Assembly (NCBI RefSeq): GCF_020509005.1
Contig: NC_063017.1
Coordinates: 248,001 to 312,000 of the forward strand
Length of the DNA: 64,000 bases
Source of the DNA: Fulvia fulva
Lineage: Eukaryota; Ascomycota; Dothideomycetes; Mycosphaerellales; Mycosphaerellaceae
Direction of reading: 5' to 3'
A program made the translations under genes and the position numbers. Positions 1 through 64,000 of the stretch are shown here, in pieces (positions within the stretch are counted from its first letter, which is position 1; each line of letters starts with the position of its first letter). A model generated the notes under the pieces. That model saw only the letters and a list, made by a program, of their open reading frames with translations. It was not told the origin of the DNA and did no database searches.

Positions 1-124
1 CCGAGTGGAAAAGCCACCACGACACAGGTAGCTTTCCAATCAGTATGACTTCTCGGGGATCCAAGCTAATAATTGCAGCCCATCTTCAACATCACAAGCC
101 CACAACAGTTTCCGAACAAGCGAC

Positions 125-667
125 ATGGCACAGTATCCGATCCCACCTCTTCTTCTACTCACCACCGATTCAGGTGCCCTCCTCGTCGCCGTATCCGTCA
201 TCGCAGCGTGGGCCTTGAACGCCTTCTCACTACTCGCCAAGTTCATCGGCATGGGCGCCGCCGAGGACGGTCGTGCTAGCGGCGAGAACAAGGTCCAGGC
301 ACTCGGCTTTGCGTTGATCATTACAGGCTTCTACCTGATCACCGTGGCAGTATGTGCAACGATACCTAACTGTACCAAGCGCAACGTCGATCTCGTCTAC
401 TACGCTCACGATTTAGTCTTGGCTCCAACCATGTCGATCGTCGTCTGCTAAGGTATGGTCATCGGCGCTGTGCTTTTGGTGCTCACGGCTGTTGAAGATC
501 AGAGCCGGAACACATGGCTTCATCAGCTGCCAGGTTGCGGTCTCGCCGGCACACGTGAGTGCTTGAAGCGCTTGGGAAGCGAGGACGACATGGAGGGCTT
601 GATTGGGAAGGATATGGGCGACAGCGAGAAGTCAAAGAGGACGGGTCCAATATCCTCGTTGTCGTGA
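125..667 (+). CDS. Small predicted membrane protein, splice structure uncertain
   Basis: I do not recognise the family. The frame opening at the ATG at 125 encodes two hydrophobic stretches (about residues 7-45 and 58-76), so it is probably membrane embedded. Unspliced it stops at 451 (108 aa). A second frame from 455 opens with another hydrophobic stretch and then a charged tail ending at 667. A GT at 354 with the AG at 451-452 would join the two frames (99-nt intron), but that donor (GTGCAA) is weak. The better donor GTATGT at 350 gives a different frame that ends near 567. The gene is probably real; its 3' half is unsettled. Confidence 0.4.
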
Positions 668-1147
668 GGAGTTTGTGCGCTGCAATCGCAATCAGCGCAT
701 GAAACCAAAATGCTGAATGAAGCATAGAGCTAAGAGGAAGGACGGGATTCTCGCATTCGGGAGACTTGAGAAGTCGTGCATGAATCAGTCGCTGCGAAGG
801 GACTAAGACGCTGAAGTACACAGTAGAGAAAGCTTTCACTGCAGCGAGTGTAGCTCGACCCCATCGGTCAAGCCACCACCAAATCAATATTTCAACCTCC
901 CTCAGAACAGCTTCCGCAGCCACCCACTCATCATCTTTCTAAAGCTGAACTTCCCGCAGTCCGCCCACCCCGGCTGCGGCACCACCAAACGCCCCATCTC
1001 ACCCTCATCAAGCGCCACCTGCGAAGCTTTCACCTTGATCGTCAACCTCTTCCCCTTGACAGACTTCTTCAACTGCTCTGCCAACATGCTCCTCAGCAGC
1101 TCGGGCTCCCCTAAAAAACCCGACTCCCCTAAGCAACCTGATTCTCG

Positions 1148-1174
1148 CTTCTTCTTCTTCTTCTTCTTCTTCTT
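1148..1174 (+). repeat. (CTT)9 microsatellite
   Basis: Nine perfect CTT units lie inside orphan gene A, where the minus strand reads them as a run of lysines. The divergent paralogue has no such run, so the repeat is an expansion specific to this copy. Confidence 0.9.
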
Positions 1175-1673
1175 CTCCTCCTCCTTCATGATCTTGCCCA
1201 CAGCCTTCCTGAACATCTGCCCGAGTTCGCGGCGCAGAGCCGGATAGTGTCCATCAGACTGCGGCAGATTTACGCAAAAGAGCACCAGCGCCTTCGACCT
1301 GTCGCCCTCTTCGTCATACTTGATCCTGAGTGTAAGGTCATTGAGACGCACACCCATGTCTTGATACACATCGAAGGTCACGTCCGCGATTGGAGGATGG
1401 ATAGCAGAGCCCACCAGTCGCTCAAATCGTTGCTAGTGATAAGCCTGCCCTTGTTCTCTGCCGTAGCCTTCTTTCGGGTATGTACCGAGCGAGACTTGAT
1501 TGGAGGGCGAGTTATAGCTGTCGATGCCGTGTTGGATGAAGAAGTGGAGGAATCTGCTGGTTCGAAGGGAGGGATCATTCTCGTCGATATCGACGGCGTT
1601 GTTGTCGTGGAAAGGGTCTTCGGCGGCTCGGACTTCTTCGTCGAGGTGGTGGTCTTCAGTTGGTGGACGTGAT

Positions 1674-1763
1674 GTTGCTGGTGCTGGGTTTGCTGGTGCT
1701 GTTTTTGCTGGTGCTGCCCTTGCTCGTGCTGACTTTACTGGCACTCCCCTTGCTCGTGCTATC
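1674..1763 (+). repeat. 15-nt tandem repeat, about six imperfect units
   Basis: Units resemble TTGCTGGTGCTG plus three variable bases. Read on the minus strand inside orphan gene A they give a five-residue periodicity of the xAPAx/xARAR kind. The period is a multiple of three, so copy changes keep the frame. Confidence 0.8.
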
Positions 1764-2095
1764 AGATCTGGTAATGACGTTCCTTGTCCTGAACATGCTG
1801 CTATTGCTTCGAAAGACATTGTTCTTTGTAGACGCTCGAGCACGTTCGTATTGGTGAAGCGCTGTGGGAAATGCTTGCTAATTAAAGATTCGTGGAAAGG
1901 CCTGGGAGGACGTTAGAACAATGCAGAAAGGACTTCTGTGCTCGAGCCCGAGGTCGAGCCTGGAATGGTGACAGAGCATCCTCTCCATGTGTTTGGAAAG
2001 TGTACCTTCTCGTGTAGCAAACGTGCCGAATGTCGCTCCTCTGTAGATATAAGCGCAAGTGTCTTTTGGGGTACTTCTGCTATGAATACTGTGAG

Positions 2096-2923
2096 ATGAA
2101 CATCGAAAGCATGCAAGCAGAATCCACCTCAAGGTAAGTTGGCCATGGCTATGTGAAAGAACTCGGGCCACTAACCACACGAAACAGTGACAAGAGCAGT
2201 AACACCCTGCCACACCCGGCAGGATCACCACACGTCCGAGAGCAACGTCGCAATGCCATCGCACCTCCCTCACCTGATCCCGAGGCACCCATGATCTGGC
2301 ACTTCTTCGTCCAAAATGGCATCCACATGCACGCACTTTCCCACGGCAAATATCTCGGAAGTCATCCAAGCGACACTGCCGACTCAACAGAATCAAGAGA
2401 CGAAGCCCAGATCCAAAGCTATCTGTCCCGTCTGGAGGATGCCGGAAGAGCGCTAGACGCCCCAATCGTGCAGCTCACCTTCGACCTCCGAGGACGAAGA
2501 CTTCACCGCTATGGTCTTCGCTTCCATGACCTCACGATTCGAGTGAAGTTGATCGAAGTGGTGCGCGATGCGCCAGCGTTCCTGGTCTGTCTCGGAATGC
2601 CGCAGGTGAGCGTGGAGTACGATGACCTAGCTGCGCGGGTAGCGAGTCTATTCATCAATCGGCTTATGGACTTTCGCGACGACGCTTCGGGCCAGTCGGC
2701 GAACGTTTGGCCAGGATACAACGAGGTACTTCGAGCACTTCTGGAGCCAGGCCGGACCATCGAAGACGAGAGCTTCCAAGTCAAGATCAATGACTCCGCG
2801 GTGGCGCGTGACCCGGAGGACCTCACTGCGTTGCCAGTCTCAGCGCCAGGTTGGTCACAGCCGAGCAGTCTGAAGTTTAAGAAGCAGAATGCTAGTTGGC
2901 CGGTTGCGTTCTGGCGGACATAG
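2096..2923 (+). CDS. Orphan gene B, intact paralogue of orphan gene A
   Basis: Exons are 2096-2133 and 2188-2923, with a 54-nt intron (GTAAGT donor, CTAAC branch point, ACAG acceptor), giving 257 aa. The first exon supplies the ATG at 2096. The protein has a disordered, Ser/Pro-rich N-terminus, an HFFVQNGI motif near residue 50, a central mixed alpha/beta stretch with LTIRVK, and a C-terminal APGW motif. The divergent gene at 902-1843 shares these landmarks in the same order, so the two arose by inverted duplication and share a roughly 250-bp intergenic region. I recognise no domain and see no signal peptide or membrane segment. Confidence 0.7.
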
Positions 2924-3062
2924 AACCATCGGGTTGGAGGTTTCGTGGCATGTTGGAGGTGGCCGGGTACTGGTAATGCTTGGCGTGCGATGTTCGTCAA
3001 AGCATGTAGAAGCTAATTGACGATGCTCACGTGCTGTCGAGATTTCATGATGGCAGACCTGT

Positions 3063-4015
3063 TCATGCCTTGGCACCTTTCGTCTTGATCTGGAATGTGG
3101 CGCTGGGTATCTCTGTCGTCTCTGCTGTTATCGTGACATCTACGCCAAGGCCTTGTAGCGCACCTCTGATGACGCCACGGGGGAAGTAGAGGTACTGAAG
3201 GGACAATTATCAGCTACCGTTGGCTATGTGCAAGTTGATGACCAGACTCACTATCTGTGCCCGTCGTAGCGCATCCTCTGCTGCTTTGGGGCCTGCTCTT
3301 CGATCTACGCTCATGCGAGATATAGGCTGGAAGCGGGAGTCGGTCAGGACGAATACGCCTGCAGTCAGTCAGTATGTGTTCTTGACTGTGAACGCTTTCT
3401 TTGCGGCTTCATTACCTCGGTGATTCGTCTTGAGGTTGTCAATCTGCTTCCGGAACAGTAGTTGCCATAGGTCCTTGCAGATGAACTTGATAGCTTCGAG
3501 CGGTGTTGTTGGTCGAGGCTTGCCGGCCGAGAAGCTGCGATAAGCATGGTCAGTAAAACCAGCGTCATTAGGTGTGCTGCCGTCCTTGGGTGGCATACCT
3601 ACCGCTCTACCAGGCCTTGCCCAACCCTGTATCCTAGGCCATCCAGGCGCCAGAAAACCGCCTCTCGTGTCTCATCATCCATCACTGTCGCTGCTCCCAG
3701 CGCTGTGGACCGCATGCCATCTGCTGTAGAAGAGTCCTTGACGGAGCTCGCACTTGTCCCATCTGTCACTGTGACTGTTGGCGCGTTACTCTCCCTCTCC
3801 TGGCCTTTCGGCGTGTTCGCAACAACAGCATCCTTGTGAAAAATCTTCGATCTCTTGAACTCGTCTACCAATGCTTGTTCTCGTGCATGTAACTGGTCTG
3901 TAATCCGTTGTGCCAGTGGGACGAGTTCGATGAGCAGGAAGTCGAGGCATGAGACGTTCAGCTTCGGATTATTGAGGTCTTCCGTATCTGCCTGCGACGG
4001 CGGGACTTTGGACAT
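3063..4015 (-). CDS. trs33: TRAPP complex subunit Trs33 (TRAPPC6-like)
   Basis: Four exons read from high to low coordinates: 4015-3603, 3534-3416, 3358-3252 and 3194-3063, giving 256 aa. Introns are 68, 57 and 57 nt with consensus ends. The protein shows the Bet3/Trs33 fold signatures: [10 protein letters not shown] near the N-terminus, [15 protein letters not shown], a FICKDLW...[13 protein letters not shown] stretch, and a C-terminal [13 protein letters not shown]. Trs33 is a core subunit of the TRAPP tethering complexes that activate Rab GTPases in ER-Golgi and intra-Golgi traffic. An acidic, Ser/Thr-rich insert of about 50 residues sits between the first helix and the conserved core. I chose the ATG at 4015 because conserved sequence starts shortly after it; the frame stays open upstream. 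Confidence 0.93.
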
Positions 4016-5060
4016 TGCTATCGTTACTGGATCCGGACGAGCATCTGGAGGTGGAGATGTGTAAGGTTGACGGAGCAGCATGAAATGGATGTAGACTCGA
4101 AGTGTCGATGGACCGCGGTCACGTGTTAACGTGTTGATCGGAAGCAGAAGGTGCAGCCGACATTGGCCCATCTCGAAGGCCAACAACAGCACGACTTACT
4201 TGTACACCAACTATGATACATTCTGATGACCGTTTCAGAGACACAATACCCTTATGAGATCTGGAAATCAAACGAGGACTCCCGACCGTGACGCCTTCCC
4301 AAGCGCCACCTTGACTCAGGTGCATCTTAGTGCCCAATGCAGCACTGCTTTATTCGAACATCAGGTCGTGGGCCTGTCATCTGTTGAATGTCACCAACCT
4401 GGGCTATGACCGGACTTAACTGCCACTGGACTCGCTAGCAGTAGCAACATGAAGCGCTTCGACCCTGTGCTTCTTGGTTACAGGATCTTCGACTGGGTGG
4501 TAGCGTGGGACGTTTAGAGCCTTGCCACCATCATCAGTGCCCGGAGCCCTACGACGGCAACTAGTGAAAGAACAAGTCTGCTCACCGCTCCAGATATGCG
4601 CGCTCTTCAGAAGTCACAACAGCAATCGAATCGTCCTTAGATGCCGAGAAGGCGTGGCTGTGTGAGTACTGATCGACGATGAACGCGCTATTAAACAGTT
4701 CAAGTAAGATTTATTCTCGAGCCTGTACGCTCTACGGCGCCAAGACGTTCTCGGCATCATCTACTCGTAGCGATGGACGATGCGATCTATTTTGTGGGAT
4801 GCCCCAGTACCTGAGCAGCCACAACACTTGGAGTAGTACATAGGACAAGCTTCATGAACGTGTTAGCTACATGATGCGTGCGCCTGCGCAAGAGCGTAGA
4901 TCGCATTCGATGTGGGCACATGCAACCGCTATTGTGGAAGGAAGAGCATGGTCATCGGTAGAATGATTTTGGTGTAGTTACATATGCTTCGCTGTTGTGA
5001 TCCGAGCAACGAGTGCAAGCGATGAGATCATGCTTCGGCTTCGTCGACTTCTACCGCCGA
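4016..5060. other. Intergenic region without a recognisable gene
   Basis: About 1 kb between the Trs33 start and the alcohol dehydrogenase relic. Only short, unconvincing open frames are present on either strand. I saw no repeat, tRNA-like fold or transposon remnant. Confidence 0.5.
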
Positions 5061-5810
5061 TCATATCCCAGCATGCTTCTCGTTGACCAACACGAAACGA
5101 TACCTTGGAATCCCTTCCTCAAAGTCTACAATCGCCTTGTTCACGTCCTTCATCGACCTGAGGTTGACCCACGGTCGGATATTCTTCTCGGCAACCAACG
5201 CCAGCATCTCCTCAATCTGCCATGGCGCTCCAATAAGCGAACCGCCAAACCTGATTCCCTTCATCATGGACTGGAATTGCAGTGAGATCTGGCAGCTTAT
5301 CCTCTGGAGCTCCGACTTGGATGAACGTGCCGCGGGTTGAGCAAATTAAGGTAGCCGTCCAGTGGCATCTTTGGCGGAGACACAGTCGACACGACCAAAT
5401 CCAGACTCTTTGCATGCTTCTGTGCCCAATCTGCGTCGTGGTCTGTGCTGATATACTCATCAGCACCCAACTTAAACGCATCCTCCCTCTTGCTATTCTT
5501 CCGACTGATAGCCACGACCCGGTCAGCTCCGAGCGCCTCGGCGAATAGCACAGCGAAGTGCCTCAGTCCTCCCAACCCAATGACTTAGTCTTTCTTCCCT
5601 GGCCCACAGCCATTCAGCTTCAGCGGCGCATATACCGTTATCCCACCACAAAGCATCGGCGCCGCCTCCTCACTTGGTATAGATTCCGGAGTCTTGACGA
5701 CAAAATGCTCATGACACCGATGGTAATCCGCATACCCTCCATACGAGTCACTCCCATCCGCATACTTGAAGCCATACGCGTACGAACACGAAATCATCCA
5801 TGTGGTAGCA
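5061..5810 (-). pseudogene. Broken, 5'-truncated zinc-type alcohol dehydrogenase (Adh6/cinnamyl-ADH family)
   Basis: The minus strand retains the C-terminal two thirds of an NADP-dependent medium-chain alcohol dehydrogenase: a YGGYADYHR stretch, EEAAPMLCGGITVY, a degraded Rossmann glycine motif (GLGGLR where the family has GLGGLG), the KLGADEYI segment and the last helix up to a natural stop at 5061. The frame is broken three times: a TAA at 5585-5587 just before the Rossmann motif, a frameshift near 5325-5345 and another near 5260-5275. The catalytic-zinc half expected upstream of about 5800 is missing and the preceding sequence is unrelated. No set of introns repairs all this, so it is a dead fragment. 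Confidence 0.85.
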
Positions 5811-6304
5811 TCCTATCTACATAGACCGAAGGGAGTCGGCACTCCGATCTCACCGGCACGCTTCAGGTAGGGATCACGGCTTTCCATCAGTTGCTTACGG
5901 ACGAAGCTCGCGAAGCTGCCTGGCGCTGGAACCAATGAGTCTGCTGCTTCCCTGCTGCGCTTATGGCTTTCGGGCAACTCAGAGGTATCGAAACAATGAT
6001 GCAAATGGTCCTCAAGCTGCTCTTGGTGCTGGTGGAAGTGAGTGTAGTTCCGCGTGCGGACATGTGGCTGGTAAGGCTGTACCACGAGTCCACGACTACC
6101 TCACAGTGGTTTGCATCTCCATGTGTCCAGAATGTGGGGCTGATACATAAGATCAGTGATCGTGCCAGGGATGCTTGCCCAGATCCTTAGCAATCCGAAA
6201 ACAAGTCCCAGTGTGGTCCCGTTGATGATTACACTTTTTCTGAGTAAGGACCTTCCTGCTACTATGCCGCACGGGGAATCTATTGAGCCTTAATGGCTTC
6301 GCTT
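5811..6304. other. Region upstream of the ADH relic, no supported gene
   Basis: A minus-strand open frame at 5813-6085 lies in register with the ADH relic but shows no similarity to the missing N-terminal half of that family. I could not assign it. It may be debris from the event that truncated the dehydrogenase. Confidence 0.4.
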
Positions 6305-6866
6305 TCAGGATGGTCGACTTATCCGTGCCGGCACGGTCATGGTGCCGAGTATCTTCAACGACCTCACTCGGGCAAACGGTCCAACCTCAGACCCATTGTC
6401 GGGCACGGTCATACCGCTGGCCATCTTCATCGACTTCGCTCGGGCAAAAGGCCCACCAACCTCATTCTTGTTAATCGAGTTGCACTTTGAGCTCCTGGTA
6501 GAGTCGCACTCAACATATTCGCGCTCAGCCCAGACGTCGGTGTCGGCAGAAGCGCTCATATTAGTGTCGATGTTCTTCTGTGTCTCCAGGATCGCTGGCC
6601 AGTGGGCATCGTGCAGATACGTTAGATGGACGTGGACGAGGTTGCTGTACGTGGACAAGCTTCCTGTTCGTTTCCGGGCAATCAGGAAGGGGAAGCACAT
6701 GCTTGCCACTCCCGTTGCACAACACGAAGACCGCCTTCCCATCCACCGCGACACCGACGACCAAAGCCTTCAGCTTGCAACACCACGCACAACCCAACTC
6801 CAGCGAACAACGGCCAACATAGAGAAATTCACCGTTAATCCAACCGCCCCAAGATTCGAGCACCAA
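6305..6866 (-). CDS. Possible small repeat-containing protein
   Basis: A low-confidence model: exons 6866-6651 and 6577-6305 joined by a 73-nt intron (GTACAG donor, CTAAC branch, CACAG acceptor) give 162 aa in a consistent frame. The second exon ends with two copies of a 24-residue repeat carrying the motif GPFAR(A/V) and a shared MTVP end. No known domain is recognised. Support comes from frame agreement over the splice and from the in-frame repeat; no homology backs it. Confidence 0.3.
6331..6474 (+). repeat. 72-bp imperfect direct repeat, two copies
   Basis: The second copy begins 72 bp after the first, each opening with GCACGGTCAT and containing CTCGGGCAAA further in. The period equals 24 codons, so both copies stay in the same frame of the minus-strand candidate gene. 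Confidence 0.7.
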
Positions 6867-7171
6867 GTAACAGTCTGCACTGTCTCTATATCTCTTCTAT
6901 GTCCATAATCTGTCAAACATTATCTCTCTGTAGTATTTTATCTTATCCCTGCCCTTTTTTTAAGCTCATTGGGTATCATCAAGAGGAAAGTTGTGTATAA
7001 ACAACGCAAGTCCCCCATCACTTCGCTTCGCTTCGCATGCCCAACACCACGTCCACGTTCACGTCCATATATCGTGTCCCTCCCTCATGTGCAACAGCCA
7101 CGCAGGATTCCAAACACTAGCCTTGTCCCGCTCGGGATCGTCGTCGTCGTCAAGAGAGTGCAATGAGGCGC

Positions 7172-10100
7172 TCATTGCATATTCTTATTCGCCTTACTCT
7201 GCATTTTCGCCAAAGCTCTGGCATGCGCATCATTGATGCCTCCCATCCTCGCATGCGTATCCATCTGTTCTTGAATAACCTGCTTCTCATGTTCCTGCCG
7301 CTTCACCTCGTGCACGCTCTGCAGGCGCATAGCTCGCAGCATGTCTTGCTGGTTATCGTTGACCATGTAAGGATTCCGGTAATTGTTGGCGACCTGCTGT
7401 GAGGCGCGCCATTGGTTCCAGTTTTGGGCTTGTTTGTTGACGTCGTGGCTGCTTTGGCGTTTTGGTTGGTGCGAGTCGTAGAGTGGTTGCATGCCGCCTT
7501 GGCTGCTGATGCGGACTGGTCTGGGGGGTGTGACTTGGGGGAAGCCGTAGCCGGAGGCGTGGCGGGAGTTTAGGGGTCGGGCGGCTATTTCGGCGTTTTG
7601 GAGTTGGAGTTGTGATTGTCTTTGGACAAAGGCTTTGCGCTCGGCGAGGGTCATGTCTTCGTCGTCAATGTGGGTGGAGTCCATGGAGGCGGAGATTTTG
7701 CCTGATTGGAGACTACCTTCGCGACTGCCATCTTTGCTGTCGTGGGACAGGGTCTTGGGTGGCGTGTTGATGCCGAGACTGGTACTCGGCCTCATGAAGG
7801 ATGTTGATGTGAGGCGCTTGTCCAGTCGCTCCCTGCGCTCATCCATCAAGTTTGGCAGACTGGGTAAGGTGGAGAGTCGGTTGTCCCTGGAGGGCGCTCT
7901 CTCGGGAGATGAGGCAGGTGAAGTAACCAGTGGCTGCTCCAGTATAGGTGCCGAGACATTTCGCATCACATCGAGCGGCGTTGAGCCGGGCTCGGTACGC
8001 AGCAGCTGAGCACTGCTACTCCGCTTGCCTAGCGGCACGGACCAACTGTCGTCGCTGGCAGTGCTCTTGTGCGAGTAGATTGGCGTAGGCATTGCGACAG
8101 ATGTTCGTTCAGTGTACGTGCTCAACTTGCTGGGTTTCGCAACCACAGGCTTCGGCTCAGGTGGAGGTGGAGGTGTGGGTGGTGGCGGTGTGGGTGGTGA
8201 AGGAGGGGCTGGCGCTGCGTTGTTCTCGGCTGCGCGTGCAGCCTGAGATGCGTCACCGGCCTCAACGCGAACACACTCTGGATCGTCCATTTCAAGTTCC
8301 TCAATGGGCTCAGGTTCCGCTCGGCTGACCTCCATAGCCCATTCCTTGATGCGGTGTTTTCGCACAGGGCGGGAGGACTTCTGTTGCAGGCGGTCTATCA
8401 AATCTTGATCTGGCTGAGCTGCACCAGCAGTCATTCCGTTTTCAGACTTCTCGATCTCTGGCGTCGCTGGGCCATCGCGCAGGCGGCGACTGCTAGAGCT
8501 TTGGCGACGGCCACTGGAACTGAGTATGCTCAGCATACTGCGTCGCCTCCGAGGGCCAAGAGCATCGTTGTCCTCCTCCTCGAAGATGGCTTGCTCCTCG
8601 ATTTGAATTTCCGGACTTGGCGCAGGGTCCCACTGTTTGTATATGTCGAAGTCAAGCTGAACAGACAACTTGTCAGATTTGCCATCAGGCGCGGTGGCTC
8701 CCGTTGAAGAGGCGAGGTCACTGCCAGAGGGCGGCGGCGGTGGGACATCCTCTTCCTCCTCCTCCTCCTCCGTGATTTGAGGAGTGTCGCCACCCTTAGC
8801 TCTCTTAGCCTTCTTGTCTTCCACAGCTTCCATTGCCGCCTTCTCTTGGAGCGATTGCAGAGAGAGCCGCTTGACTGCGACACTGCGTCGATCTTTGATG
8901 GAGCTATTCGGCACATCGAGACTCGGGGTACCTGGCGTTGATGGTTCCGATGCCGCCTGCGATCCTTTCGCGCTGGCGTATGTCGTCTTACCAGTCGTCT
9001 CATCGTAGTATGGAGCATCGAAGAAGCTGAGCTCAGGAAGACTAGGCACCGTTGCCAACTTGCTCTGTGGGAGCAGGTTGGAGGTCGACATATTCGGCTC
9101 ACTGGCTGCAGTCCGAACCTGCACCAGTGGGTATGAGCAGCGCTTGTGGGATGTGGTCGTGGAGTTGTAGTCTTCATCAATGGAGCCAATGCCAGAATCG
9201 TGAATTTCCACACTCGGCATCTTCTTTCCATCATAGTCATGCTCCCATTGTGCGAGGGCATCCTTGTTCTCGGTCTCGACCCGCCGGCCAACGTCTTCTT
9301 CCCGGGCATCCCTTGCTTCCTCATCTTGGATGCGTTGAGCAGCGCGTTCCTGCCGTCGCTCTTTCACGACCTTCCAGATCTTGATCTGCGACATCGAGCC
9401 CAAGAAAGCGATGATAATGATAGCTGCGACCTCAGCACGGATCGGTCGAGTGATGGGATATGTATCTGTGAAAATTGGAAACACATCGTCGTTGAGATCT
9501 GCTGAAGGTTAGCACGAGTATGGAAGAGCTACCCCGGCCACTCACTCCAAATGTACAGCCAGAACTCTTTGAGGCCAGCTCTGGTGAAGCAGTCGAGGCC
9601 AAGCACAAAAGCCGTGGAGCCCGCCAACGCTGTAGAAATAATGATGCCGTACACACGGGTGAAGCGGCTGATGTAAAGACAGTAGGATACCACACAAAAG
9701 ATGGCAATGAGAATAATCTTGCCGACACTGCTCTTGATGGTTCCACCAGGAGCAAGGACCAGGAGCCACATGGCAAAACAGAATCCACCCAGGACACAGC
9801 CGAAACCTTCGGAGACTTCCTTGAAAATGAGGGAAGCGCCTGCGACGAGTATACCACCGACAACTCCAGCGACCAGGTATGCACCTTGGATGGCCACAGG
9901 CACGGGGGGCTTCATCAGGTATACGATCAGCACCTCAATGCTGAGAGCGACCAGAAGAGCTGTGCTTAGAAAGGTCTGGACACCTCTTCTCTTGATCCCG
10001 ACAAATCCTAAAATGGGGCCTGCAATCATCAGAAATGCACCAGCAATGCCCAGCGGCGGGTTGATCTTGGGTTCGATGGGAAGCGGGTTCTCAGCCGTGG

Positions 10101-10425
10101 CATTCTTGTCGCCTGGTAGGATTGATGGCGTGGTAGTAGGCACATCGACAACAGTGCCAGTCCTGGTGATCGGGGACGCCTCGTCTCCGGTCCGAGAAGC
10201 AGTCCTCGAGCCCTGGTCCTGATCGCTGTTGGTTGTAGAAGCAGGGTCTGTGGGCGCCGGACTGGAGGAGGGGTTATCTTCAGAATTCGTCGAGCTTGCT
10301 GGTGCATCGCTCGTGGTCGCAGCATCGTTGTTGTCCTGTCGTATTTGGAGGCCATGGCGTCCTGCTATGCGCTCTGCGCTTGATAACGCGAAAAGGAATG
10401 TGACGAGCGCATATTGGAAGCGCAT
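7172..10425 (-). CDS. Large multi-spanning membrane protein, DUF4203/TM7S3-TM198-like, with long disordered tail
   Basis: Exons are 10425-9546 and 9501-7172, giving 1,069 aa. The 44-nt intron has a GTGAGT donor, CTAAC branch and TTCAG acceptor. The order is a signal peptide (about residues 1-18), a Ser/Thr-rich ectodomain to about residue 125, seven or eight hydrophobic helices to about residue 335 (the last one encoded in exon 2), then a charged cytosolic tail of over 700 residues. The tail has acidic runs, a polyproline block near residues 715-745 and a Gln/Asn-rich end. Helix spacing fits the TM7S3/TM198-like domain of fungal DUF4203 proteins, whose activity is unknown. The topology suggests a cell-surface or vacuolar-membrane protein with a scaffold tail. 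Confidence 0.85.
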
Positions 10426-10534
10426 CTTTGTTGTTCAAAAGTATTTCCTTGGCCAAGTTGGTCGCGTTTGGTCCAGATGTTCAGCGCGTGCTTATACGAG
10501 CTATCCAGAGTGGCGCAAAAGTAGCCATAAATCG

Positions 10535-10959
10535 TTATAGCAATGCGAATAGAAGACCAAGTGGTAGCACCATATTCCAGAACAACAGTGCAGACGTCGT
10601 GAATGGCGTGGGTAGCGAGCGTGGTGTAGGTCGGACGAGGAAGAAGGTGAAAAGCACGAACGGTATTCGCAACAGCACTGAGATAGGCGCAAGAAGAGCA
10701 AGGCCCACCCAGTCAGATGCCAGATGAGAGGACCTCGACTTTCACGAGCGGCACGGAAGCTGTCTTTCTCCAACTCCAGGGAAGCGGCACTGGCACTCTT
10801 GCGCAAAACTCTGCTTTGTCGTTGGCGCATTGACAGCCAGTCAGACGTCATATCCGATAGTAGTCGAACGGTCACAATATCTAGTGCAGCTGAAAGAGGC
10901 AACTGCGAGGAGCTTAGCAAGGAAAACGCGGACCATCTGGCTCTCGTTGCTGGAAGCAC
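10535..10959 (-). CDS. Small predicted two-helix membrane protein
   Basis: Exons 10959-10734 and 10677-10535 give 122 aa. The 56-nt intron (GTCCTC donor, CTGAC branch, CTCAG acceptor) switches from a charged helical N-terminal half to a frame encoding two hydrophobic segments separated by a short basic/proline loop. Without splicing the downstream frame becomes a Cys/Ser/His-rich sequence unlikely to be protein. The donor is not the commonest form and I recognise no family, so the model is tentative. Confidence 0.4.
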
Positions 10960-12559
10960 GACTGGGGATCAGGCTTCCCCATCGAGCCGCAGCTGCGGCT
11001 ATCCTCTAAACCAACCAAGATTTGCGTATGCCACGAAGCCATACTCGCCCGTTCGCCTAGGGCAATGTTGCTGGCTGTGATATGCATTGACAGCCCGGGG
11101 TCTGCAGCTTGCGTGCTTGCGTGCGTGCATCCCAACAGAGCTTCGCCAGCGCATCATCTGATGGTTGCCATGCGCAGAATCGAGTGAGAGGTACCCGCGG
11201 TTGATTGTCGCTGTCGTGGCGGAGACGAACCATTGGCAGCTGGCCACGGGCTGACGATTGATCGAAACCGCATGAAATTGAAATGAGATATCGGGAAATG
11301 AAGTCCGGAATATACACTAGACCAACGGCCGGCTCGCTCGGGACGTTCTTGCTCGTGCGCTAGTGGCTGACCCCTGTCCATTGGCAGCACGCGTTGACGT
11401 GAAGAACGCCCTGCCACGCAGCAGAGGCTGTGCATATACTGTGATTGAAGATGGCTCCTTCTCCACTGACACTCACATGCCCATGTCATCCAGATCCCGC
11501 AGCTGTACACCAATCCGACGCTCGCAATATCCCGATATGACAACGCGGAAAACGCAGGCCCAGGCGGAACCTTATTTGATGCGACTCCACCCGCATCTGC
11601 CTTGAACTTCTCCACAAAGGAACGCGCAACCCTGCTCGCCGTCCAGATCGATGACCGCCAAGCCAGAAACTCGGACGGACAGAACAACACTTCCGGTCCT
11701 CACATGCACGACACCCCAGCCACGCTTTCAAATCGCTATAGGCGTGATCAGAACGTGCGGCGTGCCTCTGTACGACCGGCATGCCGACATCACCTCCGGA
11801 TCGGGCACTGACATCCTCGTGGTGGTGGTCACCGTGGTCGTCGTGAGGAGTTGAGGCCCGCGACCCCACGACTCCACAGCGCACGAGGGGGGCAACGACA
11901 TGGTTGCGATCACCACTTCCCAAGTCATGGCCTGCCTCCTCATCAGCTTCCAACTACTCAGCATTGAAAAATGCCGCGACCTTCGGGGCGAGAAAAGTCT
12001 GCCGCCTGATGACCATTGACACTGAGTGGGAGGGATGAGGAGCATTGGGTTTAACAGACAGAAGACATCATGTCCATCGCTTGTACTCTTTGCTGGCCTG
12101 TCCGCTGTGCTGGGGAAGCGCACTACCTCCTAGTGCTGCATCTCAATGGCATGGATGCACGCTGAACGAGTATCGGTTGCTTTACCAGACTGTCATTCAT
12201 GTTTATCGCTTCTCACTGTGTTGGAGAAGTGCAATGACCTGTGATTCACAGCAGATGAACAACCGGTAGACGTGCACCGCTTCTGAGACCTCTTGTCCTT
12301 CGCTTTGATTCGTTCTCATCGGGCGCTGACAGCAACAGAGCGGCAGACCCAGCAGTTGTCGAGGCCGTGAAAGCACATACTGCGTCACGCATCATGCGTG
12401 AAGTGAAGTGCATCAGACTTGAATACATTGGTAGCCCGGCGCTCTAACTTCATCTGCACAGCGCGTGGCTGCATGACCTGCATACACGTCAGCTGCGGAA
12501 CACCCGGCGACAAAACCCGAACCACCTCACAATTCAGCCACCACGCACCACGCATGCAT
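10960..12559. other. 1.6-kb region without a supported gene
   Basis: Several open frames of 100-180 codons overlap here on the minus strand, the longest at 11154-11690, but none shows a recognisable domain. I could not join them with convincing splice sites. A diverged small gene cannot be excluded. Confidence 0.4.
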
Positions 12560-14369
12560 CTACACATTCACGAGACAAGGACTATCCACGGATCCAAAGC
12601 CGGCCGCCACGCCGCCTTCTTCGCTCTGATCACCCTTGGTACGCAACAAGAATCCCGCCTCGAAGTTGTCTAGAATCTCGCGTTTCCCGTCGTTGACGCT
12701 CTTCCACACGCATGCACCGTAGATGCCCAGCTCGCAGATCACACCGCCTGTTTGGACTTCTCCGTTGCGGAAGATGCTGTTGCTCTGTGCCGGTGGCTCG
12801 ATCATCTCCATGAGGATGTATGCTGGCCAATGAGACTCGGGTAGGCTCTGTTTGTTGTCAGTAGAGATGGTGGCCGTGGTTGGGGTATGTGTACTCACCT
12901 TGAGGAATGCAGGTATTGCCTTGCGGTAGACGTTGTTGCCGCCGCCTTCACGCTGGGGCTTCAACACGTATTTGACGGCTGTCTCGGGGTTTGTCGCGAG
13001 CTTCCGCGCTTCGATGCCAGCTTCGCTCTTGTCGAGTGGATATATGGGTGCGAAAGTGCCAAGGACAGTGGCAGCTTTTGCCTCATCTGGCAAGAACTTC
13101 GCCAAGTGAGGTGAGTGGGGTGTTGCCAGGACTTGCTGTACCTTCTTCGTGCCTGCAAGCTGAGTGAGCACAGTGGGGCACTTGATTGCAGCACTCCGCT
13201 CCAGCAGAAGTCTGGCATCCCACTGTGACTGATCTTTGTAGTCTGTTGGGGCATATCCAGCTCTGAAGTATATGACGGTAGCTTCGTAATGCTTGCTAGG
13301 TGAATGAGGTGGGGTGTAAATCAGGTTCCTGTGGCTGTCGAGCTTTGTGTCTTGAAGGACTCTGTCAAAAGACAGACGGAACGTCTTGATGCCATCGTTG
13401 TCGTTCAGGGCATATTCCAGATGCCGCTGATCAAACACATTCCGCTCGGGGTCTTGCACCAGGAAAAGGACTACAGTTGGCAAGCCAGTTTTGGACGCTC
13501 CGTAGGCCTTGTGTGCAGAGGCCATGCCCTTTGCAAGTGACGCTATCGATTGGCTCTCTGGCTGCGCAGCGTCGTTTATGATCGTTGACACCGAATCGGG
13601 GTATGCATCAATGGCTCGCAGATGCCGGTGAAGCTTAGTAACCTTCCCAGATAGACCGCCAAAGGAAGATGCAATCGTGTTGAACTCGACTTGCTTGACA
13701 GTCGGCTTGGGGGCGTGATCTTGGCCAAGATGGACCATGTAATCCGAGCGGAACAGGCCAAGGTTCAGAGACTACAGTATCGTTAGCCACAACACTTCAG
13801 TTGGGGTTGAGTAGATGCGCAGTACCTGAGCGAAGCCCTCCTTCTTCACAGCTAGATGCACCTTCCACAGGCCAGCCATAAAGTCATCAATCTCAACGAG
13901 CCTATGACGAACATCAGCACATGGACTGATGAAGAGGCTCGTGAGACGATGCATGTGACTGGGCAAGTGAGGAGCATGAATGGCGCAGGTGACCGGGCAT
14001 GCTGTGATGTAAGTGAGGCAGAACATGAAGAGCACATGCTATCCAGCCGTGGGTGTCATTCTTGAAAGTGAAGACCTACTCTTCGACAATGCCTGTCAAC
14101 CAGTTCTCATCACTGGCAATGGCAGAGTACAGCTCATTGTACGCCTTGGCCACCGACTTTGCCTGCTCGAAGCAGACCTTCGGGAACAGACTTGGGAATA
14201 AGGTGACAGGAGCATTGCCAGCCAGTGCTTCACCAGGATTCTTGTCGGTTGCAACATAGGACGGTGCTGGTCTGACAGCAAGTCCGTTGGCGATCGACCA
14301 GTCCTTCAGGCTCTGTAGTAGGTATTGTTCTTGCGCCTTGTTCAGCTCTGGTGGGTATGTTGGATACAT
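12560..14369 (-). CDS. gsh2: Glutathione synthetase
   Basis: Four exons: 14369-14080, 13901-13826, 13771-12899 and 12847-12560, giving 508 aa, the usual length for the eukaryotic enzyme. Introns are 178, 54 and 51 nt. The protein ligates gamma-glutamylcysteine and glycine with ATP, the last step of glutathione synthesis, in the cytosol. Visible landmarks are the N-terminal YPPELN, an LGLFRSDYM strand, ECNTI-like VEFNTIASSFGG, a glycine-rich ATP loop KPQREGGGNN at residues 393-402 and the C-terminal substrate lid GGVAAGFG. The start at 14369 follows an upstream Asn-rich in-frame extension that looks like leader. The third intron is a multiple of three and open, so it could be misread as coding. 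Confidence 0.95.
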
Positions 14370-15576
14370 GGTAGCTGATATTGCCTTCAGAACTGGTTGT
14401 AGGTTGTTGTTGTTGTTGTTTGAACGATCAACAAAGTCGAAGGTCGATCTTTCCTTCTCATCTTCTCGATGCGAGATCGGCATTTCGTGATTTGAGCCGA
14501 GCCGCCGATCAGCCGCTCTGACTTCAACTTTCCCGCCGCTTCTGGCCAACAGCTAGACGGCGCATTGGAAGTCGCTCACACCACGACCAGCCCACAGTAC
14601 AGAAAACTGGATATAGCAGGCGGTATACCCACCGCCCCGGCATATCGCGCACGTTGGGAACGTTCCTCAACACCTTGCGCCGACACCCAATCTTCGGCCT
14701 ACTGCTCGAGTCCTCAACCACGTACAACACGCGATACCTCGAAGATACGATCGCGCGACATAGCAGATGGGACAGTAGGGTACAACGATGCGAGAAGTTT
14801 ACGGACAATTTGTGAAGCGGCCACCGTCACGGGAGTGGCCTGCTCCTTGGACTTGAAAGAGCAGATTCATACGGCACAGCACAGCGCTTAGGCCACAGAT
14901 CGGAGCATCACACCTGTGCTGCTTCTGGCTTGGAAGACAACTGTAAGGCATATCTGGTGAAGAGCAGGAGCTAGCAAAACACCTCAGCCGGACATTTGAG
15001 CACTTCCAGCAGGCAACACGGCCTCATACTTTCAGGTAGGTCATGCCCCCGAGGCTGCCCTTCCTTTACAAATTATGGTGTTATTTGCTTCTCGCATTGC
15101 TTGAGGCGACCCCTCCATGACTCGGCTGGGGTTGAGGTTGGGCCTGCAATGGCTACATGCTTTGGCTGCTGCGGGACAACTGAAGGGATTCATTCACTCG
15201 ATCCCATACTCTGCCGTGTCTGTTCTTGTAACGAGCTGTTGTACCTCTTGTTTCCACCTTTCTGATTCTTGACATGACAGGCAGCACAAACTCTCAGACA
15301 TCGCAAGTGGTCTTGCAGCTCCACTATCTCGATAATACAATTCGACCTGGCCAACACGACTGCTCACAGCACACTGTTGGTGGTGCCCTAGCGGTGCTTG
15401 ACGCTTCACGGCGCATACCATCACATTCGACGACACAATACGGTGGAAACCCACGTGACCTCGTGTTGGCGCGCGCTCGAGGCAACACCGGCCTCGAAAG
15501 CAGCTCCACAACTGCACTCGAACCTTCTCGAGACAACAACAACTACCACGTCAATTTGCGCTGAAAGACCACCGCC
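14370..15576. other. Divergent promoter region between GSH2 and the SNF2 gene
   Basis: About 1.2 kb with no credible open frame. A CACGTG E-box lies at 15452-15457, about 120 bp before the SNF2 ATG. A GTT microsatellite near 14401-14420 lies in the leader of the glutathione synthetase gene. Confidence 0.5.
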
Positions 15577-18500
15577 ATGGATGCTGATCCGTGGGTGTGG
15601 TCCGCCGAACAGGTGGCACAATTCTTCCAAAGCGAGGCAGCGACCTTGATCCAAGACAAGCCCAATAGTCAATTACCAGACTTGGTGTCACTCGCTCAGA
15701 CATTGCTAGACGAAGGTGTCGCAGGAGCGGATCTGCTAACCCAGGTGGACTCAAACTTCCTGAAAGAAGACTGTGGCATCCGTCAGCTAGGCAAGCGAAG
15801 CTCTATTATCTACTGCATTACACGCCTTCGAGGGCAGTCCGATGGCTATCAACAGAGAGACGGTGTCCCGGGACTTCGGACTCCACAGTCACTCAATGTC
15901 TTACCACCGCAACCCCCAAGTTTACTGCAGCAGCCACTTCCCACCCCAGCGTTGGACTCACCAGGAGAACGTGTGCGCTCTGGAGAGATTGCAGTCCAGG
16001 ATCGCAAGGGTCGTAAACGCCGCAAGCTCGATCTCAGCGCAACAGTCGAGAAGGCTCCTACTGGCGGTTTCATGGCTGACTCTAGCCTACCCATTGACAA
16101 CCTTTTCTACGGTAAAATGCAATTCAGTCGGGAGATCGGCGATCTGGAACCTTCAGCAAACATTGAACAACACCAGACAGAGTCGAACCCCGACCTGGAA
16201 GTGTATCAAATCATGTCTGATGAACAGCCTGCTGGTGATGTGCAGTACGTCTATCGTCAAGTGAAGCATCTCTTCATGAACGACTCCACCAAGCATGTCA
16301 AACGTCGTGGTCGAGATGCAATCGCCATCTTACCATACCGCGAGCGCCTCCTTCCTGAGGGAAAGGCAGTGTCAGCAACTGTGTTCGTGCCAGACGACGG
16401 GGCCGAAGATGGCGCCATGGCAGTCCGCGAAAACGCAGCGTTTCTCGACGAAGAGGTTGACTACAATGAGTCCACTGAGCAGCAGCATACCGATGGTACG
16501 TGGGACTATCTGACCACGAATTGGAAGAGCAAGCCAGATGAGGATGTCCTGCCTGAGTACGGTCAGTCCGACGCCGAAGACAACGAGATGCCTTCTGATC
16601 TTGAACGTGAGGTGGACGAAGAGGAGGCGGAGAGACAAAAGGAAGCAGAGGCGAGGCCAGGCAAAGAGGATATTGAGAAGATCCTGGAGGAGTCTATCGA
16701 AGCTCTCGCTCAGGCATGGAGAGCAAAGAAGCTGGAAAAACTCGAGGAAAAGCAAGCTTGGACAGTATGGAAGAAGATGCGAGGAAGCAAGACGATTCGT
16801 GACGGCCTGATCGCCAACACCCATCAACAGATCCGTAGCTTCAATGAGCGATTGAGGAAGCAGAAGCGATGGATCATGGAGGAAGACTGGACTAATGCGG
16901 AGAAGCTGCAAGAACAATGCGAAATCATGGTACCGACCATCGAGGACCGCGAGTTACTACTCTGGAAGATGAAGGTGTGGAATCGCAAACAAGAGCCGTC
17001 CCACGTGATACGTCGCGGACACCACTCGGGCTCCAACAATGCCAGGCAGCCGGCACCCAGTGGCCCTGGCTTTGTGCTACAGCCTGGTGATCGACTAAGT
17101 GTTGAGCCCGCGGAAGAGCAAGACGAGGAAATGTTCCACACGCCCGAAGGAAGTCAAGCTGGAGATCAAGATGACCATGGCGAAGAGGGCGACGACGAGC
17201 AGGACGGTGCCGCTGACGACATGGATCTCGACTCTTTTAACGACAACTTCATCGTTCATGAATCTTCGCCGGTTCCGACCGTAGACGACCCGAACAGTTC
17301 AGACGTGCCCATCACACCATCCGTGCGCAAGAACGATGGCTCACAGGCACCTTCGTCAACCCCTCTTCGTAGGCGGGAGCAGACTGTCGACTCCGACTCC
17401 GACTCGGACCCGTTACCAGCTTTGCCTAAGATGCCGAAAAGCTCTTCCCAACGACCCAAATCGGAAATCTTCAAGACACCTACCAAGAAGCTTGCTTTTT
17501 CTAACAGCCAAAGCAATCCTGTGGTGTTGTCTTCAGATTCAGAGGCGCCGACATCGAGACATAACGTCAGAAAGAAGGGAGCGCTTCGAAAGCCCGGTTT
17601 CAGCGCCGATCCTCTATCCGACAAGAAAGCGGATGTCGACTCGTGGGAGCTCAGCATGCTCATCGGGAAAGGCGATCGATTGCGCTTTTTGATCAAACTA
17701 CTAGCAGAGGCTGGCCACGAGCAGAGGAAGCTCATTCAGTCCTATGTTGCGAAACTGCGCAGGCTTGGCTTCAAAGCACTACTCACGGCTACACTGGTAG
17801 AATTTCAACGTGATGCTCTATACGAAGGCGAAGACGAGAAGGCCAGAGTTGGTGCATTTTGCGCGCGGCTCTACATGACATTCCAATCTCTGGAAATTGA
17901 GCTGATGGAAGGCGCATTCGATGTCGATCCAGTCCTGGCCAAGATCATGAACGATGCACAGCAAGTTGAAATTTTCATCGGCTATCTGGAAAACGTCCTT
18001 CGTAAGAGCGACTCTGACCTCTTCGTCGCAAAGAAGCCACAGGCAAACAGATCGAGCTCCATGCTAGGCTCGTCCCCAAAGAGCGTTATTGACCTTGCAA
18101 GCGATGAAGAGCTTAGTGAAGACGAGTATCAGCGCCTCTTGAAGGACACTCCACGCAAGAAGCGAAAGCGCAAAGTCAAGGAAAGCGAATCTGCTCTTCA
18201 ATCGCAGAACAATGCAGCCAAGCGTATGGAGAGATACCAGAAGACACAGATATCTAATTCGCAGCAATTGGTGGCCATGGTGCAGCGCGACCCGACCAAC
18301 TCGAAGATCTCCATCAATCCTGTTAAGAACGAGGACGATGAGTCCATATTCATTCACCAGCCTATCGCTAGTGTTATGAAGGGCCACCAGATCGACGGAG
18401 TCCGGTTCATGTGGCGAGAAATCACCGCTGACGACGGGGACGAGACCGAACCGCAGGGGTGCTTGCTAACCCATACAATGGGTCTTGGCAAGACGATGCA

Positions 18501-20667
18501 AACCATTGCAGTTCTGGTGGCAGTGAATGAAGCTGCGCAGTCGGAGAACTTAAGAGTCTCAGCCCAGTTGCCAGCTCAGCTGCGACTGAATTCCGAGCGG
18601 GAGCGTCAGCTTCGCATCATGGTCTTGTGTCCACCCCTGCTGATAGAGAACTGGCGAAAGGAGATCAGGAGATGGGCCAGGCACAGGCTACCGAATGTCT
18701 TCTGCATTGTGTCTAGCGGCGGTGGCAAGAACAATCACTTGGACGACATGCGGACCTGGTATCGCATTGGAGGGGTACTGATCATAGGATACGAACTGTT
18801 TCGCAACAAAGTTCATCGGAAGGAGTCTAAGAGTGCGAAGACGAATCTGGCCAACAATCGAGACGGCGACGAGCTTGACCAGTATCTGTTGCGGGGTCCC
18901 GAACTTGTTGTAGCGGACGAGGTTCACAATCTGCGAAACAGAAACGCCAAATCTCTGGCCGTGGACCAAATAGAGACTCACAGCAGGATTGGTCTGAGCG
19001 GCACGCCGCTGAGTAACAACGTCGATGAAATCTATGCGTTGATCTCCTTTGCGTCACCTGGCTATCTCGGCGAAACCAAGGAGTTCAAGGCTCACTACGC
19101 AACGCCTATCCAGGCTGGCCTTTATGGTGACAGCACGCCATACGAGAAACGAAAGTCGCTGATGAAGCTGAGAGTTCTTCACAACCGCATCGAGCCCAAG
19201 ATCAATCGCGCAGACATCAACTCGCTGCGTGGCTCCATCCCGCCAAAGACCGAGTTCGTCATAACGCTACCACTCACTTCGATTCAGCAGACAGCTTACG
19301 GCAGATTCGTTTCAGCCGTGCTTGGCGACTCGAAGAACGAGAAAGCGGGTCAGTTCCAGATGTTTTCTTGGCTGGACCTATTAGGTCTGCTCACAACGCA
19401 CCCCCTAGCTTTCAAGAGGAAGCTTCTCAAGCCAGTCGTGAAGAAGACTCGCGGGAGAGCCACATCGCCGCGGGGTAGCACGGTGTCAGACAATGGAGGC
19501 GTTGACATCGATGATACTGAAGACCTTGCTGACGAGGCTGTGCTGAACCTCGGCTTTTCTCAAGAGACTGTCGACGAGATCGTGGAAGGTATCACGGATG
19601 AGCTGCAGGTGCGAGATTCTGCTAAGATGTCTATGTTGATCAGCATCCTGGAGCTTTCGGCTGCCTGTGGCGACAAAGTCCTCGTCTTCTCGGGCAGCCT
19701 TGGCACACTGGACACAGTGCAGCAGACTCTTGCTGAGAATGGTGTTGAGTGTGGCCGCATAGATGGCAACGTGCCACCAGCCAAGCGACTCTCGGTCATC
19801 GCGAAATTCGACAAAAGCTCTACTACAAACGTCCTGCTGTGCTCGACCAGGGCCAGTGGTGTGGGCCTCAACATACAAAGTGTCAACCGCGTTGTTATCC
19901 TTGATTTTGGCTTCAATCCCACACATGAGGAGCAAGCAGTCGGTCGTGCTTATCGCCTTGGTCAGCAAAAGCCCGTCTTCGTCTACCGAATGGTCATGGG
20001 CAGCACTTTCGAGGGGCACATCTACAATAAGCAGCTGTTCAAACAGAGTCTCTTTCAGCGCGTTGTTGATCGAAAGAATCCACGCCGTGTCGCTCAGAAG
20101 AATACAAGAGATTTTCTGTTCCAGCCACAGCACGTAGAGCAGAAGGACATCTCGAAGTGGCTCGGCAAGGATGACAAGGTACTTGATCGGATCTTACGGC
20201 GGGAGCTTCAGACGGCTGAGGCAGCAGGAAGTGGAGACACAATCATCCGCGACCTCACAACATACGAGACCCTACAGGAGGACGCTGGCGACGAACAGTT
20301 CACTGAACAGGAGAAGCGGGAAATCCAGGAAGAGATTGAGGCCGTCAAACGTGGCATCTTCTTTCGCCCAAGTGGCATAGCATCACAAGCAGGACCAGCG
20401 CCACCACCGACTGCTCAAGCAACGGGCCTCCCCGCTAAGAACGTGCGAGTCACCAATGTCTTACCCAAGCAAAACGTGCGGCGCTCAGTCTCCGGTGGTA
20501 AGCCTGGTCGTCCTCCATCCGCCGATAAGAACGGCGTGATGGCGCCTCCTCCTTCGACAGCCAGGCCAGCAGCTCCAGCACCAATGCCGCATGGTCTACC
20601 CACTGCCTACCCGCCAGCAGCGAGCATGCCTAATCAGGGACGACAGCGACCACCTGGCCAGAACTAG
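15577..20667 (+). CDS. SNF2-family chromatin-remodelling ATPase, ATRX/ARIP4 (Rad54-like) type, with SAM-like N-terminus
   Basis: One uninterrupted frame of 1,696 aa. Residues 2-90 look like a SAM/pointed-type helical domain (DPWVWSAEQVAQFF). A long acidic, coiled-coil stretch (about 330-480) and a disordered Ser/Asp-rich stretch (about 500-700) follow. The ATPase core has MGLGKT near residue 970, DEVH near 1111, LSGTPLSNN near 1140, and helicase-C motifs TRASGVGLNIQ and AVGRAYRLGQQ near 1425-1460. The NPIQ-like ATPIQAG segment after motif III resembles ATRX/ARIP4, not Snf2 or Ino80 proteins. The tail is Pro/Ala rich. These enzymes translocate on DNA to remodel nucleosomes or displace Rad51. 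The exact orthologue is not certain. Confidence 0.9.
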   Translation: MDADPWVWSAEQVAQFFQSEAATLIQDKPNSQLPDLVSLAQTLLDEGVAGADLLTQVDSNFLKEDCGIRQLGKRSSIIYCITRLRGQSDGYQQRDGVPGLRTPQSLNVLPPQPPSLLQQPLPTPALDSPGERVRSGEIAVQDRKGRKRRKLDLSATVEKAPTGGFMADSSLPIDNLFYGKMQFSREIGDLEPSANIEQHQTESNPDLEVYQIMSDEQPAGDVQYVYRQVKHLFMNDSTKHVKRRGRDAIAILPYRERLLPEGKAVSATVFVPDDGAEDGAMAVRENAAFLDEEVDYNESTEQQHTDGTWDYLTTNWKSKPDEDVLPEYGQSDAEDNEMPSDLEREVDEEEAERQKEAEARPGKEDIEKILEESIEALAQAWRAKKLEKLEEKQAWTVWKKMRGSKTIRDGLIANTHQQIRSFNERLRKQKRWIMEEDWTNAEKLQEQCEIMVPTIEDRELLLWKMKVWNRKQEPSHVIRRGHHSGSNNARQPAPSGPGFVLQPGDRLSVEPAEEQDEEMFHTPEGSQAGDQDDHGEEGDDEQDGAADDMDLDSFNDNFIVHESSPVPTVDDPNSSDVPITPSVRKNDGSQAPSSTPLRRREQTVDSDSDSDPLPALPKMPKSSSQRPKSEIFKTPTKKLAFSNSQSNPVVLSSDSEAPTSRHNVRKKGALRKPGFSADPLSDKKADVDSWELSMLIGKGDRLRFLIKLLAEAGHEQRKLIQSYVAKLRRLGFKALLTATLVEFQRDALYEGEDEKARVGAFCARLYMTFQSLEIELMEGAFDVDPVLAKIMNDAQQVEIFIGYLENVLRKSDSDLFVAKKPQANRSSSMLGSSPKSVIDLASDEELSEDEYQRLLKDTPRKKRKRKVKESESALQSQNNAAKRMERYQKTQISNSQQLVAMVQRDPTNSKISINPVKNEDDESIFIHQPIASVMKGHQIDGVRFMWREITADDGDETEPQGCLLTHTMGLGKTMQTIAVLVAVNEAAQSENLRVSAQLPAQLRLNSERERQLRIMVLCPPLLIENWRKEIRRWARHRLPNVFCIVSSGGGKNNHLDDMRTWYRIGGVLIIGYELFRNKVHRKESKSAKTNLANNRDGDELDQYLLRGPELVVADEVHNLRNRNAKSLAVDQIETHSRIGLSGTPLSNNVDEIYALISFASPGYLGETKEFKAHYATPIQAGLYGDSTPYEKRKSLMKLRVLHNRIEPKINRADINSLRGSIPPKTEFVITLPLTSIQQTAYGRFVSAVLGDSKNEKAGQFQMFSWLDLLGLLTTHPLAFKRKLLKPVVKKTRGRATSPRGSTVSDNGGVDIDDTEDLADEAVLNLGFSQETVDEIVEGITDELQVRDSAKMSMLISILELSAACGDKVLVFSGSLGTLDTVQQTLAENGVECGRIDGNVPPAKRLSVIAKFDKSSTTNVLLCSTRASGVGLNIQSVNRVVILDFGFNPTHEEQAVGRAYRLGQQKPVFVYRMVMGSTFEGHIYNKQLFKQSLFQRVVDRKNPRRVAQKNTRDFLFQPQHVEQKDISKWLGKDDKVLDRILRRELQTAEAAGSGDTIIRDLTTYETLQEDAGDEQFTEQEKREIQEEIEAVKRGIFFRPSGIASQAGPAPPPTAQATGLPAKNVRVTNVLPKQNVRRSVSGGKPGRPPSADKNGVMAPPPSTARPAAPAPMPHGLPTAYPPAASMPNQGRQRPPGQN

Positions 20668-20979
20668 CAGCCTGCCGCTCGTGAACCGCTGTATCGGTCG
20701 AGGCTGCCCTGGTCGCAATCAAGGAGGCGGTCGCAGATGAAGGAGTGATCACTTTGCTTTTTGGTTTGGAGTTGGCATGAGATACCCCCTGTTGCAAATA
20801 GCTCGACAGTATGATGATGTTGATGATACAGACGTCTCTCCTGTGATCGTGATCCATCTCAAAACGTGTGTGTGAAGATGAAGGTGAAAGTGAAGGTAAT
20901 AAAACGTTACATGCCATATCCTCATACTCATCTACGTATACAAAAACGCCATGCACATGCAATAGCTCATCAATGGGTA
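20668..20979. other. Convergent 3' region of the SNF2 and Na+/H+ exchanger genes
   Basis: About 310 bp between two stop codons. No gene was seen; it presumably carries both 3' UTRs. Confidence 0.6.
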
Positions 20980-23116
20980 TCAAGAAGAGCCTCCATGTCC
21001 ATTCCCGCCCCCACTCCCATGTCCCTTACTCGAGCCTCCCGGATCAAGAAGTAAATGCGGCTTCAAGAACCCTTCATCAAGCCGGTTAAACAGCGTCCCA
21101 GCATCTTCTTGCGTAGCTTGCATAATCTGCGACAAAGCGCCCCGCACATTAAGATGACTCGCCGCCGCCGCCTCGTTAGCTCTCGTGCCTGAGACGGGAT
21201 AGTTCGTATCGTCATCGCCAGCAGCCTGTCGAGACGGGGAGCGCCGTGCTGCGGGAGGGAGGTCAAGGTCATCAGTTTCCAAGTCGGAGAGGGTCCCTTC
21301 GTCTTCTTGGTAGAGGAGACCGCGTTCTGCTTGGTCTGCAGTTCGCACGCGGGAGCTGTTCCGGCGTTCGAGATCGTGGGGACCGCCTGAGCTGGGTGGT
21401 GTGCCGATGCCATGGCCGGAGCTATAAGTCGCTGTACTAGCGCGACTGCGATGTTCCCCGACGTTATCGAGGCCGATGTTGCCATTTCCGAAGCCGACGT
21501 TGCTGACTTTGGGTGTGTGGCCGTATGCGGCACCATTGCGCTTCGCCCAGGTGTTGGTGCCTTGCGGCACGGGCTCGATATCGAATTCGTCGTCGCTGTC
21601 GATTTCTTCGACGACGTTGGTGCGGATGTTGAGAATCTCGAGCATGCGGGCGGTAGTACCGCCGAAGATGATGACTGTCAACACGACCGTGACAAGGACC
21701 GTAGCGCGTAGCGCGCGACTATCTTTGCCGGAGAGACCTGCTGCTAGGGCGACACCTACAGCTCCACGGAGTCCTGCCCAGAAGAGCATTATTCTCCAAT
21801 TTTGTGGGATTTCCTCTGCTAGGCTTTCTTGTCCTCTTCGACGTGCTCTTGTGCGGATGACCCAGTTGATCAGGGCGCTGAGGGGGAAGACGGCGCACCA
21901 TCGTGCTACGCAGATTCCGATGAGGGTGATGAGAATGAAGAGGGGTTTGTATTCGAGTTCGCGTTCGGTGAAGAGGGAGAGGCCGAGGTAGATGAAGATG
22001 AAGTTCTCGGTGAGCTGCGCCATGAGGGAGAAGACGAATTTGGTGGTGAGTTGGGTTCGGCGGGACATGTTGTGGTAAGCGTAGTGTTTGAGGCAGATTC
22101 CGCAGAAAAGGAGGGCGACGATACCTAGGTAGTGCTGTTAGCTGGGTTCCGTATATCTTGCGGTGTCAACCTTACCACTCATGTGGATTGCGTTCGCGAA
22201 GAAGTATGAAGCGTATGCGATCAGGAAGATCAGACAGCTCTCGATCTTGGGGTCCCTTCGCACATGTGTGAACTTTAGCAACAAGCTGGTGGCCAATCCA
22301 ATCAGAATTCCAATCAGCAGGCTGCCAAAGAAGACCAGCAAGAAGACTCCAATACTCTCGAACAGACTCAGGATGGTCAGCTTGCCCGCCTCTTCTCCTG
22401 CCCTATACTTCTGTGCCGTCTCGAACAAGACAATAGCAATGGCATCGTTCAGAATGCTCTCCCCGAAGATGACAGTGTATAGCTTGGGATCCACCTTGTA
22501 TGTGTTGAAGATGGCCAAGATCGTTACCGGATCCGTTGCAGAGAGTGTCGCGCCAACCGAGATGGCTTCGACGAAGGAGATGTTCAGTCCTTCCAGCGGT
22601 ATCCGCGTCCAGAGCCACAAGATCACACCCAGTACGATGGCTGATATAAACGTCCCAGCAAAAGCAAATGTCAAGATACTGCCAATGTTGCGGAAGAAGT
22701 TGCCCTGTATTACCCATCAGCACTATCCTCCCTCACCGAAACACATATTCACCCACCTGATGCAACTCATACCCACTCGCCAAAATAATCGGCGGCAGCA
22801 ACAAGTTGAAAAAGAACTGATAATCAAACGTCACCACATCCAGCACAGAGTTCACACTCGTCAACCGCAGTATCAGCCCAATCACCATGCCCGCGAAAAT
22901 CGATATAACCGTCTCGTGCACCGCCTGGATCTTCTTTGATCGCAGGATATAGCTCATGAAGAAGGCCATGATCAGCAGGACGATCAAGATGAGGAGGGCC
23001 CATGATGAGTAGATCTCTTTCTGGCCTGCTTCGGGGTTCTCGTCGTCGTCGGCGTCGGAGGTTTGGCGCTTGGCTAAGGCTGTGGCGCCTTGGGCGAAGT
23101 AGTGGGAGAAGCCCAT
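20980..23116 (-). CDS. nhx1: Na+/H+ (K+/H+) exchanger, Nhx1/NHE family
   Basis: Exons 23116-22757, 22704-22176 and 22124-20980 give 677 aa; introns are 52 and 51 nt. About twelve hydrophobic helices are present. Family signatures are the amiloride-site helix FFFNLLLPPII (residues 101-111), ATDPVT, GESILNDAIAIVLFE with the ion-carrying Asp, and WAGLRGAVGVALA. A hydrophilic tail of about 210 residues ends in a Gly/His-rich stretch. Yeast Nhx1 relatives sit in late endosomes and exchange luminal H+ for Na+ or K+, controlling luminal pH and protein sorting. The N-terminus (ATG at 23116) has an early hydrophobic helix that may act as signal anchor. It is transcribed away from the sugar transporter at 24001. 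Confidence 0.92.
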
Positions 23117-24000
23117 GGTGGGTGGGAGGTTGTTATTGCTGCACCATGCTCGGGTTGCGGTGGGAAGACGATCGGTCTTTGGAGGGGTTGGTGTTAGTCG
23201 CAAGGGTTGTTACAGTGCTCAGGGGGGTATGTGGCGTGGTGTATTGCGACTCGGGTTTGTGGACAGCGGAGCGTAGAACGTGCAGAATCTTGTGTATGGT
23301 ACAACAACTCAGTGGTGAAGTGAGTGATTTGGTATTCAAGTGCCTGCTGTGCTGCAATGGACTGCCACATGCTACGCTAAGGACAAGTAGCGAGCGCTCG
23401 GCTAATTGCAACGGCAGCGGCCGTGCCTAAGCAAGGCCCGACCCAGTGGTTCACGATCCCTGTTCGCTGCACGGTTTCGTCAGGCGCGGTCAGATGGTGG
23501 TATCGCTTTGCCCGCTCACCTGGAAGTTGAGTGGTTGCTCAGGCACAGAATGCAGCTTCTCTGGCTTTCTTCATGCACTGCACTCTACATGCCGCATCAT
23601 GCTGGCGTGCGGCGAAAAATCGTGCTGCAGCAAAGTCACCTCACCACTACGGAGATCTGTCGTCAGCGTCAACACATACAGTACATAAGCTCCCGCAGGC
23701 CACGCGACACACGATCGATGAACCATTGGAATCGGCAAGCCTTCAGCCACGCTACCACCTACACTCTTGCCTCGTGACTCTTTCGTTTTCTATACATCAG
23801 CCAGTCCTGCCCATCGCGTGATGCTATCTGCGTGCGTCTGACAGAACACTATCCCCCACTGACACTGCACACCTGAGCCTGCGTGCCACTTCCACCGAAC
23901 ATGCGACCAGGATCATGCCAGTAAAACAGGCCACGACCCGACTTCTCTTTGTCTTCCGCAACGCATACCTGCCGCCCTAAACCCTACCGACACCGACACC
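23117..24000. other. Divergent promoter region of NHX1 and the sugar transporter
   Basis: About 880 bp. Several short open frames occur on the plus strand but none looks coding. No specific element was assigned. Confidence 0.5.
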
Positions 24001-26170
24001 ATGGACCTTCCCGATTCCTCTCCAGGCTCGTCGCCGTCGCGGCGAGGCTCACACCTTGACACAGCAACGAATGGCGTACCATCACATCCTAAGCATGTTT
24101 CTTGGAGACGCGAATCCAGACCCTCGTTCACAAGAGACGAACCACGACGAAATTCGCGGCAGATGTCGACTGGCAATGCACATATTAGGCGTAGTGTCGA
24201 CTTTGTCAAGGCAGAGGAGGAGTTCAACGAGTCATCGCCACTGCTTCTACCGCGTAAGAGTGAAGAAGTAGAAGCGCTGCCGCCGCTCGCGGAAGTCTTC
24301 AGCCCGGATGAGAGCAGCGGAGAGTCGTCATGGGACGTGGACATGGGCACGAAAGAGGAGAGCAAGAGCACAGTATACATGATCCTGCTGACCATATCAT
24401 TTCTTGGGTGAGTTTGCTTGGTAACTGAGCCGGTACTCTGGTGAGCCCGACCTCAATGCCATGCTTTCGCTGACACTGTCTGATAGTCTACAAATAGCGT
24501 GGTCGGTCGAAATGTCGAACGGCTCCCCGTACCTGCTCAGTCTTGGTGTATCAAAGAGCATGTTAGCATTGGTTTGGATCGCCGGTCCACTATCCGGAAC
24601 TTTGGTCCAGCCATACGTCGGGATCAAGTCGGACAACCTACAGTCGAGATGGGGCAAGCGGAGACCATTCATTGTCGGAGGCGCAATTGCTACCATTATA
24701 TCGCTGATCATTCTGGCTTGGACACGCGAGATCGTCGGTGGCCTTCTGTCGATCTTTGGCGTTTCGAGAGATAGCTCTGGAACTGCCACGTGCTCGGTGG
24801 TCCTTGCGGTGCTGATGATCTACGTTCTGGACTTCAGTATTAACGTTATCCAGGCGGCGATCAGAGCGTTCCTCGTCGACAGTGCTCCGACACACCAGCA
24901 AGATACTGCCAATGCCTGGGCTAGCCGTCTCAGCGGTATAGGCAACATCACTGGATACCTCTTTGGATACGCAAACTTACCAAAGTATCTCTGGTTCTTT
25001 GGCGATACGCAGTTCAAGGTGCTTTGTGTGATCGCATGTCTGGTTCTGGCCATCACCGTCGCCATTTCAGTCACATCCGTAGGCGAGCGAGACCCTCGGC
25101 AGGATGGCAAGCCTATGCAGCAGACGGGCGGCGTGATTGCGTTCTTCAGGCAGTTATATCGATCTGTCAAGAAGCTGCCGCCACAGATCAAGGCCGTGTG
25201 TGTCGTCCAACTTGCCGCGTGGATCGGCTGGTTTCCATTCCTGTTCTACATCACGACATACATTGGCGAGCTTTACGTGGAGCCTATATTCAAGGAGAAG
25301 GGGCCAGATCTGACCGACAAAGACATTGACGAGGCATGGGAGCACGGCACAAGGGTCGGAACGTTCGCACTGCTGATATACGCAATTGTCTCGTTCCTGG
25401 CCAGTGTCACAATACCGTGGTTCGTGGCCAGCTCCTACGACCCTGAGAATCTTCACGACACACCAAGGACGCCAGGCACACCCATGGCTAGGACGCCAGG
25501 TACGCCAATGACCGACTTGACGCCAGGCCGGTTCGGAGATGGAGGCGATGGCTACTTTGGCATCAGAGCTTCTGGCGCAGCCGATGCACGCTCGACGAAA
25601 AGCACGTTCGCCCAAAAGGCCAAGAAATGGTTCACAAAGAAGCGAGGCAGGTCCCTTGCCATCCCGTGGCTGACGCTCAAACGCGGCTGGCTCCTCTCCC
25701 ACATCATGTTCGCCATCCTCATGTGGCTCACCTTCATCGCGAAGAACACCACGGTCGCCACAATCCTAGCGGGTCTAGTCGGCATCCCCTGGGCAATGAC
25801 GATGTGGGCACCCTTCGCGTTGATCGCAGCAGAAATCTCAAAGCGTGAGAACATTCGACGAGGCATCATCAAACCCCCACCCACTCGCGACGGTGAACTC
25901 CTTGCTAGGGGCGAGGATACTAGTGAAGGCGCGGACCAGGCCGGCGTGGTGCTGGGAATCCACAACGTCGCGATTGCGGCGCCGCAGGTCATTGCTACGC
26001 TGATCAGCAGTGCAGTCTTCAAAGCTTTACAGAAGCCAAGAGGCAGTGTGGGAGATGATAGTGTAGCGTGGGTTCTGAGGTTTGGGGGCATTCTGGCGCT
26101 GGTGGCCGCGTGGCTGACGAGGAGGATTAAAGAGGAGGACGATCCTGAGGACGCGAAGCCGCATTGGTGA
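24001..26170 (+). CDS. SUT-type sucrose/alpha-glucoside:H+ symporter (GPH family)
   Basis: Exons 24001-24407 and 24487-26170 give 696 aa; the 79-nt intron has GTGAGT and GATAG ends. A disordered N-terminus of about 125 residues precedes twelve hydrophobic helices. The hallmark SRWGKRRPFIVGG between helices 2 and 3 is the SUT/GPH-family signature, preceded by GPLSGTLVQPYVG. The protein should carry sucrose, maltose or a related glucoside inward with protons across the plasma membrane. The central cytosolic loop (about residues 450-500) is unusually long and includes a TPGTPM repeat. The last helices are followed by a short acidic tail. Close relatives are found in plants and in fungi such as Schizosaccharomyces Sut1. 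Confidence 0.9.
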
Positions 26171-26588
26171 GGACTCTCGAGTTCAGTATGGGAGGATACA
26201 TGCAAGCATTTGATACAGAACGACCTCTCTTGCATAGATCGGTAGGTTGGAATAGTCGCCCCGCCGCGAAAGAGCTGGCGCGTGGCTTTTTGCGTTGAGC
26301 ATGCGAGCGAGCGCAGGCGTTGTGGTTCTGGGGTTCCGGGTTTGTGTTTCGGGGGATGATGAGATGAGACGAAGACGATGAGTATATGATCTGTAGCGCA
26401 ATGATACCGATGTTTGATGTCCTATCCGGCGTAAAGGCGCTGTCAAGGTGAGCCGCTAGTGAGGAAGGTGAAACGTTGTGCAGGGGTTGGTGTTGGAGGA
26501 GGAAGGCACGTGTAAGACGCGACTAAAAGCTCACAGCACCAAGAACTCTTTCAACAACATAGCGCTCATTCGTGCGCCCGAATCCAAG
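26171..26588. other. Promoter region of the 26589 gene
   Basis: About 420 bp without a supported gene. It contains a CACGTG E-box at 26507-26512, about 77 bp before the preferred ATG. Confidence 0.45.
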
Positions 26589-27989
26589 ATGGCGCAGCAG
26601 CTCGTGCCTGTCACAGAGATGACGGACTCGCATTGGCACGCTTGGTCCAAGGCGCATCCAAGACTGGACCCGAGTAGGCAGCCATGCGGCGTTAACAGCA
26701 TACTGTACATGCTGGGCCATCTCTGCATACGCCTCGAAAAGAAGGGTCATCATGTAGGTGCTACAAACAACGCGGTGTGGCGAACCGGCGATGACTCACT
26801 TGATGGTACACCTGGCCTGCGCCGCATCAAAGCGAAACTTGCCACATTCCACGAGACACTGCTCGGCGAACTCGTCGAGGACAGCATGCAAGAGTGGCAC
26901 CGAGCCCGTCACGCGGCGAATAACAACCACAACCCCAACCCAATTGGTACGGACGCCGGCTCAGAGCTACATGCGGCGTTGTACAAAATGCAGCTCAAGA
27001 ACCAGAGACTCAAGCAGCAGATCAAGTACCAGCACATGCTCAGGAAGGAGTGGGCCGGGGAAGCGGATACGAAGATTCACAAGCTTGAGGATGAGCTTTC
27101 AGCTCAAAGACAGGCGGCCGCCGAGAAGGTTGAGGTACTGGAGGACATGCTGCTGCAGGCAAAAGTGGCGGCAGTCTCAATGCAAGCTTCACTCAGCATC
27201 ATCATGGTACCATCCCTGCGCGGCACTGCTGGAGCAAGCAGAGCATATCAGATCCAGCTGGATGCCAGACTCGGTCGCCAAGCTGAAGAGGAGGTCAAGA
27301 TGAGGGGAGGCTTAAAGGCTCCTAGCTACATCAGCCGCGATCAAAGCGACACGTCAAGCCTGAGCAGCTTAAGCTCCGCCAGTGACGAGCTAGCACCTCA
27401 TACCCTACAGGAAATCACCATACGAGAAGCTGTCTCATCTCCGACACAATTCACAAAGGGCGAAGACTGCGACATCGATCTGTGGTCGGACGGTCGGCGA
27501 CCGCTGCACGTGAAGCATCAAGCACTGTTCGAAGCCGGACAGCGGCGAAAGCAGCGAGAATTCGACGAGTATTGCAAGCGCGAATTCGGCGTCTATGAAG
27601 GCCAGGAGACGGACGAAGGAGAGGACAGTGACGACTCCAGTCTCGAGGAGTATGCTCCCGAGAGCTTAGGGGGTGTCACGCAGACTCGATCGAGAACTGC
27701 AATTCGCGGAGTTGTCCCACCTGCACGCGCTACCTCTACCATCAAACAAGGGGACAACGAAGAGTGGTCCACATGCCGACAGGAAGACCATATGAAGAAG
27801 GGCGAACAACGGCTCGACACGGAGATCGTGAAGCAGCAAGAAGAGGCTAAGCATCTTGACCGCGAACCACCTGCAGCCAGGACGCAGTTGATGGCGCGGG
27901 AGCAGGTTGAGCGTTACGACCGCTTGGCCGCAGCGATACAGAGGCATGATGCCTCTCTCGACGCAATGAAGAAGATGAAGGCCTGGTAG
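26589..27989 (+). CDS. Coiled-coil protein of unknown function
   Basis: The open frame starts at 26478, but I prefer the ATG at 26589 (AAGATGGCG context), giving 466 aa. The N-terminal 110 residues are mixed helical, followed by a strong coiled coil (about residues 130-210, rich in Lys/Gln/Glu), a Ser-rich linker, an acidic EGQETDEGEDSDDSS stretch and a C-terminal charged helix. There is no signal peptide, membrane segment or catalytic motif. I do not recognise the family. The composition suggests a cytosolic or nuclear structural or adaptor protein. Confidence 0.65.
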   Translation: MAQQLVPVTEMTDSHWHAWSKAHPRLDPSRQPCGVNSILYMLGHLCIRLEKKGHHVGATNNAVWRTGDDSLDGTPGLRRIKAKLATFHETLLGELVEDSMQEWHRARHAANNNHNPNPIGTDAGSELHAALYKMQLKNQRLKQQIKYQHMLRKEWAGEADTKIHKLEDELSAQRQAAAEKVEVLEDMLLQAKVAAVSMQASLSIIMVPSLRGTAGASRAYQIQLDARLGRQAEEEVKMRGGLKAPSYISRDQSDTSSLSSLSSASDELAPHTLQEITIREAVSSPTQFTKGEDCDIDLWSDGRRPLHVKHQALFEAGQRRKQREFDEYCKREFGVYEGQETDEGEDSDDSSLEEYAPESLGGVTQTRSRTAIRGVVPPARATSTIKQGDNEEWSTCRQEDHMKKGEQRLDTEIVKQQEEAKHLDREPPAARTQLMAREQVERYDRLAAAIQRHDASLDAMKKMKAW

Positions 27990-28406
27990 GCATTTGCTGC
28001 TTCGTCACTTACTTCATCGGTGTGTGGCTCAATGAGGCGCTCTGAATATCGTCATTCAGGACCACGAACGGCATGTACATAGCTCCTGATAGCTCAAAAC
28101 TCTGTTGGCGTTCTCATTGTAATGGCTGTGAGACGTCAAAAGTCATCTCAGTCCTTGGCGTTGTGAGCATACTGTTGTCCACATTGAACTAGGATTACGC
28201 TAGCTCGGGCTGCCAAGCTGCGATTGGCCAAATTAGGCGCGTGATGACTCAGCCTCGCTGGAAATTCTAGCTTCGTGACTGTCGCGAGACATCTTTTCTC
28301 AAGAACAATTGGAGCGTCTTACTCAACACCATAGGATCAGTGTTTTCAATGCGCACAGTCCTCATGATCTAGAGAAAGATTTACATTCAATCTGAACACC
28401 GCCAAC
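27990..28406. other. Promoter region of the homoserine kinase-AIRS fusion gene
   Basis: About 420 bp with no open frame of note. It holds an ATTGG (inverted CCAAT) at 28223-28227 and a TGACTCA at 28245-28251. Confidence 0.6.
28245..28251 (+). promoter_or_regulatory. TGACTCA, Gcn4/CpcA-type cross-pathway control site
   Basis: A perfect TGACTCA lies 156 bp upstream of the ATG of the homoserine kinase fusion gene. Gcn4 and its filamentous orthologues CpcA/CPC1 bind this palindrome to induce amino-acid biosynthesis genes under starvation. Position and gene function fit; binding is inference. Confidence 0.55.
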
Positions 28407-30563
28407 ATGGCCGAGACGACAATCAAAGTCCCATGTTCCTCAGCGAACATTGGCCCAGGCTTTGACGTGATCGGTCTTGCTCTCTCAGTCTGGCTGGAAG
28501 TCACACTCACCACCGACGACCAGGCTTCATCTGGAGCACCATACAACTGCAGGATCACATATGAAGGCGTCGGCGCAGAAAATGTGCCTCTCGAAGCAGA
28601 CCGCAACCTCATTACACAGACCGCACTTTACGTATTGCGATGCGATGGCCAAAGGTCATTTCCACCCAACACACATGTGCACATCAACAACCCAATCCCT
28701 CTAGGACGAGGTCTCGGCTCTTCTGGTGCAGCAGTAGTTGCAGGTGTCGCTCTTGGCAGTGAAGCAGGCAAGCTCAACCTTTCGAGGGAACGCATTCTCG
28801 ACTACTGCTTGATGATCGAGAGACATCCGGACAATGTCGCTGCAGCCCTTTACGGTGGCTTTGTTGGTAGCTACCTCAAGGAGCTCAATCCTGAAGACAT
28901 GAAGCGCAAGGAAATCCCGCTCGCGGAGGTTCTTCCTGCCCCACAAGGAGGTGAAGATACCGGACTGACACCACCTATTCCACCGAATGACATCGGCAAG
29001 CACATTCGATTCAACTGGGCACCGGAGATCAAGTGTATAGCCATCATTCCGGAGTTTGAAGTCAAGACTGCAATGGCTCGTGAAGTGGTACCACAATCTT
29101 ACGACAAGAAGGATGTGATCTACAACTTGCAGAGAGTGGCATTATTGACGACTGCGCTTGGACAGAGTCCGCCAAATCCAGAGCTGATCTATGATGGTAT
29201 GCAAGACAAGATCCATCAGCCATACCGCAAAACACTTATCCCTGGCTTGACCGAAATCCTACACTCAGTCACGCCAAGCACACATCCTGGATTGCTCGGC
29301 GTATGCCTCTCAGGAGCTGGACCAACGATACTTGCGCTTGCAACCGAGAACTTCGAGCAGATTGCAAACAGACTCATCGACCAGCTCAAGAAGAGCTACA
29401 AGGAAGCCAAGTCTGTCGACCTGGAGTGTAACTGGAAGCTGCTCGAGCCCGCCACTGACGGTCTCACCATAACTCACGAGGGCGAATCGCAAAGCAAGGG
29501 TATGACTTACGCAGATGCCGGCGTATCGATCGACGCTGGCAACAACTTTGTTGAGAGAATCAGAGCCGCCGTGAAGTCGACCAGCAGGCCCGGCGCAGAT
29601 GCCGAGATCGGTGGCTTCGCAGGCGCAATAGATCTGGTCGCAGCTGGCTACGAGGAGGCCCCAACAATAGTCTCCTGTATCGACGGCGTCGGCACGAAGC
29701 TCATGATCGCATTCGGCATCGAAGACTACTCAACCGTCGGCATCGACCTCGTAGCCATGAGCGTGAATGATTTGATCGTGCAAGGCGCCGAACCTCTCAC
29801 ATTCCTGGACTACTATGCCTGCTCGCATCTCGACCTCGATATCGCGGCTCCGTTTGTTGAGGGTGTTGCGAAGGGATGCATAGAAGCCAACTGCGCACTG
29901 GTCGGTGGCGAGACGGCGGAGATGCCGGGTCTGTATGCGGGTAAGGACTTTGATGCAGCTGGCGAGGCGAATGGTGCGATCAGAAGAGGCCAAAAAGTCC
30001 TTCCCGATCTTGACTCGATGAAAGAAGGAGACGTCCTTCTCGGCCTACCAAGCAGTGGCGTTCACTCGAACGGCTTCTCCCTGGTGCGAAAGATTTTGGA
30101 GCGGAAACGTCTCAGTTACCGCGACCAAGCGCCTTGGAATAGCAGCAAGTCTGTTGGCGAAAGTCTTCTCACACCTACCAGAATCTATGTTAAGCCCCTC
30201 ATGGCTGCTATCAAGGACGATCTCCTCCTTGGCATGGCCCACATCACAGGTGGTGGTCTGGAAGACAACATTCCCCGCATGCTGCCGAAGGATGGTCATC
30301 TTGCTGCTGAGGTCGATGTCTCGACATGGGAGGTGCCTGCCGTGCTTAAGTGGTTGAAGCAAGCTGGTAATGTCAGCAGTCGGGAGTTCGCCAGGACGTG
30401 GAATACAGGATTGGGCATGGTGATTGTGGTGAAGGAGGGGCTTGCGGCAGAGGCCACGAAGGTGCTGGAGGCTAACGGGGAGAAGGTGCATAGGATTGGT
30501 AAGCTGGTGGCACATAAGGGTGAGGGAGTGGTGCTGAAGAACTTGGAGCATTGGGAGAAGTAG
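28407..30563 (+). CDS. Homoserine kinase fused to AIR synthetase (PurM domain)
   Basis: A single intron-free frame of 718 aa. Residues 1 to about 354 form a complete GHMP-type homoserine kinase (Thr1): KVPCSSANIGPGFDV at the N-terminus, the ATP loop PLGRGLGSSGAAVVAG near residues 97-113, and SGAGPTILAL near 304. After about ten linker residues, residues 365-715 form a complete phosphoribosylformylglycinamidine cyclo-ligase: TYADAGVSIDAGN, DGVGTKL near 425, NDLIVQGAEP near 454, GGETAEMPG near 500, SSGVHSNGFSLVRKI near 550 and TGLGM near 665. The first half phosphorylates homoserine on the way to threonine; the second closes the imidazole ring in purine synthesis. AIRS normally sits behind GARS in fungal Ade5,7; here homoserine kinase takes GARS's place. 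The second half resembles fungal Ade5,7 (SRPGADA) more than bacterial PurM. Confidence 0.93.
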   Translation: MAETTIKVPCSSANIGPGFDVIGLALSVWLEVTLTTDDQASSGAPYNCRITYEGVGAENVPLEADRNLITQTALYVLRCDGQRSFPPNTHVHINNPIPLGRGLGSSGAAVVAGVALGSEAGKLNLSRERILDYCLMIERHPDNVAAALYGGFVGSYLKELNPEDMKRKEIPLAEVLPAPQGGEDTGLTPPIPPNDIGKHIRFNWAPEIKCIAIIPEFEVKTAMAREVVPQSYDKKDVIYNLQRVALLTTALGQSPPNPELIYDGMQDKIHQPYRKTLIPGLTEILHSVTPSTHPGLLGVCLSGAGPTILALATENFEQIANRLIDQLKKSYKEAKSVDLECNWKLLEPATDGLTITHEGESQSKGMTYADAGVSIDAGNNFVERIRAAVKSTSRPGADAEIGGFAGAIDLVAAGYEEAPTIVSCIDGVGTKLMIAFGIEDYSTVGIDLVAMSVNDLIVQGAEPLTFLDYYACSHLDLDIAAPFVEGVAKGCIEANCALVGGETAEMPGLYAGKDFDAAGEANGAIRRGQKVLPDLDSMKEGDVLLGLPSSGVHSNGFSLVRKILERKRLSYRDQAPWNSSKSVGESLLTPTRIYVKPLMAAIKDDLLLGMAHITGGGLEDNIPRMLPKDGHLAAEVDVSTWEVPAVLKWLKQAGNVSSREFARTWNTGLGMVIVVKEGLAAEATKVLEANGEKVHRIGKLVAHKGEGVVLKNLEHWEK

Positions 30564-30638
30564 GACGTCTTGCTCTCCCAGTTCAATATGCCAAAAAGCA
30601 AGGAATTGGATCTTTGATGGCGTCCCATTGGACTACCA

Positions 30639-32251
30639 TCACAACTGATGAAGCTTCAGATCTTTCTCACTCTCCACCTCACCACCAGCCTCGAGCTCTA
30701 GAGCCTTCCTCACCTTCCTCCTATTCGCAAGCCTCAACCCAAAGTAGAGTGCCGACATACTCGCAATGCTCAGACAACTGAACGCAGTCCCCACCGAGAA
30801 GCCTACACATCATTAGCAACCCACCCTTTCCTTCTACAATCACCTCCACGATACTCACCCGTCCTATACCTCGGCTCCTCCTCTGTAATGTAAACATTAC
30901 TACTCACCAACGCACCACAATTCCCCACCGCCGTCGTCATAGCAAATGCCACAACACGTTTGTATCCCTTCCCTACATTGATCGCATTCCACACTACAAG
31001 AATCGGCATGACGATATAACACCCAGAGGCCATGAAGAAGGTTCCCATATATCGGATCCTCGTATCAGCAGGATTTCCAAGCTGGATCGCCAGACCCGTG
31101 AGATTGAGCAGGCCACCAAACAGGGCGAAGAAGTAGCGCTGCTTGAGGCGCTCGGCGGCGTAGGCGCAGGATAGGGTGAGTAAGAAGGCGACGCAGTAGA
31201 TTGGTATAGAGTGGACTTGCGCTTGGACGGAGGTGTAGCCGAGGCCTTTGAGGATTGAGGGCAGGAAGGCGACGACTGAGGAGGCGTTCTCTTGGACTCC
31301 CATATATGTCAGGGTTGCTGTCCAGATTTTCCAATCGGAGAGGGCTGTGAGGATTTCTTTGCGGATGTTGATTTTTGGTTCGGGCTCTGGGGATTTGAGG
31401 TCGAGGCGTTGGAGGAGGGTTGCTTTCTCTTCGCCTTGGAACATTTTCGTGTCCTGCGGGAAGGCGGGTATGAAGAAGTAGGCGAAGAGGGCGAGGATGC
31501 AGGTTAGTGCGCCTTCTACCTAGATTAGACTGTTAGTATGCTCTCCTCTCTATTGCCAACGGCGTGCAGCTTCACTCACAATGAAGATCCACCTCCACCC
31601 CTCAATGCCACCAGCGCCATCAGCCTTCGACAGCAAAAACGAGAACAATCCATTGAAAGCCCCAGCAATAATAGCCCCACTCATAAACACCGCATACCTC
31701 CTCAAAAACTCCCCATCCCGATAATAACTCCCAATAAGAAACGCACACCCCGGCACAAACCCCGCCTCAAACACCCCCATCAGAAATCTACACACCACCA
31801 GCGCCTCCCAACTCTTCACGAACCCCTGACTCAGCGCGAAAGTCCCCCAGATGAACATCATATAGCTGAGACTCGAGGGGCCGATCTTCTTGAAGATGAT
31901 GGAAGCCGGCAGGCCGAAGGTCATGTATGCTATTGTGAAGACCATGACGGCGATGTTGTAGCGGTTGCCGGTGAGGTGGAGGTCGCGGGACATGCCGGCG
32001 ATTTTGGCGTTGCCGATATTGGAGCGGTCGGCGAAGGAGACGATGAAGAGGATGTTGAGGAGGGTGAGGAGGGTGAGGTCGACTTTGCGGAGGATGTGGC
32101 GTTCGAGGGCTTTGTTGATGGGTGGTGCTGTTGTGGTGCCTGGCTCGAGTTCGTCGGTTGTTCGCTTCATTTCTAGTGTTGAAGAGTCTGTAGGTGATGG
32201 CCGCTGTGGAAGTGCTGTGAGCTCTGGCGAGCTGGATCGTGTTGTACTCAT
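30639..32251 (-). CDS. MFS permease, Dal5/allantoate (anion:cation symporter) family
   Basis: Exons 32251-31580, 31519-30859 and 30802-30639 give 498 aa; introns are 60 and 56 nt. A disordered N-terminus of about 45 residues precedes twelve predicted helices. Family landmarks are FADRSNIGNAKIAGM after helix 1, RFLMGVFEAGFVPG in helix 4 and GWRWIFI at helix 6. The family imports organic anions and vitamins such as allantoate, nicotinate, pantothenate or biotin across the plasma membrane; the substrate cannot be told from sequence. It is convergent with the homoserine kinase fusion, with only 75 bp between stops. The 60-nt first intron is a multiple of three but contains a stop, supporting the splice. 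Confidence 0.9.
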
Positions 32252-32529
32252 AGCGTTGGGAAGAGGCGGTGGTCATAGAGTTGTTGGGTGTGTATCGAGA
32301 TTGTCGTCGTGGCGGTCGGATGGGTGTTGAACTGGCTTAAACATGTGAGCTCTATCAAGCCGTATGTATGCGAAGTCAGACTCGAACAGCGCATCGAGCT
32401 ACTAGTGCATATGCAGTGTTCGCGTGTGAAGCTTGGCAACGGATGTGGCTTGCATGTGCAGTCGCACTTTCCTGTACCGCGAAATCATGTCTGAGGAGAA
32501 TATCATGTAACGCTTGCAAATAGACAATT

Positions 32530-34515
32530 CTATCCACTATCCTCAGCATCCACCTGAATGCTCTGCGGGTTCCTAAACACATTATCAGGATCCAATTCCG
32601 CCTTGATCTTCTGCAGCCTCTCCACATTATCACCCCAATATGCCGTCTGAGCATCATGCAAGCTCTTGTCGACATACCCAGGATACGCACTATCATCAAC
32701 ACCAGGAGTCGCGTTCTTGGCGGCCTCGTTGAGCCCATTTAGGAAGAGCCTCGAGGTGGGAGTGACGATTTGCGTGAGGTCCACGATGTAGCTCTGCATC
32801 CAATACAGCGCATCACGATGCCAGTATGCTGTCGCATCTTGAGCCACGTCGTTGATCGCTCCACCTGCGAGGTCGAAGACCACGAACCATAGAGGAGAGT
32901 TGCTTTCGGCAGTGTCGAGGTAGTTGAAGACCTGGTCGATGGCATCTTCTGTCATCAGAGTGTTCTCGGTGAACTTCAGGCTCTTGCTGTAGAAGTGGGC
33001 GGGCGTATGCGAGGCGAAGAGAGTCGAGAAGACGCCTGAGAGCTTGGTGCCAGGTGGTAGTGCTGATAGCAGTGGGCTCTGCTGTACATCGCTGACAAGC
33101 TCGAGGATCGACGTGAGATTGAGGTTCGGGAGAAGCTCGCCCAGGATATGCAGGTCGGTCGTGTTGGTGATGATGTCGAGGAGACCCGAGTATCTAAGGT
33201 TCGTGAAGACGGACTGCAAAACAGCAGTATCGCCCTGGAAAGCTTCGAGCACGGATGCTAGACTGGTATCCTTGAGTTGCTGGACGTCTTGTAAGACTGC
33301 CGCGGTATCACCAGACTCGATTGCCGGTGCCACTTGTGCAAGGCTGCCAATGAGGGGCTGGAGAATATCTGCAGACAGAGCCGGTAGGAAACCCAGAAGA
33401 CCTGTACCGGATAAGTTGTTGACTAACCCGAAGGCAGCGGTCAAGTTAAGCTTGTCCAGGACAGCAAGCAGATCGGCCGTGTCAAGTGCATCGCCGGTAG
33501 GCCCTGCAACCCCAGCGGCAGCGAACTGTACCTCTGACTCTGTTTCGACCTTCATCAAGTCCTCCGGTGACCCATAGAACGACCCAGTGACGAGCGAGAA
33601 GCCCTCGTAGATATAGATCGTAGAGCTAAGACTTCTCGACAAATTCTTCTGCGAGATAAGACCTTGCCAGCCGGCGACGACACCCGCAGAAGTGCTAAAG
33701 TTGCCAGGCACAATGTACGAGTAGGGAACGGGTTGAACAGGATCGCGCGTCTTGATCGTGAACCGGGTGACGATACCGAAACTCCACGCGGCGCCCTTGA
33801 TGGCGAAGAAGAGATCCTGGTTCTCGTCGTCGGACGCGGTGACGATGGAGCCGTCCGCCAGCACGACTTGCGCTTCTATGATCTGGTCGGCAGCAAGTCC
33901 GTAGGTCCTCGACAGTGGTCCAAGGCCTCCTACAGTGAAGTGTCCTCCCGTACCAATGGATGGGATGAAGCTGTAGACGGCAGTACGGCCGACAGCAGTC
34001 AATTGCTCGGTCAGAGCACCAAGTAAGTTCCCGGTGCCGAAGCAGAGCGTTTGATCGGCGTCGTTGTACGTGATACTGTTCAGGTTCTGCAAATTGATCG
34101 ACAAGGACCCATTGATTCCTCCCAGACCTGCGAAGAACATCAGCATGGCAGTATAAATTGACCGACCTTTGGAATACATACCAAAATTATCAAAACCATG
34201 TCCACCACTCAGCGGCTGGACCGCTATCTTCGCATCGCGAGCACACTTCACCAAGGCAGCGACCTCTTCTGCCGTCGTTGGGAAAGCTATAGCCGAGGGA
34301 GCGACCACATTGTCGAGGTTGTAGATGTCCAGCTCGCTCACATAGTTCGGCGAAGTCGGCACCACATATTGACTCGAGTTGCCACTGACAGCATTCGCAA
34401 TGCAAGTGGCATACTGAGCAATCGTAGCAGGATCAGGCGGTGATGGAGGATACTGTGGACCTTGCGCAAGGCTGAAAGGCAAGGCAGTAAGTAGACCTGC
34501 TACGAGCGGCAACAT
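32530..34515 (-). CDS. Secreted FAD-linked oxidoreductase, berberine-bridge (BBE)-like, with large insert
   Basis: Exons 34515-34182 and 34127-32530 give 643 aa; the 54-nt intron is a multiple of three and open, but its removal restores the family sequence. Residues 1-19 are a signal peptide. The FAD_binding_4 domain has SGGHGFDNFG with the flavin-linking His106, and GTGGHFTVGGLG near residue 170. Enzymes with two flavin links have Cys in place of that Phe, so this one is probably linked only through His. The BBE element near the C-terminus includes DPDNVFRNPQ. Between the two lies an extra Leu/Ala-rich segment of about 110-130 residues (within 307-483). Several N-glycosylation sites are present. 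It probably oxidises a sugar or an alcohol outside the cell. Confidence 0.88.
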   Translation of the reverse strand: MLPLVAGLLTALPFSLAQGPQYPPSPPDPATIAQYATCIANAVSGNSSQYVVPTSPNYVSELDIYNLDNVVAPSAIAFPTTAEEVAALVKCARDAKIAVQPLSGGHGFDNFGMYSKGRSIYTAMLMFFAGLGGINGSLSINLQNLNSITYNDADQTLCFGTGNLLGALTEQLTAVGRTAVYSFIPSIGTGGHFTVGGLGPLSRTYGLAADQIIEAQVVLADGSIVTASDDENQDLFFAIKGAAWSFGIVTRFTIKTRDPVQPVPYSYIVPGNFSTSAGVVAGWQGLISQKNLSRSLSSTIYIYEGFSLVTGSFYGSPEDLMKVETESEVQFAAAGVAGPTGDALDTADLLAVLDKLNLTAAFGLVNNLSGTGLLGFLPALSADILQPLIGSLAQVAPAIESGDTAAVLQDVQQLKDTSLASVLEAFQGDTAVLQSVFTNLRYSGLLDIITNTTDLHILGELLPNLNLTSILELVSDVQQSPLLSALPPGTKLSGVFSTLFASHTPAHFYSKSLKFTENTLMTEDAIDQVFNYLDTAESNSPLWFVVFDLAGGAINDVAQDATAYWHRDALYWMQSYIVDLTQIVTPTSRLFLNGLNEAAKNATPGVDDSAYPGYVDKSLHDAQTAYWGDNVERLQKIKAELDPDNVFRNPQSIQVDAEDSG

Positions 34516-35727
34516 TGTCTCGAACGGAAATGCGAGGGAGGTAAAGGTGAACTCGCTCTCGAAACAGTCTCCGGGAAGGCAAGTGCTATATCAAGCCACT
34601 CGTAACTTTCTCTACGGCATTGCAAGCGAGTAGCTGCCGGTAGATGAATTGTCTCAAATGTCAGATCATGGCCATCATAACCTCGTACTAGTTTGTGATG
34701 AGGTTCGAGGTTTCGACATGGAGTGCGATGCCTGGCCTGTCAGTCTGGCGTGCCATGTGGTGTGCATTGTGCCTGATTGGCTGGGGCCATGAGCATCTGT
34801 CGAAGCCTGTCAATCAATATACACCCTCTTACCATGATCGTGCCAAAGCACATGGTGTGCAATCTTGCCAACGGGGATCTCGCCGTTCTTCAACAGGCCA
34901 TCCTGCCGTATCTAATCCGCTCCAGACAGGCTGCACAATTGGCCACATTCGTTGCTTACTTCGTCTCGGGCACGGCCGACACTTTGATCTGGTCGTTTTT
35001 GAGCATCTGAAGTCGCAACGCTAACTATGAACGGCCTCGATCGTTGAATCCTTACGAAATTGTCTCTCCTATGAGCAGGGAATAAGACGGTGTAGCTATT
35101 CACAGCTTCAGTGCAGTCTTTGCGAGTCGCCTTTATGCGTTATCGATACTCACGTACCGGTCAACACAAACTTCTTTCACATCAGGTTGATCAATGCAAT
35201 GCGACTCTCTTGAGATGTCGTCCTTCATCCGCTCCTCATCAAGATTCCGGCACTAGTTGATGAAGGTGCATTGCCTTGGCAGACCAGCATCCATGTTCCA
35301 GCAAGATCCGCGAGAAACTTTTAATAGCCAGACCCATGTCTATGCCAACCACGTGGGCGCGGAGTGCAAGCGTTCCGAGACTGAAGTGGTGACACCGCAA
35401 GAAACCAGACACAGTCGTACCCTAGTTGCCAATTCTATATGACGCTCGATTGCGCGGATGTTAGAACTTGGCCCGCCTCTGGTGGCACCATTTCTCGAGC
35501 ATCGATCACTCTGCTTGAGATGAACTCATTAGAGTACCAGCAGAATATCAGTAATCTACCCCTTAAGCGTCATGTATTCCAGCATTGTCATAACCTCACC
35601 TCAGGTACGTTGCACACCGCTGATACCACAGTATCCATAGTTGAAGCTTTCACTCTCTCACGTTGCGGCCGTATTCAAAGCAGTGAAATGAATAATGCTC
35701 TCCCACGACCCTCGCTACACGAATACT
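34516..35727. other. 1.2-kb intergenic region, nothing recognised
   Basis: No open frame with protein-like composition and no repeat were seen. It probably includes the promoter of the FAD oxidase and the 3' flank of the next minus-strand gene. Confidence 0.5.
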
Positions 35728-36324
35728 TCAGTTCTCGCCCTCCTCGCCTTTGCTCTTCACAGGCAACTTTTTCCTATACACAACGACATCCGACCCCTCC
35801 ATTTTCACTGCATTGATGTCGATCCATTCCATCAACAACGAATGCTTCTCATTTCCCTCAGGAGCAGGTGGTCTGGACGCGGTGAACTCTTTCCACGTCA
35901 AAGCCTGAGGTGATAACGTTGATGGCGCATTTGCAATGGCTGTCGCTGGCGTTTGTGCTGATGGTGGAGCTGCTGAAGGTGTTGTCGTTGGCACTGATAC
36001 TGTCGTCGATACTGACGCCGATCCCAAGGCCTGGCTCTTAATCTGTACCCCATCAGCATCACTGACTTCGCGGGTCTCCCGGTTCGGGAAATCATGCTGC
36101 GCTGATAATGCGCGCGACTCTTCCCGTTCCGGAAGATGCGTTTTCTGCTGTTGACATGATTGTAGGCCAATTGATGGCTGTGATGATACTTGTGCTGTCT
36201 GCGATAGATATGATATCTGTGTTGGCTGAAGACTGCTCCGGTTCGATGTTGTGGACGCGGTGGAGTCACTGGTACGTTTCCGCCAGTGGGCAATCATGTC
36301 TGTGATAAGCTTCGGACTCTCCAT
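35728..36324 (-). CDS. Disordered protein of unknown function
   Basis: The frame opens at 36366; I prefer the ATG at 36324 (MESPKLITDMIAHWRK), giving 198 aa. A short amphipathic helix at the N-terminus is followed by a Ser/Thr/Gln/Pro-rich disordered stretch and a compact C-terminal piece (ALTWKEFTASRPPAPEG and MEWIDINAVKMEGSDVVVY). The C-terminal piece looks conserved-type, with two short strands. No domain is recognised. Confidence 0.55.
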   Translation of the reverse strand: MESPKLITDMIAHWRKRTSDSTASTTSNRSSLQPTQISYLSQTAQVSSQPSIGLQSCQQQKTHLPEREESRALSAQHDFPNRETREVSDADGVQIKSQALGSASVSTTVSVPTTTPSAAPPSAQTPATAIANAPSTLSPQALTWKEFTASRPPAPEGNEKHSLLMEWIDINAVKMEGSDVVVYRKKLPVKSKGEEGEN

Positions 36325-36526
36325 GGTGTCTCTTGCCCGGTCTACACTGTCAAATCCGGAAGGCACCCCTTGGTATTGCTAAGGTGGTCGTTGTTACGCT
36401 CGATGTATAAGAAGCCCATTGCGCTTGCGTGCTCAGAGCAGTGGTGAAGTATGGTTTGCTGCATCCCGGAGCTGGATAGACAAACCTGAACACCGCTGCC
36501 CAGAAAGAGTCCACGTGAACAGTCCT

Positions 36527-37807
36527 CTACCACTTCCTCGCAATATCCCTCCCACCTATTCTATTAAACACCCAACTAATCCCAATCATCAACGTCCTCC
36601 TCCAACTCCTCGGCCAATGGAAAATACTTCCACTCCTCCAAGCGATCCACGCAGACTGGCCCGTCCACTCTTCTCTCCCCCCAATAACGCCATCGTGCTG
36701 TCCCAGGTACGCGATATTCGGCCGGGAGTTGTATTGAAATGGGCTTCTTGGCTCGTCAGCAGCGTTGAGCTCTTTCGCTAGATACTCTGCCTTCTGGACG
36801 GCGACCTCGGCCAGCATTGGGAGAGTGTAGCCGTCGATGTTGGCGGAGTCGCCGAGGGCGTAGACGTTGTCGATGAGGTGGTCGTATTTGTTGAAGACTC
36901 GCAGTCTTCGATCTGTCATGATCCTGGGAAGCTTTTCAGTCTTCTTGACATCAAGCTTGTCAACAAGACTGTTTATACCATTGCCAGTGGCCCAGATCAG
37001 CATGCCGTACTTTTCTTCGCCAAGTTCCTTGGTCCAGATGGCTCCAGCCTCGACTTTTTCGATGTGGCTGCTAGTCCTAACCTCGACGCCCCGACCTTCC
37101 AATTTCTGCGCTGCGTATTCTCCCAGGCGTTTATCGAAGTTGCCCAGTAACCCAGGCGCGACGTCATGGATCTCGATACTCAGCTTGCCGTCCAGGTGTG
37201 GGTAGATATGTCTCAAGTCGTGGTGCCAGAGATCGAAGAGCTCGGCAGTTGCCTCAATACCAATGGCGCCACCACCGACAACCAGGATTCGAAGAATGTC
37301 ACGCTGCTGGGCGTCCGTCAGACCCGGTGTGGAGGCAGCATCGAGCATCTCCAAAATCCGCTGCTGGACCTTCCGGGCGTCGTTCGTGGTACGCAAGAAG
37401 TTTGCATGCTTTAAAGCGCCAGGAGTTCCGAATGTCTGAACATCACAGCCGGGTGCCAGAACGAGCTTGTCGTACTTGAGCTCGAAGGGATTCTGGGCTT
37501 TCAGATGTTCTTCTGCGATGTCCGGAACGGCGGGACGACAATGTAGTGTCTTCTCCTTGAAGTTGATGTCTTCGACTGTCGCTTTGTAATACTGAAGCCC
37601 TGGAAGCTTGTTCTGTCGTCGAATGGGCTCTTCAGCTAGGCGGAAGTTGAACATGCCAGCAGCCGCACTTGCCAGCAATGGTGTGTATTGAATGGTCCTT
37701 GTCGGTGATATGACAGCCACATTGTACTTCGTGACTGAAAGAGCTTGCGCCAAAGTGAAGCCTCCCCAACCGGAGCCGATTACTGCAATGGTGGGTTTCG
37801 ATGCCAT
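36527..37807 (-). CDS. Type II (alternative, rotenone-insensitive) NADH dehydrogenase
   Basis: An intron-free frame of 426 aa. Two dinucleotide-binding folds are visible: FAD motif IGSGWGGFT at residues 10-18 and NAD motif VVGGGAIGIEATAEL near 176-190. YALGDSANIDG near residue 317 is the flavin-contact motif. The C-terminal 40 residues are aromatic and basic, a membrane-anchoring end typical of Ndi/Nde proteins. These enzymes pass electrons from NADH to ubiquinone without pumping protons. There is no clear mitochondrial presequence and the protein is shorter than classic Nde1, so an external, cytosolic-facing or non-mitochondrial site is possible. Confidence 0.85.
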   Translation of the reverse strand: MASKPTIAVIGSGWGGFTLAQALSVTKYNVAVISPTRTIQYTPLLASAAAGMFNFRLAEEPIRRQNKLPGLQYYKATVEDINFKEKTLHCRPAVPDIAEEHLKAQNPFELKYDKLVLAPGCDVQTFGTPGALKHANFLRTTNDARKVQQRILEMLDAASTPGLTDAQQRDILRILVVGGGAIGIEATAELFDLWHHDLRHIYPHLDGKLSIEIHDVAPGLLGNFDKRLGEYAAQKLEGRGVEVRTSSHIEKVEAGAIWTKELGEEKYGMLIWATGNGINSLVDKLDVKKTEKLPRIMTDRRLRVFNKYDHLIDNVYALGDSANIDGYTLPMLAEVAVQKAEYLAKELNAADEPRSPFQYNSRPNIAYLGQHDGVIGGREEWTGQSAWIAWRSGSIFHWPRSWRRTLMIGISWVFNRIGGRDIARKW

Positions 37808-38096
37808 GTTTGTGGATCTACTGGTGCGCCTAGAATGCTTTTTGGGTGCTGTGAAAGCTTGTCAGTGATAGTGCAGAATCCCGTTGCACCTTTTGTTCTT
37901 TGAAAAGTGTCCGTCTTCGTTACGTCGCGGCATGTTGTTGATTTGACGTCACACAATAGTGGATCCCGAAGACAGGGATGCTGCATAGATTGCGGAGTGT
38001 AGGGCGAGAAGATGGTGAAGATGACAACGAGAACCAGAAAGCGACTCGTGAGCGATTTCAAAGGGGTATACAGCATTCTCAACCTCGCGTGTAAGT

Positions 38097-39550
38097 CTAT
38101 CGTCGCCTGGTACCTCCGAAGCCAGTACTTTCCTGCCGGCTACTGCTTGGTGCCGGCGAACTGCTCGATCCTGAGGAGTACGTGTCAGTACTAGGTCCCG
38201 CCAACGTGAACGCACGGGAGATGAAGGAGGTGGAGGAGGTGTCGGCTCACGAGCGGGAGCCCTGTTCTCCGTAGCAGAGTAAGGTCTCGACGGCTCGCGA
38301 GTCCGACGAGTGGTGAAGTCCCTGGGATGTGATCGCGGAGGAGAAGGGGGTGTGGACTCGCGAGCGGGATCTCTATAGCTTGTTGAAGCATTAGAGCTCG
38401 ACAGCTCGTGGCCCAGGTCCTGATCCATGTCCGAGTCGTGTCTGTTCGACTCACCTGCTCCCCAGCTACCATAGCCGGATGGTGCATTATAGTTTGATGG
38501 GCCTGAATGATGGTAAGCAGGTGAGGTATTGGTTCCACCAAAGATATTGCTTGTACCTGGTCGGGCATAAGCATTCCTAGCTTCCTGAGCGCGGGCTTGA
38601 CGACTGGCGTTCCATGCTCCTGCGGCGTACCCTGCTGCGGTTCCTGCAGCAGTGCCGGACCAGAAACCCGGTCGCCATGGCTCATTCTGTTGACTGCTGG
38701 AGCCTCTTGACGAGGGTTTGGGTTTGGGTTGGCCTGAAGAAGAATTGTCAGAAAGGCTCGACCTATTTCCACGCCGAGAGGGTGAACGAGGGGAGGTAGA
38801 ATTGACCGCTGCGCGAGTGACAATCTCGAGCACCTTTAGACATCGGATTGGGGTCCATGTTCCGGCGGACTCCTCGGCTTGCTCACCTCGGGGAGTATAC
38901 GGTGGTGGAGGGTCGTCATTATCATCTCCTCCACCCCAGAAGTTGCCACCAGCGCGACGGCCGTTACCCGGTCGTCTGCCACCATTCCGGTTGCCACCAG
39001 TAAAGACACTGTAGAGTATCACGCAGACAATGGCCACAAAGATGATCCAGAAAAGCGTAGTGGCCAGACCATCTCCCAGTGAGCTCTCGTCTCCGCTTCG
39101 ATTCTTGGACCTCCATGCCTTGTTGTTGACACGATCGTGGTACTTGGCCTCGCCTTGTGGAGTAAGTATAAGTCGATACTCAACGCCACACGATCCTTTC
39201 AGGATATATGGATCGTCCGGGTTCTCGTAGCCTTCACAAATGACATCGGTACTGCCAAGCTTGAACTCTGGCGGCAAGCTCGCTTTGCAGGTCCACTGGA
39301 TATCTTCTGCACCGTAGTCTGATCCAGCGTTGGTGCAGCGCATGACATCGACGTCGTAGAGGCCTTTTGCGTTGCCACCAATGCATGTGAGTTGTGGTAT
39401 TGGCTCGACGCGTCGCGCGGACGTCAGCGCGCCATCACGAAGTGTCAGCGTCTTGATGGACGACAGCTTAACGGCATCTTTCTGCTTGCTGTAGTATGCT
39501 AGTGATGATGTTGCGAGTGCCAACAGCGCGACAAGTCCGGACAGATGCAT
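38097..39550 (-). CDS. SARAF-like (TMEM66) ER membrane protein
   Basis: The N-terminal exon runs 39550-38887: a signal peptide (1-18), a cysteine-containing luminal domain with VMRCTNAGSDYGAEDIQWTC, a transmembrane helix near residues 165-185 and a GGNRNGGRRPG linker. A 153-nt intron (38886-38734; GTGAGC, CTGAC branch, TTCAG) is open in frame, but its removal joins PPPYTPRG to the WRPGFWSG motif as in the family. The cytosolic part is Ser/Pro/Arg rich. Unspliced, the frame continues to 37949, but the family-type ending ESTGFGGTRRR with a stop at 38097 appears in another frame. A last intron, probably ending at 38133, is therefore likely. Animal SARAF dampens store-operated Ca2+ entry; the fungal role is unknown. 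Confidence 0.82.
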
Positions 39551-39887
39551 CCTGCTGTCGGTTCTGTGGGTCAGATCTGCGAGTGTGTTAGATGCTCATC
39601 ACGAGGATGAGATGCATGGATTCAGTCCGAATTCATTAGGAGTACAAGTGGCGATATGTCCTCAGTCGTGAAGGACAGCTTTCTTTCTCATCACGTCGTG
39701 ACTGCCTGCGCGAGCGTTATTGATGCGATCACGTGCCACAGCATCCAAATCGTCACTGCCCCAATGCCCCGCTAGCGCATTCGGCTGCCCATAAATCTTC
39801 ATTCAGTCGCCGATTCTGCTCTTTCTCACAAAATGGCGACTCACACGATAGCATCACGGCGACAGCCTACAACCACACCGCCACACC
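39551..39887. other. Divergent promoter region of the SARAF-like gene and ADE12
   Basis: About 340 bp. It contains a CACGTG E-box at 39730-39735, about 150 bp before the ADE12 start. No gene was seen. Confidence 0.5.
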
Positions 39888-41213
39888 ATGGCCACCATCA
39901 TCCTCGGAGCCCAGTGGGGTGATGAGGGCAAGGGCAAGATTGTCGATGTCATTGCCCAAGACGGCATCCAGCTGTGCTGTCGCGCGCAAGGCGGTCACAA
40001 TGCCGGCCACACCATCACCAAAGACCTCAATGGCACCATGACCACCTTTGACGTCCACATCCTTCGTATGTCAGTCGCAGAACATGTGACAGTCATATGC
40101 TAACCGTCTGCAGCTTCGGGAGTCCTCACAGAAGGTTGCGTCAACCTCATTGGCACTGGCTGTGTCGTCTACGTGCCCAACTTCTTCAAGGAGATAGAGA
40201 CTCTGGAGAACAAGGGCATCCAGACCAAGGACCGCATCCTCGTCAGCGACCGTTGCCACGTCGACCTGGACCTCCACACCAAAGTCGACGGCCTTGAAGA
40301 AGTTGAGCTGGGCAAGGCCAACATTGGCACAACTGGCAAAGGCATTGGCCCTACATACTCTACAAAAGCATCTCGCAGCGGTATCCATGTCGCCGAGATC
40401 TTCAACAAGACGAAGTTCGACGAGAAGGTGCGCCAACTCGCATACAGCTTTCAGAAAAGATATGGCGACTTGCTCAAGTATGATGTGGAAGACGAGATCA
40501 CACGCTTCGACGACTATCGCGAGAGGCTGAAGCCATATGTCGTAGATCAGGTCCCACTAATCGAGTCAGCTGTCAAGGGCAACGTCCGGATGCTGGTAGA
40601 AGGTAGCCAAGCTGCGATGCTGGACATCGACAATGGCACGTACCCTTATGTCACCTCCTCGAACACTGGCCTCGGTGGTGTCTTCACTGGTCTGCATCTC
40701 AACCCTCGCAAGATCCAGGAGACCATTGGAGTCGTCAAGGCATACACAACACGTGTCGGCTCAGGCCCGTTCCCCTCAGAACAAAACAATGAGATCGGCG
40801 AGAAGCTGCAGAAGATCGGCAAAGAGTTCGGTGTCACTACTGGACGTACTCGGCGCTGCGGCTGGCTCGACTTGGTCGTGGTCAAGTTCTCACACATCCT
40901 CAACTGGTACGACGCCATCAACCTCACGAAGCTCGACATCCTGGACGACTTCGACGAGATCAAGATTGCAACCGAGTACCGCTACAACGGCCAAAAGATC
41001 ACCTCTTTCCCAGCAGACCTTACAATCCTCGAGAAGATCGAAGTCATCTACGAAACCCTCCCAGGCTGGAAGTCCAACACAGTCGGCATGAGGAAGTACG
41101 AAGAACTCCCAGAGAATGCGAGGAAGTACATTGAATATATCGAGAAGTTCGTGGACGTCAAGATCAAGTATATCGGTACTGGACCTGGCAATGAGAACAT
41201 GATCGTGCGGTAG
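39888..41213 (+). CDS. ade12: Adenylosuccinate synthetase
   Basis: Exons 39888-40065 and 40114-41213 give 425 aa, the normal length. The 48-nt intron has a GTATGT donor, CTAAC branch and TGCAG acceptor. The enzyme joins IMP and aspartate using GTP, the first committed step from IMP to AMP. Residues 11-17 carry the GTP loop GDEGKGK with the catalytic Asp; GGHNAGHT follows near 36-43. The IMP-binding RSGIHVAEI segment, [34 protein letters not shown] and [11 protein letters not shown] are all present. It acts in the cytosol and is unrelated by sequence to the AIR synthetase 10 kb away, though it serves the same pathway. Confidence 0.96.
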
Positions 41214-41747
41214 GACCGTCCGGTTGTTGTCAAGTGCGAGGGCAGGAAGGATTCTATTACGACTGTGAAGTGCGAAGACAGAGAGAGTTCTGTCACACTC
41301 GATCAGGATAGTACTGGAATAGCTTTGTAGAGCTGCGCAAGGTATACCCAGCAGCCAGCACATGGAAATGAATAGCAAACGAAGTAGACACAAAAACAGA
41401 GCTTGCCCTTACCTTGAAATTGCAACTCTTGCGTGGCCGGTGGCATTATGAATCGACCTGGGACTGACACGTCTTACGGAGTGCAGCATCTCGTGCTGTG
41501 AGACGCAATACGGCAAGCGTGTGAGGAGTGTGAGGAGTGTATGTCAAGCCACAGCTCGTATTGTATTTCCATGCTGTGTGCAAATACTCAATGTGCTTTT
41601 ATGGTTCTGGTGCATCTACCAGCGCTTCAATACAGCGCACTCAGGTTCTCAAGGTATGGACGTAGGAAGCCCTACCATCCACCGAGCAGGGCACAAGATC
41701 GCGTTGTCGCAGCGTCCTCTCAATCGCAAGATCCTCAGGACAAGCCC
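41214..41747. other. Convergent 3' region of ADE12 and PHO88
   Basis: About 530 bp with no supported gene on either strand. Confidence 0.5.
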
Positions 41748-42460
41748 CTACTCCTCCTTAACCCCACCCCGTCCAGCCTTCTCCGCCGCTTCAATACTCT
41801 TCTTATCCGTCTTAACCTCCCCCTGCTGTCCCCCCAGCATCCCCGCCATACCCGCATTCGCCTTCCACGGTCTCTTCAAATCCCCCGTCGCGGCCTGTCC
41901 AAACAGGTGCACCTTGACCAAATTCCCCTCGAACGCTCCTTTCAGTGGGATGATGGACTGGATCAGGAGCGGGTTGGTGTATTTGAAGTAGAGATGCATC
42001 ACGGCCATCATGCCGACGCCCATCAGCTGGGATTTGAAGAGGCCTTTGAGTTGGGTTGTGTCGTAGGCGTGGACGGTGGTGGTTACGGCTTTGGGTTCTT
42101 CCGTGCTGCCCATGGGGGCGGGTTCGACGTATTTTAGGACTGTCATGTCTGGATCCAATTGTCAGTAGGCTCTCGAGAGTGTTTGTGGCTGGTGTGTGTG
42201 GATTGGGAGCTGTGTACCTCTCTTCTTATTGATCGTCTGCTGGACATAGATGTAAATGCCCGCAATAATGATATTCGACACGACGTAAAGCGCGCGAACA
42301 CCATTGAGCACATTCGGATCGTCGAAGGGGATCTTCTTGGAGGCTTGCATCATCACCAAGATGATGACGAGGTTGGTACTGTTTGTCGCCATGTCAGTCA
42401 ATAGCCCTGGTCGTGGGTCGCGTGCGAATAGCTGTCTGCGTACATTTGCGGGTTCACCAT
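41748..42460 (-). CDS. pho88: Pho88/Snd3 ER-membrane targeting protein
   Basis: Three exons: 42460-42444 (17 nt), 42378-42218 and 42148-41748, giving 192 aa. Introns are 65 and 69 nt. The tiny first exon encodes MVNPQ plus part of the next codon and is confirmed by the family start NPQITN. A hydrophobic N-terminal helix, the motif QASKKIPFDDP, a second helix (VRALYVVSNIIIAGIYIYV) and a conserved FKSQLMGVGMMAVMHLYFKY segment identify Pho88. Snd3/Pho88 works in the SRP-independent pathway that inserts membrane proteins into the ER and was first found through phosphate uptake. Confidence 0.94.
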
Positions 42461-42923
42461 GGTGACAGTCCTGGTCGCGGATATGCCGGCGTGGCTGTGG
42501 AGGATGTTGTAATGGCGGTGGAAGCTCGTGTGGGGTGGTGAGAGGTGAAGATGTTGTGGTGAAGGGTGTGAAGATTTATGTCGGATAGCGAGAGCGAGAG
42601 GACAGATCTGGCTCTTCAGGGTCGGGCAAGAGCCGCGCCGCGCACGTGACAGTTGGGCGCGACTTGTGAGGATGTATCAACCTCCGCGTTCACTTTCATG
42701 GGCTGTTTCTGCTTCTCTTCAATCACATGCTGTCCTAATCGAGGACGTAGGGTATCGCTACATACTGCGAGGACCGCTGTTCCGGTCTCTCACTTCCTGT
42801 TCCGCTGTGCGCTACAGTACACGTATCTCTTTCGACCTTGCCACCTCTCGAGGGCCCATTCTGCTCTCTAGGCAGCGCTTCAGTTCGCCACTGTCCATGA
42901 TCTGCGTATGATAACTGCTTTAT
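42461..42923. other. PHO88 promoter and AOS1 3' flank
   Basis: About 460 bp with no supported gene. A CACGTG E-box lies at 42643-42648. Confidence 0.5.
42643..42648. promoter_or_regulatory. CACGTG E-box upstream of PHO88
   Basis: A palindromic CACGTG lies about 185 bp before the PHO88 start. Pho4/NUC-1-type bHLH factors of the phosphate response bind this core, as do other bHLH proteins. The same core also occurs before ADE12, the SNF2 gene and the 26589 gene, so on its own it is weak evidence. Confidence 0.3.
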
Positions 42924-44544
42924 TCACTGGCTGGGCGCTCCTTGACTGGTCTGCTGATCTGCATGTCCCGGAGCTGGTGCCGCCGAGACTGCTGCAGCGT
43001 CTGCGCCGTTGTTATCCACATCGCCTGCAGCAGGGACCGCACTGCCGTTACTGCCATTGGCGCCGACCTGCGCTCCCATCATCCCAACATCTCCAGCATG
43101 CTGCATCGGCGCCGTCAGATCAGGTAGCGGTGGGAAGCCGTTCAGACCAGTCATGTCACCGTTCATGGTCATATCCATCCCCATGCCCATGCCAACTCCC
43201 ATCGCCATGCCGTTAGCATCTAGACCCATGCCCAGACCATTGCCGTCCATCGCAAAACCGTCCATCAGGCCCATGCCGTTCATGTCCATCGGCGGCATCG
43301 GCATCAGTGGCGTGTAGAGGCAGTAGATCCTGCCATCTAGCGCATCACCATCGAAAAGAGCAAAGTTTTGGATGGGCTGCTCACGCTTCCCAATCACATT
43401 GATCACGTCCTCACTGAGGCGGCCGCCAACAAATGCTGCCGTGGGAGTGATCTCGGCGCCGATGTTCTGCAGAAAGCTCTTAAGAAACTCAGAACTCAGC
43501 GTCTCTGCTGGAAGCTGCAACTCGTCGGATTTGGACTTGGCCATGGCTGCGAAGGTGGCGAGATCTTGCTGCTGAAGAACGGGCAGTCGGCCGTGGTCGC
43601 GCTGGAACTCGAAGAGAGCACGAAGGCAGGGTAGCAACGCTGGCACTGCCTTGAGTTTGCGTCGATTCTTGCGGACATCCTCGGGCAACGGCGAGCTGTT
43701 AGCCAGCAGAAGTGGGCAGTAGATCTCTTGCTTTTCGACGACTTCGATGTTCTTGCCGTTGTTCTCCCTCCTCGTTGTCACGGCTTTGACTGAGCGTGTT
43801 ATCGACTCTGCTGTGATCGCTGTATGTATATTCGACTTCTCACGCTCGATCATGAATTCGTGAGCGATGAGATCAGCGAATATGTAGCCGTAAAAACCAT
43901 GTGTACCTGCAGCGTAGAAAGGGACGCTAGCCATATTGGCTGCGGTGTTGATGCTCGACAAGGTCATGAGGTCGTGATCGCAAGCAATAATGCATGTGAA
44001 TTGAGAGATGTATGTTGCATCTTGGAGAAGGCCTGACTGAATCCCACCAGTCTCTGCTTTGACAGTCACGCGAGGGTTCAGCTCTTGCACTCGAGGCGCC
44101 GCAGCTGCAGCACGCTGCGAATTGTTAGTCTGGGCCAGAGAGCAAACGTGGACTGATAGAACTCACCTTCTGGCCAATATCCTCCTCTCGAAGGAAGAAC
44201 TGAGCACCAAGGTCTTCCTCTGTCACCAGTTCTTCGTCGACAATGGTGAGTGAGCTGATACCGGCGAGCGTGAGGTTCTTGGCAATCTCAGTGCCCAAGG
44301 CGCGTAAGGAGACGAGCAGAATGTTTGCAGATCGGATGCGTTCCTGTGCTTTCTGACCCCAAAGACGGATCTGGCGATCGTACTGAGCCATTTCGTCAGC
44401 ACTCAAGGCAGCAGCTGTGGTAGTCGTTTGGACGACTCCATTGCCATTGCCATTGACTTCGGGCTGCTGGGCCACCGGCTGGCCAGTTGTGCCATTGAGG
44501 CCATCGACTTCTCGCGGAAACTGGATCGCTGACTCGGAAGACAT
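42924..44544 (-). CDS. aos1: SUMO-activating enzyme subunit 1 (Aos1) with Met/Gly-rich tail
   Basis: Exons 44544-44167 and 44114-42924 give 522 aa; the 52-nt intron has GTGAGT and CGCAG ends. The N-terminal 50 residues are low complexity. The ThiF/UBA fold follows: YDRQIRLWGQKAQERI, ALGTEIAKNLTLAGI and VDEELVTEEDLGAQFFL. Aos1 pairs with Uba2 to adenylate and activate SUMO in the nucleus. The conserved core ends near residue 390. Residues about 394-454 are a run of Met, Gly, Asp and Asn repeats (GMGLMDG, GMAMGVGMGMGMDMTMNG), followed by an Ala/Gly-rich end. That tail is absent from the usual ~350-residue enzyme. Confidence 0.92.
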
Positions 44545-45117
44545 GTTAACTTCACCACGCGTGTGAGATCATCTAAGATCTATTGTCCAGACGCGGAAGT
44601 CGCGATGTGGTGAAGTTCTGGTTTGTGCAGCGAAGTCTCGGACTCGGTAAGATGTTTCTGCCGGCCTGTAGTTGTGAAAGCGTCGTTCCAAGACTGTAAC
44701 AGGTATAGTGCTATACACACTGTGGGCTGATGGTCAGCAAATGGCAATGCGAAGTAGCGTGTGGTGTTTGTGTGCGATATCTCGAAGTGAACGAGAGCAC
44801 CACAAGTGATCTGCGAGATACACGCTAGTCCTCGGCTGACGGGCCGAGGCGCTATCTAAGCGAGCCATCAACCTTGCCGGCGTTTCGTGTCCCATGTGCT
44901 CTCGTGTTGGACAACTTGAAGCTGAGGTATATCCACGCATTGTAAGAGCACCAACACCAATATTTACACGGCTCGAGGCCATCCGCTAGCCAAACACCAC
45001 ATCGACAGGCGACACCGACGAAGTTGTTTGCGCACCTCCCAGACCACCACAGGAAGCCGAGCGGATCACGAACAACGCATGGTCGACGCAGCACTTCCTC
45101 AGTGAGCGGCGCGCACG
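44545..45117. other. Divergent promoter region of AOS1 and TAF6
   Basis: About 570 bp between two divergent starts. No gene or specific element was assigned. Confidence 0.5.
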
Positions 45118-46461
45118 ATGTCGGTGTGGAACCCAGAGAACGTGATCGATGTCGCCGAGTCCGTGGGTATTGCTGCGCTCAATCGCGATGTCGCAGAGCA
45201 TCTGGCGAGAGATGTGGAGTTTCGCGTACACCAGTTGATTGAGGAGGCTCTCAAGTTCATGCGACATGCGAAACGGACAACACTTACAACACAAGACATA
45301 TCACAAGCGCTACGAGTACTGGACGTTGAGCCACTATACGGCTACGAATCAACACGACCGCTGCGTTTCGGCGAAGCATCGATTGGACCGGGCCAGCCAC
45401 TGTTCTACGTGGAGGATGAAGAGGTGGATTTCGAGAAGCTGATCAACGCTCCTCTGCCGAAGGTACCGCGTGAGATCAGCTTCACGGCGCATTGGCTGGC
45501 GGTGGAAGGTGTACAGCCCAGCATACCGCAGAATCCAACCCAGGCAGATCAGCGAAATCAGGAGCTGGCGGCCAAGGGACAAGGCGCAAACACACTTGCA
45601 GCAGTCAGCGGAAACGACAGTGTGCAGGTCAAACCGCTTGTCAAGCACGTGTTGTCTCAAGAGCTACAGCTATACTTCGAGAAGATATGCGATGCCATCT
45701 TGGACGAGAGCAACGAGCAGTACCGCGCGGCAGCATTCTCGTCATTACAAACGGACCCAGGACTGCATCAACTGGTGCCATACTTCATCCAGTTCGTGGC
45801 AGACAAAGTCACGCACAACCTCAAATCACTCTTCATCCTTACCCAGAGCATGCAACTGGTCGCCGCACTACTGGAGAACCCAAGCCTGTACATCGCACCT
45901 TACGTGCCACCCGTGGTACCATCCGTCCTCACCTGCTTGGTAGGCAAGCACCTCGGACCCAGCCACGCTGGTGACATCCACTTCTCACTCCGCGACTACG
46001 CCAGCAGTCTGCTCTCGAGCATAGCACGAAAGTACGGACCAAGCTCTTCAACCCTGAAGCCGCGTATCGCAAGGTCATGTCTTAAGCACTTCCTGGACTC
46101 GCACAAACCCCTGGGGACACACTACGGAGCTGTCCTCGGCTTGACGATGATCGCGGGAGGTGCCGGCGTCCGATTGCTGATTCTACCCAATCTTAAGGCT
46201 TACGATGTGCACCTCTCAGAATGCATGAAAGATGATGCGAAGCGGGCAGATGCCGAGAAAGTGGTCGAGGCCATCATGAGGGCATTGGATGAGCTGGAGA
46301 AAGACGCAGTCACAGCTCCACAAGCCAACGGACACCCAGAAGGCAACGCGCTGAAAGACAAGCTCGCGGAGGCGATTGGGGAGACAATCGGATCGCGAGT
46401 CTTCGAAAGCGGACGACAGACTCTGATCAACGCAGTTCTTGAGAAGGACCTGGCAGTCTAG
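45118..46461 (+). CDS. taf6: TAF6, histone-fold subunit of TFIID and SAGA
   Basis: An intron-free frame of 447 aa. Residues 1-75 are the TAF histone fold (WNPENVIDVAESVGI, then AKRTTLTTQDISQALRVL), which pairs with TAF9. A linker with YGYESTRPLRFGEA follows. The C-terminal HEAT-repeat domain runs from about residue 180 to 385, with LVPYFIQFVADKV and HYGAVLGLTMIAGG. TAF6 is essential for general transcription by RNA polymerase II. Length and order match the fungal protein. Confidence 0.95.
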   Translation: MSVWNPENVIDVAESVGIAALNRDVAEHLARDVEFRVHQLIEEALKFMRHAKRTTLTTQDISQALRVLDVEPLYGYESTRPLRFGEASIGPGQPLFYVEDEEVDFEKLINAPLPKVPREISFTAHWLAVEGVQPSIPQNPTQADQRNQELAAKGQGANTLAAVSGNDSVQVKPLVKHVLSQELQLYFEKICDAILDESNEQYRAAAFSSLQTDPGLHQLVPYFIQFVADKVTHNLKSLFILTQSMQLVAALLENPSLYIAPYVPPVVPSVLTCLVGKHLGPSHAGDIHFSLRDYASSLLSSIARKYGPSSSTLKPRIARSCLKHFLDSHKPLGTHYGAVLGLTMIAGGAGVRLLILPNLKAYDVHLSECMKDDAKRADAEKVVEAIMRALDELEKDAVTAPQANGHPEGNALKDKLAEAIGETIGSRVFESGRQTLINAVLEKDLAV

Positions 46462-46647
46462 GTGCCTCCAGGTCTCGACTCGGACTCTGCAATCGACATT
46501 GACCCATACCATTGAGAATGAGATGTCATGTGGTATACTTGAGCTTAGCGCGGCGTTTGGAAGGGGAAATATGACACGATAGCAAGTCTACCTCACAGAA
46601 CAGGTCTTGAAATGAAGTATAGCCATCAACACCTTTTGTACCTTACC

Positions 46648-48028
46648 TCATGCTTCCAACTCTCGTACTTCACTAACCAGCTGACCCAGCTCATACAGAT
46701 CCGCAGTAGTATAGCCAGCCTCATTCTCAACCGTCGCCCAACTCTTCGCAGCCTCCGTAAACGAGAGGAGGAAGTTCAGAGCTTTCTTGTTAACAATCTT
46801 ATACGAAGCAAGGTAATGTGACGCTGTATTTCCCATATAATCCTGCGCGCTAAAATCTGCTCCGCTCTCAGCAGCAAGAAATCGCACCATCTCAAACTGA
46901 TCCTGAAAACGACTCTGTAGATTGTGGTCGGAAGAACGCGGATCGGTTGTTCATGCTGAACTCAATGTTCGCTATCTCGGAGTTCTCTCTGGCTTGGTTG
47001 ACGTACCTGAAGAACCCAATCTCCTCGGACTGCCAGTCTGTGGATGGCGTGCGGACATGGTGGATCGAGTTGGCGATGGCTTGCGAGAAAACGTTGACGA
47101 AAGTGTCGTCGAGGGGCAGGCAGGCGAGGTGTAACAGCGTATGGCCGAGGGCGGTGGGCGTTATTTGGGAAAGGTTGATGTATTCCAGCATAGCGATGAG
47201 AAGGGTTGTGTCGAGGGCTGCTGCTGCGAAGTGGAGGGCGTTGATCTTGAAGATGGGGGTGGTGGTCAGCAGTGTTGAGGTTGGATTGGACTCGCATAAG
47301 GCTTGTAGGATTCGGAGTTGGAGGGTTGAGGGAGGCGTGTAGAGTAGATCCATGGCTGGAGTTATGGAAGTCCAGGGGGACGACACTGGCGTGGTGGATG
47401 GGTCAAAGCCGTTTGCGAGCAAAAGTTCAATGGCCTGGAGGTGGCCATGCTTCACTGCAGCGACCAAAGGGGATGACGAGAGGTGCGAGTCCTGACCTTC
47501 CTCTTCTTGAGACAACCGGGGCAGACTCCAGGCCGTGATGTCGGACGCCGCTGACAAGATCATGCGGACGATGGTTACATCACCACTCCCAGCTGCTGCT
47601 TCCAATGCAGTCAAAGGATGTTCCCGACCATTCTCACGAGGAGGCTAGAAATCCGACCAGAAACGTGCCCTCTTATCAGCGCGCTTTCGATTGATAAACG
47701 CCTGTCCCGATAAAGACACCATGGGCATCGGCGCTATCGGCTTGCCCATATACCTTCTCTGTACCTTGTCCGGTTTCGCTCCTGCTTCGAGTTGCAGCGC
47801 TACATGCTGCTCCAACCCATTACGAGCAGCCTCTATCAGTGGCGTCGCGGAATGAGCCTGGAAGTATTCATCACATTGATAGTTTGGGTCGAAGCAGTGC
47901 TTCCAGCGAGTCGTGTCGACTTTGAAGCGCTCGATGGCTTGCTGGAGGTACTTGATATCGGCATGACGGGCTGCGCGAATGATGGGCGGGTTAGTGAACT
48001 CATTACCGATCTCGAGAACGTCGTCCAT
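46648..48028 (-). CDS. Ankyrin-repeat protein
   Basis: Exons 48028-47765, 47644-47007 and 46912-46648 give 388 aa. The first intron (120 nt, GTACAG to TTCTAG) is a multiple of three, and its acceptor supplies an in-frame TAG. Unspliced, the gene looks broken; spliced, the helix pair around EAGAKPDK continues smoothly. The second intron (94 nt, GTACGT) uses the AG at 46913-46914, the only choice that keeps the C-terminal repeat in frame. Ankyrin-type helices are visible at ATPLIEAARNGLEQHVALQL, LTALEAAAGSGDVTIVRMIL, SPLVAAVKHGHLQAIELLLA, LHFAAAALDTTLLIAML and DYMGNTASHYLAS. It is probably a cytosolic protein-interaction module; the partner is unknown. Confidence 0.75.
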
Positions 48029-49883
48029 GATAGAATGAGCACGAGGTAGAGAGGCCGGACACAGTCGCTCTCAAGTCCGATCGAAGGATCATGGGAGAGG
48101 CACAGCTATGCGGCAAAGTCGAGCTTGGCACGCCAGGCAGCCGTGCAGTATACTTTCTGGCCTGCATTGGGGCAGATATGCCAGTTGAGAAGTAGCAGCA
48201 CTGTGAGGAACCTGCCAGAGTTGGTCGGCAGTGCTTCTCTTCGTGCACACTTCGTAGCACTCAGATCTCGGATGTTCGACTTGCGCGGCTGCCGAGGACA
48301 AAAGTTCCAGGTCGAGTTTGTTGCAATCTACACATCTCGTAGAGTCAGCACTGAGCTCAAGCTTTCGAACATTCATACGTCAGCAAAAACAGCTCTGAAG
48401 ATAAGCTATCACATGCCCAGGACAACCCCATGGTGTCATCCCGCACACCTCATCATTCCAACAACCCCGGTCAGCCTCATCAATGACCACCACGGAGGCA
48501 CTGGAGGATGGCCGCACATATCCACCTCTGCCCTCCGAGCGTCCGGTTATATGGCACCTTCAAACAAGTCCCACACCTCACAAGTCCCACACCTCACCGT
48601 GCTCACCACGTTGCTGGTACCACGGGTACGAGAGCGACGGTCTCGTGGGAGCAGTCACCGGACGCCCACGACGCCGCAGGAAGAAGAAGTGAAGTGTGGT
48701 TCCGAATGAGGCGAGGCTTCCGATAGACGAAACGTCCGGCAATAGAAGGCGGCTAGCCGTCCACGCCGTCCAACGGTGCCGCCCTGTGCGCCCGTTTTTG
48801 TTGCAGCCCAAGTCGCGTCAGCTTCCCAGCACAAGCCACTGAAGATCTCGACGGGGAGACGTGCCGACATCAGATGGGGTTTGGCAGATGTCGTGGTGTC
48901 TCGGGCTGTGGCACTCTCTCGGCTCTCTCTTGACATCGTTCTGGCTGTCATGAGTGACAATCAGGCGTTCCTTAGTGCGAGAATGCGAGTGATGCGATTA
49001 ACGATATTCGCACGCATTCTCGCAGCGCATTGACCTCTGGAAGGCTTAGTCACCACCAAAATAACCCCTGTAGAGGGACTCGTGCGAGTGCAACTAATTT
49101 CTGCGAGTTGCGAATACGCGTGGGATAAACCGTTAGTCGCGCGGGTGAAGGAGCCCTGGTGACAATGGCTTACGTCGTAGCGGTGAGATTGATGATGAGT
49201 TGTCCCTCGAGGTGGTGACCAGGAGAAGATGGCGTTGTTCTCGATCACACAGCCGAACATCTCCACCCGGCAGGGCGATACCCGGCCACGCTAGCAGCTG
49301 CTATAGTGGTTCCCCTTCCGACCGATCCAAATCTGTCCACCTCATTCTCGATAGTCCGGAGGATGCGCGAACTCTTCCATCTATTCTGCAACTCTGAAGA
49401 ACCTCCTTGGCCGCCACTCGCACGGCAGTTGCCAATAGCTCTCCAACTACGCCCAGCCCAATGCCTGCCACACCTCCGCATAGTAGCCCATCTACCAGTA
49501 AGGAAAAGACATTCCCATCGAATTCTTCGACATGTGTAGAATGATGCGACGACCCCTGCGCCGAACTTGCCTATGCGGACCACTTTTAGGCCTCGCGGCG
49601 TGGCCCAGCGTGCATTGCATTGCAGGTTGCATCTGCAGCGCGTAAGATGTTTCCGTAATTTACACCTTGTAGTTCTATTGACAACGCAGAACTACTCCAC
49701 CTCTCACATACTCAACCGACCTGCAGTACTGTACCTGCGTCTCACCGCCGCGCTGCTGCATGACATACACACAACACACCATGATGTGAAATCTTAAATC
49801 TAAAGCTCCACGTTCTCCGGATCCTTCCTCAGATCTCTGACGAAAGCTAGCCAGCTACGATGCGACCACAGCGGGCAGAAACG
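48029..49883. other. 1.8-kb region without a supported gene
   Basis: The longest open frame (48125-48709, plus) has unbiased composition and no recognisable motif. A perfect 16-bp tandem duplication lies at 48565-48596. A diverged small gene is possible but nothing supports one. Confidence 0.45.
48565..48596 (+). repeat. Perfect 16-bp tandem duplication
   Basis: CAAGTCCCACACCTCA occurs twice head to tail with no mismatch. Confidence 0.9.
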
Positions 49884-50903
49884 ATGTCTTCCATCGGGAT
49901 TGAGGAGCGTGAGGAGGATTTCTCGGTGTCGGATGTTGAGTCTTACTTCTCTGCGAGGACGGAACCGGAGTACTTGACGAGATTGAGTATGGCGGTTGGC
50001 AAGGACTCGAGATCTGGTGCTAAAGAGGATGCGAAATCGACACGGAGCGGCCATTCCAGAGCAGAACGATCTTCAACATCGACACGGGCATCGACAACGA
50101 CAACAGCCTCGACACTCTCTTCCCTTTCCTTTCAGTCAGACAGCGTGGTTTTCAATTTCCCGGTCCCTCCTTCGCCTGGTTTCGCACCATCTCAGCAGTT
50201 GCCATTTCAACTTGGAAGCTTGACACATCTGCCAAAGTCTCCCAAAGAACAATCAGACGTACAGGACTGGGCCCATCAAAGGACGTCCTCGGCTGCAGCT
50301 GGAGCACTGCCTATAGTTTCTCCCAAGCAACGGGCAGACGCACAAGACTGGATTCATCATGATGCTTCCTCCGATACGTCGGATGCAATGCCTCGCGTCC
50401 CCAAATTAGCCAGACCACCGCGACGAGTCCGCAAGGAGGTTGCTGCTGAGGTCCAGCAGGAAGCCCTTACGCCGCCTGCCACGCGCTGCAGGACTGCGTC
50501 TGATGCTTCCGCAGCGCTGCCACATTGGATGGCAGCAGATCTACCTATCCGCCCGGACACAGCTGCTGGGAATACAGCCGAGCCTGACGATGATGGTGAA
50601 TCCGAGTTCGTCAAAAATTTCCGGGCGCGGCTATGTGCACCAGATCGTCAACGTCGGGCAGCTTTCGGTGGCCAACAACAGACCGCGAGGCAGGCCCTCG
50701 AAGCGCGGGATGCCACAGCAAAGCCGAAGAAGAGCAAGGCCAAAGTGACGTCGCCGGCACTTGCGAACAAGCTTGGGGTATCGATACGCTCAGATATCGA
50801 CCTTGTCACTGATGACGTGAGAATTCGGCAAGACTCGGATTCAGTTGTCGAGAGTGTCATCACCAATGTTCGTGGAGGTTCACTCTGGAGTTATCACTTC
50901 TGA
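49884..50903 (+). CDS. Disordered protein with an internal duplication
   Basis: The frame opens at 49860; the ATG at 49884 (ACGATGTCT context) gives 339 aa. The protein is Ser/Thr/Ala/Pro rich with no membrane segment. Near residues 115-175 a unit of about 30 residues is repeated, marked by SPK(E/Q) followed by DVQDWAH / DAQDWIH. A basic patch (ARPPRRVRKEV) and a C-terminal segment ending SLWSYHF follow. Its last 24 bp overlap the 3' end of the convergent Zn2Cys6 gene. No domain is recognised. Confidence 0.6.
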   Translation: MSSIGIEEREEDFSVSDVESYFSARTEPEYLTRLSMAVGKDSRSGAKEDAKSTRSGHSRAERSSTSTRASTTTTASTLSSLSFQSDSVVFNFPVPPSPGFAPSQQLPFQLGSLTHLPKSPKEQSDVQDWAHQRTSSAAAGALPIVSPKQRADAQDWIHHDASSDTSDAMPRVPKLARPPRRVRKEVAAEVQQEALTPPATRCRTASDASAALPHWMAADLPIRPDTAAGNTAEPDDDGESEFVKNFRARLCAPDRQRRAAFGGQQQTARQALEARDATAKPKKSKAKVTSPALANKLGVSIRSDIDLVTDDVRIRQDSDSVVESVITNVRGGSLWSYHF

Positions 50904-52064
50904 GACTCTTCTTAATGGCCAGGCAAGCAGAGGTTGCCAGGCCACATCCAACTCTTCAGCGATGGCTTCTGTCAGTCGCTTTCCGAGGCCTTCGATCATC
51001 CACAATCGCCCATAGAGGTGAAGAGCCACACCATAGTGGCCAAGAATGACCAGCGCCAGCGGGTCTCGCCGTTTCAGCAGCTGCACAAAAGCTGCGCCAG
51101 CTAGGATCGGCCACGCGACCACAATCGAAGCTTGACGATCGCCAGGTGCCGGGTACATCACCGTCGCCAAGCCGTAAATGCTGGCCAGATACGCCTGTCT
51201 TCTAGACATCATCCCTCCCGCAACACCATTCCCCACCTCTTCACCGACAGGCGCACCAAGTGGTGGAACGGGCGTGCTGGATCCCGACGTGGGCTCAGAC
51301 TTGCAAGTCTCCCCAACTTGTGCGATGAGAGCCTCCAACGCCTCTTTAGCACCTTCCTTGAGATGCGCAAAGTCGTGCACCTCCGGCCAGATATCCTCCA
51401 TGATCGGGCGGAATACACCCTGTCTGAGCCAGTGTGCCGCTTCGTACGCGACAGCAGTGGCGCCCATCAAGGCGTCGAAGCAGTCCAGAAAGCGGCTGAC
51501 CAGTGCTCGCGAGCCTAGACCCTCGTCGTCTAGCATGCCGAAGCAGAGGATCCCAAGCAGCATGGAGAAGGCGAACAGTGCGTGGCAGTTCTCTTGGTTG
51601 ATGGAGCGCAGTCGAGGAATGTACAGAGTAAGAGCATGCTGCTGGTGATATCTGGCAAGATTCATGAGCGTCTCCTTCTGACACTCCTCCGCATCGTACC
51701 TCCGATGCAGTGCCGTCACAGAAAGGATCCCATGGAGGAGAAAGCGATATGAAAACGCCATCTGCGGCACATAAACCTGCCAAATGCTGTGCTGATCGGG
51801 CTCGGGCGACATCATTTTGTATGTTATAGCCGTATAGTGATGTAGTAGCTCCATATCCCTCACCGGGAAGATTTGATCCTGAGCATCGATATGTGCCGTC
51901 GCCAGACTATTCGGAATCGCCAGGATCTGACTAGGATAGCTGCACGATCTATTCCCACGCGTGCAATTCCTGCAAACAGGCTTCTCCTCGTCGCAGCGCA
52001 CTTTTCGCGCCTTGCAGGTATTGCACCCGTGGCGCGTCTTGGTGTGTGGCCGTCTCGAAGGCAT
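50880..52064 (-). CDS. Zn2Cys6 fungal transcription factor
   Basis: The open frame extends to 52271, but the ATG at 52064 places the DNA-binding domain at the start and gives 394 aa. The cluster spans Cys14 to Cys41 with spacing CX2CX6CX6CX2CX6C (CNTCKARKVRC, then CRNCTRGNRSC). The remainder resembles the sterol-regulatory Upc2-type or fungal-specific regulatory region: LLHHYTAITYKMM, then WQVYVPQMAFSYRFLLHGIL and helices with FAFSMLLGILCFG. It should bind DNA in the nucleus; targets are unknown. No neighbouring biosynthetic cluster is evident. Confidence 0.85.
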   Translation of the reverse strand: MPSRRPHTKTRHGCNTCKARKVRCDEEKPVCRNCTRGNRSCSYPSQILAIPNSLATAHIDAQDQIFPVRDMELLHHYTAITYKMMSPEPDQHSIWQVYVPQMAFSYRFLLHGILSVTALHRRYDAEECQKETLMNLARYHQQHALTLYIPRLRSINQENCHALFAFSMLLGILCFGMLDDEGLGSRALVSRFLDCFDALMGATAVAYEAAHWLRQGVFRPIMEDIWPEVHDFAHLKEGAKEALEALIAQVGETCKSEPTSGSSTPVPPLGAPVGEEVGNGVAGGMMSRRQAYLASIYGLATVMYPAPGDRQASIVVAWPILAGAAFVQLLKRRDPLALVILGHYGVALHLYGRLWMIEGLGKRLTEAIAEELDVAWQPLLAWPLRRVSEVITPE

Positions 52065-52450
52065 GTGGGTAGCAGTGTGACTGACTTCCCGTGTGGTGGT
52101 GGTGGCGGTTAGTTCATGAGGTAAGGTAGACGCCCATGCGGCACCCTTGTTGGCTATGTAGCATTTTCGTTGGTTTCTGATGATTTCAGCCATGATGAGG
52201 AGGGCCAATGTGCATGTGGTTCTGGCCGCAGCAGAAGCCAAAACAACTTTATACGACCAAGCAAGCGGCATGGCCGGATCGTTATGCAGCTCCGTTCCGC
52301 TCGGATCCTTTGCATTTCTCTGTCATTCCGCCTGCGTCTCAATTTCTGGCGCGATGACGCGCGTTTTGGGTGAGATTGTTTTCCGCGCGAAGATGGGCGT
52401 TGTGCCCCTTCTGGTGCTGCTGCTCGTGTTAGTGGTGGTTGGTTGGTTGG
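52065..52450. other. Intergenic region, nothing recognised
   Basis: About 390 bp. It includes an in-frame upstream extension of the Zn2Cys6 open frame that looks like leader, not protein. Confidence 0.45.
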
Positions 52451-53224
52451 TCAAGAGAGATCAGAGTTTCGAAGCATGAGCGTGTGCGCGGGATCCTTGT
52501 ACTCCCGACTGATTCGAATCTCAGCCGGGTCCTTGCCGATGGGCCAGCAGGGATGCTCGCGAGCTGCCATCTTGTACCAAATCTGGCCCATTGAGCAAAC
52601 GTCCATCGCTACGCTTCGCGAGTTGACAGCTTTCCAGAAGATCCGACCGTTTTCCCAGGTGTACTTGTGCTGACCGTAGATCTGGACGTCTTCCGGAGCA
52701 TGATACTCCCAGGTCCCTGCACCCAGCCTTGCATTTCTGTTGCCTGCAAGCTTGGCGATGCCGAGATCCCCGAGATCGATCTCTGGCATGCCTCCGGTGG
52801 GGGTGTCGGTCCAGCGAAGGAAGAAGTTGTCTTCCTTTACGTCGCCGTGGCTCACTGGCCTGTGGCAGGCGTCCTGGTAGTAAGTGCCGTCACCACGGGA
52901 GCGGTAACCGAAGTGGATGAACGCGAGTGCTCCCGCCATTTGGACAAAGGCATGGAGGAGGAAGGGCTCCGGGATTGGACTGCGTCGTTTGGTGGACCAC
53001 CAGTCGATGGCCTCCCACAGGCTTCCACCAGAGCAGTATCCCATGATGACCCTATACCGACCTGGTTCGAGGCGATCTGGTCGGACACCCGCGATGTTGA
53101 CGATATTCGGATGGAGCCTTAGCGTATGACAGACGATGTCAACCTCGTTCGGGTAGCGGAACTCGGTGATCTGGTCCTTGGGGAGGTTGAACAAGGCATT
53201 GTGAATGCCAAAGAGACAGATCAT
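52451..53224 (-). CDS. Protein kinase-like gene lacking most of the N-lobe
   Basis: 257 aa from the ATG at 53224. It aligns with the neighbouring kinase (53639-54868) from the PNEV helix-C region: PGRYRVIMGYCSGGSLW, the catalytic loop HGDVKEDN near residue 126, GDLG near 153 in place of DFG, and HAPED near 174. The glycine loop and ATP-binding lysine are absent, and no convincing upstream exon was found in the preceding 400 bp. The C-terminal end is shorter than in the paralogue, stopping soon after RISREY. It may be a partial tandem duplicate, a pseudokinase or a gene with an unseen 5' exon. Confidence 0.6.
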   Translation of the reverse strand: MICLFGIHNALFNLPKDQITEFRYPNEVDIVCHTLRLHPNIVNIAGVRPDRLEPGRYRVIMGYCSGGSLWEAIDWWSTKRRSPIPEPFLLHAFVQMAGALAFIHFGYRSRGDGTYYQDACHRPVSHGDVKEDNFFLRWTDTPTGGMPEIDLGDLGIAKLAGNRNARLGAGTWEYHAPEDVQIYGQHKYTWENGRIFWKAVNSRSVAMDVCSMGQIWYKMAAREHPCWPIGKDPAEIRISREYKDPAHTLMLRNSDLS

Positions 53225-53638
53225 GGCCTTTGTGTGTATACCATGGACAAGGCCATTATACTAGGCGAATAAAGGAGATGCACAGGTGGGAGCAAGAGGA
53301 GTGGATGAATGAAGGGCATTGTTACGATTTATGGATGCTGGATGGGGGGTGTCTTGCCAAGGAAATCAGGAGCTGAGACCTCGACGATAGCGGCTGAGAC
53401 AGCCACGCCACGTAGGTCGACAGCAATGTTCTGCGTCAGGATGACCGATGGGAACACATTATTGAAGCAAGTCGACGAAGAAAGTATTACAAAAGCCTTC
53501 CCTGGTCTGCTTGTACACTGGTCAAATGCCCTACCCTTCAGCCAAAAATGCGCTCCGGATCCAATATGATACAGCCTCGACGTCCTACTGTTGCGCTTCT
53601 CTACCATCTGAACTCTCTGAATCACAACACTTGGTCCA
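53225..53638. other. Spacer between the two tandem kinase genes
   Basis: About 410 bp. A 98-codon minus-strand open frame (53329-53625) fills most of it but does not resemble a kinase N-lobe, so I left it out. Confidence 0.4.
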
Positions 53639-54868
53639 TCATCTCAGACTGCCTGCAGGCTTTGGCTTCTGTAGCCACTCCAGATTATCCAGAGGTCTTC
53701 GCGCTGCGACCATGGCATTGCGAGCTTTCCTGATGTCGTTGATGGCCGGCATTAGGCCCAGTTCTTGGTCGAAGTTAGCCATTGCCCGCTGTTGATGATC
53801 AACCTGGAGACAGGACTGAGCAAGCTGCAGGATGCCCAATGTGCCATACTCGCGGGATATGGTCAATGGCCCGGGGCTTGCACCAATTGGCCAGGGTCGT
53901 CGGTCCTTCGCAGCGAGCATATATATAACCTGCCCAAAGCCGTACACATCGACCGCTGGGCTCCGGTTGTCGACCGCTTTGCAGTAATCCTTCCAGGTGG
54001 CTTCTGTCATTGGCGCATTGCGATGGATGGCGTGGTCTTCCGGAGCACCGTACTCTGGGGTGCCAATTCCGAGATATGAGCCCTTTCTGTTGATCGGCTT
54101 CGCGCAACCCCAATCGCCTAAGACAACATCTGGCATGCCTCCAAACTCACGGCTGCTCCATCTCAAGAAGACGTTTTCCATCTTGATATCGCCATGGATT
54201 ATCGATGTGTGGTTGTCATCCTGGGTGTACTTGCCGCCACCTCTTGCCCGTAGACCCCAGTGCGCGTATGCGAGCGCATTGGCGATAGAGATGATGACGT
54301 GCAGGAGGAACGGTTCCGGAACGATGGCTCGACGCGTGCGCCACCAGTAGTCAACCTGCGCCCAAAGATCGCCTCCAGAGCAGTACTCCGACCAGATGTA
54401 GTACCGCCCTGGGCTCAGCTCGTCGTCGACCACATCGAGGACACCGATGATATTCCTGTGTGGCTTGAGGGTGTCGCGCAGGATCCGCACTTCGTTGGGA
54501 AATTTCCAGTCCTTGGAGTCCCCGGCCTGGAAGTGGCCGGCATCGCGGAGTCGCACCGCCTTCGTGTGCTTGACGACGAAGACGTGGCCGGTGGCGGCGG
54601 ATCTCATGAGGCTGCATTGGCCTTCTGAGGACTCGTCGAGATCCTTTTCTGGCCAATACTGGTCTTCTCGGCCAAGGTAAACGGACACGGCGTCCGATGC
54701 AGCCTCTTGGAGCTGCTGCTCAGTCGTGGGACCCGCCATAGGACCACGCGCGAACATCGCTGCCACCGCCGCGCCGAGCCTCCTGAACGAGACGGATCTC
54801 CTACGACCGGCGCCCGGTGTTGGCACTGTGGTAGATGCTTGTGAGTGCTCTGAAGTGGAGCGACGCAT
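53639..54868 (-). CDS. Atypical fungal protein kinase (HGD catalytic loop, DWG in place of DFG)
   Basis: An intron-free frame of 409 aa. The first 50 residues are basic and Ser-rich. The N-lobe has VFVVKHT with the ATP lysine near residue 97 and a PNEV helix C. The hinge carries WSEYCSGGDLW. The catalytic loop is HGDIKMEN near residue 221 (HGD instead of HRD), the metal-binding motif is GDWG near 249 and the activation segment ends in GAPED near 277. Catalytic Asp, Lys and Asn are all present, so activity is plausible. It belongs to a fungal-expanded kinase-like group; the pathway is unknown. It is a tandem paralogue of the adjacent 52451-53224 gene, same strand. Confidence 0.8.
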   Translation of the reverse strand: MRRSTSEHSQASTTVPTPGAGRRRSVSFRRLGAAVAAMFARGPMAGPTTEQQLQEAASDAVSVYLGREDQYWPEKDLDESSEGQCSLMRSAATGHVFVVKHTKAVRLRDAGHFQAGDSKDWKFPNEVRILRDTLKPHRNIIGVLDVVDDELSPGRYYIWSEYCSGGDLWAQVDYWWRTRRAIVPEPFLLHVIISIANALAYAHWGLRARGGGKYTQDDNHTSIIHGDIKMENVFLRWSSREFGGMPDVVLGDWGCAKPINRKGSYLGIGTPEYGAPEDHAIHRNAPMTEATWKDYCKAVDNRSPAVDVYGFGQVIYMLAAKDRRPWPIGASPGPLTISREYGTLGILQLAQSCLQVDHQQRAMANFDQELGLMPAINDIRKARNAMVAARRPLDNLEWLQKPKPAGSLR

Positions 54869-55523
54869 CGCTACTATTGGTTATGATTGCGATGTTGCAC
54901 TTCTTCGGCAGCTGATGTGATGGTGGTACTCGAGTTGGCTGCTGTTGTTGGTCGCGAGATTGTGTTGTAAGAGGTGGTGCAGGCGCGATGTGCAGCAATG
55001 AGAGATCTCAGAGATGGTGGACGCCATTTTGAGTTCAGAATGTGGCACATGACGCCCTGGTGAGTGAATGCTCTCGACGACTTCCATTCACCTCTCAAAG
55101 TCTTATACTGGGCTGGATGTGTATACTGGTGCTTGGCACTATGCTATACGGCAAGAGAGGAATACATGAAGCAGGGCTGACGCTCGCAGAGCACTCGCCG
55201 GTGATATAAGAGGCGTACTGGTCATATTGGCTGTCGAAAACGTGAGACAAGCCAAACACTACGAAGATCCAAGACAGTCTCGCGAGTGAATGAGACAACC
55301 GGAGCATGCATCCGCGCTAGGCAGTATCACTTGTGGAAGGATCGCCAAGGCTTCTCACAGGCAGCCATGCAGGATCATCCTCGGGCTTCCGCGTTACTCG
55401 ACCTAAGATTTCCACGATCTGCTCAGCCTTCAAACTATACTTCTATCCATTACCGCCAGGAATAAGAGGTGCGCACAACTTCGACACATTTCGCCCAAAG
55501 TACTACTACGGAACTGGCCTACA
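54869..55523. other. Intergenic region, nothing recognised
   Basis: About 650 bp between the kinase start and the 2EXR-like gene, divergent orientation. No supported gene was seen. Confidence 0.5.
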
Positions 55524-56042
55524 ATGCAGACGAACAATCGAGCCACTCTTCTGGGCTTACCAGCAGAGCTTCGCAACACCATCTACGAATATGTCTTTCG
55601 TCCTGGCACATGCAAGCCATACAACCCAGTCGTTGCATTTCGAGGACTCTTCTCCTGCGACTGCCGCGGTCAGGCATTGATGACTACTTGCAAGCAGACG
55701 AGAGGCGAGACACTCGCAATGTTCTACCATAATCACGACTTCCGTCTCTTCGCGAGCCAAAACCATCGACCGGGGCTTGACGCCTGGCTGGACTCTTTGC
55801 CATCAGAAGCATATGGACACATCCGGAGATTTCATATCCAGCATACAGGATCGAGTGTTCAGAGGAGTCTATGCGTTTGTTTTGATCTTCATGAAGGAGA
55901 TGTCGCCGTGACTGCTGTCAAGTTTGGGCGCGTCTATCACGACACAGTATCCTGGAACATCAATGAATGGGACCCTCCGATCAGCAGAGAGGAACAGGTA
56001 CCTACTCGTTATCTTCCTCTTCCTCTCTCTCTTTCTCTATAA
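55524..56042 (+). CDS. 2EXR/F-box-like fungal protein, 3' end uncertain
   Basis: 172 aa as read. The N-terminal LLGLPAELRNTIYEYVFRPG is the hallmark of the large fungal 2EXR/F-box-like family, followed by CRGQALMTTCKQTRGET and a FRLF strand. The last 15 codons become low complexity (PLPLSLSL) after a GTACCT at 55999. The real gene may therefore splice there into a downstream exon that I could not identify. The function of the family is unknown; F-box-type roles in protein turnover are only suggested by fold similarity. Confidence 0.6.
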   Translation: MQTNNRATLLGLPAELRNTIYEYVFRPGTCKPYNPVVAFRGLFSCDCRGQALMTTCKQTRGETLAMFYHNHDFRLFASQNHRPGLDAWLDSLPSEAYGHIRRFHIQHTGSSVQRSLCVCFDLHEGDVAVTAVKFGRVYHDTVSWNINEWDPPISREEQVPTRYLPLPLSLSL

Positions 56043-56552
56043 GCATCTGCGCGACTATCTTCTTGTAAACCAAGCGACCTTTCAAACTCTCTTCGATCTT
56101 TACCCTGTCATCCCCTCACCGAGGCTTTCGACAGAATAAATGGGCGCCCGGTACTCACCTAAGCAAAACTTCTCGATGCCATGGCGAGGTATGGCGAGAC
56201 TGCATGCAGCCACTGCGTTTGGGGATGGCAGTGCTACTGTCGTCCTCGGGTCGAAGGTATTGAAGTCTGATCAGATTACCATACTGACGAGAGCGGCTAA
56301 ATGCAATACATCGGATGGCCGGGCCGGGAGTACGAGGGAAGGTGTAGGCGCTTCGACATGGGTGTTGCACACCATACATGTACCGAAGGCCCACACAAGC
56401 TCTTCCAAGGTCCACCTCATGCCATCACGAGTATGATGAGGCATGAAGATTCAACAGCCATATAGTCGATCAAATCGTCCTGGCGAGACAGACTGAGCCC
56501 GTTCGAACTTTGATTCTGCCTTTGCACAACTTCAACTCGAGTATCAACGACC
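56043..56552. other. Intergenic region before the xylose reductase gene
   Basis: About 510 bp. It may hold an unseen last exon of the 2EXR-like gene. Otherwise nothing was recognised. Confidence 0.4.
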
Positions 56553-57586
56553 ATGGCCCCAAACGCAACTGTCAAGCTGGCTTCGGGTCATCAGATGCCG
56601 CTGGTTGGCTTCGGGCTATGGAAAGTGCCAGCCGAATCAGCAGCAGATACTGTATACAACGCTATCAAGACAGGCTACCGTCTGTTTGATGGTGCATACG
56701 ACTACGCCAAGTAAGACGTGTATCACATCGACCGAGTCCCGGTATACTGACATCCACCAGTGAGAAGGAGGCAGGCCAAGGTATCCAGCGCGCCATCAAA
56801 GAAGGCCTCGTCAATCGCGAAGACATCTTCGTAACAACCAAACTCTGGAACAACTTCCACCGCAAAGATCATGCACTCCAAATGGCCAAAGCCCAGAATG
56901 ACGCCTGGGGTCTCGGCTACATCAATCTCTACCTCATTCATTTCCCTGTAGCACTGAAGTACGTCAACCCGGAAGAGATCAGATACCCCGGCTGGTGGAT
57001 GGACAAGGAGCACAAGACCATCTCACTCGACAAAGTCCCGATACAAGAGACATGGCAAGCACTCGAAGAAGTAGTCGATGCCGGCATTGCGAAGTCGATC
57101 GGGATCTCAAACGCGCAGGCACAACTCCTCTACGACATGAGCTCTTATGCAAAGCACCCGATCTCTTCCCTGCAGATTGAGCATCATCCATACCTCGTGC
57201 AGCCAGACCTCATCACTTTGGCCCAGGAGCTCGGCATCGTCGTCACTGCATACTCCTCATTCGGACCACAGTCTTTCTTGGAACTGCCAGAAGCCTTCCG
57301 CGAGCGTGCCAAGGACATGTCTCTGCTCTGGGATGTAGAGCCAGTCAAGAAAGCAGCACAGCGAACTGGAAAGACTCCAGCGCAGGTTCTGCTGAGGTGG
57401 GCGACGCAGAGGAATATTGCCGTGATACCAAAGTCGAACAATGTCAATAGGCTGCAGCAGAATCTGGAAGTGACGGACTTTGACTTGCAGGAGGATGAGA
57501 TAAAGGCTATTGCTGCGCTGGACCAGGGTTTGAGGTTCAATGATCCTGGGTTTTATCTGCATGAGCCGATTAGGATATTTGCTTAG
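56553..57586 (+). CDS. xyl1: NAD(P)H-dependent D-xylose reductase (aldo-keto reductase)
   Basis: Exons 56553-56710 and 56761-57586 give 327 aa; the 50-nt intron has a GTAAGA donor, CTGAC branch and CACCAG acceptor. The AKR catalytic tetrad is Asp46, Tyr51, Lys80 and His113 ([20 protein letters not shown]). The cofactor motif [13 protein letters not shown] near residue 270 is typical of xylose reductases able to use NADPH and NADH. The enzyme reduces xylose to xylitol, the first step of fungal pentose catabolism, in the cytosol. Length and order match Xyl1. No other pentose-pathway gene is in the window. Confidence 0.94.
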
Positions 57587-57672
57587 ATGCTGTAGCGGTC
57601 TTCACACATTGCGACATGCTTGACCACGTTACCTGCATCTTTCACTGCACCCCAAAACACCAGCATAGTACA

Positions 57673-58380
57673 ATGAACAAAACGCCAGCCAAGCAAGCAC
57701 CTCCCATCGCCCAGCAAACATTTCCGACCAATATATGCAACATGGAACATCGCACCATCCTCACCCCCCCCCAACCCCCACCAATGTCCAAAGACAACCC
57801 CAACCCCAACCAAATGTCCAACAACCCCAACACCAACAAATCCGACCCCAAAAACCTCAACCCCTACGTCGAAGACGACCTCTCCCCTCAGAGCTCCCCA
57901 CCCCACGGTCCCCCCACAGCCTCCCAATCTCTCTCCACAACCGCCGCCCTCGCCAGCTTCGAAAAAGCCTTCCCCTCCCTCCCCAGCAAAACCGCCCAAA
58001 CCAAAGCTTGCGGCAAGACTCAAAGTCTCGAAAAAGACTCCCCCTCCCTCCCCACCAAATCCAACCCGCACACCAAACCCCACAAACGCTCACCCTCCAA
58101 CGAGCAAGACTACGACATGGTCGACGAGGCAAAGGACACGGAGCTCGGGGAGGAGTGGGAGGATGTGCCTGGTGTTGAGGATTTGCCCAAGGAGGATGAG
58201 TTGGAGGATGTGGGGAAGCCGTTTGCGGGGCGGAGGGCGTGGGATGATGCTGTGAAGGAGGAGCGGGAGAAGGAGAAGGGTGAGGGTGGGAAGGAGGGTG
58301 AGGGGAAGGCGGGCAGGAGTGGAAAGAAGGGGGGTTGGTTTTGGAGTAAGGAGGGGGATGGGAAGAGGGCTGGGAAGTGA
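57673..58380 (+). CDS. Low-complexity hydrophilic protein of unknown function
   Basis: The frame opens at 57616; I prefer the ATG at 57673 (ACAATGAAC), giving 235 aa. The first half is Pro/Asn/Ser rich and the second half Glu/Gly/Lys rich, with a short patch LASFEKAFPSLPSK and an acidic ELGEEWEDVPGVEDLPKEDE stretch near the middle. The C-terminus has KKGGWFWSKEGDGK. DNA composition switches from C-rich to G-rich at about 58110. No domain is recognised, and with such biased composition the coding status is uncertain. Confidence 0.5.
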   Translation: MNKTPAKQAPPIAQQTFPTNICNMEHRTILTPPQPPPMSKDNPNPNQMSNNPNTNKSDPKNLNPYVEDDLSPQSSPPHGPPTASQSLSTTAALASFEKAFPSLPSKTAQTKACGKTQSLEKDSPSLPTKSNPHTKPHKRSPSNEQDYDMVDEAKDTELGEEWEDVPGVEDLPKEDELEDVGKPFAGRRAWDDAVKEEREKEKGEGGKEGEGKAGRSGKKGGWFWSKEGDGKRAGK

Positions 58381-59243
58381 GGTTGGTGTGCTGTGGGGTG
58401 TGAAGTAGTGTCGCTATGAGGACCGTGAGAACCATGAGGAACTTGCTCGGTGCAAGGTGACTTGTGCTTCTAGCGACTGCAGCGCCTACACTCTCGTCCT
58501 TGTCCAGTGAAGGTACATTTATGCGTTGACATCGCGTGTAACATTCTGTGCCGGAGTCGATGATCAGCATATGCAGCCTTAACCTTTCTTCATCATATGC
58601 CGTCGAGTTTTACCATCGTAAGCGGGAGTAGTACAACGGCCAAAGGCAGTGCCGTCCCTTACAGCATGATCAGCCGGCGTAGCCACGTCTGGTCATCACG
58701 TTAGAAACGTACATTCAGCAAGGAGCGGACATGGTTCGACGTACTCAGCGTCGTGACGTCCCACTTGCCAAAAACTCCTACGCCCTCCTCCAGATTCGCT
58801 GCATCGAGATCTGCACCACGGCAGCTTGCTCAACTCTTTTCCTCACTAGAGACCATTCTCGCGTCATCGCATTTTGCACATGACAGGCAGCCCGCACGAG
58901 GTCGAGCTTGCAGTGTACGCATTGGCGGCGTTTGCGGAGACGAGCTCTCTGCGGCCGTAACGCAGTAGCTTGATGCATCAACATGCCGTGTTCCTGGCAA
59001 GATGTTTGTCCCATGCTCATGCTGCGCCAGCTTGTCGCGGAGGGTACCTGCTGACTCGGGTACATGGTGTTGAGGGTCCGAGTATTAGGGGTAGCAGGTT
59101 CCGCGTTGACTATCACCATATCATTCGTGTTGATGTGCGATTGCCGTCGAATGCGCCTTGCCAAGTCGGGCCCTGTTATGAGATACCAGCGCCACGCTTG
59201 GCTATGATAAATGTGTCACCGAGTTGCGATCATGGAAGAAGCT
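58381..59243. other. Intergenic region, nothing recognised
   Basis: About 860 bp between convergent genes. No tRNA-like cloverleaf, repeat or convincing open frame was seen. Confidence 0.5.
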
Positions 59244-62153
59244 TCATACCGCCCACTCCTGTTTATTGTCGGCAGCAGTAATGAAGGGCTCATCGATCTG
59301 CTTCACAGCCATCTCGCTGCACAGCACACAAGCACCAGCAACAAGACCGTCGAGCTCCTTCACCATGCCTTCCCTCCTCTTACCGAGAGCGACGCCACGG
59401 CCAATCTCTTTCTGCAGCTCTCTAATTCGCTTGCCTTTGCCCATGCCGGCCATGTTCATGACCATTTCGCCCAGACAATCTGCATGAAAGGCGTGCTGAC
59501 ATGGAAAGACGAAGAACTGCCTCATAAGCAGTGGGAGTCTGCACTTCCAACATCTCTCGCCGGGCTCGACGATGGCATATCGTTGGTCGAGAGACTTGAT
59601 GTCGTCTTTGATGTGCTGTGCTGTCGATGCTGACTCGTCCATCTCGCGCTTTAGCGCATCGATCTGCCGGCTGTACTCCTCAAGTGCGGCACAGATCTCC
59701 TCCTTGAAGTCGTCGATGACGATGAAGTCAGGGAAGAAAGGTATCAGATCCTCAATCCTCAGCAGGTCGCAGCGTTTCAGAAACTCGATGGCAGCTTTGA
59801 TGCCCTTGTTTTGGCCAATGACCTTCTTTGCAACCTTGAGCCAGAGTTTCTTGCGCAACGGATCTTGGATACCGGGGCGATCAGCCACTTCTGCCGCAAG
59901 CTCTACTTCATCGTACTTCAATGCAAGATCGACTGCGGCAGCGTGCTGTTCCATTGTAGTGTACACGTGGACAGCGGACTGAACACGCCTGTGCCCGATG
60001 CAAAGGCGAAGAGCGAAGTCGGCATCGTAGAATTGATGCCGATTGTCTGCTTGCGTCTGCAAATAGCTCAGAAGAGCGCTTTCGTCTTTTGTCGAGTGCG
60101 CGGCGTACATGGAGATCAGCGTGTTGTGTACAGCAGGTTCGGTGGAATGCGAGTGGTTGATACAGAACAGCAGATACCGTATCGCCTGATTATTGTTGAT
60201 CGACGTTCCATCGCCTAGGATCTTGTTGTAGTTCAACAGTGCTGGGATGATCTTCTTGACGTCCAGACCAGTCTGGCGCATGAGCACGTCGACAAGCTCA
60301 GATGCTAGATGTGCCATCATTACTGTGCTGTATCGGCAGAACATTTCTGGGTCTGACTGTTTCTTGAGCACAGTCATGGCTTCCTGCCACCTCTCGCGGT
60401 TGACCCAATACGACAGCACATAGTTGTAGTCCTCCACAAGGTTGGCGAAGTATAGTAGCTCTTCTTCTCGACCATGCGCACTGATAATCTCATAGGTGGT
60501 CTTCCTGTCGAGGTCCGATTTGTATTTCGAGGCGAAGTCCTGGAACTCCTTGCGAATGACAGGAAGCTGTTTCTGTGTGTCTGCCGATGTGGCTGTGCCG
60601 TCCGCTGCAAGTTCAGCTCTGGTCGAGATGGTATCGTCGAGCTGATTGAGCTTCGCCATGTACAACTCGATCATCCAGCTAGCCAGCATGATTCGCTGCA
60701 TTGTTGCGCTCCGCTTCAACGTCGACAGCTTGACTTGAAGATATCTTCTCAGGGCGTCATGCTCACCCTTGTCGATGAAGCTGAGCGCGACATCTTCGAA
60801 AGGCTTTGTGCTCTTGCCAAGTATGATAGCAGCTTCGGTGAACTTGCCTTGCGATATGAGGTGATCGCCAGTCATCGATGCGACAGCGTCCTTCTGCTCT
60901 GCGGTCTTGGCGTACTGCTGCGCGGCTTCGTATTGGCCTTGCTGAAGCATGATCTTCCATACATGTCTTGCTTCGTCTGTCACTACGATCTCGAAGATCT
61001 CCTGTGGTGTGAAAAGCCAGTATGTGTTCTTCTGATGGTCGGCGAAGAGACCAAGGTTTGGCTGGCCACTTTCGAGGATCTGCTGGTTGTACACCACAGT
61101 CTCGTCTAGGCGGTTGATGCCTGTTATCCGGCCATCCACCAAAGCCAAGATGTGGAACTGTGTCAAGATCGTTGCAGCGACGGGGGGCTGCGCGGCTCGA
61201 TGTCTGCCGCTGGTGGACTGTATCGGAGGAAGCTTAGAGTGCTGGAACATCTTCGACTCTTTGAAGAGCTGCTTGCCCAGCGTTGCAAGATCGGGCGACG
61301 ATGTCAACAGTCTTCCGTGGTAGATCCCCTCTGCGCAAAGCCATGCGTATGCACGTTCTGCACTCTGTCCATCCAGTACAGAAGGCGGCGCATCGGGAGG
61401 ATCTGGCGAGGTAGCCAAGCAGGCGTAGGTCGCATTGACTGTTCTATCGATTTCGTGCACTGTGGGCTCCTCGCTTTCCAGCAACTTTGCGTATATTGAG
61501 GATTCATTCCCGCGTCCCGCTGACCTGCCAACAAAATGGTATAGCTTGTGCTGCGTAGCGATCAGGACCCGCCTGACTTCAGGCCGTGTAGACACCAGGT
61601 CTGTGTAGAGGCCAACGATGGGTCCGTGCGGAGGGTTGTAGACATTCCGCACGTACTTCTCTATGCTTCTGTAGGTGTGTTCTGGTTCGATGTATGCCTC
61701 GTACACGTTCCCATCAGTGCTTCCCACCAAGATCTCTCGCGTCGAAGCTGTAGGCTGCGATGCGTTCCATGCTACGCTTTCCACTTGCACGCCCTTCAGT
61801 CTTCCCAACACTTTCGGCTGCCGCGATTGCGTATGCAGGTAGTAGTTCTCGCCCAGGGTCGTGGAGATGAGCAGATGCGATGCGGAGGGATCGAGGAACA
61901 GCTTGCGGATGACGCCGATTTCTGCGGGTCGCTTGGGCAGGTCGATATCGTCGATGTCTTCGGGGTTGTCAAGATCGAAGCGGAGGATGCGGCCGGTGGA
62001 CAGCGCGAGCACAAGGACATTGTTCGCGACTTGTGCTGCTACGAAGTCGGCCGAGATGTCGAATCGCATCTGTACTTTCTGCACGTCGAAGATGGGGAGC
62101 GCCACATGGTCGTGGGCTCCGGCGGCATAGCCGCTTGTTGCATCCAGAGCCAT
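59244..62153 (-). CDS. vps18: Vps18 (Pep3), core subunit of HOPS and CORVET
   Basis: An intron-free frame of 969 aa. The N-terminal half is a beta-propeller with the Pep3/Vps18/deep-orange signature region (LYTDLVSTRPEVRRVLIAT, about 180-200). An alpha-solenoid with clathrin-repeat character follows (about 420-830). A coiled coil near 830-855 leads into a C-terminal RING-like domain with CWKC near residue 862, CQHAFHADCL near 877 and CVLC near 950. Vps18 bridges the Rab- and SNARE-binding ends of the tethers that drive endosome and vacuole fusion. The ATG at 62153 lies about 260 bp from the divergent gene at 62415. Confidence 0.95.
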   Translation of the reverse strand: MALDATSGYAAGAHDHVALPIFDVQKVQMRFDISADFVAAQVANNVLVLALSTGRILRFDLDNPEDIDDIDLPKRPAEIGVIRKLFLDPSASHLLISTTLGENYYLHTQSRQPKVLGRLKGVQVESVAWNASQPTASTREILVGSTDGNVYEAYIEPEHTYRSIEKYVRNVYNPPHGPIVGLYTDLVSTRPEVRRVLIATQHKLYHFVGRSAGRGNESSIYAKLLESEEPTVHEIDRTVNATYACLATSPDPPDAPPSVLDGQSAERAYAWLCAEGIYHGRLLTSSPDLATLGKQLFKESKMFQHSKLPPIQSTSGRHRAAQPPVAATILTQFHILALVDGRITGINRLDETVVYNQQILESGQPNLGLFADHQKNTYWLFTPQEIFEIVVTDEARHVWKIMLQQGQYEAAQQYAKTAEQKDAVASMTGDHLISQGKFTEAAIILGKSTKPFEDVALSFIDKGEHDALRRYLQVKLSTLKRSATMQRIMLASWMIELYMAKLNQLDDTISTRAELAADGTATSADTQKQLPVIRKEFQDFASKYKSDLDRKTTYEIISAHGREEELLYFANLVEDYNYVLSYWVNRERWQEAMTVLKKQSDPEMFCRYSTVMMAHLASELVDVLMRQTGLDVKKIIPALLNYNKILGDGTSINNNQAIRYLLFCINHSHSTEPAVHNTLISMYAAHSTKDESALLSYLQTQADNRHQFYDADFALRLCIGHRRVQSAVHVYTTMEQHAAAVDLALKYDEVELAAEVADRPGIQDPLRKKLWLKVAKKVIGQNKGIKAAIEFLKRCDLLRIEDLIPFFPDFIVIDDFKEEICAALEEYSRQIDALKREMDESASTAQHIKDDIKSLDQRYAIVEPGERCWKCRLPLLMRQFFVFPCQHAFHADCLGEMVMNMAGMGKGKRIRELQKEIGRGVALGKRREGMVKELDGLVAGACVLCSEMAVKQIDEPFITAADNKQEWAV

Positions 62154-62414
62154 GTGTTATCGGCTCATTGTCGTTGCCTGGAAGGAGGTCGTCATGTCGC
62201 ATAGAAACAATGTCGGTGCCTTGATCCTAAGGTGTCGATGAAGCTTGCGCTTGGGCCACATCGATGAGACCGACGCGACTTCCACTTTCACGGCTGCTTG
62301 GCCCCAGCACTTCCAGAATGGCAACGACCCATCTTTACCGACACGAAAGCTGCGGCAGTGCTCATGATAGCGTGTGCACAGGTCTGTCGCCGCCTCACTG
62401 AGACGGCATGAGTC

Positions 62415-64000
62415 ATGTCCCGAACCATGGGCCATGCCCAAGACCGCCGAATAGCTGCTCGATACATTTCACTCCAGGCGGGTGACTCATTCGGCGTACG
62501 TCTTACCCTCGACGAGGACTTGACTCTCACTGACGGCGACGATGTATTCGTCACTATCTCCATCGGCTATGAGCACCATAGCAAGACTCAGACGTGGCGC
62601 ATCAATGGAACTGCAGGAGAGATGTTGAAAGGGAAGACGAACACCCTCATTACTCACCAGTACTTCGCCAATGACGGGCCCAAATGCGGTCGTCCTCTAC
62701 ACGTCCCTCCGCCACCTGTTTGTAAGTATACTTGGCTGGTTCAATGGCGGCAGTCTCACTGACGAGGACACAGCTAGAGCAACTACCTCCGCTGCCACCT
62801 GGCATTTTGGCGTTCATCCACGGGCGCAGCCCGGCTCTATTGCTGTGTTCATAGAGTTCGGCCAGATAGCCGAGCACCTCTTTGAGGACGAGACTAGAGA
62901 ACCGAGTCAGCCACCCGTCACATATCGGTAAGAACAACTAAAGGAGTCTTCGGACATATCTGACAGCCAATTTAGGAAGAAGAACAAACCAAAGCGGGTA
63001 GCTGTCGTCCACCCTGCTTGCATTATACCCAGCGATAACCGTGTAGTCTTTGACTTTCGGAATATCATTTCGATAAGTGTGGATCGCTCGAAGTACAATC
63101 CTGCTCCTGCTATTCACAACAAACTTCCAGCGGACAAAGACAATAAAATTGACTCCCGTGCAACGGACCAAGAAGGCGACGGACGAAGCACCAGACCCAA
63201 GGAGTTAGAAGATCATAAGGACCCGGGGGCTGCAATGCCTGTAGTCGACCTAGAGAGAGGAGCAATTGAGCCCCAGCACATCTCGACTTCTTTATTTGAA
63301 GACACATACGGGACCAAAGACCTCACTCAGTCCACCGTCACTTCGGGTGAGACCTGCAAGACCGACAAGGCAGATCCGTTACCCTTGCTTGCTGGCGCAG
63401 AGGCTTCTGAAGTGTCCTCGGCTACTATCAACGACAGCCAGAGCTCGGCCATGAAAAACTCCGTCTTCAATAGTGCCGTCACGACTGAACTCACCCCCCT
63501 TCGTTGCCGGACAAAATTCCTGTGCTAGCCGATGGAGTATCACCGAGCAGGACCCATCACGCCATTGATGGTGAAGCTCAGGTTTTGCTAGATGATCACA
63601 TGGACGCGTCTTCTACGCCCTACATAACAAAGGCCGACGGCGAATCCGTTCCGCGGCGGCCCGTCTGGTCACGCAAGGGGTGAACCGGGCATAGCTACAG
63701 CGAAGCAGATGAAAAACGTATCCAACGCTACAGGTAGGCCCGCACGTGTCAGCGAGGCCGGACCTATCCTTGAACAAGCCAAGAGATTACTGTATCTGTC
63801 TGGAGACGAAGATCAGCGTGCACCTCGAGACCTGAGACCCATGATCACCGCTATAAACGGCAGCTCACAACCACGACGAACAGCGCAAGAACCTGTCGCT
63901 GACCTAAGGAGGAGATACAGTCAGGCTATTGGTGATGCCAACTCGCTTGCACGAGAGGAGGATATCAAGCGAGCTGACAGGATATATGAAGATGGAGAAG
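62415..64000 (+). pseudogene. Orphan gene running off the window, with two compensating frame breaks
   Basis: Exons 62415-62721, 62774-62927 and 62976 onward are joined by 52- and 48-nt introns with GTAAGT/GTAAGA donors. The N-terminal part (ISLQAGDSFGVRLTLDE, then FVTISIGYEHHSK) and GSIAVFIEFGQIAEHLFEDE look folded; the rest is disordered. In exon 3 the frame hits a TAG at 63526-63528. Coding-like sequence then continues in another frame after a run of six C (63484-63489) and returns to the first frame at a GGGG (63677-63680), running open to 64000. It is either a mutated gene or, more simply, carries two homopolymer sequence errors. The product is unknown; the 3' end lies outside the window. 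Confidence 0.5.

Follow-up and report, generated by a model that had tools for sequence, protein, structure and literature searches.

AIR synthetase (AIRS) occurs in bacteria as PurM, a free monofunctional protein, and elsewhere as part of larger polypeptides. Animal GART has the order GARS-AIRS-GART, and fungal Ade5,7 carries GARS in front of AIRS. Fungal homoserine kinase (THR1) is described as a stand-alone protein of about 350 aa, without an AIR synthetase extension. Fused enzymes are usually taken as a sign that their activities belong together, and the activities joined in animal GART are those of a single pathway.

We describe a gene of Fulvia fulva in which homoserine kinase and AIRS form one protein. 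The gene lies in a window of 64 kb (the whole stretch of DNA that was analysed, C6:248001-312000) of a 67.17 Mb genome on 14 contigs. Judged by titles and the openings of abstracts, none of the papers listed in searches of the open-licence literature describes such a fusion, and a description may be in print elsewhere. The AIRS half is homologous to that of fungal Ade5,7 over its whole length and starts at the same domain boundary. However, it has no GARS in front of it, and GARS is a separate gene in Fulvia fulva. Compared with bacterial PurM (1CLI), fusion residues 365-706 align to residues 6-339 (E 5.6e-93), which is nearly the whole domain, but in the fusion that domain is attached behind homoserine kinase rather than free. 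The kinase half shares its motifs with stand-alone fungal THR1 and ends at almost the same C-terminal position, differing in the AIR synthetase that it carries C-terminally. Animal GART likewise holds AIRS within a multifunctional polypeptide, whereas the fusion described here spans two pathways.

Architecture of the Fusion Gene

The gene and its parts, in window coordinates, are as follows.

28407..30563, + strand: whole fusion gene, homoserine kinase (THR1)-AIR synthetase (AIRS), 718 aa; from the ATG-to-TAG frame and domain matches
28407..29468, + strand: homoserine kinase half, residues 1-354; from the TIGR00191 match, C-terminal alignment and motifs
29469..29501, + strand: linker of about 11 residues (355-365) whose length and sequence vary; from the drop in identity among 120 relatives
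29502..30560, + strand: AIR synthetase half, residues 366-718, starting at Met366; from the TIGR00878 match and boundary alignment

A preliminary description, made from the DNA of the window, had reported a 718-codon frame without stop or intron, encoding homoserine kinase followed after a short spacer by AIRS. Both parts of that account hold. The raw DNA of 28407-30563 (+) is an ATG-to-TAG frame of 718 codons with no internal stops, and both equivalog models score far above their curated cut-offs: TIGR00191 (thrB) gave 333.3 bits against 168.25, over residues 5-356, and TIGR00878 (purM) gave 402.2 bits against 236.35, over residues 366-701. The Pfam domains are GHMP_kinases_N (67-151), GHMP_kinases_C (263-327), AIRS (419-510) and AIRS_C (539-710). 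With phmmer, the fusion matched solved AIR synthetases with a best E of 3.5e-104, and the kinase half alone matched solved homoserine kinases with an E of 1.4e-38, both far outside what chance would give. Alignment of C-termini with nine stand-alone THR1 proteins showed that the kinase half is complete and ends about where stand-alone fungal THR1 does. The protein is not an Ade5,7, in which GARS comes before AIRS in the same chain, because here homoserine kinase precedes AIRS. We conclude that 28407-30563 is a homoserine kinase-AIRS fusion, a pairing that the preliminary description had rightly called unusual. An AlphaFold model of the fusion, built from a 40-row alignment of fusions, was poor (mean pLDDT 63.2, pTM 0.44, residues 360-527 below 50) and supports nothing structural.

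Conservation among Relatives

A protein search with the fusion gave 5359 matches. In the best 120 of these, GHMP_kinases_N, AIRS and AIRS_C were present together without exception (120/120), at 71-95% identity to the Fulvia fulva fusion, with Dothistroma at 95%. An organism name was attached to 73 of the 120 rows, and all 23 genera named there are Dothideomycetes. They represent five orders of the Dothideomycetidae (Mycosphaerellales, Cladosporiales, Neophaeothecales, Dothideales and Myriangiales) plus Peltaster (incertae sedis). Since the fusion is widespread within its group, it must be old. The preliminary description had proposed a search of related genomes for the same two-domain architecture as a check; in the protein search, each of the best 120 of the 5359 matches has it.

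Averaged over the 120 relatives, identity to the Fulvia fulva fusion is 80% across residues 1-352 and 72% across residues 366-715, and it is 35% at the linker (residues 353-365). This profile is consistent with the usual picture of two constrained domains and a free linker. Conserved motifs of the kinase and of AIRS were also compared. The Fulvia fulva protein has all five kinase motifs (SSANIGPGFD, GLGSS, HPDN, HQPYR and SGAGPT), and the last four are kept in 120/120 relatives. SSANIGPGFD is present in 92/120; 20 rows are gapped at that stretch, apparently as a result of shortened gene models. The AIRS motifs DG[VI]GTK, NDLxVQGAEP, GGETAEMPG, HSNG and TGGG occur in all 120 relatives, the first as DGVGTK in 57 and as DGIGTK in 63.

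Reading the named rows, we recognised no Pleosporales among the best 120 fusions, the best 120 GARS-AIRS proteins or the best 120 stand-alone THR1 proteins. Because the stand-alone THR1 list reaches as far as yeasts, at about 65% identity, and shows no Pleosporales, this suggests that Pleosporales may carry the fused form too.

AIRS and GARS in the Fulvia fulva Genome

We searched the whole genome with domain profiles in six frames, exon by exon (E<=0.1). Only the best candidates were scored, and a heavily split or unassembled second copy could escape such a search. At this threshold the AIRS N-terminal domain (PF00586) and thrB each had one match in the genome, and in both cases it was the fusion gene. 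AIRS_C matched the fusion gene and, twice, the inside of a single 1380-codon frame, which by eye reads as FGAM synthase. GARS_A (PF01071) also had one match, at C6:4297099-4297674, within the following gene.

C6:4296700-4298064, - strand: stand-alone GARS gene, 433 residues; one 63-nt intron, GTAAGT...TAG

Aligned with bifunctional proteins, this GARS protein stops at the end of their GARS domain. The gene lies 4.02 Mb from the fusion on the same contig, which is only mildly telling because that contig holds 7.5% of the genome. A separate intact Ade5,7, for which the preliminary description had suggested looking, was not found in the Fulvia fulva genome by the profile search (E<=0.1). In this one genome, from which the stand-alone GARS is known, the GARS-AIRS enzyme is split and the sole AIRS half found now sits on homoserine kinase. 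Since no other AIRS was found in the genome, the C-terminal half of the fusion should be the enzyme that carries out this purine step.

Ancestry of the Two Halves

For comparison with intact GARS-AIRS proteins, we joined the GARS of Fulvia fulva to its own AIRS half and used the product as a probe, which gave 7665 matches. The best 120 all have both domains (120/120), and none is more than 65% identical to the probe. Fish GART matches at 50%; the others are GARS-AIRS proteins with 60-65% identity over 97-100% of the probe, and those with names are from fungi that we place outside the Dothideomycetes (with the class looked up for seven). Identity to the AIRS half of Fulvia fulva is 67-93% among the 120 fusions, so a GARS-AIRS protein from the Dothideomycetidae should have outscored the matches obtained. 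There was none among the best 120 of the 7665.

The kinase half alone was searched with length limits that excluded intact fusions. The best 120 rows were stand-alone THR1 proteins of other Ascomycota, among them yeasts, except for three that are pieces of fusions (two recognised by motif, and one partial Aureobasidium record). Where these 120 rows carried names, we recognised no other Dothideomycetes among them.

Phylogenetic trees of each half gave compatible results. Both were quick trees without bootstrap, built from part of the rows. The AIRS tree included 20 of the 121 fusions and 25 of the 120 probe matches (24 GARS-AIRS proteins, with fish GART as outgroup) and no bacterial rows. The 20 fusions formed one clade (SH-aLRT 100), which lies within fungal GARS-AIRS and has a group made up of Leotiomycetes and Sordariomycetes as its sister (88). 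In the THR1 tree, made from the same 20 fusions and 34 of the 120 rows from the stand-alone search, the fusions again formed one clade (SH-aLRT 100). They were joined at 99 to 27 stand-alone rows, with Terfezia, Morchella and five yeasts outside. Both trees fit vertical descent with what would be a single origin of the fusion.

Positions of the Parent Genes and the AIRS Start

Eight organisms were named in both the GARS-AIRS and the stand-alone THR1 lists (best 120 each), and in these we compared the positions of the two parent genes. THR1 and GARS-AIRS are on a shared contig in 5/8: Diplocarpon coronariae, Phlyctema vagabunda, Venustampulla echinocandica, Xylogone sp. PMI_703 and Chaenotheca gracillima, where we deduced the same contig from contigs of equal size (0.2-4.3 Mb). 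Adjacency is indicated only in Diplocarpon coronariae, by the consecutive tags PZA11_002542 (THR1) and PZA11_002543 (GARS-AIRS); the other four of the five share a contig and nothing closer. The parent genes are on different contigs in the remaining 3/8 (Xylona, Candelaria and Truncatella). Linkage in both Leotiomycetes and Coniocybomycetes suggests that THR1 and GARS-AIRS were close together in the ancestor of the fused form, and that the fusion may have arisen from neighbouring genes. Two candidate routes can be drawn. If the parents stood in tandem, GARS would have been lost from between THR1 and AIRS; if they were convergent, AIRS would have been inverted. In Dothideomycetes, reshuffling inside chromosomes is reported as the mode of change (PMC3219968).

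An in-frame ATG (29502-29504, Met366) falls exactly where the AIRS domain begins.

Immediately ahead of the conserved TYAxAG with which AIRS begins, 113 of the 121 fusions (Fulvia fulva included) have Met and the other 8 have Leu. Among 120 GARS-AIRS proteins the motif was readable in 108, of which 106 have Leu at this position and 2 have Met. An AIRS that had first stood as an independent gene and had later been attached to THR1 would be expected to show Met at precisely this place, and we take the Met as a hint of a free-standing AIRS stage before fusion. It is a hint only, since Leu occupies the AIRS start in 8/121 fusions. Drift in the common ancestor or present-day internal initiation may also account for the Met.

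Alternative Explanations

The preliminary description regarded the AIRS half as a captured copy of a fungal Ade5,7, and possibly as a moonlighting or regulatory protein. On this explanation an extra AIRS was added behind THR1 and an intact Ade5,7 persists elsewhere, leaving the fused AIRS redundant, moonlighting or regulatory. The fungal source was correctly seen, as the AIRS half clusters with fungal Ade5,7 in the tree. The extra copy was not, since no intact Ade5,7 was found in the genome, and for the Fulvia fulva genome as assembled that reading is contradicted. There is one AIRS domain in the genome (E<=0.1), the GARS gene stops at its domain end, and the AIRS motifs are retained throughout the 120 best fusions; taken together, these leave a captured extra copy very improbable. 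With a single AIRS and a GARS gene that lacks one, it is also unlikely that AIRS is moonlighting or purely regulatory. Replacement of the fungal domain by horizontal transfer of AIRS from a bacterium would explain the strong matches to bacterial PurM proteins. We give it virtually no credence, given that the AIRS half nests inside fungal GARS-AIRS (in a tree that held no bacterial rows) and that the joined GARS and AIRS probe matches fungal GARS-AIRS at 60-65% over 97-100% of its length.

The other two alternatives concern the junction. Linkage of THR1 and GARS-AIRS in some relatives would make a false join easy, either as an assembly chimera or as two adjoining genes with a missed intron or stop between them. 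Yet the frame is open in raw DNA, and the architecture shared by all 120 of the best relatives, which come from many sources, means that the junction is not an assembly chimera; a chimeric join near 29470-29500, which the preliminary description had named among the outcomes that would refute its reading, is contradicted, and an artefact of either kind is exceedingly improbable. It is also conceivable, though unlikely, that one mRNA yields AIRS separately as well, or even mainly, through internal initiation at Met366 or cleavage of the linker. The variable linker and the Met at the AIRS start of most fusions, where GARS-AIRS proteins nearly always have Leu, speak for a separate product. On the other hand, some fusions have Leu there as well, a scanning ribosome would have to cross the whole THR1 half (eukaryotic initiation being well established in this respect), and a relic of a former start codon accounts for the Met equally well.

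Proposed Function, Origin and Regulation

We consider it highly probable that the gene encodes a bifunctional homoserine kinase-AIRS enzyme with one origin, no later than the ancestor of the Dothideomycetidae, in which ADE5,7 was split and its AIRS was joined to THR1. Judging from its sequence, the N-terminal half would phosphorylate homoserine in the threonine pathway, and the C-terminal half would form AIR in the purine pathway by closing the imidazole ring of FGAM. The two active sites would be independent, with a flexible linker between them. The homoserine kinase and AIRS reactions share only ATP as a substrate, so channelling is not expected. We infer a single event in which a bifunctional ADE5,7 (GARS-AIRS), adjoining or near THR1, would have been split at the domain boundary. 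GARS would have become a stand-alone gene, while AIRS, perhaps after a time as a separate gene that had its own start codon, would have been attached in frame at the 3' end of THR1. With AIRS fused to homoserine kinase, the cell's sole AIRS activity would now be under the THR1 promoter, in forced 1:1 expression with homoserine kinase.

A fuller version of this history, a transplant across the whole class, seems somewhat better than an even bet. At the base of the Dothideomycetes or Dothideomycetidae, GARS-AIRS would have been broken, leaving AIRS free-standing before it was re-homed on the neighbouring threonine-pathway gene. This would have tied the AIR step to homoserine kinase in both amount and control, and left a single-origin marker of the group. 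AIR synthetase is a homodimer with its ATP site at the interface, and if both halves are homodimeric they may drive a joint assembly of higher order. In yeasts threonine can serve as a source of glycine, which GARS uses as its substrate, and this threonine-glycine link may have favoured the old gene neighbourhood.

The upstream region holds one possible regulatory site.

28245..28251, + strand: TGACTCA, candidate Gcn4/CpcA-type site; ends 155 bases before the start codon

TGACTCA is the motif of general amino acid control. It occurs 6 times in the 64 kb window, compared with 14.6 times in shuffles, and about 0.04-0.1 matches are expected in the 417-base intergenic stretch. The site in the fusion promoter is a weak lead and may be due to chance. 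No TGACTCA was present in the 1.1 kb upstream of GARS, and the one match nearby sits past the GARS stop, which leaves a cis-element common to both genes a weak proposition.

Significance, Naming and Surroundings

In this gene a textbook fusion of enzymes from the same pathway has been undone and one half placed on an enzyme of another pathway, apparently by way of neighbouring genes. It offers a natural test of neutral fusion between gene neighbours against selected co-regulation, and the fusion is a candidate phylogenetic marker. If both halves work, practical genetics in these fungi changes too: purine synthesis would suffer from a THR1 lesion as well, and the yeast-derived pathway map, with its Ade5,7, would misrepresent this group. 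Fusion proteins of this kind are already in databases, often named homoserine kinase, a name that conceals the AIRS half.

A further naming problem appeared among the best 120 rows of the kinase-half search, where 'Trihydroxynaphthalene reductase' is the deposited name of many fungal homoserine kinases. The label is probably a collision of gene names spread by an annotation pipeline, THR1 being also the name of a melanin reductase.

The frames around the fusion were read by eye. Directly upstream is a 503-codon frame at 26478-27989 (+) that is charged near its end. Frames of major-facilitator transporter type flank the fusion at 24461-26170 (+) and 30803-32251 (-), and a 661-codon frame at 32530-34515 (-) reads as a secreted FAD-linked oxidase.
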